Below, in pieces: positions 1-50,259 of a DNA stretch of 50,259 nt. A model generated the notes under the pieces. The model did not search any database. It was not told the origin of the DNA and was given only the letters and a program-made list of their open reading frames with translations. Position numbers and translations under genes: made by a program. This stretch comes from an uncultured Actinomycetes bacterium (lineage in GTDB: Bacteria > Actinomycetota > Actinomycetes > Nanopelagicales > Nanopelagicaceae): the NCBI GenBank assembly GCA_903873185.1, contig CAIQNN010000041.1:1-50259 (forward strand), in the 5' to 3' direction. Each line of letters starts with the position of its first letter. Position 1 is the first letter of the stretch.

Positions 1-278
1 CAGACAATGTGTCCTTCGCCCGAAACCAAATCTCCTACTTTTACAAAGGTTACATCTGCGCCGATTTCACTGACTTTGCCAACAAATTCGTGGCCTGGAA
101 TAAATGGTGGCTGCAAATTCTGGTCCGCCCAAGAATCCCAACTTTCGATATGAAGATCGGTTCCACAAATTCCAGTTTTCAGAGTCCGGATCTTTACTTC
201 GTGCGGGCCGGGTTCTGGTTCGGCAATCTCGATCAGCTCTAAACCTGATCCTCGAGTGGCTTTGTAGAGCGCTTTCAC
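1..278 (-). CDS. tdh: Threonine 3-dehydrogenase-like zinc alcohol dehydrogenase, N-terminal part (cut by window edge)
   Basis: The reverse strand encodes about 92 residues of a medium-chain zinc dehydrogenase, starting at a GTG (276-278) preceded by GAGGAT. The reading runs off the left edge, so the gene is 3'-truncated here. Visible signatures are the catalytic zinc-site segment ICGTDLH, the PGHEFVG block that carries the second zinc ligands, and GDLVSGEGHIVC, which is the form typical of L-threonine 3-dehydrogenase. That enzyme oxidises L-threonine to 2-amino-3-ketobutyrate with NAD. The usual partner, Kbl, would have to lie outside the window. It is on the same strand as the upstream anti-sigma gene with about 50 bases between them. 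Another zinc alcohol dehydrogenase acting on a polyol remains possible. Confidence 0.85.
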   Translation of the reverse strand, partial: MKALYKATRGSGLELIEIAEPEPGPHEVKIRTLKTGICGTDLHIESWDSWADQNLQPPFIPGHEFVGKVSEIGADVTFVKVGDLVSGEGHIV

Positions 279-330
279 TTCATCCTCATTGCTCAAGAAT
301 GGCAGATAAGGCTGGTTCGGACTAGCAAAG

Positions 331-1047
331 TTAAGCGCTGACTCCGACAACTAGTGGCTTAGTAGAGCCTGCCAAGGTGACTTCGACCGATTTGATCTGG
401 GATTGCGGCAGCGCCGAGGTTGCGGCGAGCCCAACCGCTTTAGAACCACTTGAACTCCATGTGGCGATGATCGACCTTCGCCCCGAAGTATCAATGATCG
501 CCAGGTCATAACTGGTCGATGATTGCCCATATCTTGGAGTGGCGGGATAAGAGCAGTTCCAATCAAAGCGGGTGCCCCAAGCTTTGCTGGTGATCCGGAA
601 ACTTGCGGTCATAACCTGAGGTTGCAAATTTGTGACCCGCATAAGTGTGCCAATTGAATTGCTATCTGAAGTTGCAACGCTACTTGAAGAGTGGACCAAT
701 ACGCCCGTCGTGACTCCAACACTGATTGAAATAATTGCTGCAGCAACAATTCCAATTGTCAGTCGAATTCTTGTCTTCCTGCGAACTTGTTCAGCCCGTT
801 TGGCTAACTTTTGAAGAAAGAGCGATTCGTCGCTCGATTCGGTTGTTGCGCCGTCTATCAGCCCGACCGCGGTTTTAGAATCAAGCTTTCCTAGAATTCC
901 CGGAATCCCAGCGAAGAACGAAACGGCGCCAGAACATTCATCGCAATGTGCAAGGTGGCTCTCGTATTCGCGGCGCTCTTCGTGACTTAAGGCGCCAAGA
1001 ACATAGGCAGCATCCCAATCTTTAAAGGGATCGTCGAATTCAGTCAT
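331..1047 (-). CDS. Zinc-binding membrane anti-sigma factor (RslA/RskA type)
   Basis: This 238-residue protein has the zinc-associated anti-sigma motif H31-x3-C35-x2-C38 in a short cytoplasmic domain. One membrane helix follows at about residues 96-118, then an extracytoplasmic domain of the RskA type. Such proteins hold a cognate ECF sigma factor at the membrane until a signal triggers their cleavage or inactivation. The ATG at 1045-1047 overlaps the stop of the sigma gene (1044-1046), the usual translational coupling of a sigma/anti-sigma pair. The zinc motif resembles RslA of the SigL system more than RskA itself, which usually lacks it. Confidence 0.88.
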   Translation of the reverse strand: MTEFDDPFKDWDAAYVLGALSHEERREYESHLAHCDECSGAVSFFAGIPGILGKLDSKTAVGLIDGATTESSDESLFLQKLAKRAEQVRRKTRIRLTIGIVAAAIISISVGVTTGVLVHSSSSVATSDSNSIGTLMRVTNLQPQVMTASFRITSKAWGTRFDWNCSYPATPRYGQSSTSYDLAIIDTSGRRSIIATWSSSGSKAVGLAATSALPQSQIKSVEVTLAGSTKPLVVGVSA

Positions 1048-1559
1048 TGTCCTGCACCTCTCTCTTGGAGTGAAAGCCGAAGCGCTGCAAGTGCGTAATG
1101 CAGTCGAGATTTTATGGTTCCTATTGGGACTTCTTCTTGTCGAGCAATTTCAGCAACCGAGTTACCTAGGTAATAGGCGCTTACAATCGCTCTCCGATGA
1201 ACCTCGCTTAACGTAGCTAATACGTCGGAAACTAGCCATGCATCCAAAACAGCATTGGTCTCATCCGCGGTTGGAAGTTCAGGTAGCACTTCGGTTGCCG
1301 ACTCTCTTCGAAACCGTGCGCTTCGTCGATCATCTATCACCAAGTTCCGAGCTACCGTGAATAACCAAGCTCTGGCCGAGTCGTTGCCCTGTTCCAGTAT
1401 TGAAGGATGCTTCCAGGCCTTCAACAACGACTCCTGGACAATATCTTGAGCCAATCCACTGTCTGCCGTCATCCGATAGACATAATTGAAGAGCGACTGC
1501 CGGTGGGCTTGTGAAAGCGCCAGAAGCAGATCGTCTTGATTGCTCTTCAACTTTTTCAT
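1044..1559 (-). CDS. ECF RNA polymerase sigma factor (SigL/SigK-like)
   Basis: A 171-residue two-domain ECF sigma factor. Region 2 contains the YVYRMTADSGLAQDIVQES core that binds RNA polymerase and the -10 element. Region 4 contains a helix-turn-helix ending GNSVAEIARQEEVPIGTIKS, which reads the -35 element. There is no extra C-terminal domain. It is co-transcribed with the zinc anti-sigma gene, overlapping by 4 bases. A TGAACC-N16-CGTT motif lies 19-44 bases upstream of its ATG and matches the known SigL-type consensus, so autoregulation is likely. The divergent secreted protein carries a near-identical promoter. The symbol sigL is not assigned because SigK and SigL are hard to separate by eye. 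Confidence 0.9.
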   Translation of the reverse strand: MKKLKSNQDDLLLALSQAHRQSLFNYVYRMTADSGLAQDIVQESLLKAWKHPSILEQGNDSARAWLFTVARNLVIDDRRSARFRRESATEVLPELPTADETNAVLDAWLVSDVLATLSEVHRRAIVSAYYLGNSVAEIARQEEVPIGTIKSRLHYALAALRLSLQERGAGQ

Positions 1560-1577
1560 AATGGTTCCTAGTCACAT

Positions 1578-1603
1578 AACGAACTATCAGGGCAAAAGGT
1601 TCA
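1578..1603 (-). promoter_or_regulatory. ECF-type promoter for the sigma/anti-sigma operon
   Basis: Read on the reverse strand, TGAACC (1598-1603) is followed by exactly 16 bases and CGTT (1578-1581), then ATG. This is the -35/-10 layout of mycobacterial SigL-type promoters. It lies just upstream of the sigma gene start at 1559. Confidence 0.7.
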
Positions 1604-1626
1604 TTTGATTTGGGGCCGTTAAGAAG

Positions 1627-1652
1627 TGAACTTTAATGGGAGATAACTCGTT
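1627..1652 (+). promoter_or_regulatory. ECF-type promoter for the secreted repeat protein
   Basis: TGAACT (1627-1632), 16 bases, then CGTT (1649-1652). It has the same motif and identical spacing as the divergent promoter at 1578-1603, and lies about 43 bases before the TTG start at 1695. The match strongly suggests both transcripts belong to one sigma regulon. Confidence 0.7.
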
Positions 1653-1694
1653 AAAGGGGTAACTGAGAACATCAAATGAAAGAAGGTAAGGGCC

Positions 1695-2318
1695 TTGAAC
1701 CTGAAATTGATTGGCAAACTCTCGCTCTCTGTAGCTTTGGCACTGATTGCTGGATCGGTATCCACCGCCACAGCTTTCAGCGGCGATATTGGCGTAGGTG
1801 CCTCTTCGCTGGGAAATATCATCATCGATGGCAAAGGCATGACCGCCTACTACTACGACCGAGATGTTCCGAATTCCGGCGTTAGTACCTGCACCGGCGC
1901 TTGCCTGACTCATTGGCCGATCATTGCTTCCGCTACATCCACTCCGGTTATTCAGGGAATTAGCGCAAAGGTCACGATCATTGCCGCAACGAATCAGATA
2001 GTGGTTAATGGCCGCCCGATTTATACCTTTGCTGGCGATGTAAAGCCAGGAGATACAAATGGTCAAGGAGTCGGCGAAGTTTGGTACGTCATCTCCCCCA
2101 GCGGAGTTGAATTAACTCCCGCGGAATTAGCTAGGGCAACCACCGCACCGAGCACCTCACCAACTGCAACAGCGACACCAAGCCCATCAAAGTCTCCAAA
2201 AAGCCCAATCGTGCCTAAAAAGATTATCTCCAAGAAGAAGGTGGCCAAAAAGAAAGTAGCAAAACCAACGGCAGCCAAAGTAGCAGTTGTCAGAGGAACT
2301 GGAAAAGGTTCTTACTAG
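1695..2318 (+). CDS. Secreted repeat protein (Lipoprotein_15 type) with lysine-rich tail
   Basis: A 207-residue protein starting at TTG, with AGAAGG upstream. A signal peptide (about residues 1-27) has no lipobox cysteine, so it is probably exported and cleaved rather than lipidated. Two copies of the secreted repeat of unknown function (PF03640-like) follow. The first contains the typical YYYDRD and CTGACLTHWP block, and the second contains GRPIYTF and GEVWYV. A Thr/Ser/Pro linker then leads to a strongly basic C-terminus with repeated KKKVA units, which might contact the wall or other acidic polymer. This family is often found beside ECF sigma/anti-sigma genes in Actinobacteria. The molecular function is unknown. 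Confidence 0.85.
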   Translation: MNLKLIGKLSLSVALALIAGSVSTATAFSGDIGVGASSLGNIIIDGKGMTAYYYDRDVPNSGVSTCTGACLTHWPIIASATSTPVIQGISAKVTIIAATNQIVVNGRPIYTFAGDVKPGDTNGQGVGEVWYVISPSGVELTPAELARATTAPSTSPTATATPSPSKSPKSPIVPKKIISKKKVAKKKVAKPTAAKVAVVRGTGKGSY

Positions 2319-2339
2319 ATAGCCCCTAAGCGCATGAAG

Positions 2340-2370
2340 AACCCCGCAGCTTTGTAAGTTGCGGGGTTTT
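2340..2370 (+). terminator. Intrinsic terminator after the secreted repeat protein
   Basis: The stem ACCCCGCA (2341-2348) / TGCGGGGT (2360-2367) is followed by TTT. It lies 22 bases past the stop of the secreted repeat gene. Confidence 0.85.
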
Positions 2371-2389
2371 GCTTTGGTAAGTTCTGCTC

Positions 2390-2872
2390 ATGAGCCACGA
2401 CCGCGAAATAATGAGTTACGAACTGTTCGGTACTGCAATCCGAGAATTAGCCCAGACCATTAAGAATTCTGATTTCGAACCAGATGTTCTGTTGAGTATC
2501 GCCCGCGGTGGTTTGATCGTTGGTGGCGCTTTAGGTTATGCAATTGGCGTAAAGAATTCGTTCGCGATGAGTGTCGAGTTCTACACCGGTGTCGATGAAA
2601 GATTGCCTATGCCGGTAGTCCTGCCCCCAGTACCCAACAAACTTGACCTAACCGGGTTGAAAGTTTTAATTGTCGATGATGTTGCTGATTCCGGTGAGAC
2701 CTTAAAGTTGGTCCGAGATTTCTGCGAAGGCGTCGTTGCTGAAGTTCGATCAGCAGTTCTCTACGAAAAACCAACTACTTCCGAGAAACCAGACTTTAGT
2801 TGGCGAGCCACCTCGAAGTGGATTGAATTCCCGTGGTCAGTTCTGCCACCAGTCGAGCGAAACCTGGGGTAA
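2390..2872 (+). CDS. Purine-type phosphoribosyltransferase
   Basis: A 160-residue type I phosphoribosyltransferase. The PRPP-binding loop VLIVDDVADSGETL is at residues 92-105, and an SIARGGLIVGG block at 36-46 forms the pyrophosphate-side loop. The length and layout resemble xanthine/guanine phosphoribosyltransferases, which salvage purine bases with PRPP, but the base specificity cannot be read. An alternative start is the ATG at 2411, and neither start has a clear ribosome-binding site. It stands alone between a terminator and the ABC-F gene 33 bases downstream, with which it may be co-transcribed. Confidence 0.8.
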   Translation: MSHDREIMSYELFGTAIRELAQTIKNSDFEPDVLLSIARGGLIVGGALGYAIGVKNSFAMSVEFYTGVDERLPMPVVLPPVPNKLDLTGLKVLIVDDVADSGETLKLVRDFCEGVVAEVRSAVLYEKPTTSEKPDFSWRATSKWIEFPWSVLPPVERNLG

Positions 2873-2905
2873 AGGCTCTTCCTCAAATCATGAGACCATT
2901 GGCCA

Positions 2906-4504
2906 GTGATTGCCACCCAAAGCGTTGAACTCCGTGCTGGAGCCCGTTTGCTCGTTTCCGGGGTATCTGTACGTATTAACCATGGCGATCGAATCGGTTT
3001 TGTTGGGCGAAATGGCGCCGGAAAGAGCACTTTGGCCAAAGTTTTGGCGGGCGAGAACCTGCCAGCTGGCGGCCAAGTAACCAGAACGGGCAGTATCGGC
3101 TATCTCCCTCAGGATCCCCGCACTGGCGATCAAGAAGAGACGGTTATCAACCGGATTCTCTCGGCTCGCGGTTTGGACCAAATTGTCACCCGGATGCGCA
3201 AGGCCGAAGAGGCCATGGCGACCGCCAACGAGGCGGAATTGGAATTAGCGCTGGATCGATATTCCCGCGTTGATAGCGAATTCAACGCCGCCGGCGGCTA
3301 TGGCGCCTCTGCTGAAGCCGAATCGATCGCGACCAACCTGGGTTTGCCCGATCGACTCTTTGATGAACCGCTAGAAGTCCTCTCTGGCGGACAGCGCCGA
3401 CGTGTAGAGCTTGCTCGCTTGCTATTTAGTGGCGCTGAAACCTTATTACTTGATGAGCCAACCAACCACTTGGATGCCGAATCAATTACTTGGTTACGCG
3501 ATTATTTGGCTAAATACTCTGGTGGCCTAGTTGTGATCTCGCACGATGTTTCTTTGATCGAAACCGTAGTGAACAAGGTTTTCTATATCGATGCCAACCG
3601 AAATGTTATTGATGTTTACAACATGGGTTGGAAGAAATACCTCCAGCAACGAGAACAAGATGAACACCGCCGTAAGAAAGAGCGTGCAAACGCCGAGAAG
3701 AAAGCTGCCATCCTCGAGAAGCAAGGCGAGAAAATGCGCGCCAAAGCATCGAAGGCAAAGGCTGCGCAAGGAATGTTGCGTCGAGCCGAGCAATTGGTTT
3801 CCGGACTTGAAGATGTGCGCAAGAACGATCGCGTTGCAAAGCTGCGCTTTCCGACTCCAGCACCTTGTGGCAAGACACCGCTTACCGCGGAAGGTTTAAG
3901 TAAGTCATACGGCTCCCTTGAAGTGTTTACCGATGTTGATTTAGCGATCGATCGAAGTTCTCGCGTGGTGATCTTGGGATTGAATGGCGCTGGTAAGACG
4001 ACCCTGCTTGGAATTTTGGGTGGCGATAAAGAGTCCGATACCGGTGAAGTTGTTCATGGTCACGGCTTAAAGATCGGTTACTACACCCAGGAGCACGAAT
4101 CTTTGGATTTCGAACGAACGGTTCTGGAAAATATGTTGGCTTCGGGCGAGAAAATTGGCGAGCCACAAGCACGACAAGTCTTGGGTTCGTTTCTATTTAC
4201 CGGCGATGACGTTCACAAACCGGTGAAAGTTCTTTCGGGCGGCGAACGAACTCGGTTGGCCTTGGCAACGCTAGTGGTTGGATCGGCAAACGTGCTGTTA
4301 CTGGATGAGCCGACAAATAACTTGGACCCAGCTTCGCGCGATGAAATTTTGGCGGCGCTTGGCGAATATCAAGGTGCTGTTGTTTTGGTAAGCCACGATG
4401 AGGGCGCAGTCCGCGCGTTGAAGCCTGATCGAGTATTGCTACTTCCAGATGGCGATGAGGATCTGTGGAACGAGTCCTATCTAGATCTCATCGCCTTGGA
4501 ATAA
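2906..4504 (+). CDS. ABC-F family ATPase (ribosome-associated)
   Basis: A 532-residue protein with two ABC domains and no membrane segments. Domain 1 has Walker A GRNGAGKST (34-42), signature LSGGQ (159-163) and LLLDEPTNHLD. Domain 2 has GLNGAGKTT (358-366), LSGGERTRL and LLLDEPTNNLD. Between them lies a charged, helix-forming linker (about 246-310, rich in K, E, R and A) typical of the P-site tether of ABC-F translation factors, which act in the ribosomal E site. The GTG start puts the conserved ELRAGARLL strand at residues 8-16, as in homologs. An ATG at 2890 is out of frame. A role in relieving stalled ribosomes or in antibiotic protection is possible. No leader peptide was seen. Confidence 0.92.
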   Translation: MIATQSVELRAGARLLVSGVSVRINHGDRIGFVGRNGAGKSTLAKVLAGENLPAGGQVTRTGSIGYLPQDPRTGDQEETVINRILSARGLDQIVTRMRKAEEAMATANEAELELALDRYSRVDSEFNAAGGYGASAEAESIATNLGLPDRLFDEPLEVLSGGQRRRVELARLLFSGAETLLLDEPTNHLDAESITWLRDYLAKYSGGLVVISHDVSLIETVVNKVFYIDANRNVIDVYNMGWKKYLQQREQDEHRRKKERANAEKKAAILEKQGEKMRAKASKAKAAQGMLRRAEQLVSGLEDVRKNDRVAKLRFPTPAPCGKTPLTAEGLSKSYGSLEVFTDVDLAIDRSSRVVILGLNGAGKTTLLGILGGDKESDTGEVVHGHGLKIGYYTQEHESLDFERTVLENMLASGEKIGEPQARQVLGSFLFTGDDVHKPVKVLSGGERTRLALATLVVGSANVLLLDEPTNNLDPASRDEILAALGEYQGAVVLVSHDEGAVRALKPDRVLLLPDGDEDLWNESYLDLIALE

Positions 4505-4511
4505 TTACTGC

Positions 4512-5819
4512 TTAGCTTCGAAGTGCAACCGCAATTTCACGGAAATCTTCAACTAAGCGATCAATCTCTTTCTGGCCATGAGCCAAGCTGATTAACCATT
4601 GCTCATCAAGTCCCGGAGGCGTGATGATGCCACGGTTAAGTGACCATAACCAAGAAAGTTCAGCTACTGCAAAATCAGTAGCTTTGTAATCTCGATAGTT
4701 ACGAACTGGCTCTTCTGACCAAGTAACACACCCCTTGATCCCGAAGCCAACCGTGTGAGCTGGAAGTTCGTACTCATCGATGATTTCAGTAATACGGTTT
4801 AGCGCTTGATAGTTAAGCCGTTCCGCCTCACCAAGTGCTTCAACTGTGCAGAGTCGATCCATAGCGCGAACACCAGCCATGGCCAATGGATTTCCGTTAA
4901 AGGTACCAAAGTGCGCCATGCGATTGTCGGCAACCGCATCCATGATCTCTTTGCGACCACCAAAAGCGGCCAATGGCAATCCACCACCAATTGATTTGGC
5001 AAGACAAATTAGATCTGGCTTTACACCGATTCGTTGTGCTGCCCCCTGTGGGCCAGCCGTCAAACCTGTCTTCACTTCGTCGAAAATTAGCAAGACGCCG
5101 TACTGATCGCACAGCGCGCGAACAGCAGCTAGGTAGCCTTCGTCAGGAAGAACAATTCCCAAGTTCTCAAGAACTGGTTCCATGATTAGGCAAGCAATTG
5201 AAGGTGCATCTGAAACAAAGCGACGCTCAAGTGCATCAAGGTTATTGAAGGGAACTACGAAAACCACACCTGGATTTGTTCCTGGGGTAATTACTGGATT
5301 TGGATCATCGGCTGGGCCAGCTTCAGAGAGCGCTGGTTTTGCCGAAACAGTTAACGGGTCATAGCTGCCGTGGTAGCCACCTTCTATTTTTACAATCGCT
5401 GGCTTGCCAGTGAATGCCTTTGCAAGGCGCACTGCGTACATCGTCGCTTCAGTTCCCGAGTTGGCGAATCTGATTTGATCGATATTGAATCGCTTGCACA
5501 GAAGCTCAGCACCATTTCGAGAAATTGGAGATGGCGTAACAAAGAGAGTTCCTTGTTCCAATGAAGCCTTAGTCTCTTTAACAACCTCTGGGTTCAAGTG
5601 TCCGGCCAACATCGCGCCGAATCCCATTGAGAGATCCAAGAGCTCGCGACCATCGACATCGGTCATGTACGCGCCTTTTGCAGAGACGATCGAGATTGGA
5701 TATGGATCCCAGTGTTGAAAACTAGATGGCACTCCCATTGGGATGCTTTGGTGAGCTAAGGTGTTTTCAAGGCCAGAGGCGAGCGTTGATTTAGTGAAAT
5801 TTTCCCATTCCGAAGCCAA
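4512..5819 (-). CDS. Class III PLP-dependent aminotransferase (GSA-aminomutase-like)
   Basis: 435 residues from a TTG start. The PLP-enzyme signatures are SGTEA (121-125, phosphate binding), the FDEV aspartate at 247 that contacts the PLP ring nitrogen, and the Schiff-base lysine 275 in LAKSIGGG. The closest family look is the glutamate-1-semialdehyde aminomutase-like aspartate aminotransferase family rather than true HemL. In this island it may transfer the amino group of an amine or omega-amino acid. Coding-like sequence continues in frame upstream of the TTG to an ATG at 5901-5903 but is broken by a TGA at 5895-5897, so the native start may be further upstream. It converges on the ABC-F gene 7 bases away. 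Confidence 0.85.
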   Translation of the reverse strand: MASEWENFTKSTLASGLENTLAHQSIPMGVPSSFQHWDPYPISIVSAKGAYMTDVDGRELLDLSMGFGAMLAGHLNPEVVKETKASLEQGTLFVTPSPISRNGAELLCKRFNIDQIRFANSGTEATMYAVRLAKAFTGKPAIVKIEGGYHGSYDPLTVSAKPALSEAGPADDPNPVITPGTNPGVVFVVPFNNLDALERRFVSDAPSIACLIMEPVLENLGIVLPDEGYLAAVRALCDQYGVLLIFDEVKTGLTAGPQGAAQRIGVKPDLICLAKSIGGGLPLAAFGGRKEIMDAVADNRMAHFGTFNGNPLAMAGVRAMDRLCTVEALGEAERLNYQALNRITEIIDEYELPAHTVGFGIKGCVTWSEEPVRNYRDYKATDFAVAELSWLWSLNRGIITPPGLDEQWLISLAHGQKEIDRLVEDFREIAVALRS

Positions 5820-6134
5820 TAATTTTGCTACCTTGGTTCGGTCAACAGGACGGGCATTCTTTGGTAACTTGCGAAACGTTTGAGGTTCTAGAGTTCAGGT
5901 CATTTTAGAAATGTGATCGCGTTATTAGTTGGCCGAAGCCAATTTTTTGCGAACATTCTCCTTTATGTTAGGTGGCTGCACTTGGGTACAAGAGCAGTTT
6001 CTTGTTGGTGAAGGTATCAGAAAGTCGTTGAATCTTCACCTATCATTAGCGGTTTTGGCTGACTTTAGGGCAATTTCCCTGAAAAAGAGGGAAGCATTTG
6101 GATGTTTTTTGAAAAAAGATCCAATCCCAAAGGG
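5820..6134. other. 315-base gap between aminotransferase and kinase-like gene, with hairpins but no separate gene
   Basis: The left 80 bases carry the in-frame, coding-like extension of the aminotransferase on the reverse strand. At 5929-5942 is TTGGC-CGAA-GCCAA followed by six T on the plus strand; on the reverse strand the same element is a stem capped by a UUCG loop. At 6075-6093, TTCCCT and AGGGAA pair around a 7-base loop. At 6100-6122, runs of T and A can pair between GGAT and ATCC. The last two lie just downstream of the kinase-like gene on the reverse strand and may help terminate it. A plus-strand open frame here (5929-6168) has no family resemblance and is not called. Confidence 0.5.
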
Positions 6135-7079
6135 CTACTTGAGAGCCATTTCTAGCATCTCGTTATAACGCGCCGAGGCAAAAAGTCGCCGTGAATCCTC
6201 GTATTTTTCCATTCCCCAATTCCAGAAATCGAAATCAATACTAGAAATGCCATCTTGAATCGAAGCCCATAGCGTCCAACCATATTTTGCCATCACCGCG
6301 TATAACCAAGCGCGCGCAAATTGTTCCGGGCGATCGCCTTCGAAGTAATGCGTAACTAGTTCCTCCAGCGCTTCGGTTTCAAGTACCGCCTCAGACCAAA
6401 TGTTACCGAGTTCAAAACAGCGATCATTATTTCCCGAATACTCGTAGTCGATCAGAAAGATATCCGTCCCATTGTCAATAAAGTTTCCTGGAAGGAGATC
6501 GTTGTTACACGGGACCAACGGCTCGGAGTTAACTGCTAATACCCGCTTTAGATGTTTAACTTCGCCGCTCAACTCTTGATAATCGCTCGGGATTCGAAAT
6601 CCTTTCTCTAATACGATTTTTTGGTAGCTCTGTTGAATATCGAACATATTGAATTCGCGGTCAAACATTTTTCCCGTGTGTAATTTCCGACAGGCGATGG
6701 CAACTCGATCCAGGTTACTTCGGACCTGTCCAGAGTCGAAGGTGTGACCATCTAAGTAGCCAATCACTAAAAGCCCTTGCCCTGGAAGAAAGTCATAGAC
6801 GGGAGCTCCGACTCCTGATTCAGCTGCGACTTTGGTATTAGCAAACTCTGAATCTCGGTTAATGGAAAGGTACGAGGAGTCATTGCTTGAGATTCGAGCA
6901 ACGTATTTTCCGGTTGGAGTAGTGATCGCAATATTGCGATTAGTTAAGCCACCCGAGAGTTCTTGAAGGTTGGTTCGATCCTTGAGAAAAGCAGACTGGT
7001 CTAGCAAAGTGCCATACTGAAGTTCCAGTTGCGCCGCATCGTTCTCACTTGGAGACAAAGCCATTTGCGCAGGATACAT
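6135..7079 (-). CDS. Choline/ethanolamine kinase-like phosphotransferase
   Basis: A 314-residue aminoglycoside phosphotransferase-fold kinase. LSGGLTNRN near residues 42-50 is the nucleotide-loop form seen in choline/ethanolamine kinases. The Brenner motif NNDLLPGN carries catalytic Asp194, and FLIDYEYSG carries the metal-binding Asp211. The most likely reaction is ATP-dependent phosphorylation of choline, ethanolamine or a related amino alcohol, which fits the amine-metabolism genes around it. The open frame extends to 7151, but that part antisenses the dehydrogenase and is low in family signal. ATG at 7079 is used here, and ATG at 7064 is equally possible. Neither has a ribosome-binding site, so a leaderless message is plausible. 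Confidence 0.8.
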   Translation of the reverse strand: MYPAQMALSPSENDAAQLELQYGTLLDQSAFLKDRTNLQELSGGLTNRNIAITTPTGKYVARISSNDSSYLSINRDSEFANTKVAAESGVGAPVYDFLPGQGLLVIGYLDGHTFDSGQVRSNLDRVAIACRKLHTGKMFDREFNMFDIQQSYQKIVLEKGFRIPSDYQELSGEVKHLKRVLAVNSEPLVPCNNDLLPGNFIDNGTDIFLIDYEYSGNNDRCFELGNIWSEAVLETEALEELVTHYFEGDRPEQFARAWLYAVMAKYGWTLWASIQDGISSIDFDFWNWGMEKYEDSRRLFASARYNEMLEMALK

Positions 7080-7086
7080 TTCAACT

Positions 7087-9534
7087 ATGGCTTCTAACGA
7101 GCTCCCGACCCGAGCAAAAATAGTAATTATTGGTGGCGGAGTTGGTGGCACTTCCGTGGCCTATCACCTGACGGCCATGGGCGAACGCGATGTGGTTCTT
7201 CTAGACCGTAGTGACCTGACCAGCGGCTCCACCTTTCACTCGGCGGGATTGGTTGGCCAACTAAGAGCCGATCCCACTCTTACCAAGATGAATATGCACT
7301 CGGTCGCCCTGTACCGGGAACTTGAACTCTCAGATACACCCCCGGGCTGGAAAGAATGTGGCTCGATCAAACTAGCCTCCAGTCCCGAACGCATGGAAGA
7401 GATCCGCCGACAAATCGGCTGGGCTCGAACCTTTGACTTAAACCTTCACGAGATCTCACCAAAAGAGGCACAGGAGCTCTTCCCGCTAATTGATTTAGAT
7501 GGCGTGGTTGGAGCCTGCTACCTGCCGACAGATGGTCAAGTAGATCCATCGCAGTTGGCGCAGGCGTTAGCCAGCGGAGCGCGAAAGAATGGTGCGCAAA
7601 TCTTTACTCATACTCGAGTCACTGCCATTTCTACTAAGGCTGGACGGGTGACTGGCGTTCAAACCGACAAGGGCTTTATCGAAGCTGAGATCGTGGTCAA
7701 TTGTGGCGGCATGTTTGCCCCGGAAATCGGGCGATTAGCAGATGTTCGAATTCCGATTGTTCCAATGAGCCATCAATATTTAATAACCGAAAATTTCCTT
7801 CCCGCCGGAACTCCTGCGCTGCCATCACTTCGCGACCCTGATCTGTTGATCTACTTCCGCCAAGAAGTGAGCGGCTTAGTTATGGGCGGCTATGAACGCG
7901 AATCCCGACCTTGGACCGCTTCGCGCGAACATTTGGATTCAATACCAGCGGACTTCAATGGAAAGTTACTTCCCGAAGAATGGGAACGTTTTGAAGAGAT
8001 TGCAATTAACTCCCAAAAACGCATTCCAAAAATGGCCGACATAGGTGTTAAGAATTTCATCAATGGCCCGGAGGGTTTCACGCCTGACAACGAATTCTGC
8101 TTGGGTGAAACTAGCGTCGGTGGCTTCTATGTTGCCGCTGGTTTCTGTGCACATGGAATTGCTGGAGCTGGTGGCATTGGGAAAGTTGTCGCGGAGTGGA
8201 TTATTGCAAAAGAACCAACTATGGATTTGTGGCACATGGATATCAAGCGCTTTGGAGAATCCTACAAATCACCAGCATTTACTCTGGATCGAATTCAAGA
8301 AAATTACGAACAGTATTACGACATCCACTATCCCCTTGAGGAACGGTTATCTGCGCGCCCCGCGAAGAAATCACCGATATATGACTGGCATGCCGAACAC
8401 GGCGCAACCTTCGGCGAGAAAGCCAGCTGGGAGCGGGTAAATCATTACGCCGCACAAAAGCCAGATGAGAGCACTCGTCCTTATGGTTGGGCTGGCAAGA
8501 ATTGGTCGCCTGCAGTGCAAGAGGAACATCGAGCAACGCGTGAAGTCGCTGGGCTTTATGACGAATCCTCTTTTGTGAAGATTTCAATCACCGGAGATCG
8601 CGCCAGCGAATTCTTGAATTTAGTTTGCGCTAACAACATTGATAAGGGCGTTGATCGAACGATCTACACCCAAGCCCTTAATTCGCGCGGTGGGATCGAA
8701 TCCGATTACACCGTAACTTGCGTTGCCCCAAACGAGTTCATGATCGTTACCGGCACCGCATTTGGTCCACATGACATTGGCTGGCTGGAAAAGATGCGGC
8801 GCGAACTCAACTACGAAGATGTCGTTATAAAAGACGCTACAACTACGCTGGCGGTCTTTGGAATTTGGGGACCAAAGGCTCGCGAGATCCTGCAGGCGAC
8901 GACAACTTATGACCTATCCGCCACCAATTTCCCCTTTATGCACTCTCGAATTATTGAAATTGCAGGCCATTTGGTTCGGGCGACAAGAATTACTTATGTT
9001 GGTGAATTAGGTTGGGAACTTTATTTACCAACTGCAATTGGTGCAGAAATCTGGCAATCGCTTTGGAGCGCCGGCGAACCGTTGGGAGCGCGCCCGTGCG
9101 GATATCGTGCAATCGAATCGCTTCGGCTCGAAAAGGGATACCGAGCATGGGGTGGCGAAATCAACACCGAAACAACGCCATTGGAAGCCGGTCTGGAATT
9201 TGCCGTAGCAATGGCGAAAGAAGATTTTCACGGCCGCCGCGCTTTGTTGGAAAATCCGACACCGATACGCAAATTAGTTGCCATCACCTTTGACGATATT
9301 CGCCAGGTGCCACTGGGCAACGAACCGATTCGCTACCAGGGCGCGATCATTGGCCGCGTTAAGAGCGGCGGCCAGGGGTACACCTTGGGCAAAGCAATTG
9401 GCTACGCCTATCTGCCAATTTCGCAGGCAATAGTTGGAAATGTCGTCGAGGTCGAGTTCTTTGGCAATTGGCACCCGGGTACAATCTGCGCCGAACCGCT
9501 ATTTGATCCAACTAGCTCTAGAATTCGCAGCTAG
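7087..9534 (+). CDS. Dimethylglycine/sarcosine dehydrogenase-type FAD oxidoreductase fused to GcvT domain
   Basis: An 815-residue fusion. The N-terminal DAO-type FAD domain begins with GGGVGG (16-21). The segment GSTFHSAGL contains His51, which aligns with the histidine that binds FAD covalently in dimethylglycine and sarcosine dehydrogenases. A middle FAO_M-type region (about 373-430) is followed by a folate-binding GcvT domain and a GcvT C-terminal barrel (about 435-810). Family members demethylate N-methylated amines and hand the one-carbon unit to tetrahydrofolate. The substrate may be dimethylglycine, sarcosine or another secondary amine. It is followed 29 bases later by the amidotransferase gene, so the two likely form an operon. 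The divergent kinase-like start is only 7 bases away. Confidence 0.9.
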   Translation: MASNELPTRAKIVIIGGGVGGTSVAYHLTAMGERDVVLLDRSDLTSGSTFHSAGLVGQLRADPTLTKMNMHSVALYRELELSDTPPGWKECGSIKLASSPERMEEIRRQIGWARTFDLNLHEISPKEAQELFPLIDLDGVVGACYLPTDGQVDPSQLAQALASGARKNGAQIFTHTRVTAISTKAGRVTGVQTDKGFIEAEIVVNCGGMFAPEIGRLADVRIPIVPMSHQYLITENFLPAGTPALPSLRDPDLLIYFRQEVSGLVMGGYERESRPWTASREHLDSIPADFNGKLLPEEWERFEEIAINSQKRIPKMADIGVKNFINGPEGFTPDNEFCLGETSVGGFYVAAGFCAHGIAGAGGIGKVVAEWIIAKEPTMDLWHMDIKRFGESYKSPAFTLDRIQENYEQYYDIHYPLEERLSARPAKKSPIYDWHAEHGATFGEKASWERVNHYAAQKPDESTRPYGWAGKNWSPAVQEEHRATREVAGLYDESSFVKISITGDRASEFLNLVCANNIDKGVDRTIYTQALNSRGGIESDYTVTCVAPNEFMIVTGTAFGPHDIGWLEKMRRELNYEDVVIKDATTTLAVFGIWGPKAREILQATTTYDLSATNFPFMHSRIIEIAGHLVRATRITYVGELGWELYLPTAIGAEIWQSLWSAGEPLGARPCGYRAIESLRLEKGYRAWGGEINTETTPLEAGLEFAVAMAKEDFHGRRALLENPTPIRKLVAITFDDIRQVPLGNEPIRYQGAIIGRVKSGGQGYTLGKAIGYAYLPISQAIVGNVVEVEFFGNWHPGTICAEPLFDPTSSRIRS

Positions 9535-9563
9535 CCCTTTTTCTCTAATTTTCAGGAGCCACA

Positions 9564-10271
9564 ATGTCTAAGCCAGTCATTCTCGCAATTCAGAATGATC
9601 CAACCGATCCCCCACATTTGGCGGGTCGCTGGTTGATGGAGATTGGTTTTGAAATCAAAATTCTTCGCGCCTTTGAAGGGGAATTTGTACCCGCCACAGT
9701 TCCTGATGGCATCGCAGGTTTGATGCCGCTGGGTGGACATATGGGCGCACTTGATGACCATATTGCTGATTGGCTTCCCAATGAGCGCGCACTTCTGGCC
9801 GATGCGGTTGCCCGAAATATTCCAGTCTTTGCGATCTGCCTAGGCGCGCAATTATTGGCCGAGGCGACTGGCGGCACTGTTGCCCGCGCTGAAGTTGGTG
9901 AAATTGGGATTTACTCAATCGAGCTTTCGGCCGATGGTGAATCAGATCCAATCTTGACCGTCGATTCTGGCGCCTTGGTTGCGCAGTGGCATGAAGACTT
10001 TGTTCAAGTGCTTCCACCTGCTGCAGTTCACCTGGCATCCAGCGCTTTGTGTCCCAATCAGATCTATCGAATCGGCGAGAGGACTTACGCAGTTCAATTT
10101 CACCCCGAGATCGACACCAGCATCATTCAAGATTGGGAATCGCACGCCGATAACGCTTTTATCGAATCAGGTAAGCACACCGTCGAACATGAGATGGCGG
10201 CGGCCGAAGCCGAATTGGCCCGAATCTGGAAACCAGTCATACAAAATTGGGGTCGCTTAGTTTTAGGTTGA
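9564..10271 (+). CDS. Class I glutamine amidotransferase-fold protein (GMP synthase-like)
   Basis: A 235-residue stand-alone class I glutamine amidotransferase domain. The nucleophile is Cys92 in AICLGAQLLA, with His180 and Glu182 in QFHPEI completing the triad. A strong AGGAG precedes the ATG. No synthetase domain is fused. In gamma-glutamylation pathways for amines (such as Puu), a protein of this fold hydrolyses the gamma-glutamyl bond, which would fit the GS-like ligase nearby. PuuD itself belongs to a different subgroup, so that role is an inference. It is co-directional with and close behind the dehydrogenase, and ends at a strong terminator. Confidence 0.85.
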   Translation: MSKPVILAIQNDPTDPPHLAGRWLMEIGFEIKILRAFEGEFVPATVPDGIAGLMPLGGHMGALDDHIADWLPNERALLADAVARNIPVFAICLGAQLLAEATGGTVARAEVGEIGIYSIELSADGESDPILTVDSGALVAQWHEDFVQVLPPAAVHLASSALCPNQIYRIGERTYAVQFHPEIDTSIIQDWESHADNAFIESGKHTVEHEMAAAEAELARIWKPVIQNWGRLVLG

Positions 10272-10278
10272 CTAAAAA

Positions 10279-10316
10279 AGTAACGCCCCACTTGATTTTC
10301 CAAGTGGGGCGTTACT
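10279..10316. terminator. Bidirectional intrinsic terminator
   Basis: A perfect 16-base-pair stem, 10279-10294 with 10301-10316, surrounds a 6-base loop. It sits between the convergent amidotransferase and permease genes. On the reverse strand it is followed by a run of six T; on the plus strand it is followed by GATTTT. It should stop both transcripts. Confidence 0.93.
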
Positions 10317-10331
10317 GATTTTAGGTTCTGT

Positions 10332-11888
10332 TTAGAGGTTGGAGATTGGTCCCTTGAACCACTTCTTTGCTGAAAGATGCCACCAAATCCAGATGCCGAT
10401 AAGTACGCCACCAGTCAAAATTGGCGCGTAGTTTACTGCGGTCCAGTTGAAAGCCTTATTTCCAGGCGTTCCCGCTGGTGAGGTTGGCAAGATGAAATAG
10501 AACGAGATGACAACGATCTCAGCAACGGCTGCGGTGCACATCCACTTGTACTTCGAACCCAAGTTCCACGCGCCTACCTGGAATGAGGAACCAGCCTTCA
10601 AACGCAAGAAGATTGGGATCATGAACGATAGATACAAAGAGATTACGCAAACTGAAACAACCGCGTAGAAAGCGGTTGGCACGCCGGCAGAACTCTTGTA
10701 GAGAGCAGGAAGTGTCATGATGACACCGGCTACGGCTGAAACAATTACCGCATTAAATGGTGTGCCCTTTGCGTTGACCTTGCGAAGCGTCTTGCTTGCT
10801 GGAAGTGCGCCGTCACGTGAGAAGGCGTACATCATGCGAGAGCAAGAAGTTAAGCAAGCACAGACACAGAAGATTTGACCAACAGTTGTAATGAGAATGA
10901 CGAACTTAAAGAGCGCGCCACCACCAAGAGCTCCGTCGATGATCGCAATTACGCTGCCGATTCCGAAGGGATTTACCTTTGGATCGGTTGAGTTGATTAC
11001 ATCGACATTTGTTGCTGCCCACAGGAACGATAGAAGTAGAAGATAACCACCGATTGCTGAGTAGAAGATCGACTTCCAAATTCCCTTAGCGGCATTGATA
11101 TGTGCGTTATGCGTCTCTTCGGACAAGTGCGCGGAGGCATCAAAGCCCGTGATGGTGTACTGCGTTAGCAATAAACCAAGCGGCATAATATAAATCCAGA
11201 AACTATGAATACCGCCACTTGCAAAACCAGAGTTATTGATTTGCGTGGTGAAGATCCACTTTAGGGATTGATGGTGAGCTGGCTTCAAGAACATCACCAA
11301 GATGATGATCGCTGATCCAAAGACGTGCCACCAAACCGATACGTTATTGAAGACCGCCAACAAGTGGTGGCCAAATATGTTAATCAAAGTGGCGAATAAA
11401 ATGATGATCAGGAAGAGAACGAATTGCTGCTTGATGTAGTCGCCACCCATAAATTTGGCTTCAAAACCTGGGAAGTAGAAACCGAGCAAGGTATTGATGA
11501 AGAAGGTGACGCCGTAACCTACAGATGCGGTTACTGAGACCAAGCCAACCAAGTTCAACCAACCGGTGTAGAAACCAGCTTTAGCACCACCGAGTTTGGA
11601 TGCCCACCAGTAGATACCACCAGATGTTGGGAAGGCGGAGGCAAGTTCGGACATACAGAAACCAATGATCAAAATAAAGGCAGAAACAACGGGCCAACCA
11701 ATGGAGATTGCTACCGGACCGCCGTTGTTCCAAGCCTGAGCAAAGGTGGTAAAGCACCCAGCCAAGATTGAGATGATCGAGAACGAAATTGCGAAGTTTG
11801 AGAAACCCGACCAAGTTCGGTGAAGTTCCTGCTTGTAACCGAGGGCGGCTAACCGGGCCTCGTCATCGCCTTGAGTCTGATTCGACAT
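10332..11888 (-). CDS. APC-superfamily amino acid/amine permease
   Basis: A 518-residue permease with about 12 hydrophobic segments. The start region (TWSGFSNFAISFSIISILAG, then FPTSGGIYWWASKLGG) is the hallmark of the amino acid/choline transporter branch of the APC superfamily, which includes GABA, choline and ethanolamine permeases. It probably imports the amine or amino acid used by the surrounding enzymes, driven by an ion gradient. GAAGGGGAT precedes the ATG. It is divergent from the GS-like gene across a 225-base region that holds a palindrome at 11990-12011. Confidence 0.88.
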   Translation of the reverse strand: MSNQTQGDDEARLAALGYKQELHRTWSGFSNFAISFSIISILAGCFTTFAQAWNNGGPVAISIGWPVVSAFILIIGFCMSELASAFPTSGGIYWWASKLGGAKAGFYTGWLNLVGLVSVTASVGYGVTFFINTLLGFYFPGFEAKFMGGDYIKQQFVLFLIIILFATLINIFGHHLLAVFNNVSVWWHVFGSAIIILVMFLKPAHHQSLKWIFTTQINNSGFASGGIHSFWIYIMPLGLLLTQYTITGFDASAHLSEETHNAHINAAKGIWKSIFYSAIGGYLLLLSFLWAATNVDVINSTDPKVNPFGIGSVIAIIDGALGGGALFKFVILITTVGQIFCVCACLTSCSRMMYAFSRDGALPASKTLRKVNAKGTPFNAVIVSAVAGVIMTLPALYKSSAGVPTAFYAVVSVCVISLYLSFMIPIFLRLKAGSSFQVGAWNLGSKYKWMCTAAVAEIVVISFYFILPTSPAGTPGNKAFNWTAVNYAPILTGGVLIGIWIWWHLSAKKWFKGPISNL

Positions 11889-11989
11889 TCATATCCCCTT
11901 CTAGAAGTTATGCAGAGTGTGCTCCCTCACATCTGTGATTACCAGCACCCGCGGGATGAATTCACAGAAATGTTCAGAAATCCAGTTAT

Positions 11990-12011
11990 CAACTTTTCGC
12001 TTCATAAGTTG
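11990..12011. promoter_or_regulatory. Candidate operator between permease and GS-like gene
   Basis: The inverted repeat CAACTT (11990-11995) / AAGTTG (12006-12011), centred in the divergent intergenic region 11889-12113, could bind a regulator controlling both the permease and the ligase operon. The regulator is not visible nearby. Evidence is sequence symmetry only. Confidence 0.3.
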
Positions 12012-12113
12012 TTCATGAGTGCATGTCACGCCAAATTGAGGTAGCACTCCCCCCGCCTAAAGATGCTTGCATTCCCAATTTCTTGTGGAATGCTCACGCG
12101 CAGGAGGAAAAAC

Positions 12114-13478
12114 ATGACACTCATGGGTAAAAGACTCACCTTGGATCAATTAAAGGCTGATGTCGCATCAGGAAAGATCGATACCGTCGTAGTTGGCGCC
12201 ACCGACATGCAAGGTCGCCTTCAAGGAAAGCGGATTCACGCCCCCTTCTTTATCGAAGACACGATCAAGAATGGCACCGAAGGTTGCAACTACTTATTAG
12301 CGGTCGATATCGATATGAATACCGTTCAGGGTTATGACATTTCTTCCTGGGACACCGGATATGCCGACATGGGGATGCATCCAGATTTCGAAACTCTTCG
12401 CTACCTCCCGTGGCACCCAGGCACTGCCATGGTCATTGCCGATTTTGTTGACCATCACCACCACGGAATTTCCGTCTCACCTCGAACCGTCCTAAAGACC
12501 CAGCTTGAGCGACTCCACAAAGCGGGAATGGTGGCCCTTTGCGGCACCGAGCTTGAGTTCATAGTATTTAAAGAGACCTTTGAAGAGGCGTGGGACAAGG
12601 GCTACACCGGTTTAACCCCCGCCAATCAGTACAACGTCGATTATTCGCTAACTGGTACTGCTCGAGCTGAAAAACTACTCCGAGCAATTCGCCTCAATAT
12701 GGATGGCGCAGGCTTGATCGTGGAATCGGCAAAGGGTGAGTGCAACTTTGGGCAACACGAAATTGCCTTCCGCTATGAAGAGGCGCTAACAACTTGCGAT
12801 AACCACTCGATTTATAAGATGGGTGCTAAGGAGATCGCTTCCGAACAAGGCTGCTCCTTAACCTTTATGGCAAAGTTCAACGAACGCGAAGGCAACTCCT
12901 GCCACATCCATCTCTCCTTCCGCGATCTTGAAGGCAACGCCGTTATGGCTGGTGAAGCTGGCGATGGCATGTCAGTACTGGGTCGAGCATTCTTGGCGGG
13001 TCAACAATCACATATGCGCGAATTAGCACTTCTGTTTGCGCCTAACATCAACTCTTACAAGCGTTATCAAGCCGGTACTTTTGCACCAACGGCAATTAAG
13101 TGGGGTCGAGATAATCGAACCTGTGCGCTTCGTCTGGTTGGTCAAGGTTTAAGCCTTCGAATTGAGAACCGGGTTCCGGGCGGAGATGTAAATCCTTACC
13201 TTGCTGTTGCCGGAATGGTCGCCGCCGGAATTGATGGCATCGAAAAGAATCTTGAACTAGAGCCAATCTTTACGGGCAATGCCTATGCACTTGAAACCTC
13301 GCGCTTCCCGACTTCGCTAACTGAAGCTCGCAATCTTTGGGCCAACAGCGAGTGGGTTACGAAGACTTTCGGCGCCGATGTTCAAAAGCATTACACCCAC
13401 ATGGCAGATACTGAGATCGACGCGTATTCTCGCGCCGTGACTGACTGGGAGCGAGTTCGCAGCTTCGAACGGATGTAA
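12114..13478 (+). CDS. Glutamine synthetase-like gamma-glutamyl amine ligase
   Basis: 454 residues, placed at ATG 12114 because AGGAGG lies 6 bases upstream; the frame extends further left without family signal. The GS fold is complete: the metal-site block GTELEF (144-149), the glutamate/ATP site ending GQHEIAFRYEEAL, the FMAKFNE segment, HIHLSF, and RIENRVPGGDVNPYLA near the end. The NLY tyrosine adenylylation site of true GlnA is absent, and the details match the PuuA/GlnA3/GlnA4 group. That group joins glutamate to an amine (polyamine, ethanolamine or alkylamine) with ATP instead of making glutamine. It is followed 32 bases later by the aldehyde dehydrogenase. The exact amine is unknown. 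Confidence 0.9.
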   Translation: MTLMGKRLTLDQLKADVASGKIDTVVVGATDMQGRLQGKRIHAPFFIEDTIKNGTEGCNYLLAVDIDMNTVQGYDISSWDTGYADMGMHPDFETLRYLPWHPGTAMVIADFVDHHHHGISVSPRTVLKTQLERLHKAGMVALCGTELEFIVFKETFEEAWDKGYTGLTPANQYNVDYSLTGTARAEKLLRAIRLNMDGAGLIVESAKGECNFGQHEIAFRYEEALTTCDNHSIYKMGAKEIASEQGCSLTFMAKFNEREGNSCHIHLSFRDLEGNAVMAGEAGDGMSVLGRAFLAGQQSHMRELALLFAPNINSYKRYQAGTFAPTAIKWGRDNRTCALRLVGQGLSLRIENRVPGGDVNPYLAVAGMVAAGIDGIEKNLELEPIFTGNAYALETSRFPTSLTEARNLWANSEWVTKTFGADVQKHYTHMADTEIDAYSRAVTDWERVRSFERM

Positions 13479-13510
13479 CAACCAACTTAAGTTCTATCAG
13501 GAAAAGAGCA

Positions 13511-14875
13511 ATGACTACTTACACAATAATTAGCCCAACCACCGGCAAGCCCGTTCAAGAATTGCACCTGGCTGATATTTTCGAAACTGATGTGATTATT
13601 GAGAAGGCTAACCGTGCCTTTCAAAGTTGGCGTTTAGTCTCCCCCGGTGATCGAGCGACATTACTTCGCCGCTTCGCGGCTATTGTCGAAGAGCACAATG
13701 AAGAGTTGGCACAACTTGAGGTTTTAAATTCGGGTCACACCATTGGTAACGCCCGCTGGGAAGCTGGAAATGTTGCCAATGTTTTGAACTATTACAGCGC
13801 AGCGCCTGAGCGTTTGTTCGGCCGACAGATCCCAGTTCCAAATGGCATCGACATTACTTTTAAAGAGCCGTTGGGCGTTATTGGAATTATCGTTCCGTGG
13901 AACTTCCCAATGCCGATCGCTGGTTGGGGCTTTGGCCCAGCGCTGGCTGCCGGAAATACCGTCGTTCTTAAGCCCGCTGAAGTTACGCCATTAACTGCGA
14001 TTCGCTTAGGCGAACTTGCCCTTGAAGCCGGAATTCCTGAAGGTGTATTTAACGTTATCCCTGGCAAGGGCAGCATTGTCGGCGAACGTTTTGTAACTCA
14101 TCCCGCTGTACGCAAGATCGTATTTACGGGATCGACTGAAGTTGGCAAACACATCATGCAAGGCTGCGCTAATCAAGTGAAACGATTAACGCTTGAATTG
14201 GGTGGCAAGAGCGCCAACGTAATTTTTGACGATGCCGACCTAGAAAAAGCAGCGGCCGGCGCACCCGGAGCGGTCTTTGATAATGCTGGGCAAGATTGCT
14301 GCGCGCGATCTAGGATCTTGGTGCAACGTTCCGTCTTTGATCGCTTCATGGAACTTTTCGAAGTGGCCGTAAAAGCCTTTCGCGTTGAAGACCCCGCACT
14401 GGATACCGCCGAAATGGGTCCACTTATCACCGCCGCACATTTGGCCAGAGTTAAGGAATATGTTCCTTCCGATGCGCCAATCGCATTCCAAGGATCTGTT
14501 CCTGCCGGCGATGGTTTCTGGTTCCCGCCGACAGTTTTGATGCCAAAGAGCACCGAGGACCGCGCCTACCGCGAAGAAGTATTCGGCCCGGTTGTTTCTG
14601 TCATGGCTTTCGAAGATGAAGCCGATGCGATTCGTTTAGCCAATGATTCGGAATTCGGATTATCCGGCTCAATTTGGTCGCGCGATATTGGTCGCGCCGT
14701 TCGGGTCTCGCGAGGAATCGAAGCGGGAAACTTGTCGGTTAACTCCAACTCCTCAGTTCGCTATTGGACGCCATTTGGCGGTTACAAACAATCCGGTTTG
14801 GGACGCGAACTCGGACCCGACGCACTGGACGCCTTTACCGAGACCAAGAATGTTTTCTTCGACACTCAAATCTAA
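13511..14875 (+). CDS. NAD(P)-dependent aldehyde dehydrogenase
   Basis: 454 residues with a complete ALDH fold. Motifs include the cofactor-loop segment VPWNFP (128-133), KPAE, FTGSTEVG (205-212), catalytic base Glu229 in LELGGKS, and the nucleophile Cys263 in NAGQDCC. The form resembles betaine-aldehyde and gamma-aminobutyraldehyde dehydrogenases. It lies directly after the GS-like ligase, so its likely substrate is the aldehyde formed when the gamma-glutamyl amine is oxidised, as PuuC acts in the Puu route. AGGAAAAG precedes the ATG. Confidence 0.9.
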   Translation: MTTYTIISPTTGKPVQELHLADIFETDVIIEKANRAFQSWRLVSPGDRATLLRRFAAIVEEHNEELAQLEVLNSGHTIGNARWEAGNVANVLNYYSAAPERLFGRQIPVPNGIDITFKEPLGVIGIIVPWNFPMPIAGWGFGPALAAGNTVVLKPAEVTPLTAIRLGELALEAGIPEGVFNVIPGKGSIVGERFVTHPAVRKIVFTGSTEVGKHIMQGCANQVKRLTLELGGKSANVIFDDADLEKAAAGAPGAVFDNAGQDCCARSRILVQRSVFDRFMELFEVAVKAFRVEDPALDTAEMGPLITAAHLARVKEYVPSDAPIAFQGSVPAGDGFWFPPTVLMPKSTEDRAYREEVFGPVVSVMAFEDEADAIRLANDSEFGLSGSIWSRDIGRAVRVSRGIEAGNLSVNSNSSVRYWTPFGGYKQSGLGRELGPDALDAFTETKNVFFDTQI

Positions 14876-15019
14876 GAATTTATTACCGCGGCCAACTTTT
14901 CGGGTTAAAGGCGGAATAAGTGGAGCATATGTAACTGCGCTCTCGGAGTAATTTCTGGCTTAAAATAGTGGATACTTTCTACTAAGCAATTTGCTTTGGG
15001 TAATTTGAAGGAGCTCCGC

Positions 15020-15757
15020 ATGTGCCGTTTGATGGGTTACGTTTCACCAACAGAGACCACGCTCTCTGAAATCTCTGGCCCTAATTTCGAGCAATTTGCG
15101 GCGCTCTCATCAGTTCATAATGATGGTTGGGGCATCGCAGCAATTAATGGCGATCATCCGACCACCGTTGTGTTAGAACCAACTCCAGCTATTGATAGCC
15201 CTAAATTTTTGGATTCCGCTAAAACGCTAAAGAGTGATGGTGCGTTGCTCCACTTTCGCTGGGCAACAGCCGGTCTTGAAGTTGTCGAAGAGAATACCCA
15301 TCCGTTTAGTTACAAAGAGCTCTCCTTTATTCATAACGGTGGCATTATGCCTAAAGAGAGCTTAGATCCATTTATCGATGTTGATTTATTTGGCGAACTC
15401 CGCGGCGATACTGATTCCGAGCGTTACTTTTATCTGTTGCTCTCTCGAGTTAGAACTGCAGGTTTGATTGACGGAGTTCTTGAAGGTGTCCGACAAATTC
15501 GCGAGAACTGCACCTTCTCAAGTTTGAATGCCATGTTGCTAACACCTAAATATTATTTGGTGATCAGCGAGCATAACAACGCCAAAATACCCGGAGATTT
15601 TCCGCCAGATTATTACGAGCTGGCCTACCGTGCCGATGAGCGGGGCGTATTGGTTGCCTCCTCTGGCTGGGATCAGCACGATTGGAAAGAGTTGCCTAAC
15701 CATCGTCTATTGGTAATCAATCGCGAGAGCCTTGATCTAGAGATCGTAGAAATCTAG
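15020..15757 (+). CDS. Class II glutamine amidotransferase (YafJ/EgtC-like)
   Basis: 245 residues beginning MCRLMGY. The start at ATG 15020 is chosen because class II amidotransferases need Cys2 as the N-terminal nucleophile after methionine removal, and AAGGAG lies 8 bases upstream. Further signatures are HNDGWG, LLHFRWAT and HPFSY, and the conserved FIHNGG. It has no synthetase domain and no ergothioneine genes around it, so the substrate is unknown. It may hydrolyse a gamma-glutamyl compound, but a link to the upstream island is not proven; 144 bases separate it from the aldehyde dehydrogenase, enough for its own promoter. Confidence 0.85.
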   Translation: MCRLMGYVSPTETTLSEISGPNFEQFAALSSVHNDGWGIAAINGDHPTTVVLEPTPAIDSPKFLDSAKTLKSDGALLHFRWATAGLEVVEENTHPFSYKELSFIHNGGIMPKESLDPFIDVDLFGELRGDTDSERYFYLLLSRVRTAGLIDGVLEGVRQIRENCTFSSLNAMLLTPKYYLVISEHNNAKIPGDFPPDYYELAYRADERGVLVASSGWDQHDWKELPNHRLLVINRESLDLEIVEI

Positions 15758-15777
15758 CCAGCTTTTGGAAAAGAGAA

Positions 15778-15811
15778 AGCGCCGGCTCCCTTGAGGGTTG
15801 GAACCGACGCT
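15778..15811 (-). terminator. Intrinsic terminator acting on the reverse strand
   Basis: Arms 15778-15789 and 15800-15811 pair along all 12 positions only in the reverse-strand RNA, where two G-U wobbles form. On the plus strand the same two positions are C/A mismatches. It is followed on the reverse strand by a T-rich tract. It therefore best fits the end of the reverse-strand sigma/membrane-protein operon. Confidence 0.65.
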
Positions 15812-15857
15812 CCTGATTATTAAAGCGGACTAGCTTTCTATTTCATTACGCCAACTA

Positions 15858-16652
15858 TCAGTCATCTGTCTCATGTTCTCCGCCCCCAGGAACCGAGCCC
15901 AACTGGCTCGTTGAAGAGGGCCTTGGGCTGGGAGATTTTGAGTGTTCCGACTCAGTTCTAGTTGTTGATGAAGGCCTTGGTGTCGGGGATTTCGAGTGCT
16001 CAGATTCGCCCTCACCCTTATTGCTCCCTGAAATCGATGGCAACGGTTTTGGTGAACCCTCGGCTTTATGGCTCTCCTCGGCAGACCGGCTAGCGCTCAC
16101 CGTTGGTGACTTTTCGTGTTGCTCACTCTCTGAATGAGTCGGCTTTGGATCTGGTTTAACTACGGGAACCGGAACTGGCTCAGCACTCTTTGCCGGAGTC
16201 GGAGTGTTCTTGGAATCCTCAGATGAAGGTTGCGTCGAAGGAGTTTGAGATGGCGTCGAGTCCGAGCTTTTGCTCGTACTTGGCAGCGGTGAAGCTGCCG
16301 GCGTTGAACTTGGACTGGTTGTGTCCGTCGTAAGTGAGGCAATTTTATGGGCAACCGATACCACTGGCTTGGAAACGGTATGAATGAAGCCTTCGATCTG
16401 ATGGCTGACACGTTCTGGGAGCACGCCGGCATAAGCCAGCGACGGGATTGCTAACGCGATGAAAATTGCTGGGAAGGCAATCCCCTTTGTAATCTTTCGC
16501 GCAGCTTTCGGTTTGGCACTTCTAAATGCCACCAAGAGTTCCGAAAGGTCGCTTTCGCGAGCGGTTACTGGTTCGGCAGCAAAGGCTCGAAGTGATTCGA
16601 ATAACGGATCATTAGCGAAATCGTCGGGGGAATTGATTTCATTGTTATTCAT
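15858..16652 (-). CDS. Ser/Thr/Pro-rich single-pass membrane protein, probable ECF partner (anti-sigma-like)
   Basis: 264 residues from ATG 16652; a GTG at 16664 is less likely because the AGGGGG ribosome-binding site would overlap it. A short acidic cytoplasmic part is followed by one membrane helix (around 60-80), then a long low-complexity outside part rich in S, T, P, K, E and H. Two tandem 18-residue units of ESEHSKSP type occur near the end. The gene overlaps the sigma gene by 8 bases, the position of an anti-sigma factor, but no zinc motif is visible. It might instead act as a wall-spanning sensor or glycosylated stalk protein. No close family was recognised. Confidence 0.7.
   Translation of the reverse strand: MNNNEINSPDDFANDPLFESLRAFAAEPVTARESDLSELLVAFRSAKPKAARKITKGIAFPAIFIALAIPSLAYAGVLPERVSHQIEGFIHTVSKPVVSVAHKIASLTTDTTSPSSTPAASPLPSTSKSSDSTPSQTPSTQPSSEDSKNTPTPAKSAEPVPVPVVKPDPKPTHSESEQHEKSPTVSASRSAEESHKAEGSPKPLPSISGSNKGEGESEHSKSPTPRPSSTTRTESEHSKSPSPRPSSTSQLGSVPGGGEHETDD
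15900..16007 (-). repeat. Tandem repeat of 54 bases (two units)
   Basis: Units at 15954-16007 and 15900-15953 each encode 18 residues beginning ESEHSKSP and continuing with a P-R-P-S-S-T segment. They lie inside the Ser/Pro-rich membrane protein. The DNA copies differ at several positions, so the duplication is not recent. Confidence 0.8.
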
Positions 16653-17244
16653 GAGCGGATGCACCCCCTAACGATTCTCTTAAGGTGGCTAGCCCTCGAT
16701 GAGCCAAAACTCGAACTGAATTAGCGTTCTTTCGAACTACCTTTGCCGTCTCTTCCACGGACAAGTCAGAGACAATTCGAAGCAACAAGACTTCACTTTG
16801 TGCCGGGGGTAACTTTTGGATTGCAGCGACGATTCGTCGGACCTCTTCAGTCCCAGCAAATTCTCGCTCTACATTTAAGGCGCTCGGAATCCAGAAAGCT
16901 TCTTCTAACTCTTCCGTTGGTCGCACCTGACGGTCTCGAATTCGCACGGCATCAATAATTCGATGGCGAGCAATCGTGTAAAGCCAGGCCGCAAATTCTG
17001 AGGGGCCGCCTTCGAACTTGCGAAGATCGCGAGCGACGTTAAGCCAGGTCTCCGAGACAATTTCATCGGCGTCGATAGAGCTATTGACTAGCCGAGATTG
17101 GGCGAAGCGAGTCAACTTGGAGTTGTGATGTCGCCAAAGGATGGTAAATCCCGCCTCGTCGCCACGGCGAGCGTTGGCAAGGGCATCACTTAACACCTCC
17201 TCTGGTGAGGGTTTATCTGACCCAAAGGTCGACTGATCGCTCAT
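16645..17244 (-). CDS. ECF RNA polymerase sigma factor
   Basis: 199 residues from ATG 17244, with a G-rich stretch just upstream; a TTG immediately before it (17245-17247) is an alternative. Region 2 is present in DADEIVSETWLNVARDL and AAWLYTIARHRIIDAVR, and region 4 in LPPAQSEVLLLRIVSDLSVEETAKVV. It resembles the general actinobacterial ECF type that pairs with a membrane anti-sigma factor, here the overlapping downstream gene. Regulon and signal are unknown. Confidence 0.9.
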   Translation of the reverse strand: MSDQSTFGSDKPSPEEVLSDALANARRGDEAGFTILWRHHNSKLTRFAQSRLVNSSIDADEIVSETWLNVARDLRKFEGGPSEFAAWLYTIARHRIIDAVRIRDRQVRPTEELEEAFWIPSALNVEREFAGTEEVRRIVAAIQKLPPAQSEVLLLRIVSDLSVEETAKVVRKNANSVRVLAHRGLATLRESLGGASAHE

Positions 17245-17395
17245 CAACCCCCCAAAGTTGAAGCTACAACTCGGTAAGCGTAGGTAACTCTCATTTCATT
17301 ACCCCTTTGCTACCGATTGCGAGTGTGGCGCCAAGAATACGAGAAGCTGGCGCTTGGTTTCGGCGAGTTTGACCTGAGAGTTGGGGTAGTAAAGC

Positions 17396-18034
17396 CTAAG
17401 AATTTGTAAGTAAGGGCAACATGACGGTGTCGACAAAATTGGTGATCTCAGCTTCATTGGGCGAGCGACCTACGAAAGAAATCGAGTGCATCATAAAAGC
17501 CACCGGTAGGTCAACGACCATTGGTGGGATATTTGGCCTGATCTTCCCAGCAGCGATCCCCTCGTTTAAAGATTGCGCCATCGCGGCTTTTCGGGGGTTG
17601 ATGATCTTCTCCTCCGCCGCCTGCTGCAATTTGGGTTCGCGTTGAAATTCCGAGATGCAGCCCGCCATCGCTTGGCCAAGATCTCCGGCAAAGGCAGTTG
17701 CCATGGAATTGATTTTTAGAAGCAACCCAGCCCGAAGATCGGTTAAATCCAGAGGAATTTCGCACTTATTGATCTCGTAATCCAGAGCATCAACAACTAG
17801 GTCAACTTTTGAGGCCCAACGCCGGTAGAGGCTCGCCTTCCCAGTGTGAGCCCTATGGGCAACGGCCTCCAGCGAAAGTGCCGAATAGCCAACCTCTGCC
17901 AAAAGCGAGATTGTCGCCTGAAAGATGGCGGTTAAAAGCGAATCACCGCGCCGACGCATGGGGCAATAGGACTCCTCGGCGAGTTGTTCTAGGGAACGGT
18001 TGCGTTCCTTAACCGGATTTGTTAACCTAACCAT
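17396..18034 (-). CDS. TetR-family transcriptional repressor
   Basis: 212 residues from ATG 18034. An N-terminal TetR helix-turn-helix is visible in LSLEAVAHRAHTGKASLYRRW, followed by a helical ligand-binding domain with a TetR_C-like pattern. The frame is open to 18076, but ATG 18034 leaves the palindrome 18040-18053 upstream of the gene instead of inside it. It is divergent from an EmrB/QacA-type exporter, the common arrangement for a repressor whose drug ligand induces the pump. No ribosome-binding site is seen, so a leaderless transcript is possible. Confidence 0.88.
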   Translation of the reverse strand: MVRLTNPVKERNRSLEQLAEESYCPMRRRGDSLLTAIFQATISLLAEVGYSALSLEAVAHRAHTGKASLYRRWASKVDLVVDALDYEINKCEIPLDLTDLRAGLLLKINSMATAFAGDLGQAMAGCISEFQREPKLQQAAEEKIINPRKAAMAQSLNEGIAAGKIRPNIPPMVVDLPVAFMMHSISFVGRSPNEAEITNFVDTVMLPLLTNS

Positions 18035-18039
18035 ATAGA

Positions 18040-18053
18040 GAACGATACCGTTC
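18040..18053. promoter_or_regulatory. Candidate TetR operator
   Basis: GAACGATACCGTTC has perfect 5-base arms, GAACG and CGTTC. It sits just upstream of the repressor start, in the region shared with the divergent exporter. The size and symmetry fit TetR-family operators. Confidence 0.55.
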
Positions 18054-18123
18054 ATTAACTTAAATTCGCTACACAATGACTACATCAGTTGATATAGCAC
18101 CGAGCAATTAAGGGGCACCACTC

Positions 18124-19587
18124 ATGACCAAAGAACGAATTGAAGATGGACTTGATCCAAATCGTTGGCGCGCACTTCTAGTAATCGCGATCGCATCATT
18201 GATGGTTGTGCTTGATGCCTCCATCGTAAATATCGCACTTCCAAGCGCCCAAAAGGCGCTGCACATTTCAAATGCAAACCGCCAATGGGTTGTGACCGCA
18301 TACTCCCTAGCCTTTGGAAGTCTCCTACTTCTCGGGGGCCGAATCGCGGACTTCGTTGGTCGCAAGAAGATCTTCATCATTGGTCTTCTTGGTTTTGCCG
18401 GCGCATCTGCTTTAGGTGGCATCGCATCAACTCAAGCGCTGCTCTTCGGAGCTCGAGCTTTGCAAGGTGCCTTTGGTGCGCTGCTCGCGCCCGCTGCACT
18501 TTCGCTGATTAACGTAACTTTCTCAATTCCAAAAGAGCGCGCTCGCGCCTTTGGTGTTTATGGCGCAATCTCGGGTGGCGGCGCGGCAATTGGTTTGATT
18601 CTTGGCGGTACCTTGACTGAATATGCCAACTGGCGTTGGTGCTTAGGCGTTAACGTTCCAATTGCGCTAATCGCCGTGGCACTTGCAGTTCCTTTCATTC
18701 ATGAATCAAAGGCTGCCGGAAACCGCAGTTATGACATTCCCGGTGCGATTACCGCAACTTTAGGTTTAGTCTCTTTGGTTTATGGTTTTAGCCAAGCAGC
18801 CACAAAGGGTTGGGGCAACAAGGGAACTTACGAGTTCTTTATTCTGGCAGCAATTCTTTTAGTTGCCTTCATCTTGATTCAAACTCAAGTTAAAAATCCG
18901 CTCCTTCCGCTTAGAGTTTTGACGGAGCGAAATCGCGGTGGCTCTTATATCGCAGCACTCCTAGTAGGTACCGGATTATTTGCAATGTTCCTCTTCTTGA
19001 GCATCTACATGCAGAGCGTCCTTCATTATTCTTCATTGCGTTCCGGCTTCGCATTCTTGCCATTCTCAATGGGCGTAATCATGTTCGCCGGCGTTGCAGC
19101 TCAATTGCTTCCCAAGGTTGGCCCTCGACCTTTGATGACAACAGGGCTGGCTGTTGCAGCAGTAGGACTTCTCTTCCTTTCGAAGATCACTCCTACCTCC
19201 TCATACGCACCCCATATTTTGCCTGCCATGTTAATTATTAGCTCCGGAATGGCGCTCTTCTTTATTCCTAGCGCCAGCACCGGACTTCACAATGCCGGGC
19301 TACATGATGCCGGTGTTGCTAGCGCCATGATTAATACCAGCCAACAAATTGGTGGTTCCCTCGGTGCTGCTTTGCTTAATACGGTTGCTATTAACTCGGC
19401 GACTTCTTATGCAAAGAGCCATGGCGCCCTCGGCAAAGACACGGGCATCTATTCTCAAGTACACGGGTTTTCGATCGCCTTTGAATTTGGCGCCGGCTTC
19501 CTACTACTCGCAGCAATCGTTTCGTTCTTATTCATCAACGTTGGAAAAGATTCCTTGGTTGAGAATGAAATGGCCGCGGTTGGTTAA
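18124..19587 (+). CDS. MFS drug-efflux permease (DHA2, EmrB/QacA type)
   Basis: 487 residues with about 14 hydrophobic segments, the DHA2 layout. Helix 1 carries LMVVLDASIVNIALPSA, the motif that marks drug:proton antiporters of the EmrB/QacA group. The helix 2-3 loop has GGRIADFVGRKK (motif A). It most likely exports toxic organic compounds using the proton gradient. AGGGG precedes the ATG. The divergent TetR gene is the probable regulator. Its stop codon directly abuts the stop of the CopC-like gene on the other strand. Confidence 0.92.
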   Translation: MTKERIEDGLDPNRWRALLVIAIASLMVVLDASIVNIALPSAQKALHISNANRQWVVTAYSLAFGSLLLLGGRIADFVGRKKIFIIGLLGFAGASALGGIASTQALLFGARALQGAFGALLAPAALSLINVTFSIPKERARAFGVYGAISGGGAAIGLILGGTLTEYANWRWCLGVNVPIALIAVALAVPFIHESKAAGNRSYDIPGAITATLGLVSLVYGFSQAATKGWGNKGTYEFFILAAILLVAFILIQTQVKNPLLPLRVLTERNRGGSYIAALLVGTGLFAMFLFLSIYMQSVLHYSSLRSGFAFLPFSMGVIMFAGVAAQLLPKVGPRPLMTTGLAVAAVGLLFLSKITPTSSYAPHILPAMLIISSGMALFFIPSASTGLHNAGLHDAGVASAMINTSQQIGGSLGAALLNTVAINSATSYAKSHGALGKDTGIYSQVHGFSIAFEFGAGFLLLAAIVSFLFINVGKDSLVENEMAAVG

Positions 19588-20121
19588 CTAGTTCGATTCT
19601 CGACGATAAGCCCACCAACCAAACAGGAGGGCGATGACAATCAAAATCGTTGAGCTAGCGAATATCAGCAAGTTTTGATTGCTGCCGTGAGCGTGCACGG
19701 AAGCAACAGCAAGTGGTGAAGAGCTCGGAGTAACCTCCGAGCTCTTTCCATAGGTGAAGGTGTACTCCCCCTCAACAACATGTCCGTCGGCTGCTGCCAC
19801 CCGATAATTGACTAGGACAATCCCTTGGGTTGAATTAGGTAAAAGCGATGAGGTAATTACGCTCTTATCAACTTTGATTGGACCGGTGCTAACGAGCTCC
19901 CCCGCCGCATTTGTCACAGTCAAAAAATTAACTTCTTGCTTGCCAAAGGTTTGAAGGTCCTCCGCGAATGTCAATGAAATATTTTTGGGCCACACTGAAA
20001 CCGAACTATTGACGGCTGGTATCGCCGATGCGAGCGTCGTGTGCGCCTGTGCGGCCGTCGGAAGTGATATCAGCAAAAGAGCGAGGGCGGCAACTACTCG
20101 ACTTGTGCGAATTACTCGCAT
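19588..20121 (-). CDS. copC: CopC-like copper-binding protein with C-terminal membrane anchor
   Basis: 177 residues. A signal peptide is cleaved at AQA|H, leaving His27 as the mature N-terminus. With Asp112 and His114 in the ADGHVVEGEY motif, His27 forms the three-ligand Cu(II) site known in CopC proteins. A linker and one membrane helix (about 152-172) anchor it outside the cell. GGAGG lies 5 bases before the ATG. The CopD membrane partner is absent from the window. It probably binds copper at the cell surface for uptake or buffering. The gene name indicates family only. Confidence 0.85.
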   Translation of the reverse strand: MRVIRTSRVVAALALLLISLPTAAQAHTTLASAIPAVNSSVSVWPKNISLTFAEDLQTFGKQEVNFLTVTNAAGELVSTGPIKVDKSVITSSLLPNSTQGIVLVNYRVAAADGHVVEGEYTFTYGKSSEVTPSSSPLAVASVHAHGSNQNLLIFASSTILIVIALLFGWWAYRRESN

Positions 20122-20214
20122 ATTTTCCTCCGGAGGGCTCTTTGCTAGTGTTCCGCTAGGTCAATCTTACTTAGATGACCCGTCAGCGCCGAAACTCCCT
20201 CGAAAGGTAGACCC

Positions 20215-21063
20215 GTGAAAAGAACACTAACCATTGCTCTTGCCGCCTTAACTGCGATTGGAACTGCCGGGCTGGTAGGACTCTCAACCGCATCAGTAAG
20301 CAACGCCGCCGCCGCTTGTAAGGCTGGCGCCCTTGCTACTGTTAAAACTGGAGTTATCACGGTCGGCACTGACGATCCGGCTTACGGTCCTTGGTTTGAT
20401 AGTAACACACCTTCGAATGGCAAAGGTTTCGAATCTGCTATCGCTTACGCCGTAGCAAAGCAATTAGGTTATCCAGCAGCGAAGGTTGTTTGGGTGAAGG
20501 CTCCTTTCAACACCGTGATTCAACCAGGAAAGAAATCTTTCGACTTCGATATCAACGAAGTATCAATTACCCCAGAACGTAAGAAAGCCGTTGATTTTTC
20601 ATCCGGTTATTACGATGTAGCTCAAGCGCTAATCGCAACTAAAACTTCGAAGATCGCCGGGGCAAAGACTTTGTCTGATCTGGCAAATGCCAAGATTGGC
20701 GCTGCAGTTGGCACCACTTCATACACGACAATTACCAAGACAATTAAGCCAAAGAAAGCACCGGCGGTCTTTGATAACAATGACATCGCCAAGCAATCAT
20801 TAGTTAATGGGCAGATTGATGGGCTCGTTGTTGATCTTCCTACCGCCTTTTACATCACCGCGGCCGAATTGAAGAATGGCATCATCGTCGGCCAGTTCGC
20901 ACCAAAATCCGGAGCGGAGCAATTTGGTTTGGTCCTCTCAAAGGCAAATCCAATCACTGGTTGTGTGACCACCGCAGTTAATGCACTGCGCGCGAATGGC
21001 TCCTTAAAGTCAATCGCCGCCAAGTGGCTGTCAAATACCGCAGGTGCACCTGTTCTGAAGTAA
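20215..21063 (+). CDS. Polar amino acid ABC transporter, substrate-binding protein
   Basis: 282 residues from GTG, with GAAAGG upstream. A signal peptide (about 1-32) ends NAAA with no lipobox. The mature part is an SBP_bac_3 domain: VITVGTDDPAYGPW at the start, the GKGFESAIAYAVAKQLGY segment, and the FDFDINEVSITPERKKAVDFS block where the amino acid carboxylate and amino group are usually held. The solute is probably a polar amino acid or similar small amine. It is the first gene of a three-gene importer with the permease and ATPase. Confidence 0.9.
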   Translation: MKRTLTIALAALTAIGTAGLVGLSTASVSNAAAACKAGALATVKTGVITVGTDDPAYGPWFDSNTPSNGKGFESAIAYAVAKQLGYPAAKVVWVKAPFNTVIQPGKKSFDFDINEVSITPERKKAVDFSSGYYDVAQALIATKTSKIAGAKTLSDLANAKIGAAVGTTSYTTITKTIKPKKAPAVFDNNDIAKQSLVNGQIDGLVVDLPTAFYITAAELKNGIIVGQFAPKSGAEQFGLVLSKANPITGCVTTAVNALRANGSLKSIAAKWLSNTAGAPVLK

Positions 21064-21094
21064 TCTGCTCCCTCACTGATACATCGGAGGCCAG

Positions 21095-21943
21095 ATGTCC
21101 TACCTTCCTTCACCGCTGCGATTGCAGCGGGAGGCGGCTCGACGTTTGGCCTCTCGGCGTTCTACCTGGTTAGCAATCGCAAGCACCACAGTTGTCGGGT
21201 TCATAATTGTCGTCGTAATCTCGGGGGCTCCTGGATTTGATCGAGTTAGAGCCTCTTTTTTCAGCGCCCACTACGCCTGGAGCGCTCTGCCTCACGTGTT
21301 AACTGGTCTCTGGTTGAATCTGCGGGTAATGCTGATTGCCGAAGTATTTGTTTTAATTTTCGGACTCTTGATTGCAATTATTCGAACCTCCAAAAGCCCA
21401 GTCCTCTATCCCCTAAGGCTTATCGCCGCGCTCTACACTGACATTTTCCGCGGCTTGCCACTTCTGCTGGTCTTACTTCTAGTTGGCCTCGGGATACCAG
21501 GTCTACAACTTTCATGGTTACCAAATTCCGCCGTTTTGCTAGGTACTGTTTCCCTGATTCTTACTTACTCCGCATACGTGGCCGAAGTTATTCGCGCCGG
21601 TATCGAGGCAGTAAATCCAGCGCAGCGAATGGCGGCTAGAGCGCTTGGTTTTAGCCAAACTCAGACTCAGCGTTTTGTAATTTTGCCCCAGGCCCTTCGA
21701 AAAGTTACCCCACCATTATTGAATGACCTGGTTTCACTGCAAAAGGATTCAGGTTTGATTTCAGTATTGGGAGCTATTGATGCAATTAGAGCTGCCGGAA
21801 TCGAAACGGCGCAATCATTCAATTTCACCCCGTACTTAGTTGCGGGTGCGCTCTTTGTGGCGCTAACTATTCCGTTAACCAGGTTCACTGATTGGCTAAC
21901 CAAGCGACAAGATCGTGCTCGCCAGCATCAGGGGCAGTGGTAG
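21095..21943 (+). CDS. Polar amino acid ABC transporter, permease
   Basis: 282 residues of the HisM/HisQ type, with about 5-6 membrane helices. The conserved cytoplasmic loop that contacts the ATPase is visible as YVAEVIRAGIEAVNPAQ, followed by AARALGFSQTQ. There is a longer N-terminal arm than usual (about 45 residues). It lies 31 bases after the binding-protein gene and 3 bases before the ATPase gene, so the three are one operon. Confidence 0.92.
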   Translation: MSYLPSPLRLQREAARRLASRRSTWLAIASTTVVGFIIVVVISGAPGFDRVRASFFSAHYAWSALPHVLTGLWLNLRVMLIAEVFVLIFGLLIAIIRTSKSPVLYPLRLIAALYTDIFRGLPLLLVLLLVGLGIPGLQLSWLPNSAVLLGTVSLILTYSAYVAEVIRAGIEAVNPAQRMAARALGFSQTQTQRFVILPQALRKVTPPLLNDLVSLQKDSGLISVLGAIDAIRAAGIETAQSFNFTPYLVAGALFVALTIPLTRFTDWLTKRQDRARQHQGQW

Positions 21944-21946
21944 ACA

Positions 21947-22696
21947 ATGACCAAACTAATGCTCGACATTAGAAACCTTCGCAAGTCTTATGGTGATGAT
22001 TTAGTTATAGAAGATCTCTCAATTTCACTCGCCGAACACAGTGTCAAAGTTTTGATTGGCGCCAGCGGTTCCGGCAAAAGCACGCTCTTGCGCTGCGTAA
22101 ATTTGCTTGAAGCGATCGATGATGGTCAAATATTCTTAGATGGCGAAGATATCTCCGAAGTTGGAGTCAATGCCGATCAAGTTCGTTCTCAAATTGGATC
22201 GGTCTTTCAATCTTTCAATCTCTTTCCACATTTGACCGTGCTTCAGAACATCACTTTGGCGCCGCGATATGTGCATAAGAAATCCCAAGCCGATGCGCAA
22301 GCCGAGGCGATGGCCCTTCTTTCCCGATTTGGACTAAGTGAAAAAGCGAACCAATATCCCGAACTCTTGAGCGGCGGACAGCAACAGCGGGTTGCGATCC
22401 TTCGCGCTGTCATTAACCGTCCGAAAGTTTTGCTGCTAGATGAGGTCACTAGCGCCTTGGATCCAGTATTGATCGCAGAAGTTCTGGCTCTGATTTCCGA
22501 ACTTAAGGAATCGGGAATGACGATGATGATTGCAACCCATGAGATGGGGTTCGCCAGGCAGGTCGCCGATGAAGTTCTCTTTCTTCACAACGGCCGAATT
22601 TGTGAAGTTGGAACTCCGGAGGCGTTGCTCACTAACCCTCAGAGCCCCGAACTATCCGCCTTTTTGACCGCGCTACGTGGCGCCGGGCGGCTCTAG
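21947..22696 (+). CDS. Polar amino acid ABC transporter, ATPase
   Basis: 249 residues with a single ABC domain of the GlnQ/HisP type. Walker A is GASGSGKST, the signature LSGGQQQRVAILRA, Walker B LLLDEVTSALDP, and the switch histidine lies in ATHEMGFA. One unusual point is that the Walker B Asp-Glu is followed by V where P is more common (DEV instead of DEP). It completes the importer, powering uptake through the adjacent permease. Confidence 0.93.
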   Translation: MTKLMLDIRNLRKSYGDDLVIEDLSISLAEHSVKVLIGASGSGKSTLLRCVNLLEAIDDGQIFLDGEDISEVGVNADQVRSQIGSVFQSFNLFPHLTVLQNITLAPRYVHKKSQADAQAEAMALLSRFGLSEKANQYPELLSGGQQQRVAILRAVINRPKVLLLDEVTSALDPVLIAEVLALISELKESGMTMMIATHEMGFARQVADEVLFLHNGRICEVGTPEALLTNPQSPELSAFLTALRGAGRL

Positions 22697-22720
22697 GCAG
22701 ATTCAGGTGGCGAGAGCGAA

Positions 22721-22737
22721 AAAGGTCGGGTACCTTT
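22721..22737. terminator. Weak hairpin after the amino acid importer operon
   Basis: AAAGGT (22721-22726) and ACCTTT (22732-22737) pair around a 5-base loop, 25 bases past the ATPase stop. There is no proper T-tract, so termination would be weak; it may be only a pause site. Confidence 0.35.
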
Positions 22738-22738
22738 C

Positions 22739-22753
22739 TGCAAAGCGTTTGCA
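22739..22753. promoter_or_regulatory. Palindromic operator candidate upstream of the nickel/cobalt permease
   Basis: TGCAAAGCGTTTGCA is a perfect inverted repeat with 6-base arms and a GCG centre, 32 bases before the permease ATG. It resembles LacI-family operators in its TGCAAA/TTTGCA arms. The binding protein is not known. Confidence 0.4.
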
Positions 22754-22785
22754 ACTAGTCAATTAAATCTTAGGGGCGTCAGCCA

Positions 22786-23973
22786 ATGAACGAAGCAGTA
22801 TCGGCATCTCCAATCAAGGCTATGCGAGTCGGCCTTTCTGGCGACGAGCGCCGGCGATTAGCCGCAATGTTTGCCGTGATCTTCTTTCTTTTAATCGGTG
22901 GCACCCTGCTCATGTGGGCAGCCACGTCGGGCCACTACAAACTCTCAGATGGGACCATGTTCGGTTGGGGAACTGGTTTTCTCGCCCTGACCTTGGGTAT
23001 GCGTCACGCATTTGATGCAGATCATATTTCCGCGATCGACAATACAACTCGTAAATTAATGAGCGAAGGGCAGCGCCCAATGGGTGTTGGCTTCTTCTTT
23101 TCGCTCGGTCACTCCTCCGTTGTTACTGCATTGGCCATCCTTCTAAATTTTGGATTAAAGTCGCTAGGTGTCCAAGTAAAGAACGAGAAATCTTCGTTGC
23201 ATCATTACACCGGCTTAATCGGTACCTCAATCAGCGGCACCTTTTTAATGCTTATTGCACTGCTTAACTTGGTAGTTTTGATCTCGGTTGTAAAAGTTTT
23301 CAAACAGATGCGCGAAGGCCAATACGACGAGTCCGAACTCGAGAAGCATCTCAACTCCCGCGGTTTCATGATGCGCTTCTTTGGCCCGATTGCTCGGCGC
23401 ATTGATAGCAGCTGGAAGATGTACCCGTTGGGAATTCTCTTTGGATTAGGTTTCGACACTGCCACTGAAGTTGCTTTACTAGTGCTTGCTGGATCATCAG
23501 TCGTTGCTGGGTTGCCTTGGTGGGCAATCCTAAGTTTGCCAATGCTCTTCGCTGGCGGAATGAGCCTGCTCGATACCATCGATGGTTCATTCATGAACTT
23601 CGCATATGGCTGGGCATTTTCTAGGCCGGTTCGCAAGGTTTACTACAACATTGTGATCACAGGTCTGTCAGTACTCGTAGCAATTTTTATCGGTGGGTTA
23701 GAAGTTGCCCAAGTAATTGCTGGCCAACTAAATCTGACCGGGGGGTTTTGGAATTACGCCCTTCGCTTCAATATCAATAGAGCTGGTTTCATAATCGTGG
23801 CTATGTTCGTTGTAGTTTGGGTTGCGGCCTTAGCCCTTTGGCGCTTTGGCAAGGTCGAACAGCGATGGCATAACAAGGCGCACTCCGCACAGTTGGCGCG
23901 TGGTGAAACAACTGATCACGTAGCGGCTGGAATCGAATTAGGTGCGATCGGTGAAGGCTTTAAAATCGATTAA
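22786..23973 (+). CDS. High-affinity nickel/cobalt permease (NiCoT family)
   Basis: 395 residues with about 8 membrane helices. The family signature RHAFDADHISAIDN (73-86) holds the metal-coordinating His and Asp residues. FSLGHSSVV, GLGFDTATEVALL and GMSLLDTIDG are the other conserved NiCoT motifs. It imports Ni(II) and/or Co(II). No urease, hydrogenase, Ni-superoxide dismutase or cobalamin gene is visible nearby, so the metal choice is open. No cobalamin riboswitch was recognised in the short leader. Confidence 0.92.
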   Translation: MNEAVSASPIKAMRVGLSGDERRRLAAMFAVIFFLLIGGTLLMWAATSGHYKLSDGTMFGWGTGFLALTLGMRHAFDADHISAIDNTTRKLMSEGQRPMGVGFFFSLGHSSVVTALAILLNFGLKSLGVQVKNEKSSLHHYTGLIGTSISGTFLMLIALLNLVVLISVVKVFKQMREGQYDESELEKHLNSRGFMMRFFGPIARRIDSSWKMYPLGILFGLGFDTATEVALLVLAGSSVVAGLPWWAILSLPMLFAGGMSLLDTIDGSFMNFAYGWAFSRPVRKVYYNIVITGLSVLVAIFIGGLEVAQVIAGQLNLTGGFWNYALRFNINRAGFIIVAMFVVVWVAALALWRFGKVEQRWHNKAHSAQLARGETTDHVAAGIELGAIGEGFKID

Positions 23974-23978
23974 TCCGA

Positions 23979-24809
23979 TTAATCTAAGAAGAAATCCAAA
24001 AGGAATTCGGTAGTTCCAGGTACGACTGAATATTTTTCTAGATCGGTTATACCAACAGAGGCCAATACCTCTTCATCAACAAAGAAGTTACCGGAACATT
24101 CTTCGCTTGGTCTATTCAAAATGATGTAGGCAGTATCGGCCAAAATTTCTGGAGTACGGCAAAAATCAGTATCAACGCCAGGAATCATCGCAAGCGCGGC
24201 GGTATCAATTGCGGTTCGAGGCCACAGCGCATTCACTGCAATCTGATCTCGTTTGAACTCTTCCGCCATGCCTAATACGCACATGCTCATCCCATACTTA
24301 GCCATCGTGTATGCCAAATGTGGTTTAAACCATTTCGCCTTCATCGATAGCGGAGGTGAAAGCGTCAAAATATGAGGGTTTCGTCCAGCTTTGGCGCTCA
24401 GTTTAAGATGGGGCAGAGCTGCTTGCGAGGTCAAGAAAGTTCCTCGCACATTTACATCGAACATCAAATCAAATCGCTTAGCTGGCGTCTTTTCAGTTGG
24501 GGTTAAATTAATTGCGCTCGCATTATTGATGAGAATGTCAATGCCACCGAAAGCTGTTGCTGCCTGGTCGATCGCGGCTGCTATTTGATCTTCTTCGCGG
24601 ATATCGCATTGAATCGGAAGCGCTTCTCCCCCAGCCGCTCGAATTTCATCCGCGGCCGAATAAATAGTTCCTGGCAACGTTGGGTGTGGTTCGGTCGTTT
24701 TTGCTGCGATTGCAATCCGAGCGCCATCTGCGGCTGCGCGCTTAGCAATGGCCAAGCCAATACCTCTGGAACCACCGGTGATAAATATATTCTTACCGCT
24801 GAGAGACAT
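23979..24809 (-). CDS. Short-chain dehydrogenase/reductase (HSDL2-like)
   Basis: 276 residues. The Rossmann loop is TGGSRGIG (11-18), NNAS is at 95-98, and the catalytic Ser151, Tyr167 and Lys171 are in order. The AAKTTEPHPTLPGTIYSA stretch is characteristic of the HSDL2-like SDR group, which is associated with lipid or acyl-CoA metabolism. It starts 6 bases after the enoyl-CoA hydratase stop, so the two form an operon, consistent with a side path of fatty-acid breakdown. The substrate is unknown. Confidence 0.88.
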   Translation of the reverse strand: MSLSGKNIFITGGSRGIGLAIAKRAAADGARIAIAAKTTEPHPTLPGTIYSAADEIRAAGGEALPIQCDIREEDQIAAAIDQAATAFGGIDILINNASAINLTPTEKTPAKRFDLMFDVNVRGTFLTSQAALPHLKLSAKAGRNPHILTLSPPLSMKAKWFKPHLAYTMAKYGMSMCVLGMAEEFKRDQIAVNALWPRTAIDTAALAMIPGVDTDFCRTPEILADTAYIILNRPSEECSGNFFVDEEVLASVGITDLEKYSVVPGTTEFLLDFFLD

Positions 24810-24815
24810 TCCGAA

Positions 24816-25562
24816 TCAACCTTTCGATCGTTTAGCAAGGAAATTCATAAATGCCATCTGCGCTTCATCCGACTCTAGTGCGATCCGGAAAAGTTCACCT
24901 TCAGCATCAATCACCATAGAGACTGCTTGATGGTGCCCACTTTTGAGTAAAGCTTTGGTGTTAATTACTGCAGTAGGCGGCTGGTTACCTATTAGCTCGG
25001 CAACCTTAAGCGCCGCCGCTAACGGATCATCGGAGATCTCATTGATTAGCCTCATCTCTAAAGCTTCAGAGGCAGTGAAATTTCTGCCAGTTAGAAATAT
25101 TTCGGAAGCCTTTGCATGACCGACGAGTCTTGGAAAGAGCAAGCTAGAGCCAGCTTCAGGTACTAAGCCGAGAGAGACAAAGGGCATCGAGAAGAGGGCA
25201 TCATCCGAGGCAAAGGCTAGATCGCAATGCATTAATAAGGTGGTGCCAATTCCGACGGCATTGCCCCGCACTGCTGCAATGAGGGGTTTTGGAAATTCAT
25301 GGATGGCATAGAGAAAGCGAAATACCGGTGATTCGGCTCCGGTAGGTGGAGTGTTTAGAAAATCGCCAATATCGTTGCCGCCGGTAAAAGCTCCCCCAGC
25401 TCCCGTAATAACGACGGTACGAATTCCAAAATCTCCTGCTGCCTCCGTTAGGGCCTGAGTCAAGGAGGCATACATGCCGGGGGTTAGGGCATTCCTCTTT
25501 GCTGGTCGATTTAGGGTTAAAACGAGGGTGGCGCCTTGCTGTGCGATCAAGATCTCAGACAT
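24816..25562 (-). CDS. Enoyl-CoA hydratase/isomerase family protein
   Basis: 248 residues of the crotonase fold. The oxyanion-hole segments are GAGGAFTGGNDIGDF and AAVRGNAVGIGTTLLMHCDLA, and a SLGLVPEAGSS block carries the position of a catalytic Glu. It probably hydrates or isomerises a 2-enoyl-CoA. ATG 25562 is preferred over a GTG two codons upstream; neither has a clear ribosome-binding site. It heads a two-gene operon with the SDR. Confidence 0.88.
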   Translation of the reverse strand: MSEILIAQQGATLVLTLNRPAKRNALTPGMYASLTQALTEAAGDFGIRTVVITGAGGAFTGGNDIGDFLNTPPTGAESPVFRFLYAIHEFPKPLIAAVRGNAVGIGTTLLMHCDLAFASDDALFSMPFVSLGLVPEAGSSLLFPRLVGHAKASEIFLTGRNFTASEALEMRLINEISDDPLAAALKVAELIGNQPPTAVINTKALLKSGHHQAVSMVIDAEGELFRIALESDEAQMAFMNFLAKRSKG

Positions 25563-25645
25563 TGTCACATTCTATGGTGGAAAATATGGTTGGGAAGGGA
25601 TCTTGAACAGGGCATACTTAAGTCCTACAAGGAATGGAGAGCCTC

Positions 25646-25960
25646 GTGGATATTAGAATTTTGACGCGGGAATTAACCCCGTTTGAGCATCTGGTCTCGG
25701 AACACCTTTGTGAAGGTATGTCCAATGGTGCCATTGCCAGGCAAACCGCTCACACCGAAAAAGTAATTGAAAATACAGTTTCGAGAGTTGCCAGAGCGTT
25801 CGGAATTAAATCTGATGGCGATACAAATGTTCGAGTATTGCTCGCGCTGGCATATCGCAGTCAATATGGCGATCAAGCCTTTGACCGATTAGGACTCGCT
25901 TGTCAACATATGGAAGTCGGACCTGACGGAAAGTCGTATTGCAACCGTCACGTGGATTAA
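25646..25960 (+). CDS. Stand-alone LuxR/GerE-type HTH protein
   Basis: 104 residues from GTG 25646, chosen because GGAGAG sits 4 bases upstream, while the ATG at 25634 directly abuts AAGGA. Most of the protein is one GerE-like helix-turn-helix (LTPFEHLVSEHLCEGMSNGA, then a second helix ending in ENTVSRVARAFGI). There is no receiver or sensor domain. The C-terminus contains two cysteines and two histidines, which could bind metal. Targets are unknown; it is divergent from the enoyl-CoA hydratase operon and may regulate it. Confidence 0.75.
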   Translation: MDIRILTRELTPFEHLVSEHLCEGMSNGAIARQTAHTEKVIENTVSRVARAFGIKSDGDTNVRVLLALAYRSQYGDQAFDRLGLACQHMEVGPDGKSYCNRHVD

Positions 25961-26020
25961 TCTTTTACCATCATAAAGTGATCTATCTCTAAGTGCTATC
26001 CCTCTGACATTTTCGCTTAG

Positions 26021-26034
26021 GGCTAGCACTAGCC
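26021..26034. promoter_or_regulatory. Palindrome upstream of the membrane protein
   Basis: GGCTAG-CA-CTAGCC is a perfect inverted repeat about 97 bases before the ATG at 26131. It may be an operator; evidence is symmetry only. Confidence 0.3.
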
Positions 26035-26130
26035 TAATTACGCTCAGGTTCAAGCGGCTCACGAAATACTTCTCTCGGAGTTAAGCAACACCGTGCTTTC
26101 TCCACCGTTATTCGGAGAGAAGAGAAGAAA

Positions 26131-26712
26131 ATGAAACGTAGAACTTTTGATGCCATCGCCAGCCTAATTGGATTGATGTTGGCAGTGCTATTTCTTACTG
26201 TCGCCGGTCTGATGAACTGGGGCGCATCATTCACCAATGATTCAGTGAAGACACAACTTTCCGCGCAAGCGATCCACTTCCCTGGAAAGACTGGAAATTC
26301 TAAAGAGTCTGCCGATGTCACAAAATTTTTCGCAGACAATGCAAACAAGATCATGACAACTGGGAAGCAAGCCCAAATGTACGCGGAGAACTACATTGGC
26401 TTCCATTTGTCGCACTATCCAACCTATGAGGTAGCAGCAAATAACAGTCGTGCCGCTGATTCTGCCCTGGCTGGCGATCCAACAAATGTAGACCTTCAAG
26501 CAAAAGCTAAATCAGCCGCCGCAACGGTGGAGACAGTGTTTAAAGGAACGGCTCTCCAAGGAACTTTGCTGACTGCTTATGCATTCGGCTTCTTTGGAAC
26601 CCTTGCTGGAATTGGAACCATCGTGAGCCTTGTAACCGGCTTGCTCTTCCTGCTCCTTGCACTGTTGGGTTATATGCACCTTCGCCGCACGGACGATAGC
26701 GCGGCGATATAG
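26131..26712 (+). CDS. Two-helix membrane protein of unknown function
   Basis: 193 residues with a hydrophobic helix at each end (about 10-30 and 155-180) and an outside, mostly polar middle part. No enzymatic motif is visible. The purine-rich ribosome-binding site GGAGAGAAG precedes the ATG. Upstream are a palindrome (26021-26034) and a stretch that can pair with the ribosome-binding site. A strong terminator follows. Similar two-helix proteins of unknown role are common in Actinobacteria, as far as I recall. Confidence 0.7.
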   Translation: MKRRTFDAIASLIGLMLAVLFLTVAGLMNWGASFTNDSVKTQLSAQAIHFPGKTGNSKESADVTKFFADNANKIMTTGKQAQMYAENYIGFHLSHYPTYEVAANNSRAADSALAGDPTNVDLQAKAKSAAATVETVFKGTALQGTLLTAYAFGFFGTLAGIGTIVSLVTGLLFLLLALLGYMHLRRTDDSAAI

Positions 26713-26732
26713 CCCTCATCTCTCCGTGAGGG

Positions 26733-26764
26733 AAAGGCCCCTAGGGAAACCTAGGGGCCTTTTT
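26733..26764 (+). terminator. Intrinsic terminator with GAAA tetraloop
   Basis: A 13-base-pair stem (26733-26745 with 26750-26762) is capped by GAAA, a GNRA loop, and followed by T residues. It terminates the two-helix membrane protein gene. Confidence 0.95.
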
Positions 26765-26772
26765 ACTTCCTC

Positions 26773-26810
26773 AAAAAAAGAACCCCATCCAAAAGGACGG
26801 GGTTCTTTTT
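26773..26810. terminator. Bidirectional terminator, mainly for ino1
   Basis: The arms AAAAAGAACCCC (26775-26786) and GGGGTTCTTTTT (26799-26810) pair around an inner TCC/GGA extension. It is T-rich on both sides and lies 11 bases from the stop of the reverse-strand inositol-phosphate synthase. Confidence 0.9.
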
Positions 26811-26821
26811 AATTAATTATC

Positions 26822-27913
26822 TCAGCGCTCTAGCTCTCCGGTGATGAATTGTTCTACGCGATTAAATGCCGTCTCATCGGAGTATTGCTCCGGTGGGGAC
26901 TTCATGAAGTAGCTGGAAGGAGAGAGAAGCGGGCCGCCAATCCCACGATCAAGTGCAATCTTGGCGCAACGAAGAGCGTCGATGATTACACCAGCCGAGT
27001 TTGGTGAATCCCAAACTTCAAGCTTGTATTCCAAGTTCAACGGAACATCGCCGAAGGCCCGGCCTTCAAGTCGAACGTATGCCCACTTGCGATCATCAAG
27101 CCAGGGGATGTAATCCGAAGGTCCGATATGTACGTTGCGAGCGCCCAAGTCGTAATCCAATTGCGAAGTTACGGATTGGGTCTTAGAAATCTTCTTTGAT
27201 TCAAGGCGATCGCGCTCCAGCATGTTCTTGAAGTCCATGTTGCCACCAACATTGAGCTGATAGGTGCGATCTAAATGAACGCCACGGTCTTGGAACAACT
27301 TAGCCATAATTCGGTGGGTAATTGTTGCGCCTACCTGAGACTTGATGTCATCGCCAACGATAGGCAGTCCGGCTTTAGTGAACTTGTCGGCCCAAACTGG
27401 GTCGGAGGCTATGAAAACCGGCAAGGCATTAACGAATGCTACGCCGGCATCAATTGCACATTGCGCGTAGAACTTGGCGGCTTCTTCGGAGCCAACCGGC
27501 AGGTAGCAAATCAGAACATCGACTTTATTGTCCTTGAGTGCAGCTACGACATCGACTGGTGCGGCATCAGATTCGGTGATCGTCTCGCGGTAGTAACGGC
27601 CAAGCCCATCAAGGGTGGTGCCTCGTTGAACAATAATCCCGGTTGGAGCAACATCAGCAAATTTGATGGTGTTGTTCTCACTGGCCCACATGGCTTCGGC
27701 CATATCCAAGCCAACCTTCTTGGCATCAACATCGAATGCAAGTACGAACTTAACATCGCTGATGTGATAGCCACCGAGAACCGGGTGCATTAGCCCTGGA
27801 ATCTCTTTATCTGGCGCGGCGTCCTTGTAATAAGTAACACCTTGGATGAGCGAGTTGGCACAGTTTCCGACGCCAATAATCGCTACGCGGATCTCTCCCT
27901 TTGTTGCGGTCAC
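26822..27913 (-). CDS. ino1: Inositol-3-phosphate synthase
   Basis: 363 residues of the actinobacterial myo-inositol-1-phosphate synthase type, converting glucose 6-phosphate to inositol 3-phosphate with internal NAD. Visible signatures are the NAD loop [24 protein letters not shown] with a catalytic lysine region, [11 protein letters not shown], and the DYIPWL segment near the end. The product feeds phosphatidylinositol and related lipids or thiols, consistent with the PimB-like gene further along. The GTG start overlaps the PadR stop by 4 bases (GTGA), so the pair is coupled. This order is typical of Actinobacteria. Confidence 0.95.
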
Positions 27914-28452
27914 GAGGATTTCCTTTCGATATTTATCATTTCAACGAGCCAAGCGATCTCCCGCTCGGCAGATTCCAATGAGTGACGACGCCACTCAACT
28001 AAATAACGATCAATGCCAGCCGGCAACTTTTCCAACTCATTTTGCAAGATCGCGGCCTTTTCCAGGAGGCGACGGTGTCGACCTTCCAGAATTTGCAAGC
28101 GATTTCGCTGTGGGGTGGGGCCAAAGAAGGCAAAGCGAACTTCAAAACTTTCATCATCCCAAGACTCAGGACCGGTTGTCTCAGTAAGCGCAGCAAAGCG
28201 CGCAGACCCAGAGGCTGTTATGGCATAGACGATGCGCGAGCGGCGCGATAGGCCGCCTAAATCAGAGAGCGACTCCTCGATTAGCCCGGCTTCCAACATT
28301 CGGCGAAGCTGGGGGTATAGGACGGAGAAGGACAAGGCGCGAAAAGGACCGTAAATTGCGATCATTCGCTTGCGAAGTTCATAGCCATGAAGAGGTCCCT
28401 GGCTGAGCAGGCCAAGAAGGGCGAATTCCAAGGATTCGGATCGAGATCGCAT
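27910..28452 (-). CDS. PadR-family transcriptional regulator
   Basis: 180 residues. The N-terminal winged helix ([20 protein letters not shown]) is followed by a helical C-terminal dimerisation domain (Vir_act_alpha_C-like). In other Actinobacteria a PadR regulator is encoded directly upstream of ino1 and overlaps it, as here. It probably controls this operon. The AT-rich promoter region has three ATATAT palindromes and a separate 13-base palindrome (28485-28497). Confidence 0.9.
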
Positions 28453-28467
28453 GGTCTTCCCTTCTGG

Positions 28468-28526
28468 TATATATCTATTGGATGTATCGATTCGATATAT
28501 CTAGGCGATAGTTAAACCGATATATA
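28468..28526. promoter_or_regulatory. Likely PadR operator region with repeated ATATAT boxes
   Basis: TATATATC (28468-28475), GATATATC (28494-28501) and GATATATA (28519-28526) are spaced about 25-26 bases apart. TATCGA-T-TCGATA (28485-28497) is a perfect palindrome that overlaps the middle box. The region lies between the divergent PadR and LysE-type genes. Confidence 0.5.
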
Positions 28527-28562
28527 AGCGAAAAGCAAGTTCAACTCTCTACACTCAGAGCC

Positions 28563-29213
28563 ATGCCCATCGTCCTACCTACCCGCCTCTGGGAGTACCT
28601 GGTAGCGACGATTATCATCATTTTGGCTCCAGGGCCAAGCGTGCTCTTCGTCATCGCCAGGGCGATCGCATGGGGCCGGGCCACCGCAGTAGCAACCGTG
28701 GCTGGAAATGTATTGGGCGCATTCACGCTCTCAGTCGTGGTTGCAGTCGGCCTGGGGCCGATCCTGCAGCGCTCGCATTTAGCTTTTACCGCCATCCAGC
28801 TACTGGGCGGGGGCTATCTGATCTATTTAGGTATTCAGGCAATTCGCCACAGCCCAATCCATGCCGCCGATATGACTCAACAAGGCGATGACCGACCTTC
28901 CACCTGGCGCTCGGCCAGGGATGGTTATTGGGTAGGAGCTCTAAATCCCAAAGGAATGGTCTTCTTCGCTGCGATCTTGCCGCAGTTCGTAGACCGAGAA
29001 AAAGGTCATGTAACGGCGCAGCTGATATCCATGGGAGCGATCTTTGCAATTTTGGCTTTCTTCTCAGATGGCAGTTGGGGGCTAATCGCTGGAACTATTC
29101 GAAATTGGTTGGCAACTGAGATAAAACGGTTGGTAAGAATGCGAATCGCCGGCGGGGTCGTCATGATCAGTCTCGGACTATTTACAGTTACTACTGCGAT
29201 CTTCCACGCGTAA
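28563..29213 (+). CDS. LysE/RhtB-type amino acid exporter
   Basis: 216 residues with about 6 hydrophobic segments. The family start PGPSVLFV follows the first helix, with GVL-type and GGGYLIYLG segments in the middle and GALNPKGMVFFAAILPQF in the second half. Such proteins export basic or hydrophobic amino acids. It is divergent from PadR and is followed by a 109-base gap with overlapping hairpins before the nuclease-like gene. Confidence 0.88.
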   Translation: MPIVLPTRLWEYLVATIIIILAPGPSVLFVIARAIAWGRATAVATVAGNVLGAFTLSVVVAVGLGPILQRSHLAFTAIQLLGGGYLIYLGIQAIRHSPIHAADMTQQGDDRPSTWRSARDGYWVGALNPKGMVFFAAILPQFVDREKGHVTAQLISMGAIFAILAFFSDGSWGLIAGTIRNWLATEIKRLVRMRIAGGVVMISLGLFTVTTAIFHA

Positions 29214-29275
29214 ATCTTTTTTAAGCGGTTGCGAGCGAGTTCGTTGCCGATGTCAGTCGCTAGCGCCAAACTTAA

Positions 29276-29301
29276 GCAACTAAAAGTTGCACTTTGGTGC
29301 A
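29276..29301 (+). promoter_or_regulatory. Two overlapping hairpins in the leader of the nuclease-like gene
   Basis: GCAACT (29276-29281) pairs with AGTTGC (29285-29290). TGCAC (29288-29292) pairs with GTGCA (29297-29301). The two stems share bases 29288-29290, so they cannot form together. They end 21 bases before the ATG. Confidence 0.4.
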
Positions 29302-29322
29302 CGAAAAGAAAAGTAGGTTTTC

Positions 29323-29997
29323 ATGTCTAATGCCCGAGCCTTCATCAGCCCAAGCGATCTCACCTTCTCGTGGGATGGCTGCCATCGCTGTCTGTGGCTT
29401 TATTACAACCACCAAGTAAAGGCGCCGCTCTTCATGCCGCTAGTTTCCGAATTAGCAGATATGCAAGAACGCTATTTCATCGGCGCTAGTTCAGAACATC
29501 TGCACGCGGCAATCCCCGAAGGAAAAGTTTTGAACCATGGTGGCTTTGTTCAATCAACTCCGATCGAAGTCGATGGAGTCGCCACGCCATTCGCAATTCG
29601 TGGCAAGTACGACTTGGTTATGGAATTTCCCGATGGCACTTATGGCGTAATCGATTGCAAATTTCAGGCGCGAGATAACGACAAGAGCGGCTTCTATTCT
29701 CCGCAATTAGAGGCTTATGCCTTTGCATTAGAGCATCCTGCCAAAGGGGAGCCAAAGAAAATTTCCTCACTCGGGCTTTTAGTTTGGTCACCGGTTCGCC
29801 CACGGGGAAATGCCGCAGTTGGATTTGGGCTAGAACTAAGTTGCAGTTGGTATCCGATTCAACGCGACCCGGCTGCTCTGCAGCAACGGTTGGCCGAATT
29901 CATCGCAGTTATTACTGGGCCGACTCCAGAAGCTAAAGCGACCTGCGACCAATGTCGCTACATCTCCACCAGACGAGAAATATTGGGGAACGAGTAG
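29323..29997 (+). CDS. Cas4/RecB-like PD-(D/E)XK protein with four cysteines
   Basis: 224 residues. The nuclease core is readable: GKYD with Asp97, VIDCK with Asp111 and Lys113 (the D-x-K motif), then QLEAY (Gln128...Tyr132), the Q-x3-Y motif of RecB-type nucleases. Paired cysteines at C20/C23 near the N-terminus and C208/C211 near the C-terminus frame the core, the arrangement expected for an Fe-S cluster as in Cas4 and AddB. No CRISPR or other cas gene is near. A single-strand or end-processing DNA nuclease in repair is the simplest guess; activity is untested. The ATG is preceded by AGG. Confidence 0.75.
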   Translation: MSNARAFISPSDLTFSWDGCHRCLWLYYNHQVKAPLFMPLVSELADMQERYFIGASSEHLHAAIPEGKVLNHGGFVQSTPIEVDGVATPFAIRGKYDLVMEFPDGTYGVIDCKFQARDNDKSGFYSPQLEAYAFALEHPAKGEPKKISSLGLLVWSPVRPRGNAAVGFGLELSCSWYPIQRDPAALQQRLAEFIAVITGPTPEAKATCDQCRYISTRREILGNE

Positions 29998-30000
29998 GTC

Positions 30001-30699
30001 CTATTCCTCTTCGATATCTTCGTCGACATCCTTCTTAAGCAGCAATGACTTCGCATCTGAGGCATACATATCTACATACTCTTGACCGGAAATTGCACCG
30101 ATCGTATTCATAATTCGATCGGTGATTTCCCGCAATAATTTAAGATCGCTTGAATCGCCCTCGAAATACATCGGCTCACCAAAGATCATTTCAACTCGAC
30201 GCACCTTCGGCACTACTTGACCGGTAGGTTGAATTTCTGCGGTATTGAACATCGCCACTGGAACTATTGCCGCGCCAGATTCAATCGCAAGTCGCGCGAT
30301 ACCTGTGCGCCCTTTATACAACCGACCATCTGGTGAGCGCGTTCCCTCTGGATAGATTCCTATGCAATCACCCGCGCCAAGCAGCGAGAGCCCGGTTAGC
30401 AGCGCTGCTTCACTGCGACGGCCGCCGGAGCGATCAACTGGAACTTGCCCAAGCGCAATAAATGTAATCTTCTTGATAAATCCCTTGATGCCGGGTGAGG
30501 TGAAATATTCACTCTTGGCAAGAAAGGTAACTTTTCTGGGAACTACCAACGGCATGAAAATCGAATCGCTGAAAGAGAGATGGTTAGAGGCGATGATTAC
30601 CGGGCCGGTATGCGGCACGTTGCGAAGCCCCGTCACTTTCGGACGAAAGAGCAGGGTCAAAATCGGAATCAAGAAGGACTTTAGGAGGCGATAAGCCAT
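30001..30699 (-). CDS. 1-acyl-sn-glycerol-3-phosphate acyltransferase (PlsC family)
   Basis: 232 residues from ATG 30699, chosen because GGAGG lies 7 bases upstream; the frame extends to 30741 without support. The acyltransferase motifs are HLSFSD (H40-x4-D45), which is the catalytic pair, and PEGTRS, which binds the phosphate. It makes phosphatidic acid from lysophosphatidic acid at the membrane. An acidic tail (about 10 D/E residues) ends the protein. It ends 3 bases from the stop of the nuclease-like gene with no visible terminator between. Confidence 0.9.
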   Translation of the reverse strand: MAYRLLKSFLIPILTLLFRPKVTGLRNVPHTGPVIIASNHLSFSDSIFMPLVVPRKVTFLAKSEYFTSPGIKGFIKKITFIALGQVPVDRSGGRRSEAALLTGLSLLGAGDCIGIYPEGTRSPDGRLYKGRTGIARLAIESGAAIVPVAMFNTAEIQPTGQVVPKVRRVEMIFGEPMYFEGDSSDLKLLREITDRIMNTIGAISGQEYVDMYASDAKSLLLKKDVDEDIEEE

Positions 30700-30781
30700 A
30701 AAGCACCCTCCCAAACAAATAGCACGGAAATTACAGAACATAATTTAGGGGTTCCAAGGGTAACTGTGACACCATCTGAGC

Positions 30782-31897
30782 GTGAGCGATATCCCAAACT
30801 CCGAGAGTTTTCTCCTTTCGGGCGGAAAAATCGGGATTTTGATGATCCATGGTTTCACCGGCTCACCCGCTTCGATCCTGCCCTGGGCCCAAGGTCTAAA
30901 TCGTGCTGGCTACACCGTCTCCGGGCCAAGGTTGGCCGGACATGGAACGCGGTGGGAGGATTTAAATCAGAGCAACTGGGAGCATTGGTATGAAAGCGTA
31001 GAAACCGCCTTTCTTGAGTTGAAGAAGAGCTGCGATCGAGTTTTCATCGCAGGGTTCTCGGTAGGTGGTGCGCTTGCACTGCGGGTCGCACAAGTTCGCG
31101 GCGCTGAAATTGAAGGACTCATCCTCCTCAATCCTTCCATTTACGATGACCGAAAGTTTTATCACCTACTTCCAGTGTTACAACATTTAATTCCATCAAT
31201 TGCGGGTGGACCTAGCGATGTCTCAATTCCGAATTCGCCCCGCCACGGCTATGGCCGAATCCCATTAAAAGCTTTAAATTCACTTCGAGCGCTATGGAAA
31301 TTAGTTGAGCGCGATCTTTATCTAGTGGATTCGCCACTGATGATTGCTTATTCAATTAATGATCACGTAGTTCACCCAATCAACAGCGAAACCATTATTG
31401 ATAATGTTTACTCGGTCGATATCAGAGAAGTAATTTTTGAGAAGTCATTTCATAATGTCGCACTAGATGTCGAGGCCGAAGCTTTAATTGAAGAGAGCGT
31501 TGACTTTTTGCAGGATGTGCTATCGGGTGAACTTGCTCGCGAGGGTGACAATGATGAACGAGAACTAATCGATGCTGAATTTTCAGCTATCGTTTCGGGT
31601 CTCTCCTTAGACACCTCCTCCCCCACCACTTACTTGGATGAACTTGATGAAATTGAAAGCGCCGAAGCTTTTAAGCCACCAAACCCAACAATTCCACCAC
31701 CTGATCAAGTCCAACGCGCTGGCTTAATCTGCCTAATTGGTGGCTCGCTTTATCTATTCGTGCATTTGGTATTTAAGATCGATTTCTTTGGGCTTGGTCC
31801 ATGGCCCGGAATCCTGGGATTTCTCGGCGGAATCGCAATCTACATATGGCGCACGGCTCGTCCTGAAGAAGATTTTGACGACGGCGCTATTGTCTAG
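30782..31897 (+). CDS. Alpha/beta hydrolase (carboxylesterase type) with C-terminal membrane tail
   Basis: 371 residues. The hydrolase domain (1 to about 250) has HGFTGSP for the oxyanion hole, nucleophile Ser93 in GFSVGG, an Asp in YSINDHVV and His in SFHNVAL. It resembles Est30-type carboxylesterases, which cleave esters of short- or medium-chain acids. An acidic linker is followed by two hydrophobic helices (about 312-350), an unusual addition that would tether the enzyme to the membrane. It is divergent from PlsC and 2 bases before the Gfo/Idh/MocA gene, so these are likely co-transcribed. Confidence 0.85.
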   Translation: MSDIPNSESFLLSGGKIGILMIHGFTGSPASILPWAQGLNRAGYTVSGPRLAGHGTRWEDLNQSNWEHWYESVETAFLELKKSCDRVFIAGFSVGGALALRVAQVRGAEIEGLILLNPSIYDDRKFYHLLPVLQHLIPSIAGGPSDVSIPNSPRHGYGRIPLKALNSLRALWKLVERDLYLVDSPLMIAYSINDHVVHPINSETIIDNVYSVDIREVIFEKSFHNVALDVEAEALIEESVDFLQDVLSGELAREGDNDERELIDAEFSAIVSGLSLDTSSPTTYLDELDEIESAEAFKPPNPTIPPPDQVQRAGLICLIGGSLYLFVHLVFKIDFFGLGPWPGILGFLGGIAIYIWRTARPEEDFDDGAIV

Positions 31898-31899
31898 CC

Positions 31900-32889
31900 A
31901 TGACTTTTAACTGGGGAATTATTGGCACTGGTGGTATTGCAAAGGCTTTTGCCCGCGACTTAGATTTTGTCGAAGATCAAAGGGTCTTGGCGGTTGGCTC
32001 CAGAGGAGTTGACCGAGCGCAAATATTTGCCGACGATTTAAAAATTGAGCGAAGTTACCCAAGTTACGAGGAGTTAGTTTCGGACCCAGATATCGATGCG
32101 GTTTATGTAGCAACGCCTCATCCAGAGCATCTGCGCTCCACTCTTTTGGCTCTCGATGCCGGTAAGCCAGTGTTATGCGAAAAGCCATTTGCGATTTCAG
32201 CCGCTGAAGCAACAACAATGATCGAACGAGCTCGGTCAAAGAAGTTAATGCTGATGGAGGCGATGTGGGCACGCTTTTTGCCACACATGCACCAGATTCG
32301 AAGCGTCTTGGCGGCTGGTGCAATTGGTGAAGTTGTAACCGTTGAAGCTGATCATGGCCAATGGTTTCCAGACGACCCAAAGTTTCGCCTATTTGCTCCT
32401 GAACTCGGAGGTGGCGCGCTACTGGACCTTGGCATCTATCCAATCAGTTTTGCGCACATGGTTTTGGGCACCCCGAAAACGATAACGGCACGTTCGGAGA
32501 AGGCTCAGACTGGCGTGGATGCGACTACGAGCGCCATTTTCCAATATGAATCGGGCGCGCAAGCGATACTTTCAACAACTTTAAGAGCAGCGACTCCGTG
32601 TCGAGCTGTAATAACTGGCACAACTGGTCGGATTGAAATTGACCGAACTTTCTATGCGCCAACTTCTTATCGGGTAGTCCTGCGAGATGGTGGCACCGTA
32701 GAACACGCCAATGACTATCAAGGGCACGGGCTGCGTGAAGAAGCGATCGAATTTGCTCGCTGTGTTCGGGCCGGCTTACTCGAAAGCCCAACGCTGCCGC
32801 TTTCAGAAACGTTGCAGATCATGCAAAGTCTGGATGAAATTAGAAAGCAGATCGGACTCAGTTATCCGTTCGAAACTAATAAATCGTAA
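31900..32889 (+). CDS. Gfo/Idh/MocA-type NAD(P) oxidoreductase
   Basis: 329 residues. The Rossmann start GIIGTGGIAKAFARDL binds NAD(P). The conserved EKPFAIS carries the catalytic lysine of the family. The second domain has the usual alpha/beta substrate region with GGGALLDLGIYPISFA. The substrate is probably a sugar or cyclitol, unknown here. It converges on the ROK kinase gene with 6 bases between the stops. Confidence 0.9.
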   Translation: MTFNWGIIGTGGIAKAFARDLDFVEDQRVLAVGSRGVDRAQIFADDLKIERSYPSYEELVSDPDIDAVYVATPHPEHLRSTLLALDAGKPVLCEKPFAISAAEATTMIERARSKKLMLMEAMWARFLPHMHQIRSVLAAGAIGEVVTVEADHGQWFPDDPKFRLFAPELGGGALLDLGIYPISFAHMVLGTPKTITARSEKAQTGVDATTSAIFQYESGAQAILSTTLRAATPCRAVITGTTGRIEIDRTFYAPTSYRVVLRDGGTVEHANDYQGHGLREEAIEFARCVRAGLLESPTLPLSETLQIMQSLDEIRKQIGLSYPFETNKS

Positions 32890-32895
32890 TCTAAG

Positions 32896-33843
32896 TTATC
32901 GTCGAGCTAAATCGGCTACGCCAACTAAACCAGCTTCATTACCAAGTTCAGCGGCAATAATTCGCGGAGTTGGATGCTTGCCGACAAAAGGCAAATAACG
33001 CTCTAGCGCAACGCGGGTCGGTGCGAGCAAAATTTCGCCGGCATCAATAACTCCCCCGCCAATAACAACACATGCCGGATCCAAAATCATTGCAAGTGAA
33101 GCTATACCCGCACCAAGCCATTGAGCGGTTGTATTAAATGCAGCCAATGCAACAGCATCGCCATCTCGTGCGGCATCTGTAATGTGTTTTCCGGTTAGGC
33201 CGACAACCGTGCCATCACCTCGAGATAATAAATTGTGAGCCAGGTCCGGAGTTGCGCTAATGGATTCGCGAGCATGGCGAAGCAACGCATTGCCAGATGC
33301 ATACTGTTCAAAACAACCGCGGGCGCCGCAACCACATAGGTGGCCTTCCGGCACAACTCGAACATGTCCGAACTCTGCGGCGATTCCAAAGGCCCCGCGG
33401 TAGAGCTCGCCATCAACCACAACGCCGCCGCCAATTCCGGTGCCGACCGTTAACATCATTAAATGGTTTTCACCACGACCCGCGCCATGCCGAGCTTCGC
33501 CCCAGGCGGCAGAATTTGCATCATTCTCGATTACAACGTTTAACCCAACTAGGGTTGAAATCTCAGCTTGAAGATCAACGCCATTCCAACCAGAGATATT
33601 TGGTGTTGCCAGCATGGTCTTTCGATCCGAGGAGACAAAACCGGCAGCAGAAATTCCAACGGAGTCAACTTCGTGATCGACCAATAACTCTTTAATAACT
33701 TCGGCAATAGTTGCAGTTAGCGCACTGCCACCCTGACGCGGAGTATCTCTTCGAGAGCGCAACAGAATCTTTCCATCAGGGTCAACCACTCCGCCCAGAA
33801 CCTTTGTGCCACCAACATCTACGCCAATGCTTAGAGAACTCAC
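32896..33843 (-). CDS. ROK-family sugar kinase (glucokinase-like)
   Basis: 315 residues from GTG 33843, chosen because AAGG lies 5 bases upstream; GTG 33849 is an alternative. The ATP-binding block DVGGTKVLGG starts the protein. NDANSAAWGE contains the catalytic Asp, and EFGHVRVVPEGHLCGCGARG carries the zinc-binding cysteines of ROK kinases. It probably phosphorylates glucose, as GlkA does in Streptomyces. It is adjacent to and downstream of the SRPBCC protein gene. Confidence 0.92.
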   Translation of the reverse strand: MSSLSIGVDVGGTKVLGGVVDPDGKILLRSRRDTPRQGGSALTATIAEVIKELLVDHEVDSVGISAAGFVSSDRKTMLATPNISGWNGVDLQAEISTLVGLNVVIENDANSAAWGEARHGAGRGENHLMMLTVGTGIGGGVVVDGELYRGAFGIAAEFGHVRVVPEGHLCGCGARGCFEQYASGNALLRHARESISATPDLAHNLLSRGDGTVVGLTGKHITDAARDGDAVALAAFNTTAQWLGAGIASLAMILDPACVVIGGGVIDAGEILLAPTRVALERYLPFVGKHPTPRIIAAELGNEAGLVGVADLARR

Positions 33844-33850
33844 GGCCACC

Positions 33851-34288
33851 TTAGTTTTCTAATTTTGTCTTTAGTTGAGAAAGTGCAAGATCGATAGAGG
33901 ACTTCTCGGCTTTTTGGCGCATCATCGCTGGCACCGGCATAGAGATTCCTACTTTTAGTTGGTAGGTGACTTTTGTTTCATCATCATCAAGGCTTTCTAT
34001 TGTGTAGGACCCGGACATCTCGGTTAATAGATCAGCATCTTCAAGGGAAAACGATAACTTTCCTGGGGCGCCCGACCAGTCGTATTCAAGAGTTACATTG
34101 TCTCGCAGAACCCCACCATCGATCGAGGTCCGAATCTTGGTCACGCGTGAATCTGAGTTCGTTTCCAAAACTTCGGCAGATTTAATGGCTGTTGACCAGC
34201 TGGGGTAGTTCGCCAGATCGAACAACACTGCCTCAACCTCGGAGACGGGGGCGGCTATTACTATCGAACTTTCGGAGTATTCGCTCAT
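33851..34288 (-). CDS. SRPBCC (polyketide cyclase/dehydrase-like) protein
   Basis: 145 residues with a START-like fold pattern: the initial strand SIVIAAPVSEVEAVLFDLANYPSW is typical of the SRPBCC family, and a long C-terminal helix follows. These proteins bind small hydrophobic molecules, and no enzymatic residues can be named. This gene sits next to the glucokinase and acyl-CoA ligase in many Actinobacteria, as I recall. It starts at ATG 34288, with TTG two codons before as an alternative. Confidence 0.85.
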   Translation of the reverse strand: MSEYSESSIVIAAPVSEVEAVLFDLANYPSWSTAIKSAEVLETNSDSRVTKIRTSIDGGVLRDNVTLEYDWSGAPGKLSFSLEDADLLTEMSGSYTIESLDDDETKVTYQLKVGISMPVPAMMRQKAEKSSIDLALSQLKTKLEN

Positions 34289-34356
34289 GGTCAAAGATTA
34301 CTAGGACGCCCCGCAAGATCTAGCCAATTCCCTCGGGCAGCAGATACCGTTTGGTC

Positions 34357-36141
34357 ATGGATCAAATCAACGTGCCCTCGATCATCCCGCCTGCGACCGC
34401 CGGCAATTTAACCAATCTGGTTGCTGAGCGTGCCTGGTTTGAACCAGAGCGCATCGTCGCTTCTAGGCCTCTGGGCGATGGCTGGCAGCCGGTCACGGCG
34501 AAGGAGTTTGAGGAAGAGATTCGGGCCGTGGCGAAGGGGCTGATAGCGGCCGGCGTTTTAATCGGCGATCGCGTCGCCATTATGGCTAAAACTAGATATG
34601 AGTGGACGATTTTAGATTTCGCTATCTGGTTTGCTGGCGCAATCGTGGTTCCGATTTATGAAACCTCAAGCGCTGAACAAGTCCAGTGGATCATCTCCGA
34701 TTCCGGCACCACCGCAATCATCGTTGAAACGCCCTTGCTTCGGGAATTAGTAGAACCAACCCTGCCCCAAGGTATGAAAGGCCTCTGGACGATAACGGAA
34801 AATGCCCTTTCTCATTTGATCGCTGCGGGCGCCGATATCTCCGATGACGAAATTAATCACCGAAGGACAGCGCTAAATCCGGAAACTTTGGCAACTTTAA
34901 TTTACACCTCGGGAACTACCGGCAAGCCAAAGGGCGTGCAATTAACTCACGGAAATTTCTTGGCTGAATGTGGCAATGTGGTTAATGCTGCAGCAGATCT
35001 ATTTTTGAAACCCGGTGGCTCCACTCTTATCTTCTTACCGATAGCTCACGTCTTTGGTCGCATGGTCGAGATTGGCGCAATCAATGCCGGACTCCATGTA
35101 GCTCACTGCGGCGATATCAGCCGACTTCCCGCCGATCTTGCATCTTTCAAACCAACATTTGTTCTAGCAGTGCCAAGAATTTTCGAAAAGATTTACAACG
35201 GAGCTGAAGCCAGAGCAGATGCTGCGGGCAAAGGTTCAATATTCCGCAAGGCTGCAGCAGTGGCAATTGCTTATAGCGAGGCGATGGACACCGGAAAGAT
35301 TCCAATGGCGCTCAAAGCCAAGCATCTGCTTTTTGATAAGTTGGTTTTCACCAAAATTCGCCACGCCATGGGCGGCCGCGTGGAAGCGGCGATCTCTGGT
35401 GGGGCACCTCTTGGCGTACGCCTTGGCCACTTTTATCGTGGCGCAGGAATTCGGATTCTCGAAGGCTATGGATTAACGGAGACCACCGCAGGCGCCACTT
35501 TGAATTTGACTGCATTCCATCGTGTCGGATCAGTAGGAAGACCGATCCCGGGAACAACTATTAAATTGGGCGAAGATGGTGAAGTTCTAATCAAGGGCGC
35601 AATTGTCATGAATGGTTATTGGAACAATGCCAGCGCCAATCAAGAATCATTTGATGAAGATGGCTTCTTTCGCACCGGCGATCTCGGGGCAATTGACGCC
35701 GAAGGTTATCTTTCAATCGTTGGTCGCAAGAAAGAATTAATTGTGACATCGGGCGGTAAAAACGTGGCGCCTGCCATTTTGGAAGATCGAGTCCGCGCCC
35801 ACCCCTTGGTCAGCCAATGCATGGTAGTCGGCGACAATAAACCCTTTATTGCCGCGCTAATTACTCTGGATCCAGACGCAGTCAAAGCCTGGGCAGTTGC
35901 AAATAAGAAGACTGATGCCACTGTTGCAAATTTAATTCATGACTCGACGCTCACTTCAGCAATTCAAACGGCCATAGATGAGGCGAACAAAGCAGTCAGC
36001 CGCGCTGAATCAATTCGCAAATTCTCGCTATTGCCAGATGATTTCACGATAGCTGGTGGTCAACTGACGGCAAAACTTTCGGTTAAGCGCCACGTTGTCT
36101 CACAACAATATGCCGCTGAGATTGCTGCACTATTTGAGTAA
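34357..36141 (+). CDS. Long-chain acyl-CoA synthetase (FadD15 type)
   Basis: 594 residues of the ANL superfamily. The AMP-binding motif is YTSGTTGKPKGV, followed by LPIAHVFGRM, GYGLTETTAG and FRTGDLGAID, with the lysine region GRKKELIVTSGGKNVAP near the end. It activates fatty acids to acyl-CoA through acyl-AMP. The stop TAA overlaps by one base with the ATG of the histidine kinase that follows. ATG 34357 is chosen; the two codons before it lack support. Confidence 0.93.
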   Translation: MDQINVPSIIPPATAGNLTNLVAERAWFEPERIVASRPLGDGWQPVTAKEFEEEIRAVAKGLIAAGVLIGDRVAIMAKTRYEWTILDFAIWFAGAIVVPIYETSSAEQVQWIISDSGTTAIIVETPLLRELVEPTLPQGMKGLWTITENALSHLIAAGADISDDEINHRRTALNPETLATLIYTSGTTGKPKGVQLTHGNFLAECGNVVNAAADLFLKPGGSTLIFLPIAHVFGRMVEIGAINAGLHVAHCGDISRLPADLASFKPTFVLAVPRIFEKIYNGAEARADAAGKGSIFRKAAAVAIAYSEAMDTGKIPMALKAKHLLFDKLVFTKIRHAMGGRVEAAISGGAPLGVRLGHFYRGAGIRILEGYGLTETTAGATLNLTAFHRVGSVGRPIPGTTIKLGEDGEVLIKGAIVMNGYWNNASANQESFDEDGFFRTGDLGAIDAEGYLSIVGRKKELIVTSGGKNVAPAILEDRVRAHPLVSQCMVVGDNKPFIAALITLDPDAVKAWAVANKKTDATVANLIHDSTLTSAIQTAIDEANKAVSRAESIRKFSLLPDDFTIAGGQLTAKLSVKRHVVSQQYAAEIAALFE

Positions 36142-36707
36142 TGAGTGAGATCGCCGAGGAACGGCTGCGAATTGCGCGCGAAATGCATGATGGCATTGCG
36201 CAGGAAGTGGCTGCCCTCGGATATCGGATTGATGAAGTTATTGGCACCGAAGGGTTAACAGACAATGCGCGGGAAGATCTCAGATTAGTTCGCGGGCAGA
36301 TCTCTGCCCTTAGTTATCAAATCAGGGATGACCTATTTGCCCTAAGAAAAATGCCCGTTCGCTCCCTCCAGGAAGCAGTCGAGTCAATGATTGCATTATT
36401 GGAGCCATCGAGTGAGATAGAAGTAGAGATTTCACTTTACAACTGCGAACCTGAAATCTCACGGCATGAGTTACTCCGAATCATTCGAGAAGCCTCGTTG
36501 AATGCAATTAAACATTCAGGCGCAACGTTGATCAAGATCACCGGCGATCTAAACGGATTAACCATTGCAGATAATGGTCAAGGAATTGGCGATGCAAGAG
36601 CCGGAGCATTTGGATTAGCAGGGTTGCGCGAGCGAGCGGCACGGATCGAGTGCGAATTTTTCCTCACTTCGAATTCAGCTGGAACCGAAATCGTGTTGCG
36701 GTGGTGA
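36141..36707 (+). CDS. Short histidine kinase without a sensor domain (NarL type)
   Basis: 188 residues. It begins almost directly with the HisKA_3 helix (LRIAREMHDGIAQEVAALG, His in REMHDG), followed by an HATPase_c domain with the N box HELLRIIREASLNAIKHS and the G boxes ADNGQGIG and GLAGLRERA. There is no membrane segment or input domain, so the stimulus must come from another protein or the cytoplasm. The ATG overlaps the FadD stop (TAATG) and the response regulator follows 4 bases after its stop. Confidence 0.88.
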   Translation: MSEIAEERLRIAREMHDGIAQEVAALGYRIDEVIGTEGLTDNAREDLRLVRGQISALSYQIRDDLFALRKMPVRSLQEAVESMIALLEPSSEIEVEISLYNCEPEISRHELLRIIREASLNAIKHSGATLIKITGDLNGLTIADNGQGIGDARAGAFGLAGLRERAARIECEFFLTSNSAGTEIVLRW

Positions 36708-36711
36708 TTTG

Positions 36712-37332
36712 ATGAGCCGTTCGGTACCGACTTTGATTGTGGACGATCACGCCTTGATCCGTGATGGAATTGACCGCGCACTCAAAGATAGCGAATTCAA
36801 AGTTATAGCTGAAGCAGCCAGTTTGATGGAGGCGATTGCCCAAGTTAAAAAATGGCAACCTCGAATGATTCTTTTAGATCTGCAACTCCCCGATGGTTCC
36901 GGTTTAGACCTGGTCAAATCGGTTCGTTCCTTAGACCCATCAACTGCAATTCTGATTCTCACTGTGGGCGAAAGCTACGAGGAGCTATCTCGAGCTAAAA
37001 GTGAGGGCGCTTCGGCTTATGTATTGAAGAGCGCACCAATTTCGCAATTGCTAGCGGTAATGAGGATTGCCATTCGTTCGCCCAATAATTTTGTCGATGC
37101 CACCCAGATCAAACCCAAGCCGCGCTCGAAAGTTGTATTAACAGCACGCGAAGGGGAAACGCTGGGACTACTAGTAACCGGGGCAACCGCTAAAGAGATG
37201 GCGACCCTATTATTTTTGAGTGAGGCCACCGTAAAGAGCCACTTAGCTACTTTGTATCGCAAACTTGAAGCTAAGAATCGGATTCAAGCGATAGAACGTG
37301 CAAAGAACGAAGGTCTATTGAATCTGAAGTAG
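36712..37332 (+). CDS. LuxR-type response regulator
   Basis: 206 residues. The receiver domain has DDHALIRDG at the start, the phospho-acceptor Asp in ILLDLQLPDG and the switch residues LILTV and YVLKSA. The GerE helix-turn-helix is at the C-terminus (TAREGETLGLLVTGATAKEM, then SEATVKSHLATLYRKL). It is the obvious partner of the preceding histidine kinase. Its 3' end overlaps the PimB-like gene on the other strand by 18 bases. Start at ATG 36712. Confidence 0.92.
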   Translation: MSRSVPTLIVDDHALIRDGIDRALKDSEFKVIAEAASLMEAIAQVKKWQPRMILLDLQLPDGSGLDLVKSVRSLDPSTAILILTVGESYEELSRAKSEGASAYVLKSAPISQLLAVMRIAIRSPNNFVDATQIKPKPRSKVVLTAREGETLGLLVTGATAKEMATLLFLSEATVKSHLATLYRKLEAKNRIQAIERAKNEGLLNLK

Positions 37333-38454
37333 CTCAATAAATTTGCTACCCCATAATTTCCAACCCCACTCTTTTTCGACCCATGCTCGACCATTCGCCC
37401 CCATTCCCTTCGCGCGTTCTGGATCTGAAAGAAGTTGAATCGCCGCCGCTGCGATTTCCGAAACATTGGTGCCATCTACTAACAGGCCAGTCTCACTTTC
37501 GATAACGGCATCAGGTGCACCGCCAGATTTTCCGGCAATCACCGGTAAGCCGCATGCACTTGCTTCTAGATAAACGATACCTAGGCCCTCAACTTCTAGA
37601 CCGAAGAAGCGCGACCTGGAAGGCATGGCAAATACATCACCAAGACGAATGTGCAACGGAAGTTCTGGATACTTAAGTCGCCCGATGAATTGAACCGATT
37701 GGGAGAGTTGATACTTAGCAACCAATTTCTCGAGCTCGGCTTTATAGGGACCTTCACCAACAAATAATAAAGTGGCACTTGGAATAGTTCGCAAAATACT
37801 GGGCATCGCTTGGATTAATCGATCTTGCCCTTTGCGATGAACCAAGCGACCAACTGAAATAATAATTTTTCGCCCCTCGAGATGATACTTACTCATCAAC
37901 TCTGGATCTTTAGCACCTGGGGTGAAATGGGAGAGATCGATTCCGGGGGCGATACGAACAAGTTCGGGAGATTTGCCAAGCGCCGGTGAAATGGCGCCCC
38001 TGGTGAAATCCCCGAGATAAGTAACGACATCCAGCGAATTTCCAATTTTTCTCATGATCCATGAGAAAGGAAATATCTTCGCCCACCAAACCTCATGGCC
38101 ATGCGTGAGAGTTATGAGTCGAGTTGCGCCCGCTCGTTTCAATTTGGCCGCCATCCAAGCAAGGGGCGTTGCGGCACCAAACCAGATCGTCGTACTGCCA
38201 TAGGTTTTCATAACTTTTACCACGCGGCGATTTACCAGCGGCGTAGGTAGAAGAACTTTGGCGCGATCTCGGATTACTAATATTCCGCGGCGGCGCATCA
38301 GCTCTTGATCAAATTCCGCGGCTCCTGGTTGCGAAGAGGTATAGATGACGATCTGCTCCCCTGGCAACTGCTCGAGTAGCCCCAAAATGAAAGTTTCTAT
38401 GCCACCGGCTCTGGGTCCCAGATCGTTGGTTACCAAAAGTAAGGGCCTGGGCAT
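37315..38454 (-). CDS. pimB: GT4 mannosyltransferase, PimB-like
   Basis: 379 residues from ATG 38454, with GGAT 7 bases upstream; the frame extends to a GTG at 38481. The start VTNDLGPRAGGIETF, the middle ISVGRLVHRKGQDRLI, and the PSRSRFFGLEVEGLGIVYLE segment are the marks of the PimB' group of GT4 enzymes. That enzyme adds the second mannose, from GDP-mannose, to phosphatidylinositol monomannoside. This links to ino1 in the same window. The name is family-based; other GT4 donors or acceptors are possible. Confidence 0.87.
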   Translation of the reverse strand: MPRPLLLVTNDLGPRAGGIETFILGLLEQLPGEQIVIYTSSQPGAAEFDQELMRRRGILVIRDRAKVLLPTPLVNRRVVKVMKTYGSTTIWFGAATPLAWMAAKLKRAGATRLITLTHGHEVWWAKIFPFSWIMRKIGNSLDVVTYLGDFTRGAISPALGKSPELVRIAPGIDLSHFTPGAKDPELMSKYHLEGRKIIISVGRLVHRKGQDRLIQAMPSILRTIPSATLLFVGEGPYKAELEKLVAKYQLSQSVQFIGRLKYPELPLHIRLGDVFAMPSRSRFFGLEVEGLGIVYLEASACGLPVIAGKSGGAPDAVIESETGLLVDGTNVSEIAAAAIQLLSDPERAKGMGANGRAWVEKEWGWKLWGSKFIELLQIQ

Positions 38455-38536
38455 CACTTTTGATCCGGAAACTGAACTCACTCACCGAGGCTAACGAGAT
38501 AAAAGGTACGAGTTCAAGCCAGCTAGCGCCGAGGCG

Positions 38537-38719
38537 CTATTGAGCAAAGCGAAGTGGCGGTACGAGCCCAACATCAGCCAGCGCTGAAAGCGCCGTTATC
38601 TCCTGAGGTGAGATCTCCTCTTTGGCTGGCCCGCTGGTCGCGATCGATAGAAATACCGAGACCACGCAATCAGAACAGGCGAGGTCCTTCATTGTGCAGC
38701 TTTCGCAATCAATAATCAT
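38537..38719 (-). CDS. Small cysteine-rich protein (two CxxC pairs)
   Basis: 60 residues. C5-x2-C8 and C15-x2-C18 form two pairs at the start, the pattern of a small zinc or Fe-S knuckle. A hydrophobic/acidic C-terminal helix (ITALSALADVGLV) follows. I recall short proteins like this conserved next to the PimB-like gene in other Actinobacteria, which supports it as a real gene, but this is not checked. It precedes the PimB-like gene on the same strand by 82 bases. The function is unknown. Confidence 0.7.
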   Translation of the reverse strand: MIIDCESCTMKDLACSDCVVSVFLSIATSGPAKEEISPQEITALSALADVGLVPPLRFAQ

Positions 38720-38774
38720 AAGTAGAAGTTATCAATCCCCACTGACACCCAAGCGGGCAACATTGATCTACCGT

Positions 38775-39317
38775 GTGCTCGTGGAATTATCGCCAATCTG
38801 GGTTCAAGCCAACCTGGTCTTAGGGGCCGACGGCTCAACTTCGGTTAACGGCCGTTCGGCGGGGTTAAGTTCAGCTGCTGATCGAACCCGTTTTCATGCC
38901 TTGCGGGCGGAGTGTGATGCGATTTTGATTGGGGGCGCCACGGCGCGTTCGGAACCCTATCGTCAGACACCTAAACCCCTATTCATCCTCACTCGAGATT
39001 TAGACTCCGGGCTAAAGCTCTCAAATCCAGCGGCTCGCCTGCTAAACGCAACTCCTACGGAGGCGATCGCCCAAATCCGCACTCTCGGACATAATCGCAT
39101 TTTGGTGGAATCTGGAGCGAACCTGCTGCGCCAGTTGCTTGCCCTGGATTTGTTAGATGGAATCTATTTAACGATTACCCCCGCTACTCCGGATGAAGGA
39201 CGCTTTCCAATTGATGAACTACTCAATCTCTTAGCACTCAATAAAATGGAACTGATTAGCGATGAGACTATGAGCGAAGAACATTTCCTCTACTTCCGCC
39301 GGTCAAGAAGCGACTGA
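38775..39317 (+). CDS. RibD C-terminal-type reductase (pyrimidine reductase family)
   Basis: 180 residues from GTG 38775. The frame is open from 38622, but that part antisenses the small cysteine-rich gene. The fold is dihydrofolate reductase-like, with the start VQANLVLGADGSTSV, the block RAECDAILIGGATARSE and the conserved RILVESGANLLRQLL. Relatives reduce the ribose side chain of the riboflavin precursor with NADPH. No deaminase domain or other rib gene is here, so an actual role in riboflavin synthesis is uncertain. It overlaps the EamA gene by 15 bases at the 3' end. Confidence 0.82.
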   Translation: MLVELSPIWVQANLVLGADGSTSVNGRSAGLSSAADRTRFHALRAECDAILIGGATARSEPYRQTPKPLFILTRDLDSGLKLSNPAARLLNATPTEAIAQIRTLGHNRILVESGANLLRQLLALDLLDGIYLTITPATPDEGRFPIDELLNLLALNKMELISDETMSEEHFLYFRRSRSD

Positions 39318-40145
39318 AATAAGCGCCACCCCAAATATCGCCAAGAAGATTCCTAGATACTGCACTTTATGAAGTCGTTCATGCAAAAAGCGAAAGGCAA
39401 GTACCGAGGTGACGATCGGAAATAGCGAACCTAGGACCATGGCCACCGAAACCAAACCTTTGGTAGTTGCCAAGCCAAGCAGAAAATTTGCTAAGTAATC
39501 AGAAATTCCGATTGCTACTAACCAACGAATATCTTTTGCGCCAAATCCACCAATAGTTCGATATCGAAGCGCTAGCAACGAAACTATGGCGACGGTAAAA
39601 ACGCGCATGGTCGTCATAGTCATAAGTGCGCTGGTTTTTGAACCCATCGCCATAAAGGTCAGTGCCGTTCCAAAACCAAAGGCGGCGCATAAGCCAAGTA
39701 ATAACGGTTTCAACGAAACCTCGCCAGCAATCTCTGGTCCGCTAGAACAAAAGGCGCCGGCCAGAGCGATTGCCATTCCAATAAGTTGCAACCCTTTTGG
39801 TCGCTCGCCATTAAATACGGCAACTCCTAACGGAATCAGGGCGCTGAGTGAACTTATTGGAGAGATCACTCCCATTCGCCCAGTTGAGAGCCCGGCGTAG
39901 AAAGCGGTGAGTCCAAAGAAACCAAGAAAGCCAGCACAAATACCGGGCAGCAAGTACCCGTGCCAGGTAAGTGTTGGTGCCCGCCAGCCGTGGCTAACCA
40001 AAATTAGAAAGATGCCAGTTGCTAAGCCAATTGTTTGGGAGGCCCCAGTCACTGCCAAGGGCTTGAACCGCTTGCTCAGATTGCCACCCATATAGTCGGC
40101 GCTTCCCCAAAGCAGACTCGAGAAGAGAGCGAGGATTGCAGCCAT
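39303..40145 (-). CDS. EamA-family (DMT superfamily) transporter
   Basis: 280 residues with about 10 hydrophobic segments in two EamA repeats; the first starts LFSSLLWGSADYMGG and the second LCAAFGFGTALTFMAMG. Such permeases export metabolites. The substrate is unknown. No ribosome-binding site is clear before the ATG at 40145. It is divergent from DUF3000 across 71 bases. Confidence 0.88.
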   Translation of the reverse strand: MAAILALFSSLLWGSADYMGGNLSKRFKPLAVTGASQTIGLATGIFLILVSHGWRAPTLTWHGYLLPGICAGFLGFFGLTAFYAGLSTGRMGVISPISSLSALIPLGVAVFNGERPKGLQLIGMAIALAGAFCSSGPEIAGEVSLKPLLLGLCAAFGFGTALTFMAMGSKTSALMTMTTMRVFTVAIVSLLALRYRTIGGFGAKDIRWLVAIGISDYLANFLLGLATTKGLVSVAMVLGSLFPIVTSVLAFRFLHERLHKVQYLGIFLAIFGVALISVAS

Positions 40146-40216
40146 TGGAAGAGGTTACCTGTCTAACTCGCTCGCGCCTGCCAGCATTTACTTTCTTATC
40201 TCATTACCCTTAGTTA

Positions 40217-40759
40217 ATGCGCGAACGGAGTTTTGACGAGATTTTAAGCGCAATTCGAGCGATCAAGGTCCGAAATGAGATCGACATTGCTGAAGTGCCG
40301 GCCCCGCAAAAATTAGCCCCATTCTCCTTGGCCCTAACGGCCGATGTTTTAGAGGATGCGGCAACCGGCAGGTTCGTTCTTTTGCATGATCCAGCCGGGC
40401 AAGAAGGTTGGGCGGGCAATTTCCGTTGCGTAACTTTTGTTAGAGCAGCGATGGAGACTGACATAGTTTCCGACCCACTTCTGGCCGATGTTGGTTGGAG
40501 CTGGCTCATGGAATCGCTAAAGAAGAATGGCTGCGAATTTATCGCCCCCAGTGGAACTGTGACGCGGGTGGCAAGTTCTTCATTTGGCACCCTCGATGAT
40601 CGTGAGGAAGAGTCGGAACTTGAAGTGCGAGCCTCTTGGACGCCCACTTCCGGAATGAATTTAGAAGCGCATGTACTTGCTTGGGTTGAATTACTCGAAA
40701 TTGCAGCCGGCTTAGCTCCCATCCCAGAAGGCGTGACGCAACTTAGCCGAAATAGTTAA
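40217..40759 (+). CDS. DUF3000 family protein
   Basis: 180 residues matching the actinobacterial DUF3000 family, with the block AGNFRCVTFVRAAMETDIV in the middle and SWTPTSGMNLEAHVLAWVEL near the end. The function is not known. It is followed 11 bases later by the RNase D gene, an order conserved in Actinobacteria, so a link to RNA processing is possible. Confidence 0.85.
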   Translation: MRERSFDEILSAIRAIKVRNEIDIAEVPAPQKLAPFSLALTADVLEDAATGRFVLLHDPAGQEGWAGNFRCVTFVRAAMETDIVSDPLLADVGWSWLMESLKKNGCEFIAPSGTVTRVASSSFGTLDDREEESELEVRASWTPTSGMNLEAHVLAWVELLEIAAGLAPIPEGVTQLSRNS

Positions 40760-40770
40760 GCGAAAAAATT

Positions 40771-42039
40771 ATGGCTACTCCTTTAACCTCTCCCGCCGGC
40801 GGCATGCCACCGTTGATTACTAGCGTCTCGGAATTCGAAAAAGCAATCGCGGAAATTCTTTCTGGGACTGGACCAATAGCAATTGATGCTGAGCGAGCAT
40901 CTGGATATCGCTACAGCCAGCGTGCCTACCTAATACAGATTAAGCGAACCGAAGGCGGCTCACATCTAATTGATCCCATCGCAGTTGGCCCAACCTCGTT
41001 GTGGTCAAAACTTGGATCGGAATTAGAAGATCAAGAATGGATTATTCACGCCAGTACTCAAGATCTACCATGTCTACGAGAAGTGGGTTTACAACCGAAA
41101 ATACTTTTCGATACTGAGCTTGGTGGCCGAATTGCTGGTTGTGAGCGCGTCGGATTGGGACCGCTTTGCGAAGCGCTCCTGGATATTTCACTTGCAAAAG
41201 AACATAGCGCCGTTGATTGGTCAATGAGACCGCTGCGCGATGAATGGTTGAATTATGCGGCGTTAGATGTTGAAGTATTAATTGAATTGCGAAACGCGGT
41301 GTCGGATTTACTTGAAGCGCAAGGAAAACTTGAATGGGCGATGGAAGATTTCGCTGCAATTATCAAGGCGCCACCAGCACCACCAAAGAAAGATCCGTGG
41401 CGACGAACTTCTGGCATGCACAAGATTAGAGATCGGCAAACTCTTGCGATCATCAAGGAGCTCTGGAGTGCTCGCGATCGTTTTGCAGCTGAAATTGATT
41501 TGTCACCCGGTCGCGTCTTCAACGATGAGGTGCTCATTGAAATCGCAACGAAACGGCCACAACTTTCTGAGATGGAACGAGTCATCACCCGCAGAGGAAG
41601 ATCAGCTAATCCACCGATAAAAAGTTGGCACCAGTTAATAGAAGATGTGCTCGATGCACCAGCTTCGGAATATCCAGAGCTTCGGGTTGCCTCAACTGGC
41701 CTGCCACCGATAAAGATGTGGCGCGATAAAAGCCCCTTTGCCTATGCTCGATTGACTCATGCCAGAGCCGCAATTGGTGAACTCTCCATCGAGCTGGCCA
41801 TACCCGCCGAAAATTTGATCTCCCCAGAATCAGTTCGACGAGTTTGCTGGCCAGAGCCCAATATTGAACTCAATTCGGAGCAACAGCTAGATCAGGTCGA
41901 AGATACCTTGATGGACTTGGGGGCCCGGCATTGGCAGATCGATGCTGTGGCCTTAGCGCTATCGAAAGCTATTTTGGAGCGGGAGCCCATTCCAGTCGCC
42001 ATCGTCGAGACCCCAATCGAAGAAGGTCCAGTCGAGTGA
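40771..42039 (+). CDS. rnd: RNase D-like 3'-5' exonuclease with HRDC domain
   Basis: 422 residues. The DEDD exonuclease motifs are D39-x-E41 in AIDAERASG, HASTQDLPCL with the second Asp, and YAALDVEVLIEL with the last Tyr...Asp. An HRDC domain follows (around 212-290, KELWSARDRFAAEIDLSP), and an additional C-terminal region is present. It trims tRNA and other structured RNA 3' ends. It is co-transcribed with DUF3000. Confidence 0.92.
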   Translation: MATPLTSPAGGMPPLITSVSEFEKAIAEILSGTGPIAIDAERASGYRYSQRAYLIQIKRTEGGSHLIDPIAVGPTSLWSKLGSELEDQEWIIHASTQDLPCLREVGLQPKILFDTELGGRIAGCERVGLGPLCEALLDISLAKEHSAVDWSMRPLRDEWLNYAALDVEVLIELRNAVSDLLEAQGKLEWAMEDFAAIIKAPPAPPKKDPWRRTSGMHKIRDRQTLAIIKELWSARDRFAAEIDLSPGRVFNDEVLIEIATKRPQLSEMERVITRRGRSANPPIKSWHQLIEDVLDAPASEYPELRVASTGLPPIKMWRDKSPFAYARLTHARAAIGELSIELAIPAENLISPESVRRVCWPEPNIELNSEQQLDQVEDTLMDLGARHWQIDAVALALSKAILEREPIPVAIVETPIEEGPVE

Positions 42040-42043
42040 TGGG

Positions 42044-42071
42044 AATTACGCAACATTCAAGTTGCGTAATT
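42044..42071. terminator. Strong hairpin between RNase D and the iron permease
   Basis: AATTACGCAAC (42044-42054) and GTTGCGTAATT (42061-42071) pair perfectly over 11 bases around a 6-base loop. It lies 4 bases after the RNase D stop. There is no T-tract afterwards, so it may be a terminator or an operator for the iron permease 27 bases on. Confidence 0.55.
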
Positions 42072-42097
42072 AAAGCAACAGCCTTTAGGCTCAGCGC

Positions 42098-42904
42098 GTG
42101 CTAAGTACCTTTCTAATCGCCCTTCGTGAAGGGCTGGAAGCCTCCCTAATCATCGGGATCCTCCACGCCTACCTCTCGCGCTCCGGAAAGCGGGCGCTCC
42201 TGCCTTGGCTCTGGGCTGGAGTTGGGGTAGCGATTGCCTTTAGTTTGGGGCTCGGCGCATTTCTAAGTTTTACCTCGGCCCAGCTCTCTACCAAGGGCGA
42301 ACAAATCTTCGCCGGCACTACCTCTTTCGCCGCTGTAGCTTTAGTTACCTGGATGGTTTTTTGGATGAAGCGATCGGCTCGGGGGCTAAAAAATGAGCTT
42401 CAGGGCAAATTAGAGGCTGCCCTTCCACTTGGGAGAATCGCGCTGATTTTTGCCGCGTTTTTTGCCGTTGCTCGAGAGGGTCTAGAGACTGCGCTCTTTA
42501 TCTACACAAATTTCAAAACCGTCAGCACTGATACCGCTCCAACCCTTGGCTTAGTTATCGGCCTTCTGGTCGCGGTAGTTCTAGGCATCCTGGTCTATCG
42601 ACGAACCGTGACCATAAACCTAGGCAAATTTTTCACCATCACCGGGATCGCGTTGCTAGTCGTCGCGGCCGGCGTTCTCTCTCACGGCACTTCGGAGTTT
42701 CAGAATTTTGGCGCCCTTCCTGGCGCCCACGCCTTCCTTTGGAACTCTTCAGCTTCAAACTCGATTATTGCCACAATCTTCGACGGCACTATCGGAATTG
42801 GCGCTCAGTTCACCTGGTTGCAATTTTTGGTCTGGTCCAGCTATCTCTTCTTGACCCTTCGCTTCTACACCGCCACAGCCAAGGAAGGGCAACCCGTTAG
42901 TTAA
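42098..42904 (+). CDS. FTR1/EfeU-type iron permease
   Basis: 268 residues with 7 predicted helices. Both REGLE motifs are present, in IALREGLEASL at the start and AVAREGLETALF in the middle, which bind iron in this family. It starts at a GTG. EfeO and EfeB, which usually accompany EfeU, are not in the window, so whether it imports Fe(III) or Fe(II) alone is unclear. Confidence 0.9.
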   Translation: MLSTFLIALREGLEASLIIGILHAYLSRSGKRALLPWLWAGVGVAIAFSLGLGAFLSFTSAQLSTKGEQIFAGTTSFAAVALVTWMVFWMKRSARGLKNELQGKLEAALPLGRIALIFAAFFAVAREGLETALFIYTNFKTVSTDTAPTLGLVIGLLVAVVLGILVYRRTVTINLGKFFTITGIALLVVAAGVLSHGTSEFQNFGALPGAHAFLWNSSASNSIIATIFDGTIGIGAQFTWLQFLVWSSYLFLTLRFYTATAKEGQPVS

Positions 42905-42931
42905 TTCCCCTTTTGGTAATTCCCTTTTTCA

Positions 42932-42945
42932 TTACTGGCGAGTAA
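42932..42945. promoter_or_regulatory. Palindromic operator candidate upstream of fadA
   Basis: TTACTGGCGAGTAA has perfect 5-base arms around GGCG. It lies about 50 bases before the thiolase ATG. TetR-type regulators of fatty acid breakdown use operators of this size and symmetry; a second GTAAT/ATTAC pair overlaps it on the left. Confidence 0.5.
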
Positions 42946-42957
42946 CCTTTCAAGATC

Positions 42958-42981
42958 AGCGGGCATCGCCCCGCTCTTTTT
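42958..42981 (+). terminator. Terminator between the iron permease and fadA
   Basis: AGCGGG (42958-42963) and CCCGCT (42970-42975) pair around a 6-base loop and are followed by CTTTTT. It lies in the 91-base gap just before the thiolase gene, so it could also attenuate fadA if the promoter is upstream of it. Confidence 0.75.
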
Positions 42982-42995
42982 GCGAAAGGTCGGCA

Positions 42996-44183
42996 ATGAA
43001 TCGACGAGTTGTCCTAGTAGATGCAGTTCGTACCCCATTTGGTAAAGCTGGAAGCCTCTATTCCGGAGTCCGAGCCGATGACATCATGGTCCGTTGCCTG
43101 CGTGGCTTGCTTGAGCGAAATGCCGCCATCCCCGTCGCCGACTTTGACGATGTTGCGATCGCGGCGGCTACCCAATCAGGTGATCAAGGTATGAACATCG
43201 GGCGTTCAGTTGCGCTGCTCGCCGGTCTGCCAAATACCGTTCCCGGATATTCAGTTGATCGTTGGTGCGCGGGTGCGATGACAGCGGTGACAACCATCTC
43301 TGGTGCAATCAGCATGGGTGCTTATGACATTGCGATCGCTGGTGGCGTCGAACATATGGGAAATCACCCGATGGGCGATGGCATCGATCCCAATCCCCGT
43401 TACCTAGCCGAAAAAATCGTGGAAACTGATGCGCTAAATATGGGTAGCACGGCAGAACGATTACACGATCGATTCCCACATTTAACTAAAGAACGCGCCG
43501 ATAAATATGCCGTTGCTTCACAACAGAAAACAGCGGCCTCGTATGCCGCAGGTGGAATTCAACGAGACTTAATTCCAGTTGCAATTCGTAGCGCCGAACT
43601 TGGTTGGGGTGTAGCCACAGTCGATGAACCGCCGCGACCAACTACAACCCTAGAAGCTCTTGCAGCGCTCAAGACGCCCTTTCGAGCAGCTGGTCGAGTC
43701 ACTGCTGGAAATGCCGCTGGTTTAAATGATGGCGCGGCCGCTGCGATTTTGGCGAGCGAAGAATATGCGATCGCCAATGGATTAACTATCAAAGCCAAAT
43801 TAGTAACCTTCGCCTTCGCCGGAGTCGAACCAGAGATCATGGGTTACGGCCCAGTCCCGAGCACCATTAAAGCCCTCGCAAAAGCTGGACTGACAATTGA
43901 TGAGATCGGGCTTTTCGAAGTTAACGAAGCCTTTGCGATCCAAGTGCTCTCATTCCTGGATTATTTTGGCTTGGCCGATGACGATCCCCGCGTTAATTTA
44001 TATGGCGGTGCCATTGCCGTCGGTCATCCCCTTGCCTCGTCCGGCGTGCGATTGATGATCAACTTGGCTCGCGGTTTTGAAGCCAACCCACAGGTCCGAT
44101 ACGGGATAACCACGATGTGCATCGGTTTAGGCATGGGCGGAACAGTTATTTGGGAAAATCCACATTTTGAAGGAGCGAAATAA
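42996..44183 (+). CDS. fadA: Acetyl-CoA acyltransferase (thiolase, beta-oxidation)
   Basis: 395 residues. The active-site Cys is in DRWCAGAM, His in NEAFA, and the second Cys in TTMCIGLGMGG, and the GGAIAVGHPLASSG block is complete. It cleaves 3-ketoacyl-CoA to acetyl-CoA and a shorter acyl-CoA. It is followed by the fadB gene 2 bases after its stop, as in the classic fadAB pair. GAAAGG precedes the ATG. Confidence 0.93.
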   Translation: MNRRVVLVDAVRTPFGKAGSLYSGVRADDIMVRCLRGLLERNAAIPVADFDDVAIAAATQSGDQGMNIGRSVALLAGLPNTVPGYSVDRWCAGAMTAVTTISGAISMGAYDIAIAGGVEHMGNHPMGDGIDPNPRYLAEKIVETDALNMGSTAERLHDRFPHLTKERADKYAVASQQKTAASYAAGGIQRDLIPVAIRSAELGWGVATVDEPPRPTTTLEALAALKTPFRAAGRVTAGNAAGLNDGAAAAILASEEYAIANGLTIKAKLVTFAFAGVEPEIMGYGPVPSTIKALAKAGLTIDEIGLFEVNEAFAIQVLSFLDYFGLADDDPRVNLYGGAIAVGHPLASSGVRLMINLARGFEANPQVRYGITTMCIGLGMGGTVIWENPHFEGAK

Positions 44184-44185
44184 TT

Positions 44186-46288
44186 ATGAGCACAACAGCG
44201 CCAACTCCTGATGAGGTCGTCACTAACGCTTTTCTTCGCGAAGTAGATTTAAAGCCATTTGGATTTGATGGCACTTTGGCACTAATCACTTTAGATAATG
44301 GGATGGATCACAATCGTCCCAATACTTTGGGAATTAAATCCTTACTCTCAATTCAAACCGCCATCACGCAGGCTGAAGCAAGTTCGGCTAACGCAATTGC
44401 CATAATTGGAAAACCCTTCATTTTTGCCGCCGGCGCCGATCTCTCCGGGATCTCCTTTGTATCAGATCGCTCGCAAGCTCTAGCGTTCGGAAAATTGGGG
44501 CATGACGTTTTTCGCAAGCTCGGCGAAGGTTCAAAGCCGACTTTTGCTTTTATAAATGGCCTGGCGCTTGGTGGTGGGCTGGAAATTGGATTGCACTGCA
44601 ACTATCGAACTTTGGCAACTACGGCGTTCACTGCCTTACCTGAAGTTTTCCTTGGCTTGCTTCCAGGCTGGGGCGGTGCAACTCTGCTTCCAAAGTTAAT
44701 CGGTCCCGAAAAAGCAGTACAGGTAATAATTTTAAATGCGTTGAATAACAATACGATGATGCGGGCGAAGGATGCGCTTTCGCTAGGTGTTGTTGATGCC
44801 ATATTTGAACCTGCCGACTTCTTGGAAAAGTCCGTTGGCTTTGTCGCCGAAGTTTTAAGTGAGAAGCGCGTCATCAAGCGCACCGACTTCAGCGTGGATA
44901 CTCAAGCCTGGGAGCGAGCTAACGCTATCGGCGTAGCTGCAATGCAAAAGAAATATGGTTCGGCCGAAATCGCCGCCCCTATAAAAGCTCTTCAGTTGAT
45001 TGATGATGCCCGCACAAATTCGCGCAGCGAAGGTTTCGACGCCGAGGATCGCGAACTCACCGAACTCACCATGAGCGACCCACTTAGAGCTTCGCTTTAT
45101 GCCTTCAACTTGATTCAAAAAAAGAGCAAGAAGGTTGAGGGCGCACCAAAGCCCGCCCTTGCCAGGAAAGTTACAAAGGTTGGCGTAGTTGGAGCGGGCC
45201 TTATGGCCTCACAACTGGCCCTGATCATGTTAAGGAATCTTAAAGTTCCGGTTGTCATTACTGACTTGGATCAAGAGCGCATCGATAAAGGTCTCGCCCA
45301 CATTCGAGCCGAACTTGCAAAGTTGGTAGAGAAGCGTCGCATGAGTTCGGAAACTGCGGCTCGGCTTTCCACTTTAGTTTCAGGTTCACTCGATAAGTCG
45401 GGCTTTGCCGATGCCTCCTTTGTCATTGAAGCGATCTTCGAAGAACTTTCGTTAAAGCAAGAACTTTTCTTAGAATTAGAAAAGATCCTCGCCCCAGAGT
45501 GTGTTTTGGCTACAAACACCTCTTCACTCTCGGTCACGAAAATGTCGGAGTCGCTCGCCCATCCAGAGCGCGTCATCGGTTTTCACTTCTTTAATCCAGT
45601 GGCGATCATGCCTTTACTCGAAATTGCTAGAACGCCAAGCACCGATGATGAAACCACCGCAACCGCTGTCGCAATTGGTAAAGAGCTCAAGAAGACCATG
45701 GTGATAGTTAAAGATTCACCGGCATTTGTTGTGAATCGCCTACTTACTCGATTTATGGGCGAGATAACCGACGCGGTCGATGAAGGAACACCGCCATTGA
45801 TTGCTGATGGTGCGATGGCGCCACTTGGATTGCCAATGAGTTCGTTCGCGTTATTGGGTTTGGTCGGACCCGGAGTAGCGTTACATGTTGCCGAAACGCT
45901 GCACCATAATTTGGGAGATCGTTATCGCATCTCCCCCACCATGCAATCCTTCGTGCGCGAGGGTGTTCGAACTTTCTATATTAAGAATGAAGATGGCACT
46001 CAAGTCGTAAACCCCGAAGCCGAAAAGCTTCTGGTGCAAGGATCGATTTCATCTACCGCAGAGCAAGTTCGAGTTCGGGCGTTAACCGCGTTGGCTCAAG
46101 AAGCGCGAATGATGCTGGATGAAGGTGTCGTTTCAACGCCTCAAGAGATCGATATCTGCATGCTTATGGGTAGTGGCTGGCCACTGCATCTGGGCGGAAT
46201 TTTGCCTTACCTGGACCGCGAAGGAATCAGCGAAGCCGCAACCGGCAAACGTTTTCACGCAGCCGGTGTTGCATCCCTACCTAACTAG
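44186..46288 (+). CDS. fadB: Multifunctional fatty acid oxidation protein (hydratase + 3-hydroxyacyl-CoA dehydrogenase)
   Basis: 700 residues. The N-terminal crotonase domain (to about 230) has AAGADLSGI and [13 protein letters not shown]. The Rossmann domain has [13 protein letters not shown] (from about residue 332), [11 protein letters not shown] and [13 protein letters not shown], and the C-terminal 3HCDH regions follow. It hydrates enoyl-CoA and oxidises 3-hydroxyacyl-CoA. It pairs with FadA in the beta-oxidation complex. Its stop TAG shares bases with the aconitase stop on the other strand in CTAG (46285-46288). Confidence 0.93.
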
Positions 46289-48942
46289 GCAAGTAGCGAG
46301 CGAAGCACGTATTGCATGATGCCACCGTGGCGGAAGTAGTCCGCTTCCCCCGGTGTATCAATTCGAACCTGGGCTTCAAAACTCTTCTCGCCTGCAGTTA
46401 CCGTCACGGTTTTTGGCGTGTTTCCACTGTTTAGTTCGGTAATTCCAGTAATCGCAAAAGTTTCTTCCCCTGTGAGCCCGAGCGACTGGACGTTTACGCC
46501 GGCCGGGAATTGCAAAGGTAAAACTCCCATTCCAATTAAGTTAGAGCGGTGAATTCTTTCAAATGATTCTGCAATTACTGCCCGAACGCCAAGCAGTGCA
46601 GTTCCCTTTGCAGCCCAATCTCGTGATGAGCCGGAGCCATATTCCTTACCAGCCATGATAATCAGGCCAACATTTGCAGCCTGGTAAGCAATTGCGGCAT
46701 CGTAAATCGTGCTTTGCGCACCGTTGTCGAGGAAGTTGCGGGTAAATCCGCCTTCGACGCCATTGAGCAGCAAGTTCTTTAGCCGAATATTCGCAAAGGT
46801 GCCACGAATCATCACTTCGTGGTTACCGCGACGGGAACCATAGGAGTTGAAATCGATTCTTTCGATTCCATGCTCAGCCAGATATTTTCCAGCAGGAGAA
46901 TCCGCCTTGATATTTCCAGCTGGTGAGATGTGATCGGTAGTTACTGAATCACCCAAAATTGCGAGGACTCGAGCGCTAGCGATATCAGTTACCGGCTTTG
47001 GTTCGCGCGGCATTCCTTCAAAATAAGGTGGCTTTCGAACGTAGGTTGATTCCGCATCCCAATCAAAGGTCTTTCCAGTTGGGGTATCAAGACTCTTCCA
47101 GCGGTGATCGCCTTCGAATACCGTGGCGTAATCTTTGGTAAACATCTCCGAGGAAATCGAGGCCGAGACAACTGCTTCAATTTCTTCGGCAGATGGCCAA
47201 ATATCCTTGAGGAAAACTGGCTGGCCATCAGATCCAGTTCCAATTGGATCACTCTCAAAATTGTGATCCATGGTGCCAGCCAATGCATATGCAACGACTA
47301 GTGGCGGCGAAGCCAAGTAGTTCATTTTAATATCTGGACTAATGCGTCCCTCAAAGTTTCGATTTCCAGAGAGCACGGCGCTAACCGCCAAATCATTCTC
47401 GTTAATCGCTTTGCTAACCTCAATAGGAAGCGGACCTGAGTTTCCAATACAGGTGACGCAACCGTAACCAACCAAGTTAAACCCAAGCGTTTCCATGTAA
47501 GGAGTTAGACCAGCTCGATCGTAATAATCAGTTACAACTTTCGAACCCGGAGCCAAAGTTGTTTTAACCCAAGGCTTACTGCGCAACCCTCTCTCTACCG
47601 CTTTCTTGGCCAATAGCGCGGCGCCAATCATTACGGATGGATTTGAGGTATTAGTGCAAGATGTGATCGAGGCGATCACTACTGCGCCATTTTGAACCGA
47701 AGTCGCAGTGCCATTTACCGAAATTGAAACTGGCTCGCTCTTGGTCTTCTCGGAGAAATAACTGGGAACTATTTTCTCGTAAGAGGACTTCGCTTGATCC
47801 AGGGCAATACGATCTTGTGGCCGCTTAGGTCCAGCGATTGAGGGAACAACGGTTGATAAATCAAGTTCCAATTTTTCGGAGAAGCGCGGTTCGTGATTTG
47901 GATTGTGCCAAAGGCCATTTCGCTTGGCATATTTTTCAACCAATTCAATCTCGGCTGCAGTGCGACCAGTGAGCGTTAGATAGCGAAGGGTTTCTTCATC
48001 TATTGGGAAGATCGCACAAGTTGAGCCATACTCCGGCGACATATTGCCGATTGTGGCGCGATTTGCCATCGGAAGCGCAGTGACTCCGGGACCATAAAAT
48101 TCCACGAACTTGCCTACGACTCCGTGCTTGCGAAGTTTTTCGGTAATAGTAAGAACTAAGTCGGTTGCAGTAGTCCCGATTGGCATCTGATCATTTAATT
48201 TAAAACCAACGACTCTTGGAATCAACATCGATACTGGCTGGCCAAGTAGCGCGGCCTCTGCCTCAATACCGCCGACGCCCCAACCTAGAACGCCAAGGCC
48301 GTTAACCATGGTTGTATGTGAATCGGTTCCAACTACCGTATCTGGATAGGCGCGTAATACGCCCCCTACGGAACGGGTCATCACAACACGAGCCAAGAAT
48401 TCGATATTTACTTGGTGAACAATTCCGGTTCCCGGTGGAACAACTTTGAATTCATCAAATGCGCCCTGCCCCCATCGAAGGAAGCGATAACGCTCTCGGT
48501 TTCGTTGGTATTCAATGTCAGTGTTCTGTTCAAAAGAATCCGCAGTTCCGAACATGTCGGCGATTACGGAGTGATCGATAACCAACTCGGCTGGCGCCAA
48601 TGGATTTACCTTGGTTGGATCGCCACCTAGTTCAGCAATTGCTTCCCGCATTGTTGCTAAGTCCACGATGCACGGAACGCCAGTGAAGTCCTGCATGATG
48701 ACTCGTGCTGGCGTGAATTGAATTTCGGTGTCGGGCTCAGAATCAGGATTCCATCCGGCAAGGGCGCTGATCTGCGCCGCCGTGATATTTGCGCCATCTT
48801 CAGTGCGCAGTAAATTTTCTAGAAGTACTTTAAGACTAAATGGCAGCGTATCCGCCCCATCTAGCCCCGTGATATCAAAAATCTCATAATCTTTGCCAGC
48901 TGCAGATAACGTTGACTTGGCGTTGAAAGAATTCTTACTCAT
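46285..48942 (-). CDS. acnA: Aconitate hydratase (AcnA type)
   Basis: 885 residues, the full length of the monomeric aconitase/IRP1 group. It interconverts citrate and isocitrate using a 4Fe-4S cluster. The cluster cysteines are in [11 protein letters not shown] and [13 protein letters not shown], and the swivel domain has [16 protein letters not shown] and the [11 protein letters not shown] block. The start ATG 48942 gives the usual N-terminus. It converges on fadB, overlapping by 4 bases. There is no regulatory RNA element obvious in the short upstream gap. Confidence 0.96.
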
Positions 48943-49012
48943 CTGTTATTTCATCCACTCTCGATAAAATTTCTCAGTTTTCCGCTTAGGAACACCGCTA
49001 TCTTAGTGTGAG

Positions 49013-50233
49013 TTACTTTGTCAGGCTAAATTTCACGACCGTTTCGACGTGCCCGGTCATCGGAAAGAGATCAAATCCCACTATGTGGTCAATGACATAC
49101 CCAGCTTCAAGCAGGAATTTGCTGTCTCGAGCCAGCGAGGCTGGATCACAAGAGATATAGACAATCCGACGAGGCTGATGTCTGATAATTGAAGTGATAA
49201 CCATCTCGCCGGCGCCAGTGCGAGGTGGGTCTAGCAAAATAACATCCACCCGCTTGATCGGAGGCAGACGTTGTTCAACGCCACCGCGATGTACTTCTAC
49301 ATTCTTTTTTGCGGCAAAGATTCTTGTTGCATCATCGACCGCCCGACGATCGGATTCGATCAAGTGGACCTTTCCAGAATCTCCCACCTGGCGGGCGATT
49401 TCAGCGGTAAATAACCCTACGCCCGCGTACAGATCGCAAACATGGTCGCCATATTGAAGTTCCAGAGCTTCCATCGCCGCCGTCATAAGTGTGCTTGGCG
49501 CCATCACATGGCTCTGCCAAAAAGATTGTGGCGAGATCAAGAAATCGTGACCGTTGGCGGTTTCAGTTAGCCGGGTGGGTCCAGAAATATTTCGCCCGCC
49601 GCGAAAAACATTTACCTCGCCTGCGCTTGAAGCCGCGACTTCAATTCGTTGGTCACCATTCCATTTTCGTTTGGAAAGCAGCGGAATATCAATATCCTCA
49701 ACCGCAATCAGGCAATCATCAATCTCAGTGACTTCATTGCTTCGCGATGAGAAGAGTCCCAAATGGCCAGATTCTGAAATCGAGAAATCCATTCGGGTTC
49801 GCCAACGAAGCCCATCTGATGGTTCAACGCCAACAACTTCCACTTCCAACTCCTGCTTTGCCAACCTGGAGAACTGCTCCTCGATAATCTGAGATTTAAG
49901 TTCGCGCTGGTAACCAATTTCGATATGTTGAAAATCGCAACCGCCGCACCCGCCGGGGCCAGAAAACTCACAAGGCGCCAGAACGCGGTGAGCAGATGGG
50001 GTCAGGATTTCAATGGCATCGCCATGAGCAATTTTTGCCGCTACGGCGGTAATCTCGACCTTCGCTAGCTCGCCGGTAATGCCATGGCGAACGAAAATAA
50101 CCTGGCCGTTATAGCGAGCGACAAAGTGGCCACCATGAGCAACAGCGCCAATCTCAACTTCCACAATCTGGCCAACAGAGAGGCGATCTTCACTTTGTGG
50201 GGTTTCGGCGGCATTTGGGCTTTTTGATTCCAT
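49013..50233 (-). CDS. TRAM-domain RNA uracil-C5 methyltransferase (TrmA/RlmD family)
   Basis: 406 residues. The N-terminal TRAM domain (about 17-75) is followed by a cysteine cluster C88...C96-x2-C99 in PCEFSGPGGCGGCDF that could hold a 4Fe-4S cluster as in RlmD. The SAM-binding domain has DLYAGVGLFTAEIA, LDPPRTGAG and the catalytic Cys in YISCDPASLARD. It methylates uracil at C5 in 23S rRNA or tRNA; which one cannot be told. The gene is complete and 26 bases remain to the window edge. Confidence 0.9.
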   Translation of the reverse strand: MESKSPNAAETPQSEDRLSVGQIVEVEIGAVAHGGHFVARYNGQVIFVRHGITGELAKVEITAVAAKIAHGDAIEILTPSAHRVLAPCEFSGPGGCGGCDFQHIEIGYQRELKSQIIEEQFSRLAKQELEVEVVGVEPSDGLRWRTRMDFSISESGHLGLFSSRSNEVTEIDDCLIAVEDIDIPLLSKRKWNGDQRIEVAASSAGEVNVFRGGRNISGPTRLTETANGHDFLISPQSFWQSHVMAPSTLMTAAMEALELQYGDHVCDLYAGVGLFTAEIARQVGDSGKVHLIESDRRAVDDATRIFAAKKNVEVHRGGVEQRLPPIKRVDVILLDPPRTGAGEMVITSIIRHQPRRIVYISCDPASLARDSKFLLEAGYVIDHIVGFDLFPMTGHVETVVKFSLTK

Positions 50234-50259
50234 AGGGATGAGCCTAAGGGTGTAAGTTC

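Follow-up and report, generated by a model that had tools for sequence, protein, structure and literature searches.

Paired TGAAC-N16-CGTT sites predicted to tie a SigL-related sigma factor to a secreted COG4315 protein in an uncultured actinobacterium

The genes for an ECF-type sigma factor and for a secreted repeat protein diverge across positions 1560-1694 of a 50,259-nucleotide stretch of DNA (here the window) from an uncultured member of the Nanopelagicaceae, and two nearly identical promoter-like motifs stand back to back between them. Are these sites promoters read by the adjacent sigma factor, and do they assign the secreted protein to it as an output? The original prediction described divergent twin sites of the form TGAAC[C/T]-N16-CGTT with identical 16-base spacing, and this proved exact, the interval 1578-1652 spanning both.

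Layout of the divergent locus

The locus comprises the following features (window coordinates):

1603-1578 (-): predicted autoregulatory ECF promoter of the sigma operon, TGAACCTTTTGCCCTGATAGTTCGTT; -35 TGAACC at 1603-1598, 16-bp spacer, -10 CGTT at 1581-1578
1627-1652 (+): predicted ECF promoter of the secreted Lipoprotein_15 gene, TGAACTTTAATGGGAGATAACTCGTT; -35 TGAACT at 1627-1632, 16-bp spacer, -10 CGTT at 1649-1652
1604-1626: 23-bp gap between the back-to-back -35 elements
1656-1661 (+): GGGGTA just 3' of the target-side -10
1559-1044 (-): ECF sigma gene, SigL-related, 171 aa (Pfam, NCBIfam and PDB matches)
1047-331 (-): membrane zinc anti-sigma gene, RslA-like, 238 aa (Pfam zf-HC2, RslA match, sequence)
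1695-2318 (+): secreted Lipoprotein_15 (COG4315) gene, 207 aa, TTG start (Pfam PF03640, AlphaFold2 model)
1565-1569 (-): AGGAA ribosome-binding site of the sigma gene, read from the sequence
1681-1686 (+): AGAAGG ribosome-binding site of the secreted-protein gene, read from the sequence

The sigma-side site lies 18 nt 5' of the sigma ATG at 1559, and the target-side site 42 nt 5' of the TTG at 1695, a start supported by its good ribosome-binding site. The gap between the two -35 elements is kept at about 22-23 bp in six close relatives, as judged from their site positions. The GGGGTA that follows the target-side -10 is probably a discriminator or start-site region; bases 7-9 past CGTT read GTA at 13 of the 15 target-side sites of the order, and this GTA is absent from the sigma-side sites.

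The sigma factor contains the Pfam regions Sigma70_r2 and Sigma70_r4_2 and no others, is encoded together with an overlapping anti-sigma gene (the two share 4 nt at the end of the sigma gene) and, at sequence level, has its own AAC/CGT-type promoter, all of which fits an ECF (group IV) sigma factor. The anti-sigma factor matches zf-HC2 (E 6.6e-6), and its best match in the PDB is RslA (3hug_B, E 1.6e-15), with whose HLAGCPEC its zinc motif HLAHCDEC (H-x3-C-x2-C) aligns, which fits a zinc anti-sigma (ZAS) of the RslA type. One hydrophobic segment is read as transmembrane, with the C-terminus extracytoplasmic. For RslA itself redox sensitivity has been shown and release by oxidation proposed (PMC2877774).

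The divergent gene encodes a protein with a signal peptide, two repeats with a Y-x4-D motif, matched by PF03640 in two stretches (E 4.3e-24), and a tail rich in Lys, Ala and Pro. Its signal peptide lacks the lipobox Cys. It also matches the SCO0930 family lipoprotein model (NF040526), but at 102 bits versus a cut-off of 275.

A second ECF-type sigma gene is present in the window at 16645-17247 (-), and after it comes a protein rich in Ser, Thr and Pro that has one hydrophobic segment (15858-16664, -); the pattern scan of the window found no TGAACY-N15-17-CGTT site near it.

Chance, conservation and co-occurrence

In the window the pattern TGAACY-N15-17-CGTT occurs four times against 0.52 expected, a count reached in none of 100 shuffles, and the two matches besides the twin sites (29468 and 38847) fall inside ORFs. 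The 1.63-Mb draft genome as a whole holds 28 matches, fewer than the 56 of the reversed control, and for this reason the bare pattern has no evidential weight; with the sixth base relaxed and the spacer fixed at exactly N16 there are 21 sites, again not above control, so that enrichment genome-wide is lacking in either form. A credible gene start is located 3' of only two of the 28, namely the twin sites, while the other 26 lie inside ORFs. The original prediction had offered its motif as a regulon search pattern; as a genome-wide regulon finder in this genome it was rejected, since its counts are at or below control, and its use depends on added gene context or on comparative data.

These counts also bear on the simplest alternative, that the pattern is common enough for two copies to meet by accident. 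The number of matches in the genome would allow for it, but none outside the pair precedes a gene, and in many species the pair or a single site is again present at the corresponding places, a conservation that refutes chance similarity and leaves it a negligible probability. At the density of the relaxed pattern in this genome, about 0.001 TGAACn-N16-CGTT sites are expected per 200-bp upstream region. The significance of the putative twin promoters is thus one of position and conservation, not of the bare pattern.

Conservation in cis was assessed in 103 homologous loci of the class, in 85 of which TGAACn-N16-CGT stands no more than 220 bp before the sigma gene; among the other spacers of 10 to 24 bases none is found in more than 9 of these 103 regions, and reversed or scrambled motifs occur in none. 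Wherever the divergon is intact in a close relative, both twin sites are retained; this includes one relative (L031/L037) whose divergent gene encodes a secreted CHRD-domain protein and not COG4315. The -10 is CGTT at both window sites and in all members of the order, and for most divergent targets it stands about 39-43 nt from the start of the gene.

Sites in mirror orientation are also frequent among operators of divergent regions, and TGAAC...CGTT could accordingly be no promoter at all but the binding site of a dimeric regulator or a structural DNA element. The strict 16-bp spacer, the promoter-like distance just mentioned, the resemblance to promoters known from a sigma family that has been studied and the occurrence of single sites, in one orientation only, before unlinked genes argue against an operator, which we regard as very improbable.

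The unlinked genes are those of genus g4, whose COG4315 genes do not adjoin the sigma gene. A site upstream of them was predicted before inspection, and TGAACn-N16-CGTT was found upstream of all eight COG4315 genes located away from the sigma gene. Indeed, every Lipoprotein_15 gene found in the 296 genomes of the order carries the site, whether linked to the sigma gene or not. Among these genomes the sigma factor is present in 15 and PF03640 in 10, all 10 falling within the 15 (Fisher p 2.5e-15); in good-quality genomes only, PF03640 occurs with the sigma factor in seven of seven cases (p 2.8e-8). Both values overstate independence, as the genomes are related and the cases of co-occurrence fall into three genera.

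Are the twin sites perhaps ECF promoters read by another ECF sigma factor, or by several jointly? The genome encodes five sigma-70-type proteins over the cut-off, four of them besides the window sigma, and ECF promoters generally share AAC...CGT cores (PMC8103513). Nevertheless, within the order site-bearing COG4315 genes occur only in genomes with this sigma factor, the exact site precedes the sigma gene itself in most homologs, and a SigR-like sigma that was examined has a candidate GGAA-N18-GTT and no TGAAC site. We therefore consider recognition by a different sigma unlikely, if somewhat less so than an operator, and favor recognition of both sites by the adjacent factor. The reading of the original prediction, in which one divergent ECF promoter precedes the sigma/zinc anti-sigma operon and the other the secreted repeat protein, is in line with the sequence evidence, and the proposed tie between that protein and the sigma factor is strengthened by conservation, co-occurrence and the sites in trans.

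When the downstream GTA is added to the pattern, sigma-bearing genomes yield mostly COG4315, CHRD and cupredoxin-DoxX genes, and a cupredoxin-DoxX pair in one of them (L225) is a further credible target. The extended pattern also scores in sigma-free genomes, mostly via recurrent near-identical matches. Two extra matches in sigma-bearing genomes (G006 and G105) overlapped ORFs on inspection and were discarded. The search for targets identified none in four sigma-bearing genomes (G006, G087, G069 and G105). In another genome (G093), a gene for a sulfocyanin-like lipoprotein, with a weak SoxE match just under the cut-off, immediately precedes the sigma gene in the same orientation.

The sigma factor and its -10 element

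The best PDB match of the sigma factor is SigL of M. tuberculosis (6dv9, E 2.2e-44), and over residues 4-169 it matches NCBIfam NF007227 (PRK09645; E 4.4e-58) with 196.1 bits, a score slightly short of the curated cut-off (202). The locus resembles M. tuberculosis SigL/RslA (Rv0735/Rv0736) in its ECF sigma factor, in its membrane zinc anti-sigma matching RslA and in its putatively autoregulatory TGAAC-N16-CGT, which is also found in mycobacterial loci of adk-map-sigL order. In a maximum-likelihood tree, though, the window sigma falls into a 20-member clade (100/98) with the other members of the order, L032 and a second mycobacterial paralog, while mycobacterial SigL forms a separate group (100/98) that does not include it. 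Because of this placement in a separate supported clade we regard it as a sister of mycobacterial SigL and not as its ortholog; some mycobacteria carry both types.

The earlier claim that the sites match mycobacterial SigL promoters holds for the -35 element and the spacer only: M. tuberculosis SigL prefers CGTG at its -10, whereas the sites of the window sigma, which lies outside the SigL clade, are CGTT (some mycobacterial SigL loci have CGTT or CGTA too). The targets differ as well, those of M. tuberculosis SigL being characterised, e.g., pks10 and Rv1139c, and that of the window being COG4315. For M. tuberculosis SigL a -10 preference for T-G at "-12/-11" has been described, strongest for G at the fourth position, with H54 and D60 setting the "-12/-11" bases and D60 the preference for G (PMC6372665). 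The window sigma retains H54 and has Gln at the position equivalent to D60. Among homologs, the fourth -10 base is T at 14 of 18 Q60 sites versus 4 of 23 D60 sites (p 1.5e-4), and G at 12 of the 23 D60 sites, a comparison confounded by phylogeny; the covariation of Q60 with T and of D60 with G fits a shift in specificity and may serve as a lead.

Taken further, one might picture a SigL-sister lineage whose -10 shifted from CGTG to CGTT together with the D60-to-Gln exchange in the recognition loop, and which in small-genome actinobacteria became dedicated to an extracytoplasmic redox output around COG4315, a family that has no counterpart among PDB structures, or alternatively around CHRD or cupredoxin-DoxX proteins. 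We put this forward tentatively, and hold it for rather doubtful.

COG4315 outputs and the proposed circuit

Y25, D30, C39 and C43 are invariant across 19 COG4315 homologs, the two cysteines forming a C-x3-C; the proteins of L032 and L071 were read as having a lipobox. An AlphaFold2 (AF2) model of residues 28-145 (window 1776-2129, +) reaches a pLDDT of 95, and a fold search of the PDB with it returned no match (best E 0.84, TM below 0.2), nor did a sequence search of the PDB with the protein.

Six loci from other families of the class have a site-bearing COG4315 gene linked to the sigma gene, and in these families the extracytoplasmic neighbors located behind TGAACn-N16-CGT comprise COG4315, DUF2231 membrane proteins, a YceI-like protein (a reading of the sequence, with no Pfam match in the part scanned) and a Rieske protein. 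These SigL-type divergons (DUF2231/COG4315 in family f36, COG4315/YceI-like in L071 and L073, Rieske in L069) are like the one in the window in combining sigma and anti-sigma with extracytoplasmic genes that lie behind the site and are divergent or close by, but they differ in their target sets and have CGTG at many -10 elements. Across the class, most sampled PF03640 genes are without an N16 site: at the top 30 PF03640 loci N16 is found in eight and N17 in nine, with N16 in 4 of 10 loci from genomes with the sigma factor and 4 of 20 from genomes without, and the mycobacterial PF03640 paralogs show no TGAACn-N16-CGT-type site. The predicted link between COG4315 and the site is strong in this order and in some families, and not universal.

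Further arrangements were seen along the way. DUF2231-type membrane proteins diverge from SigL-type sigma genes with a TGAACn-N16-CGT of their own at five loci (L083, L087, L090, L094 and L154), where the start codon lies only 9-10 nt past the CGT, which suggests nearly leaderless transcripts. At many loci of the mycobacterial SigL type, 12 in all, a second TGAACn-N16-CGT precedes a thiamine-pyrophosphate enzyme gene some 1.2-1.4 kb downstream, just after the anti-sigma gene. TGAAC with a 17-base spacer before CGT stands at PF03640 genes of several large genomes of the class (nine loci), perhaps for a different ECF sigma acting on the same family.

With the promoter elements, their exact spacing and conservation, the co-occurrence of sigma factor and target and the sites in trans observed directly, we consider it very likely that the locus encodes an ECF sigma/anti-sigma module under positive autoregulation and with a secreted output dedicated to it, operating through two back-to-back TGAAC-N16-CGTT promoters. 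By analogy with studied homologs, the membrane-anchored anti-sigma factor would hold the sigma factor back through its zinc-binding domain and release it upon oxidation or another envelope signal, and the released sigma with RNA polymerase would then read both promoters. The sigma-side promoter would amplify the sigma/anti-sigma operon as positive feedback, and the target-side promoter would express the secreted COG4315 protein. The role of the sigma factor would be a small extracytoplasmic output, as drawn from the same promoter before unlinked COG4315 genes, before the CHRD protein in one relative and before the cupredoxin-DoxX pair in another. The RslA-like sensor, the C-x3-C that is invariant in COG4315 and the cupredoxin-DoxX and Rieske targets elsewhere hint at a redox theme.

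Autoregulated ECF/anti-sigma divergons are a well-known kind of system (PMC8103513). In the literature searched we found no paper linking COG4315/PF03640 to an ECF sigma factor, and as far as that literature goes the dedicated link of the SigL-sister lineage with COG4315 appears to be new. This link would couple an ordinary type of regulator to a family that is uncharacterised. Of 395 genomes sampled across the class, 134 encode COG4315/Lipoprotein_15, a widespread family whose function Pfam lists as unknown and whose confident model matches no fold in the PDB; the link to the sigma factor provides a concrete regulatory handle. With exact N16, CGTT and gene context as the promoter rule, regulon members can be predicted in genomes available mostly as draft assemblies, and finding what releases the sigma factor would tell when the COG4315 protein is needed.
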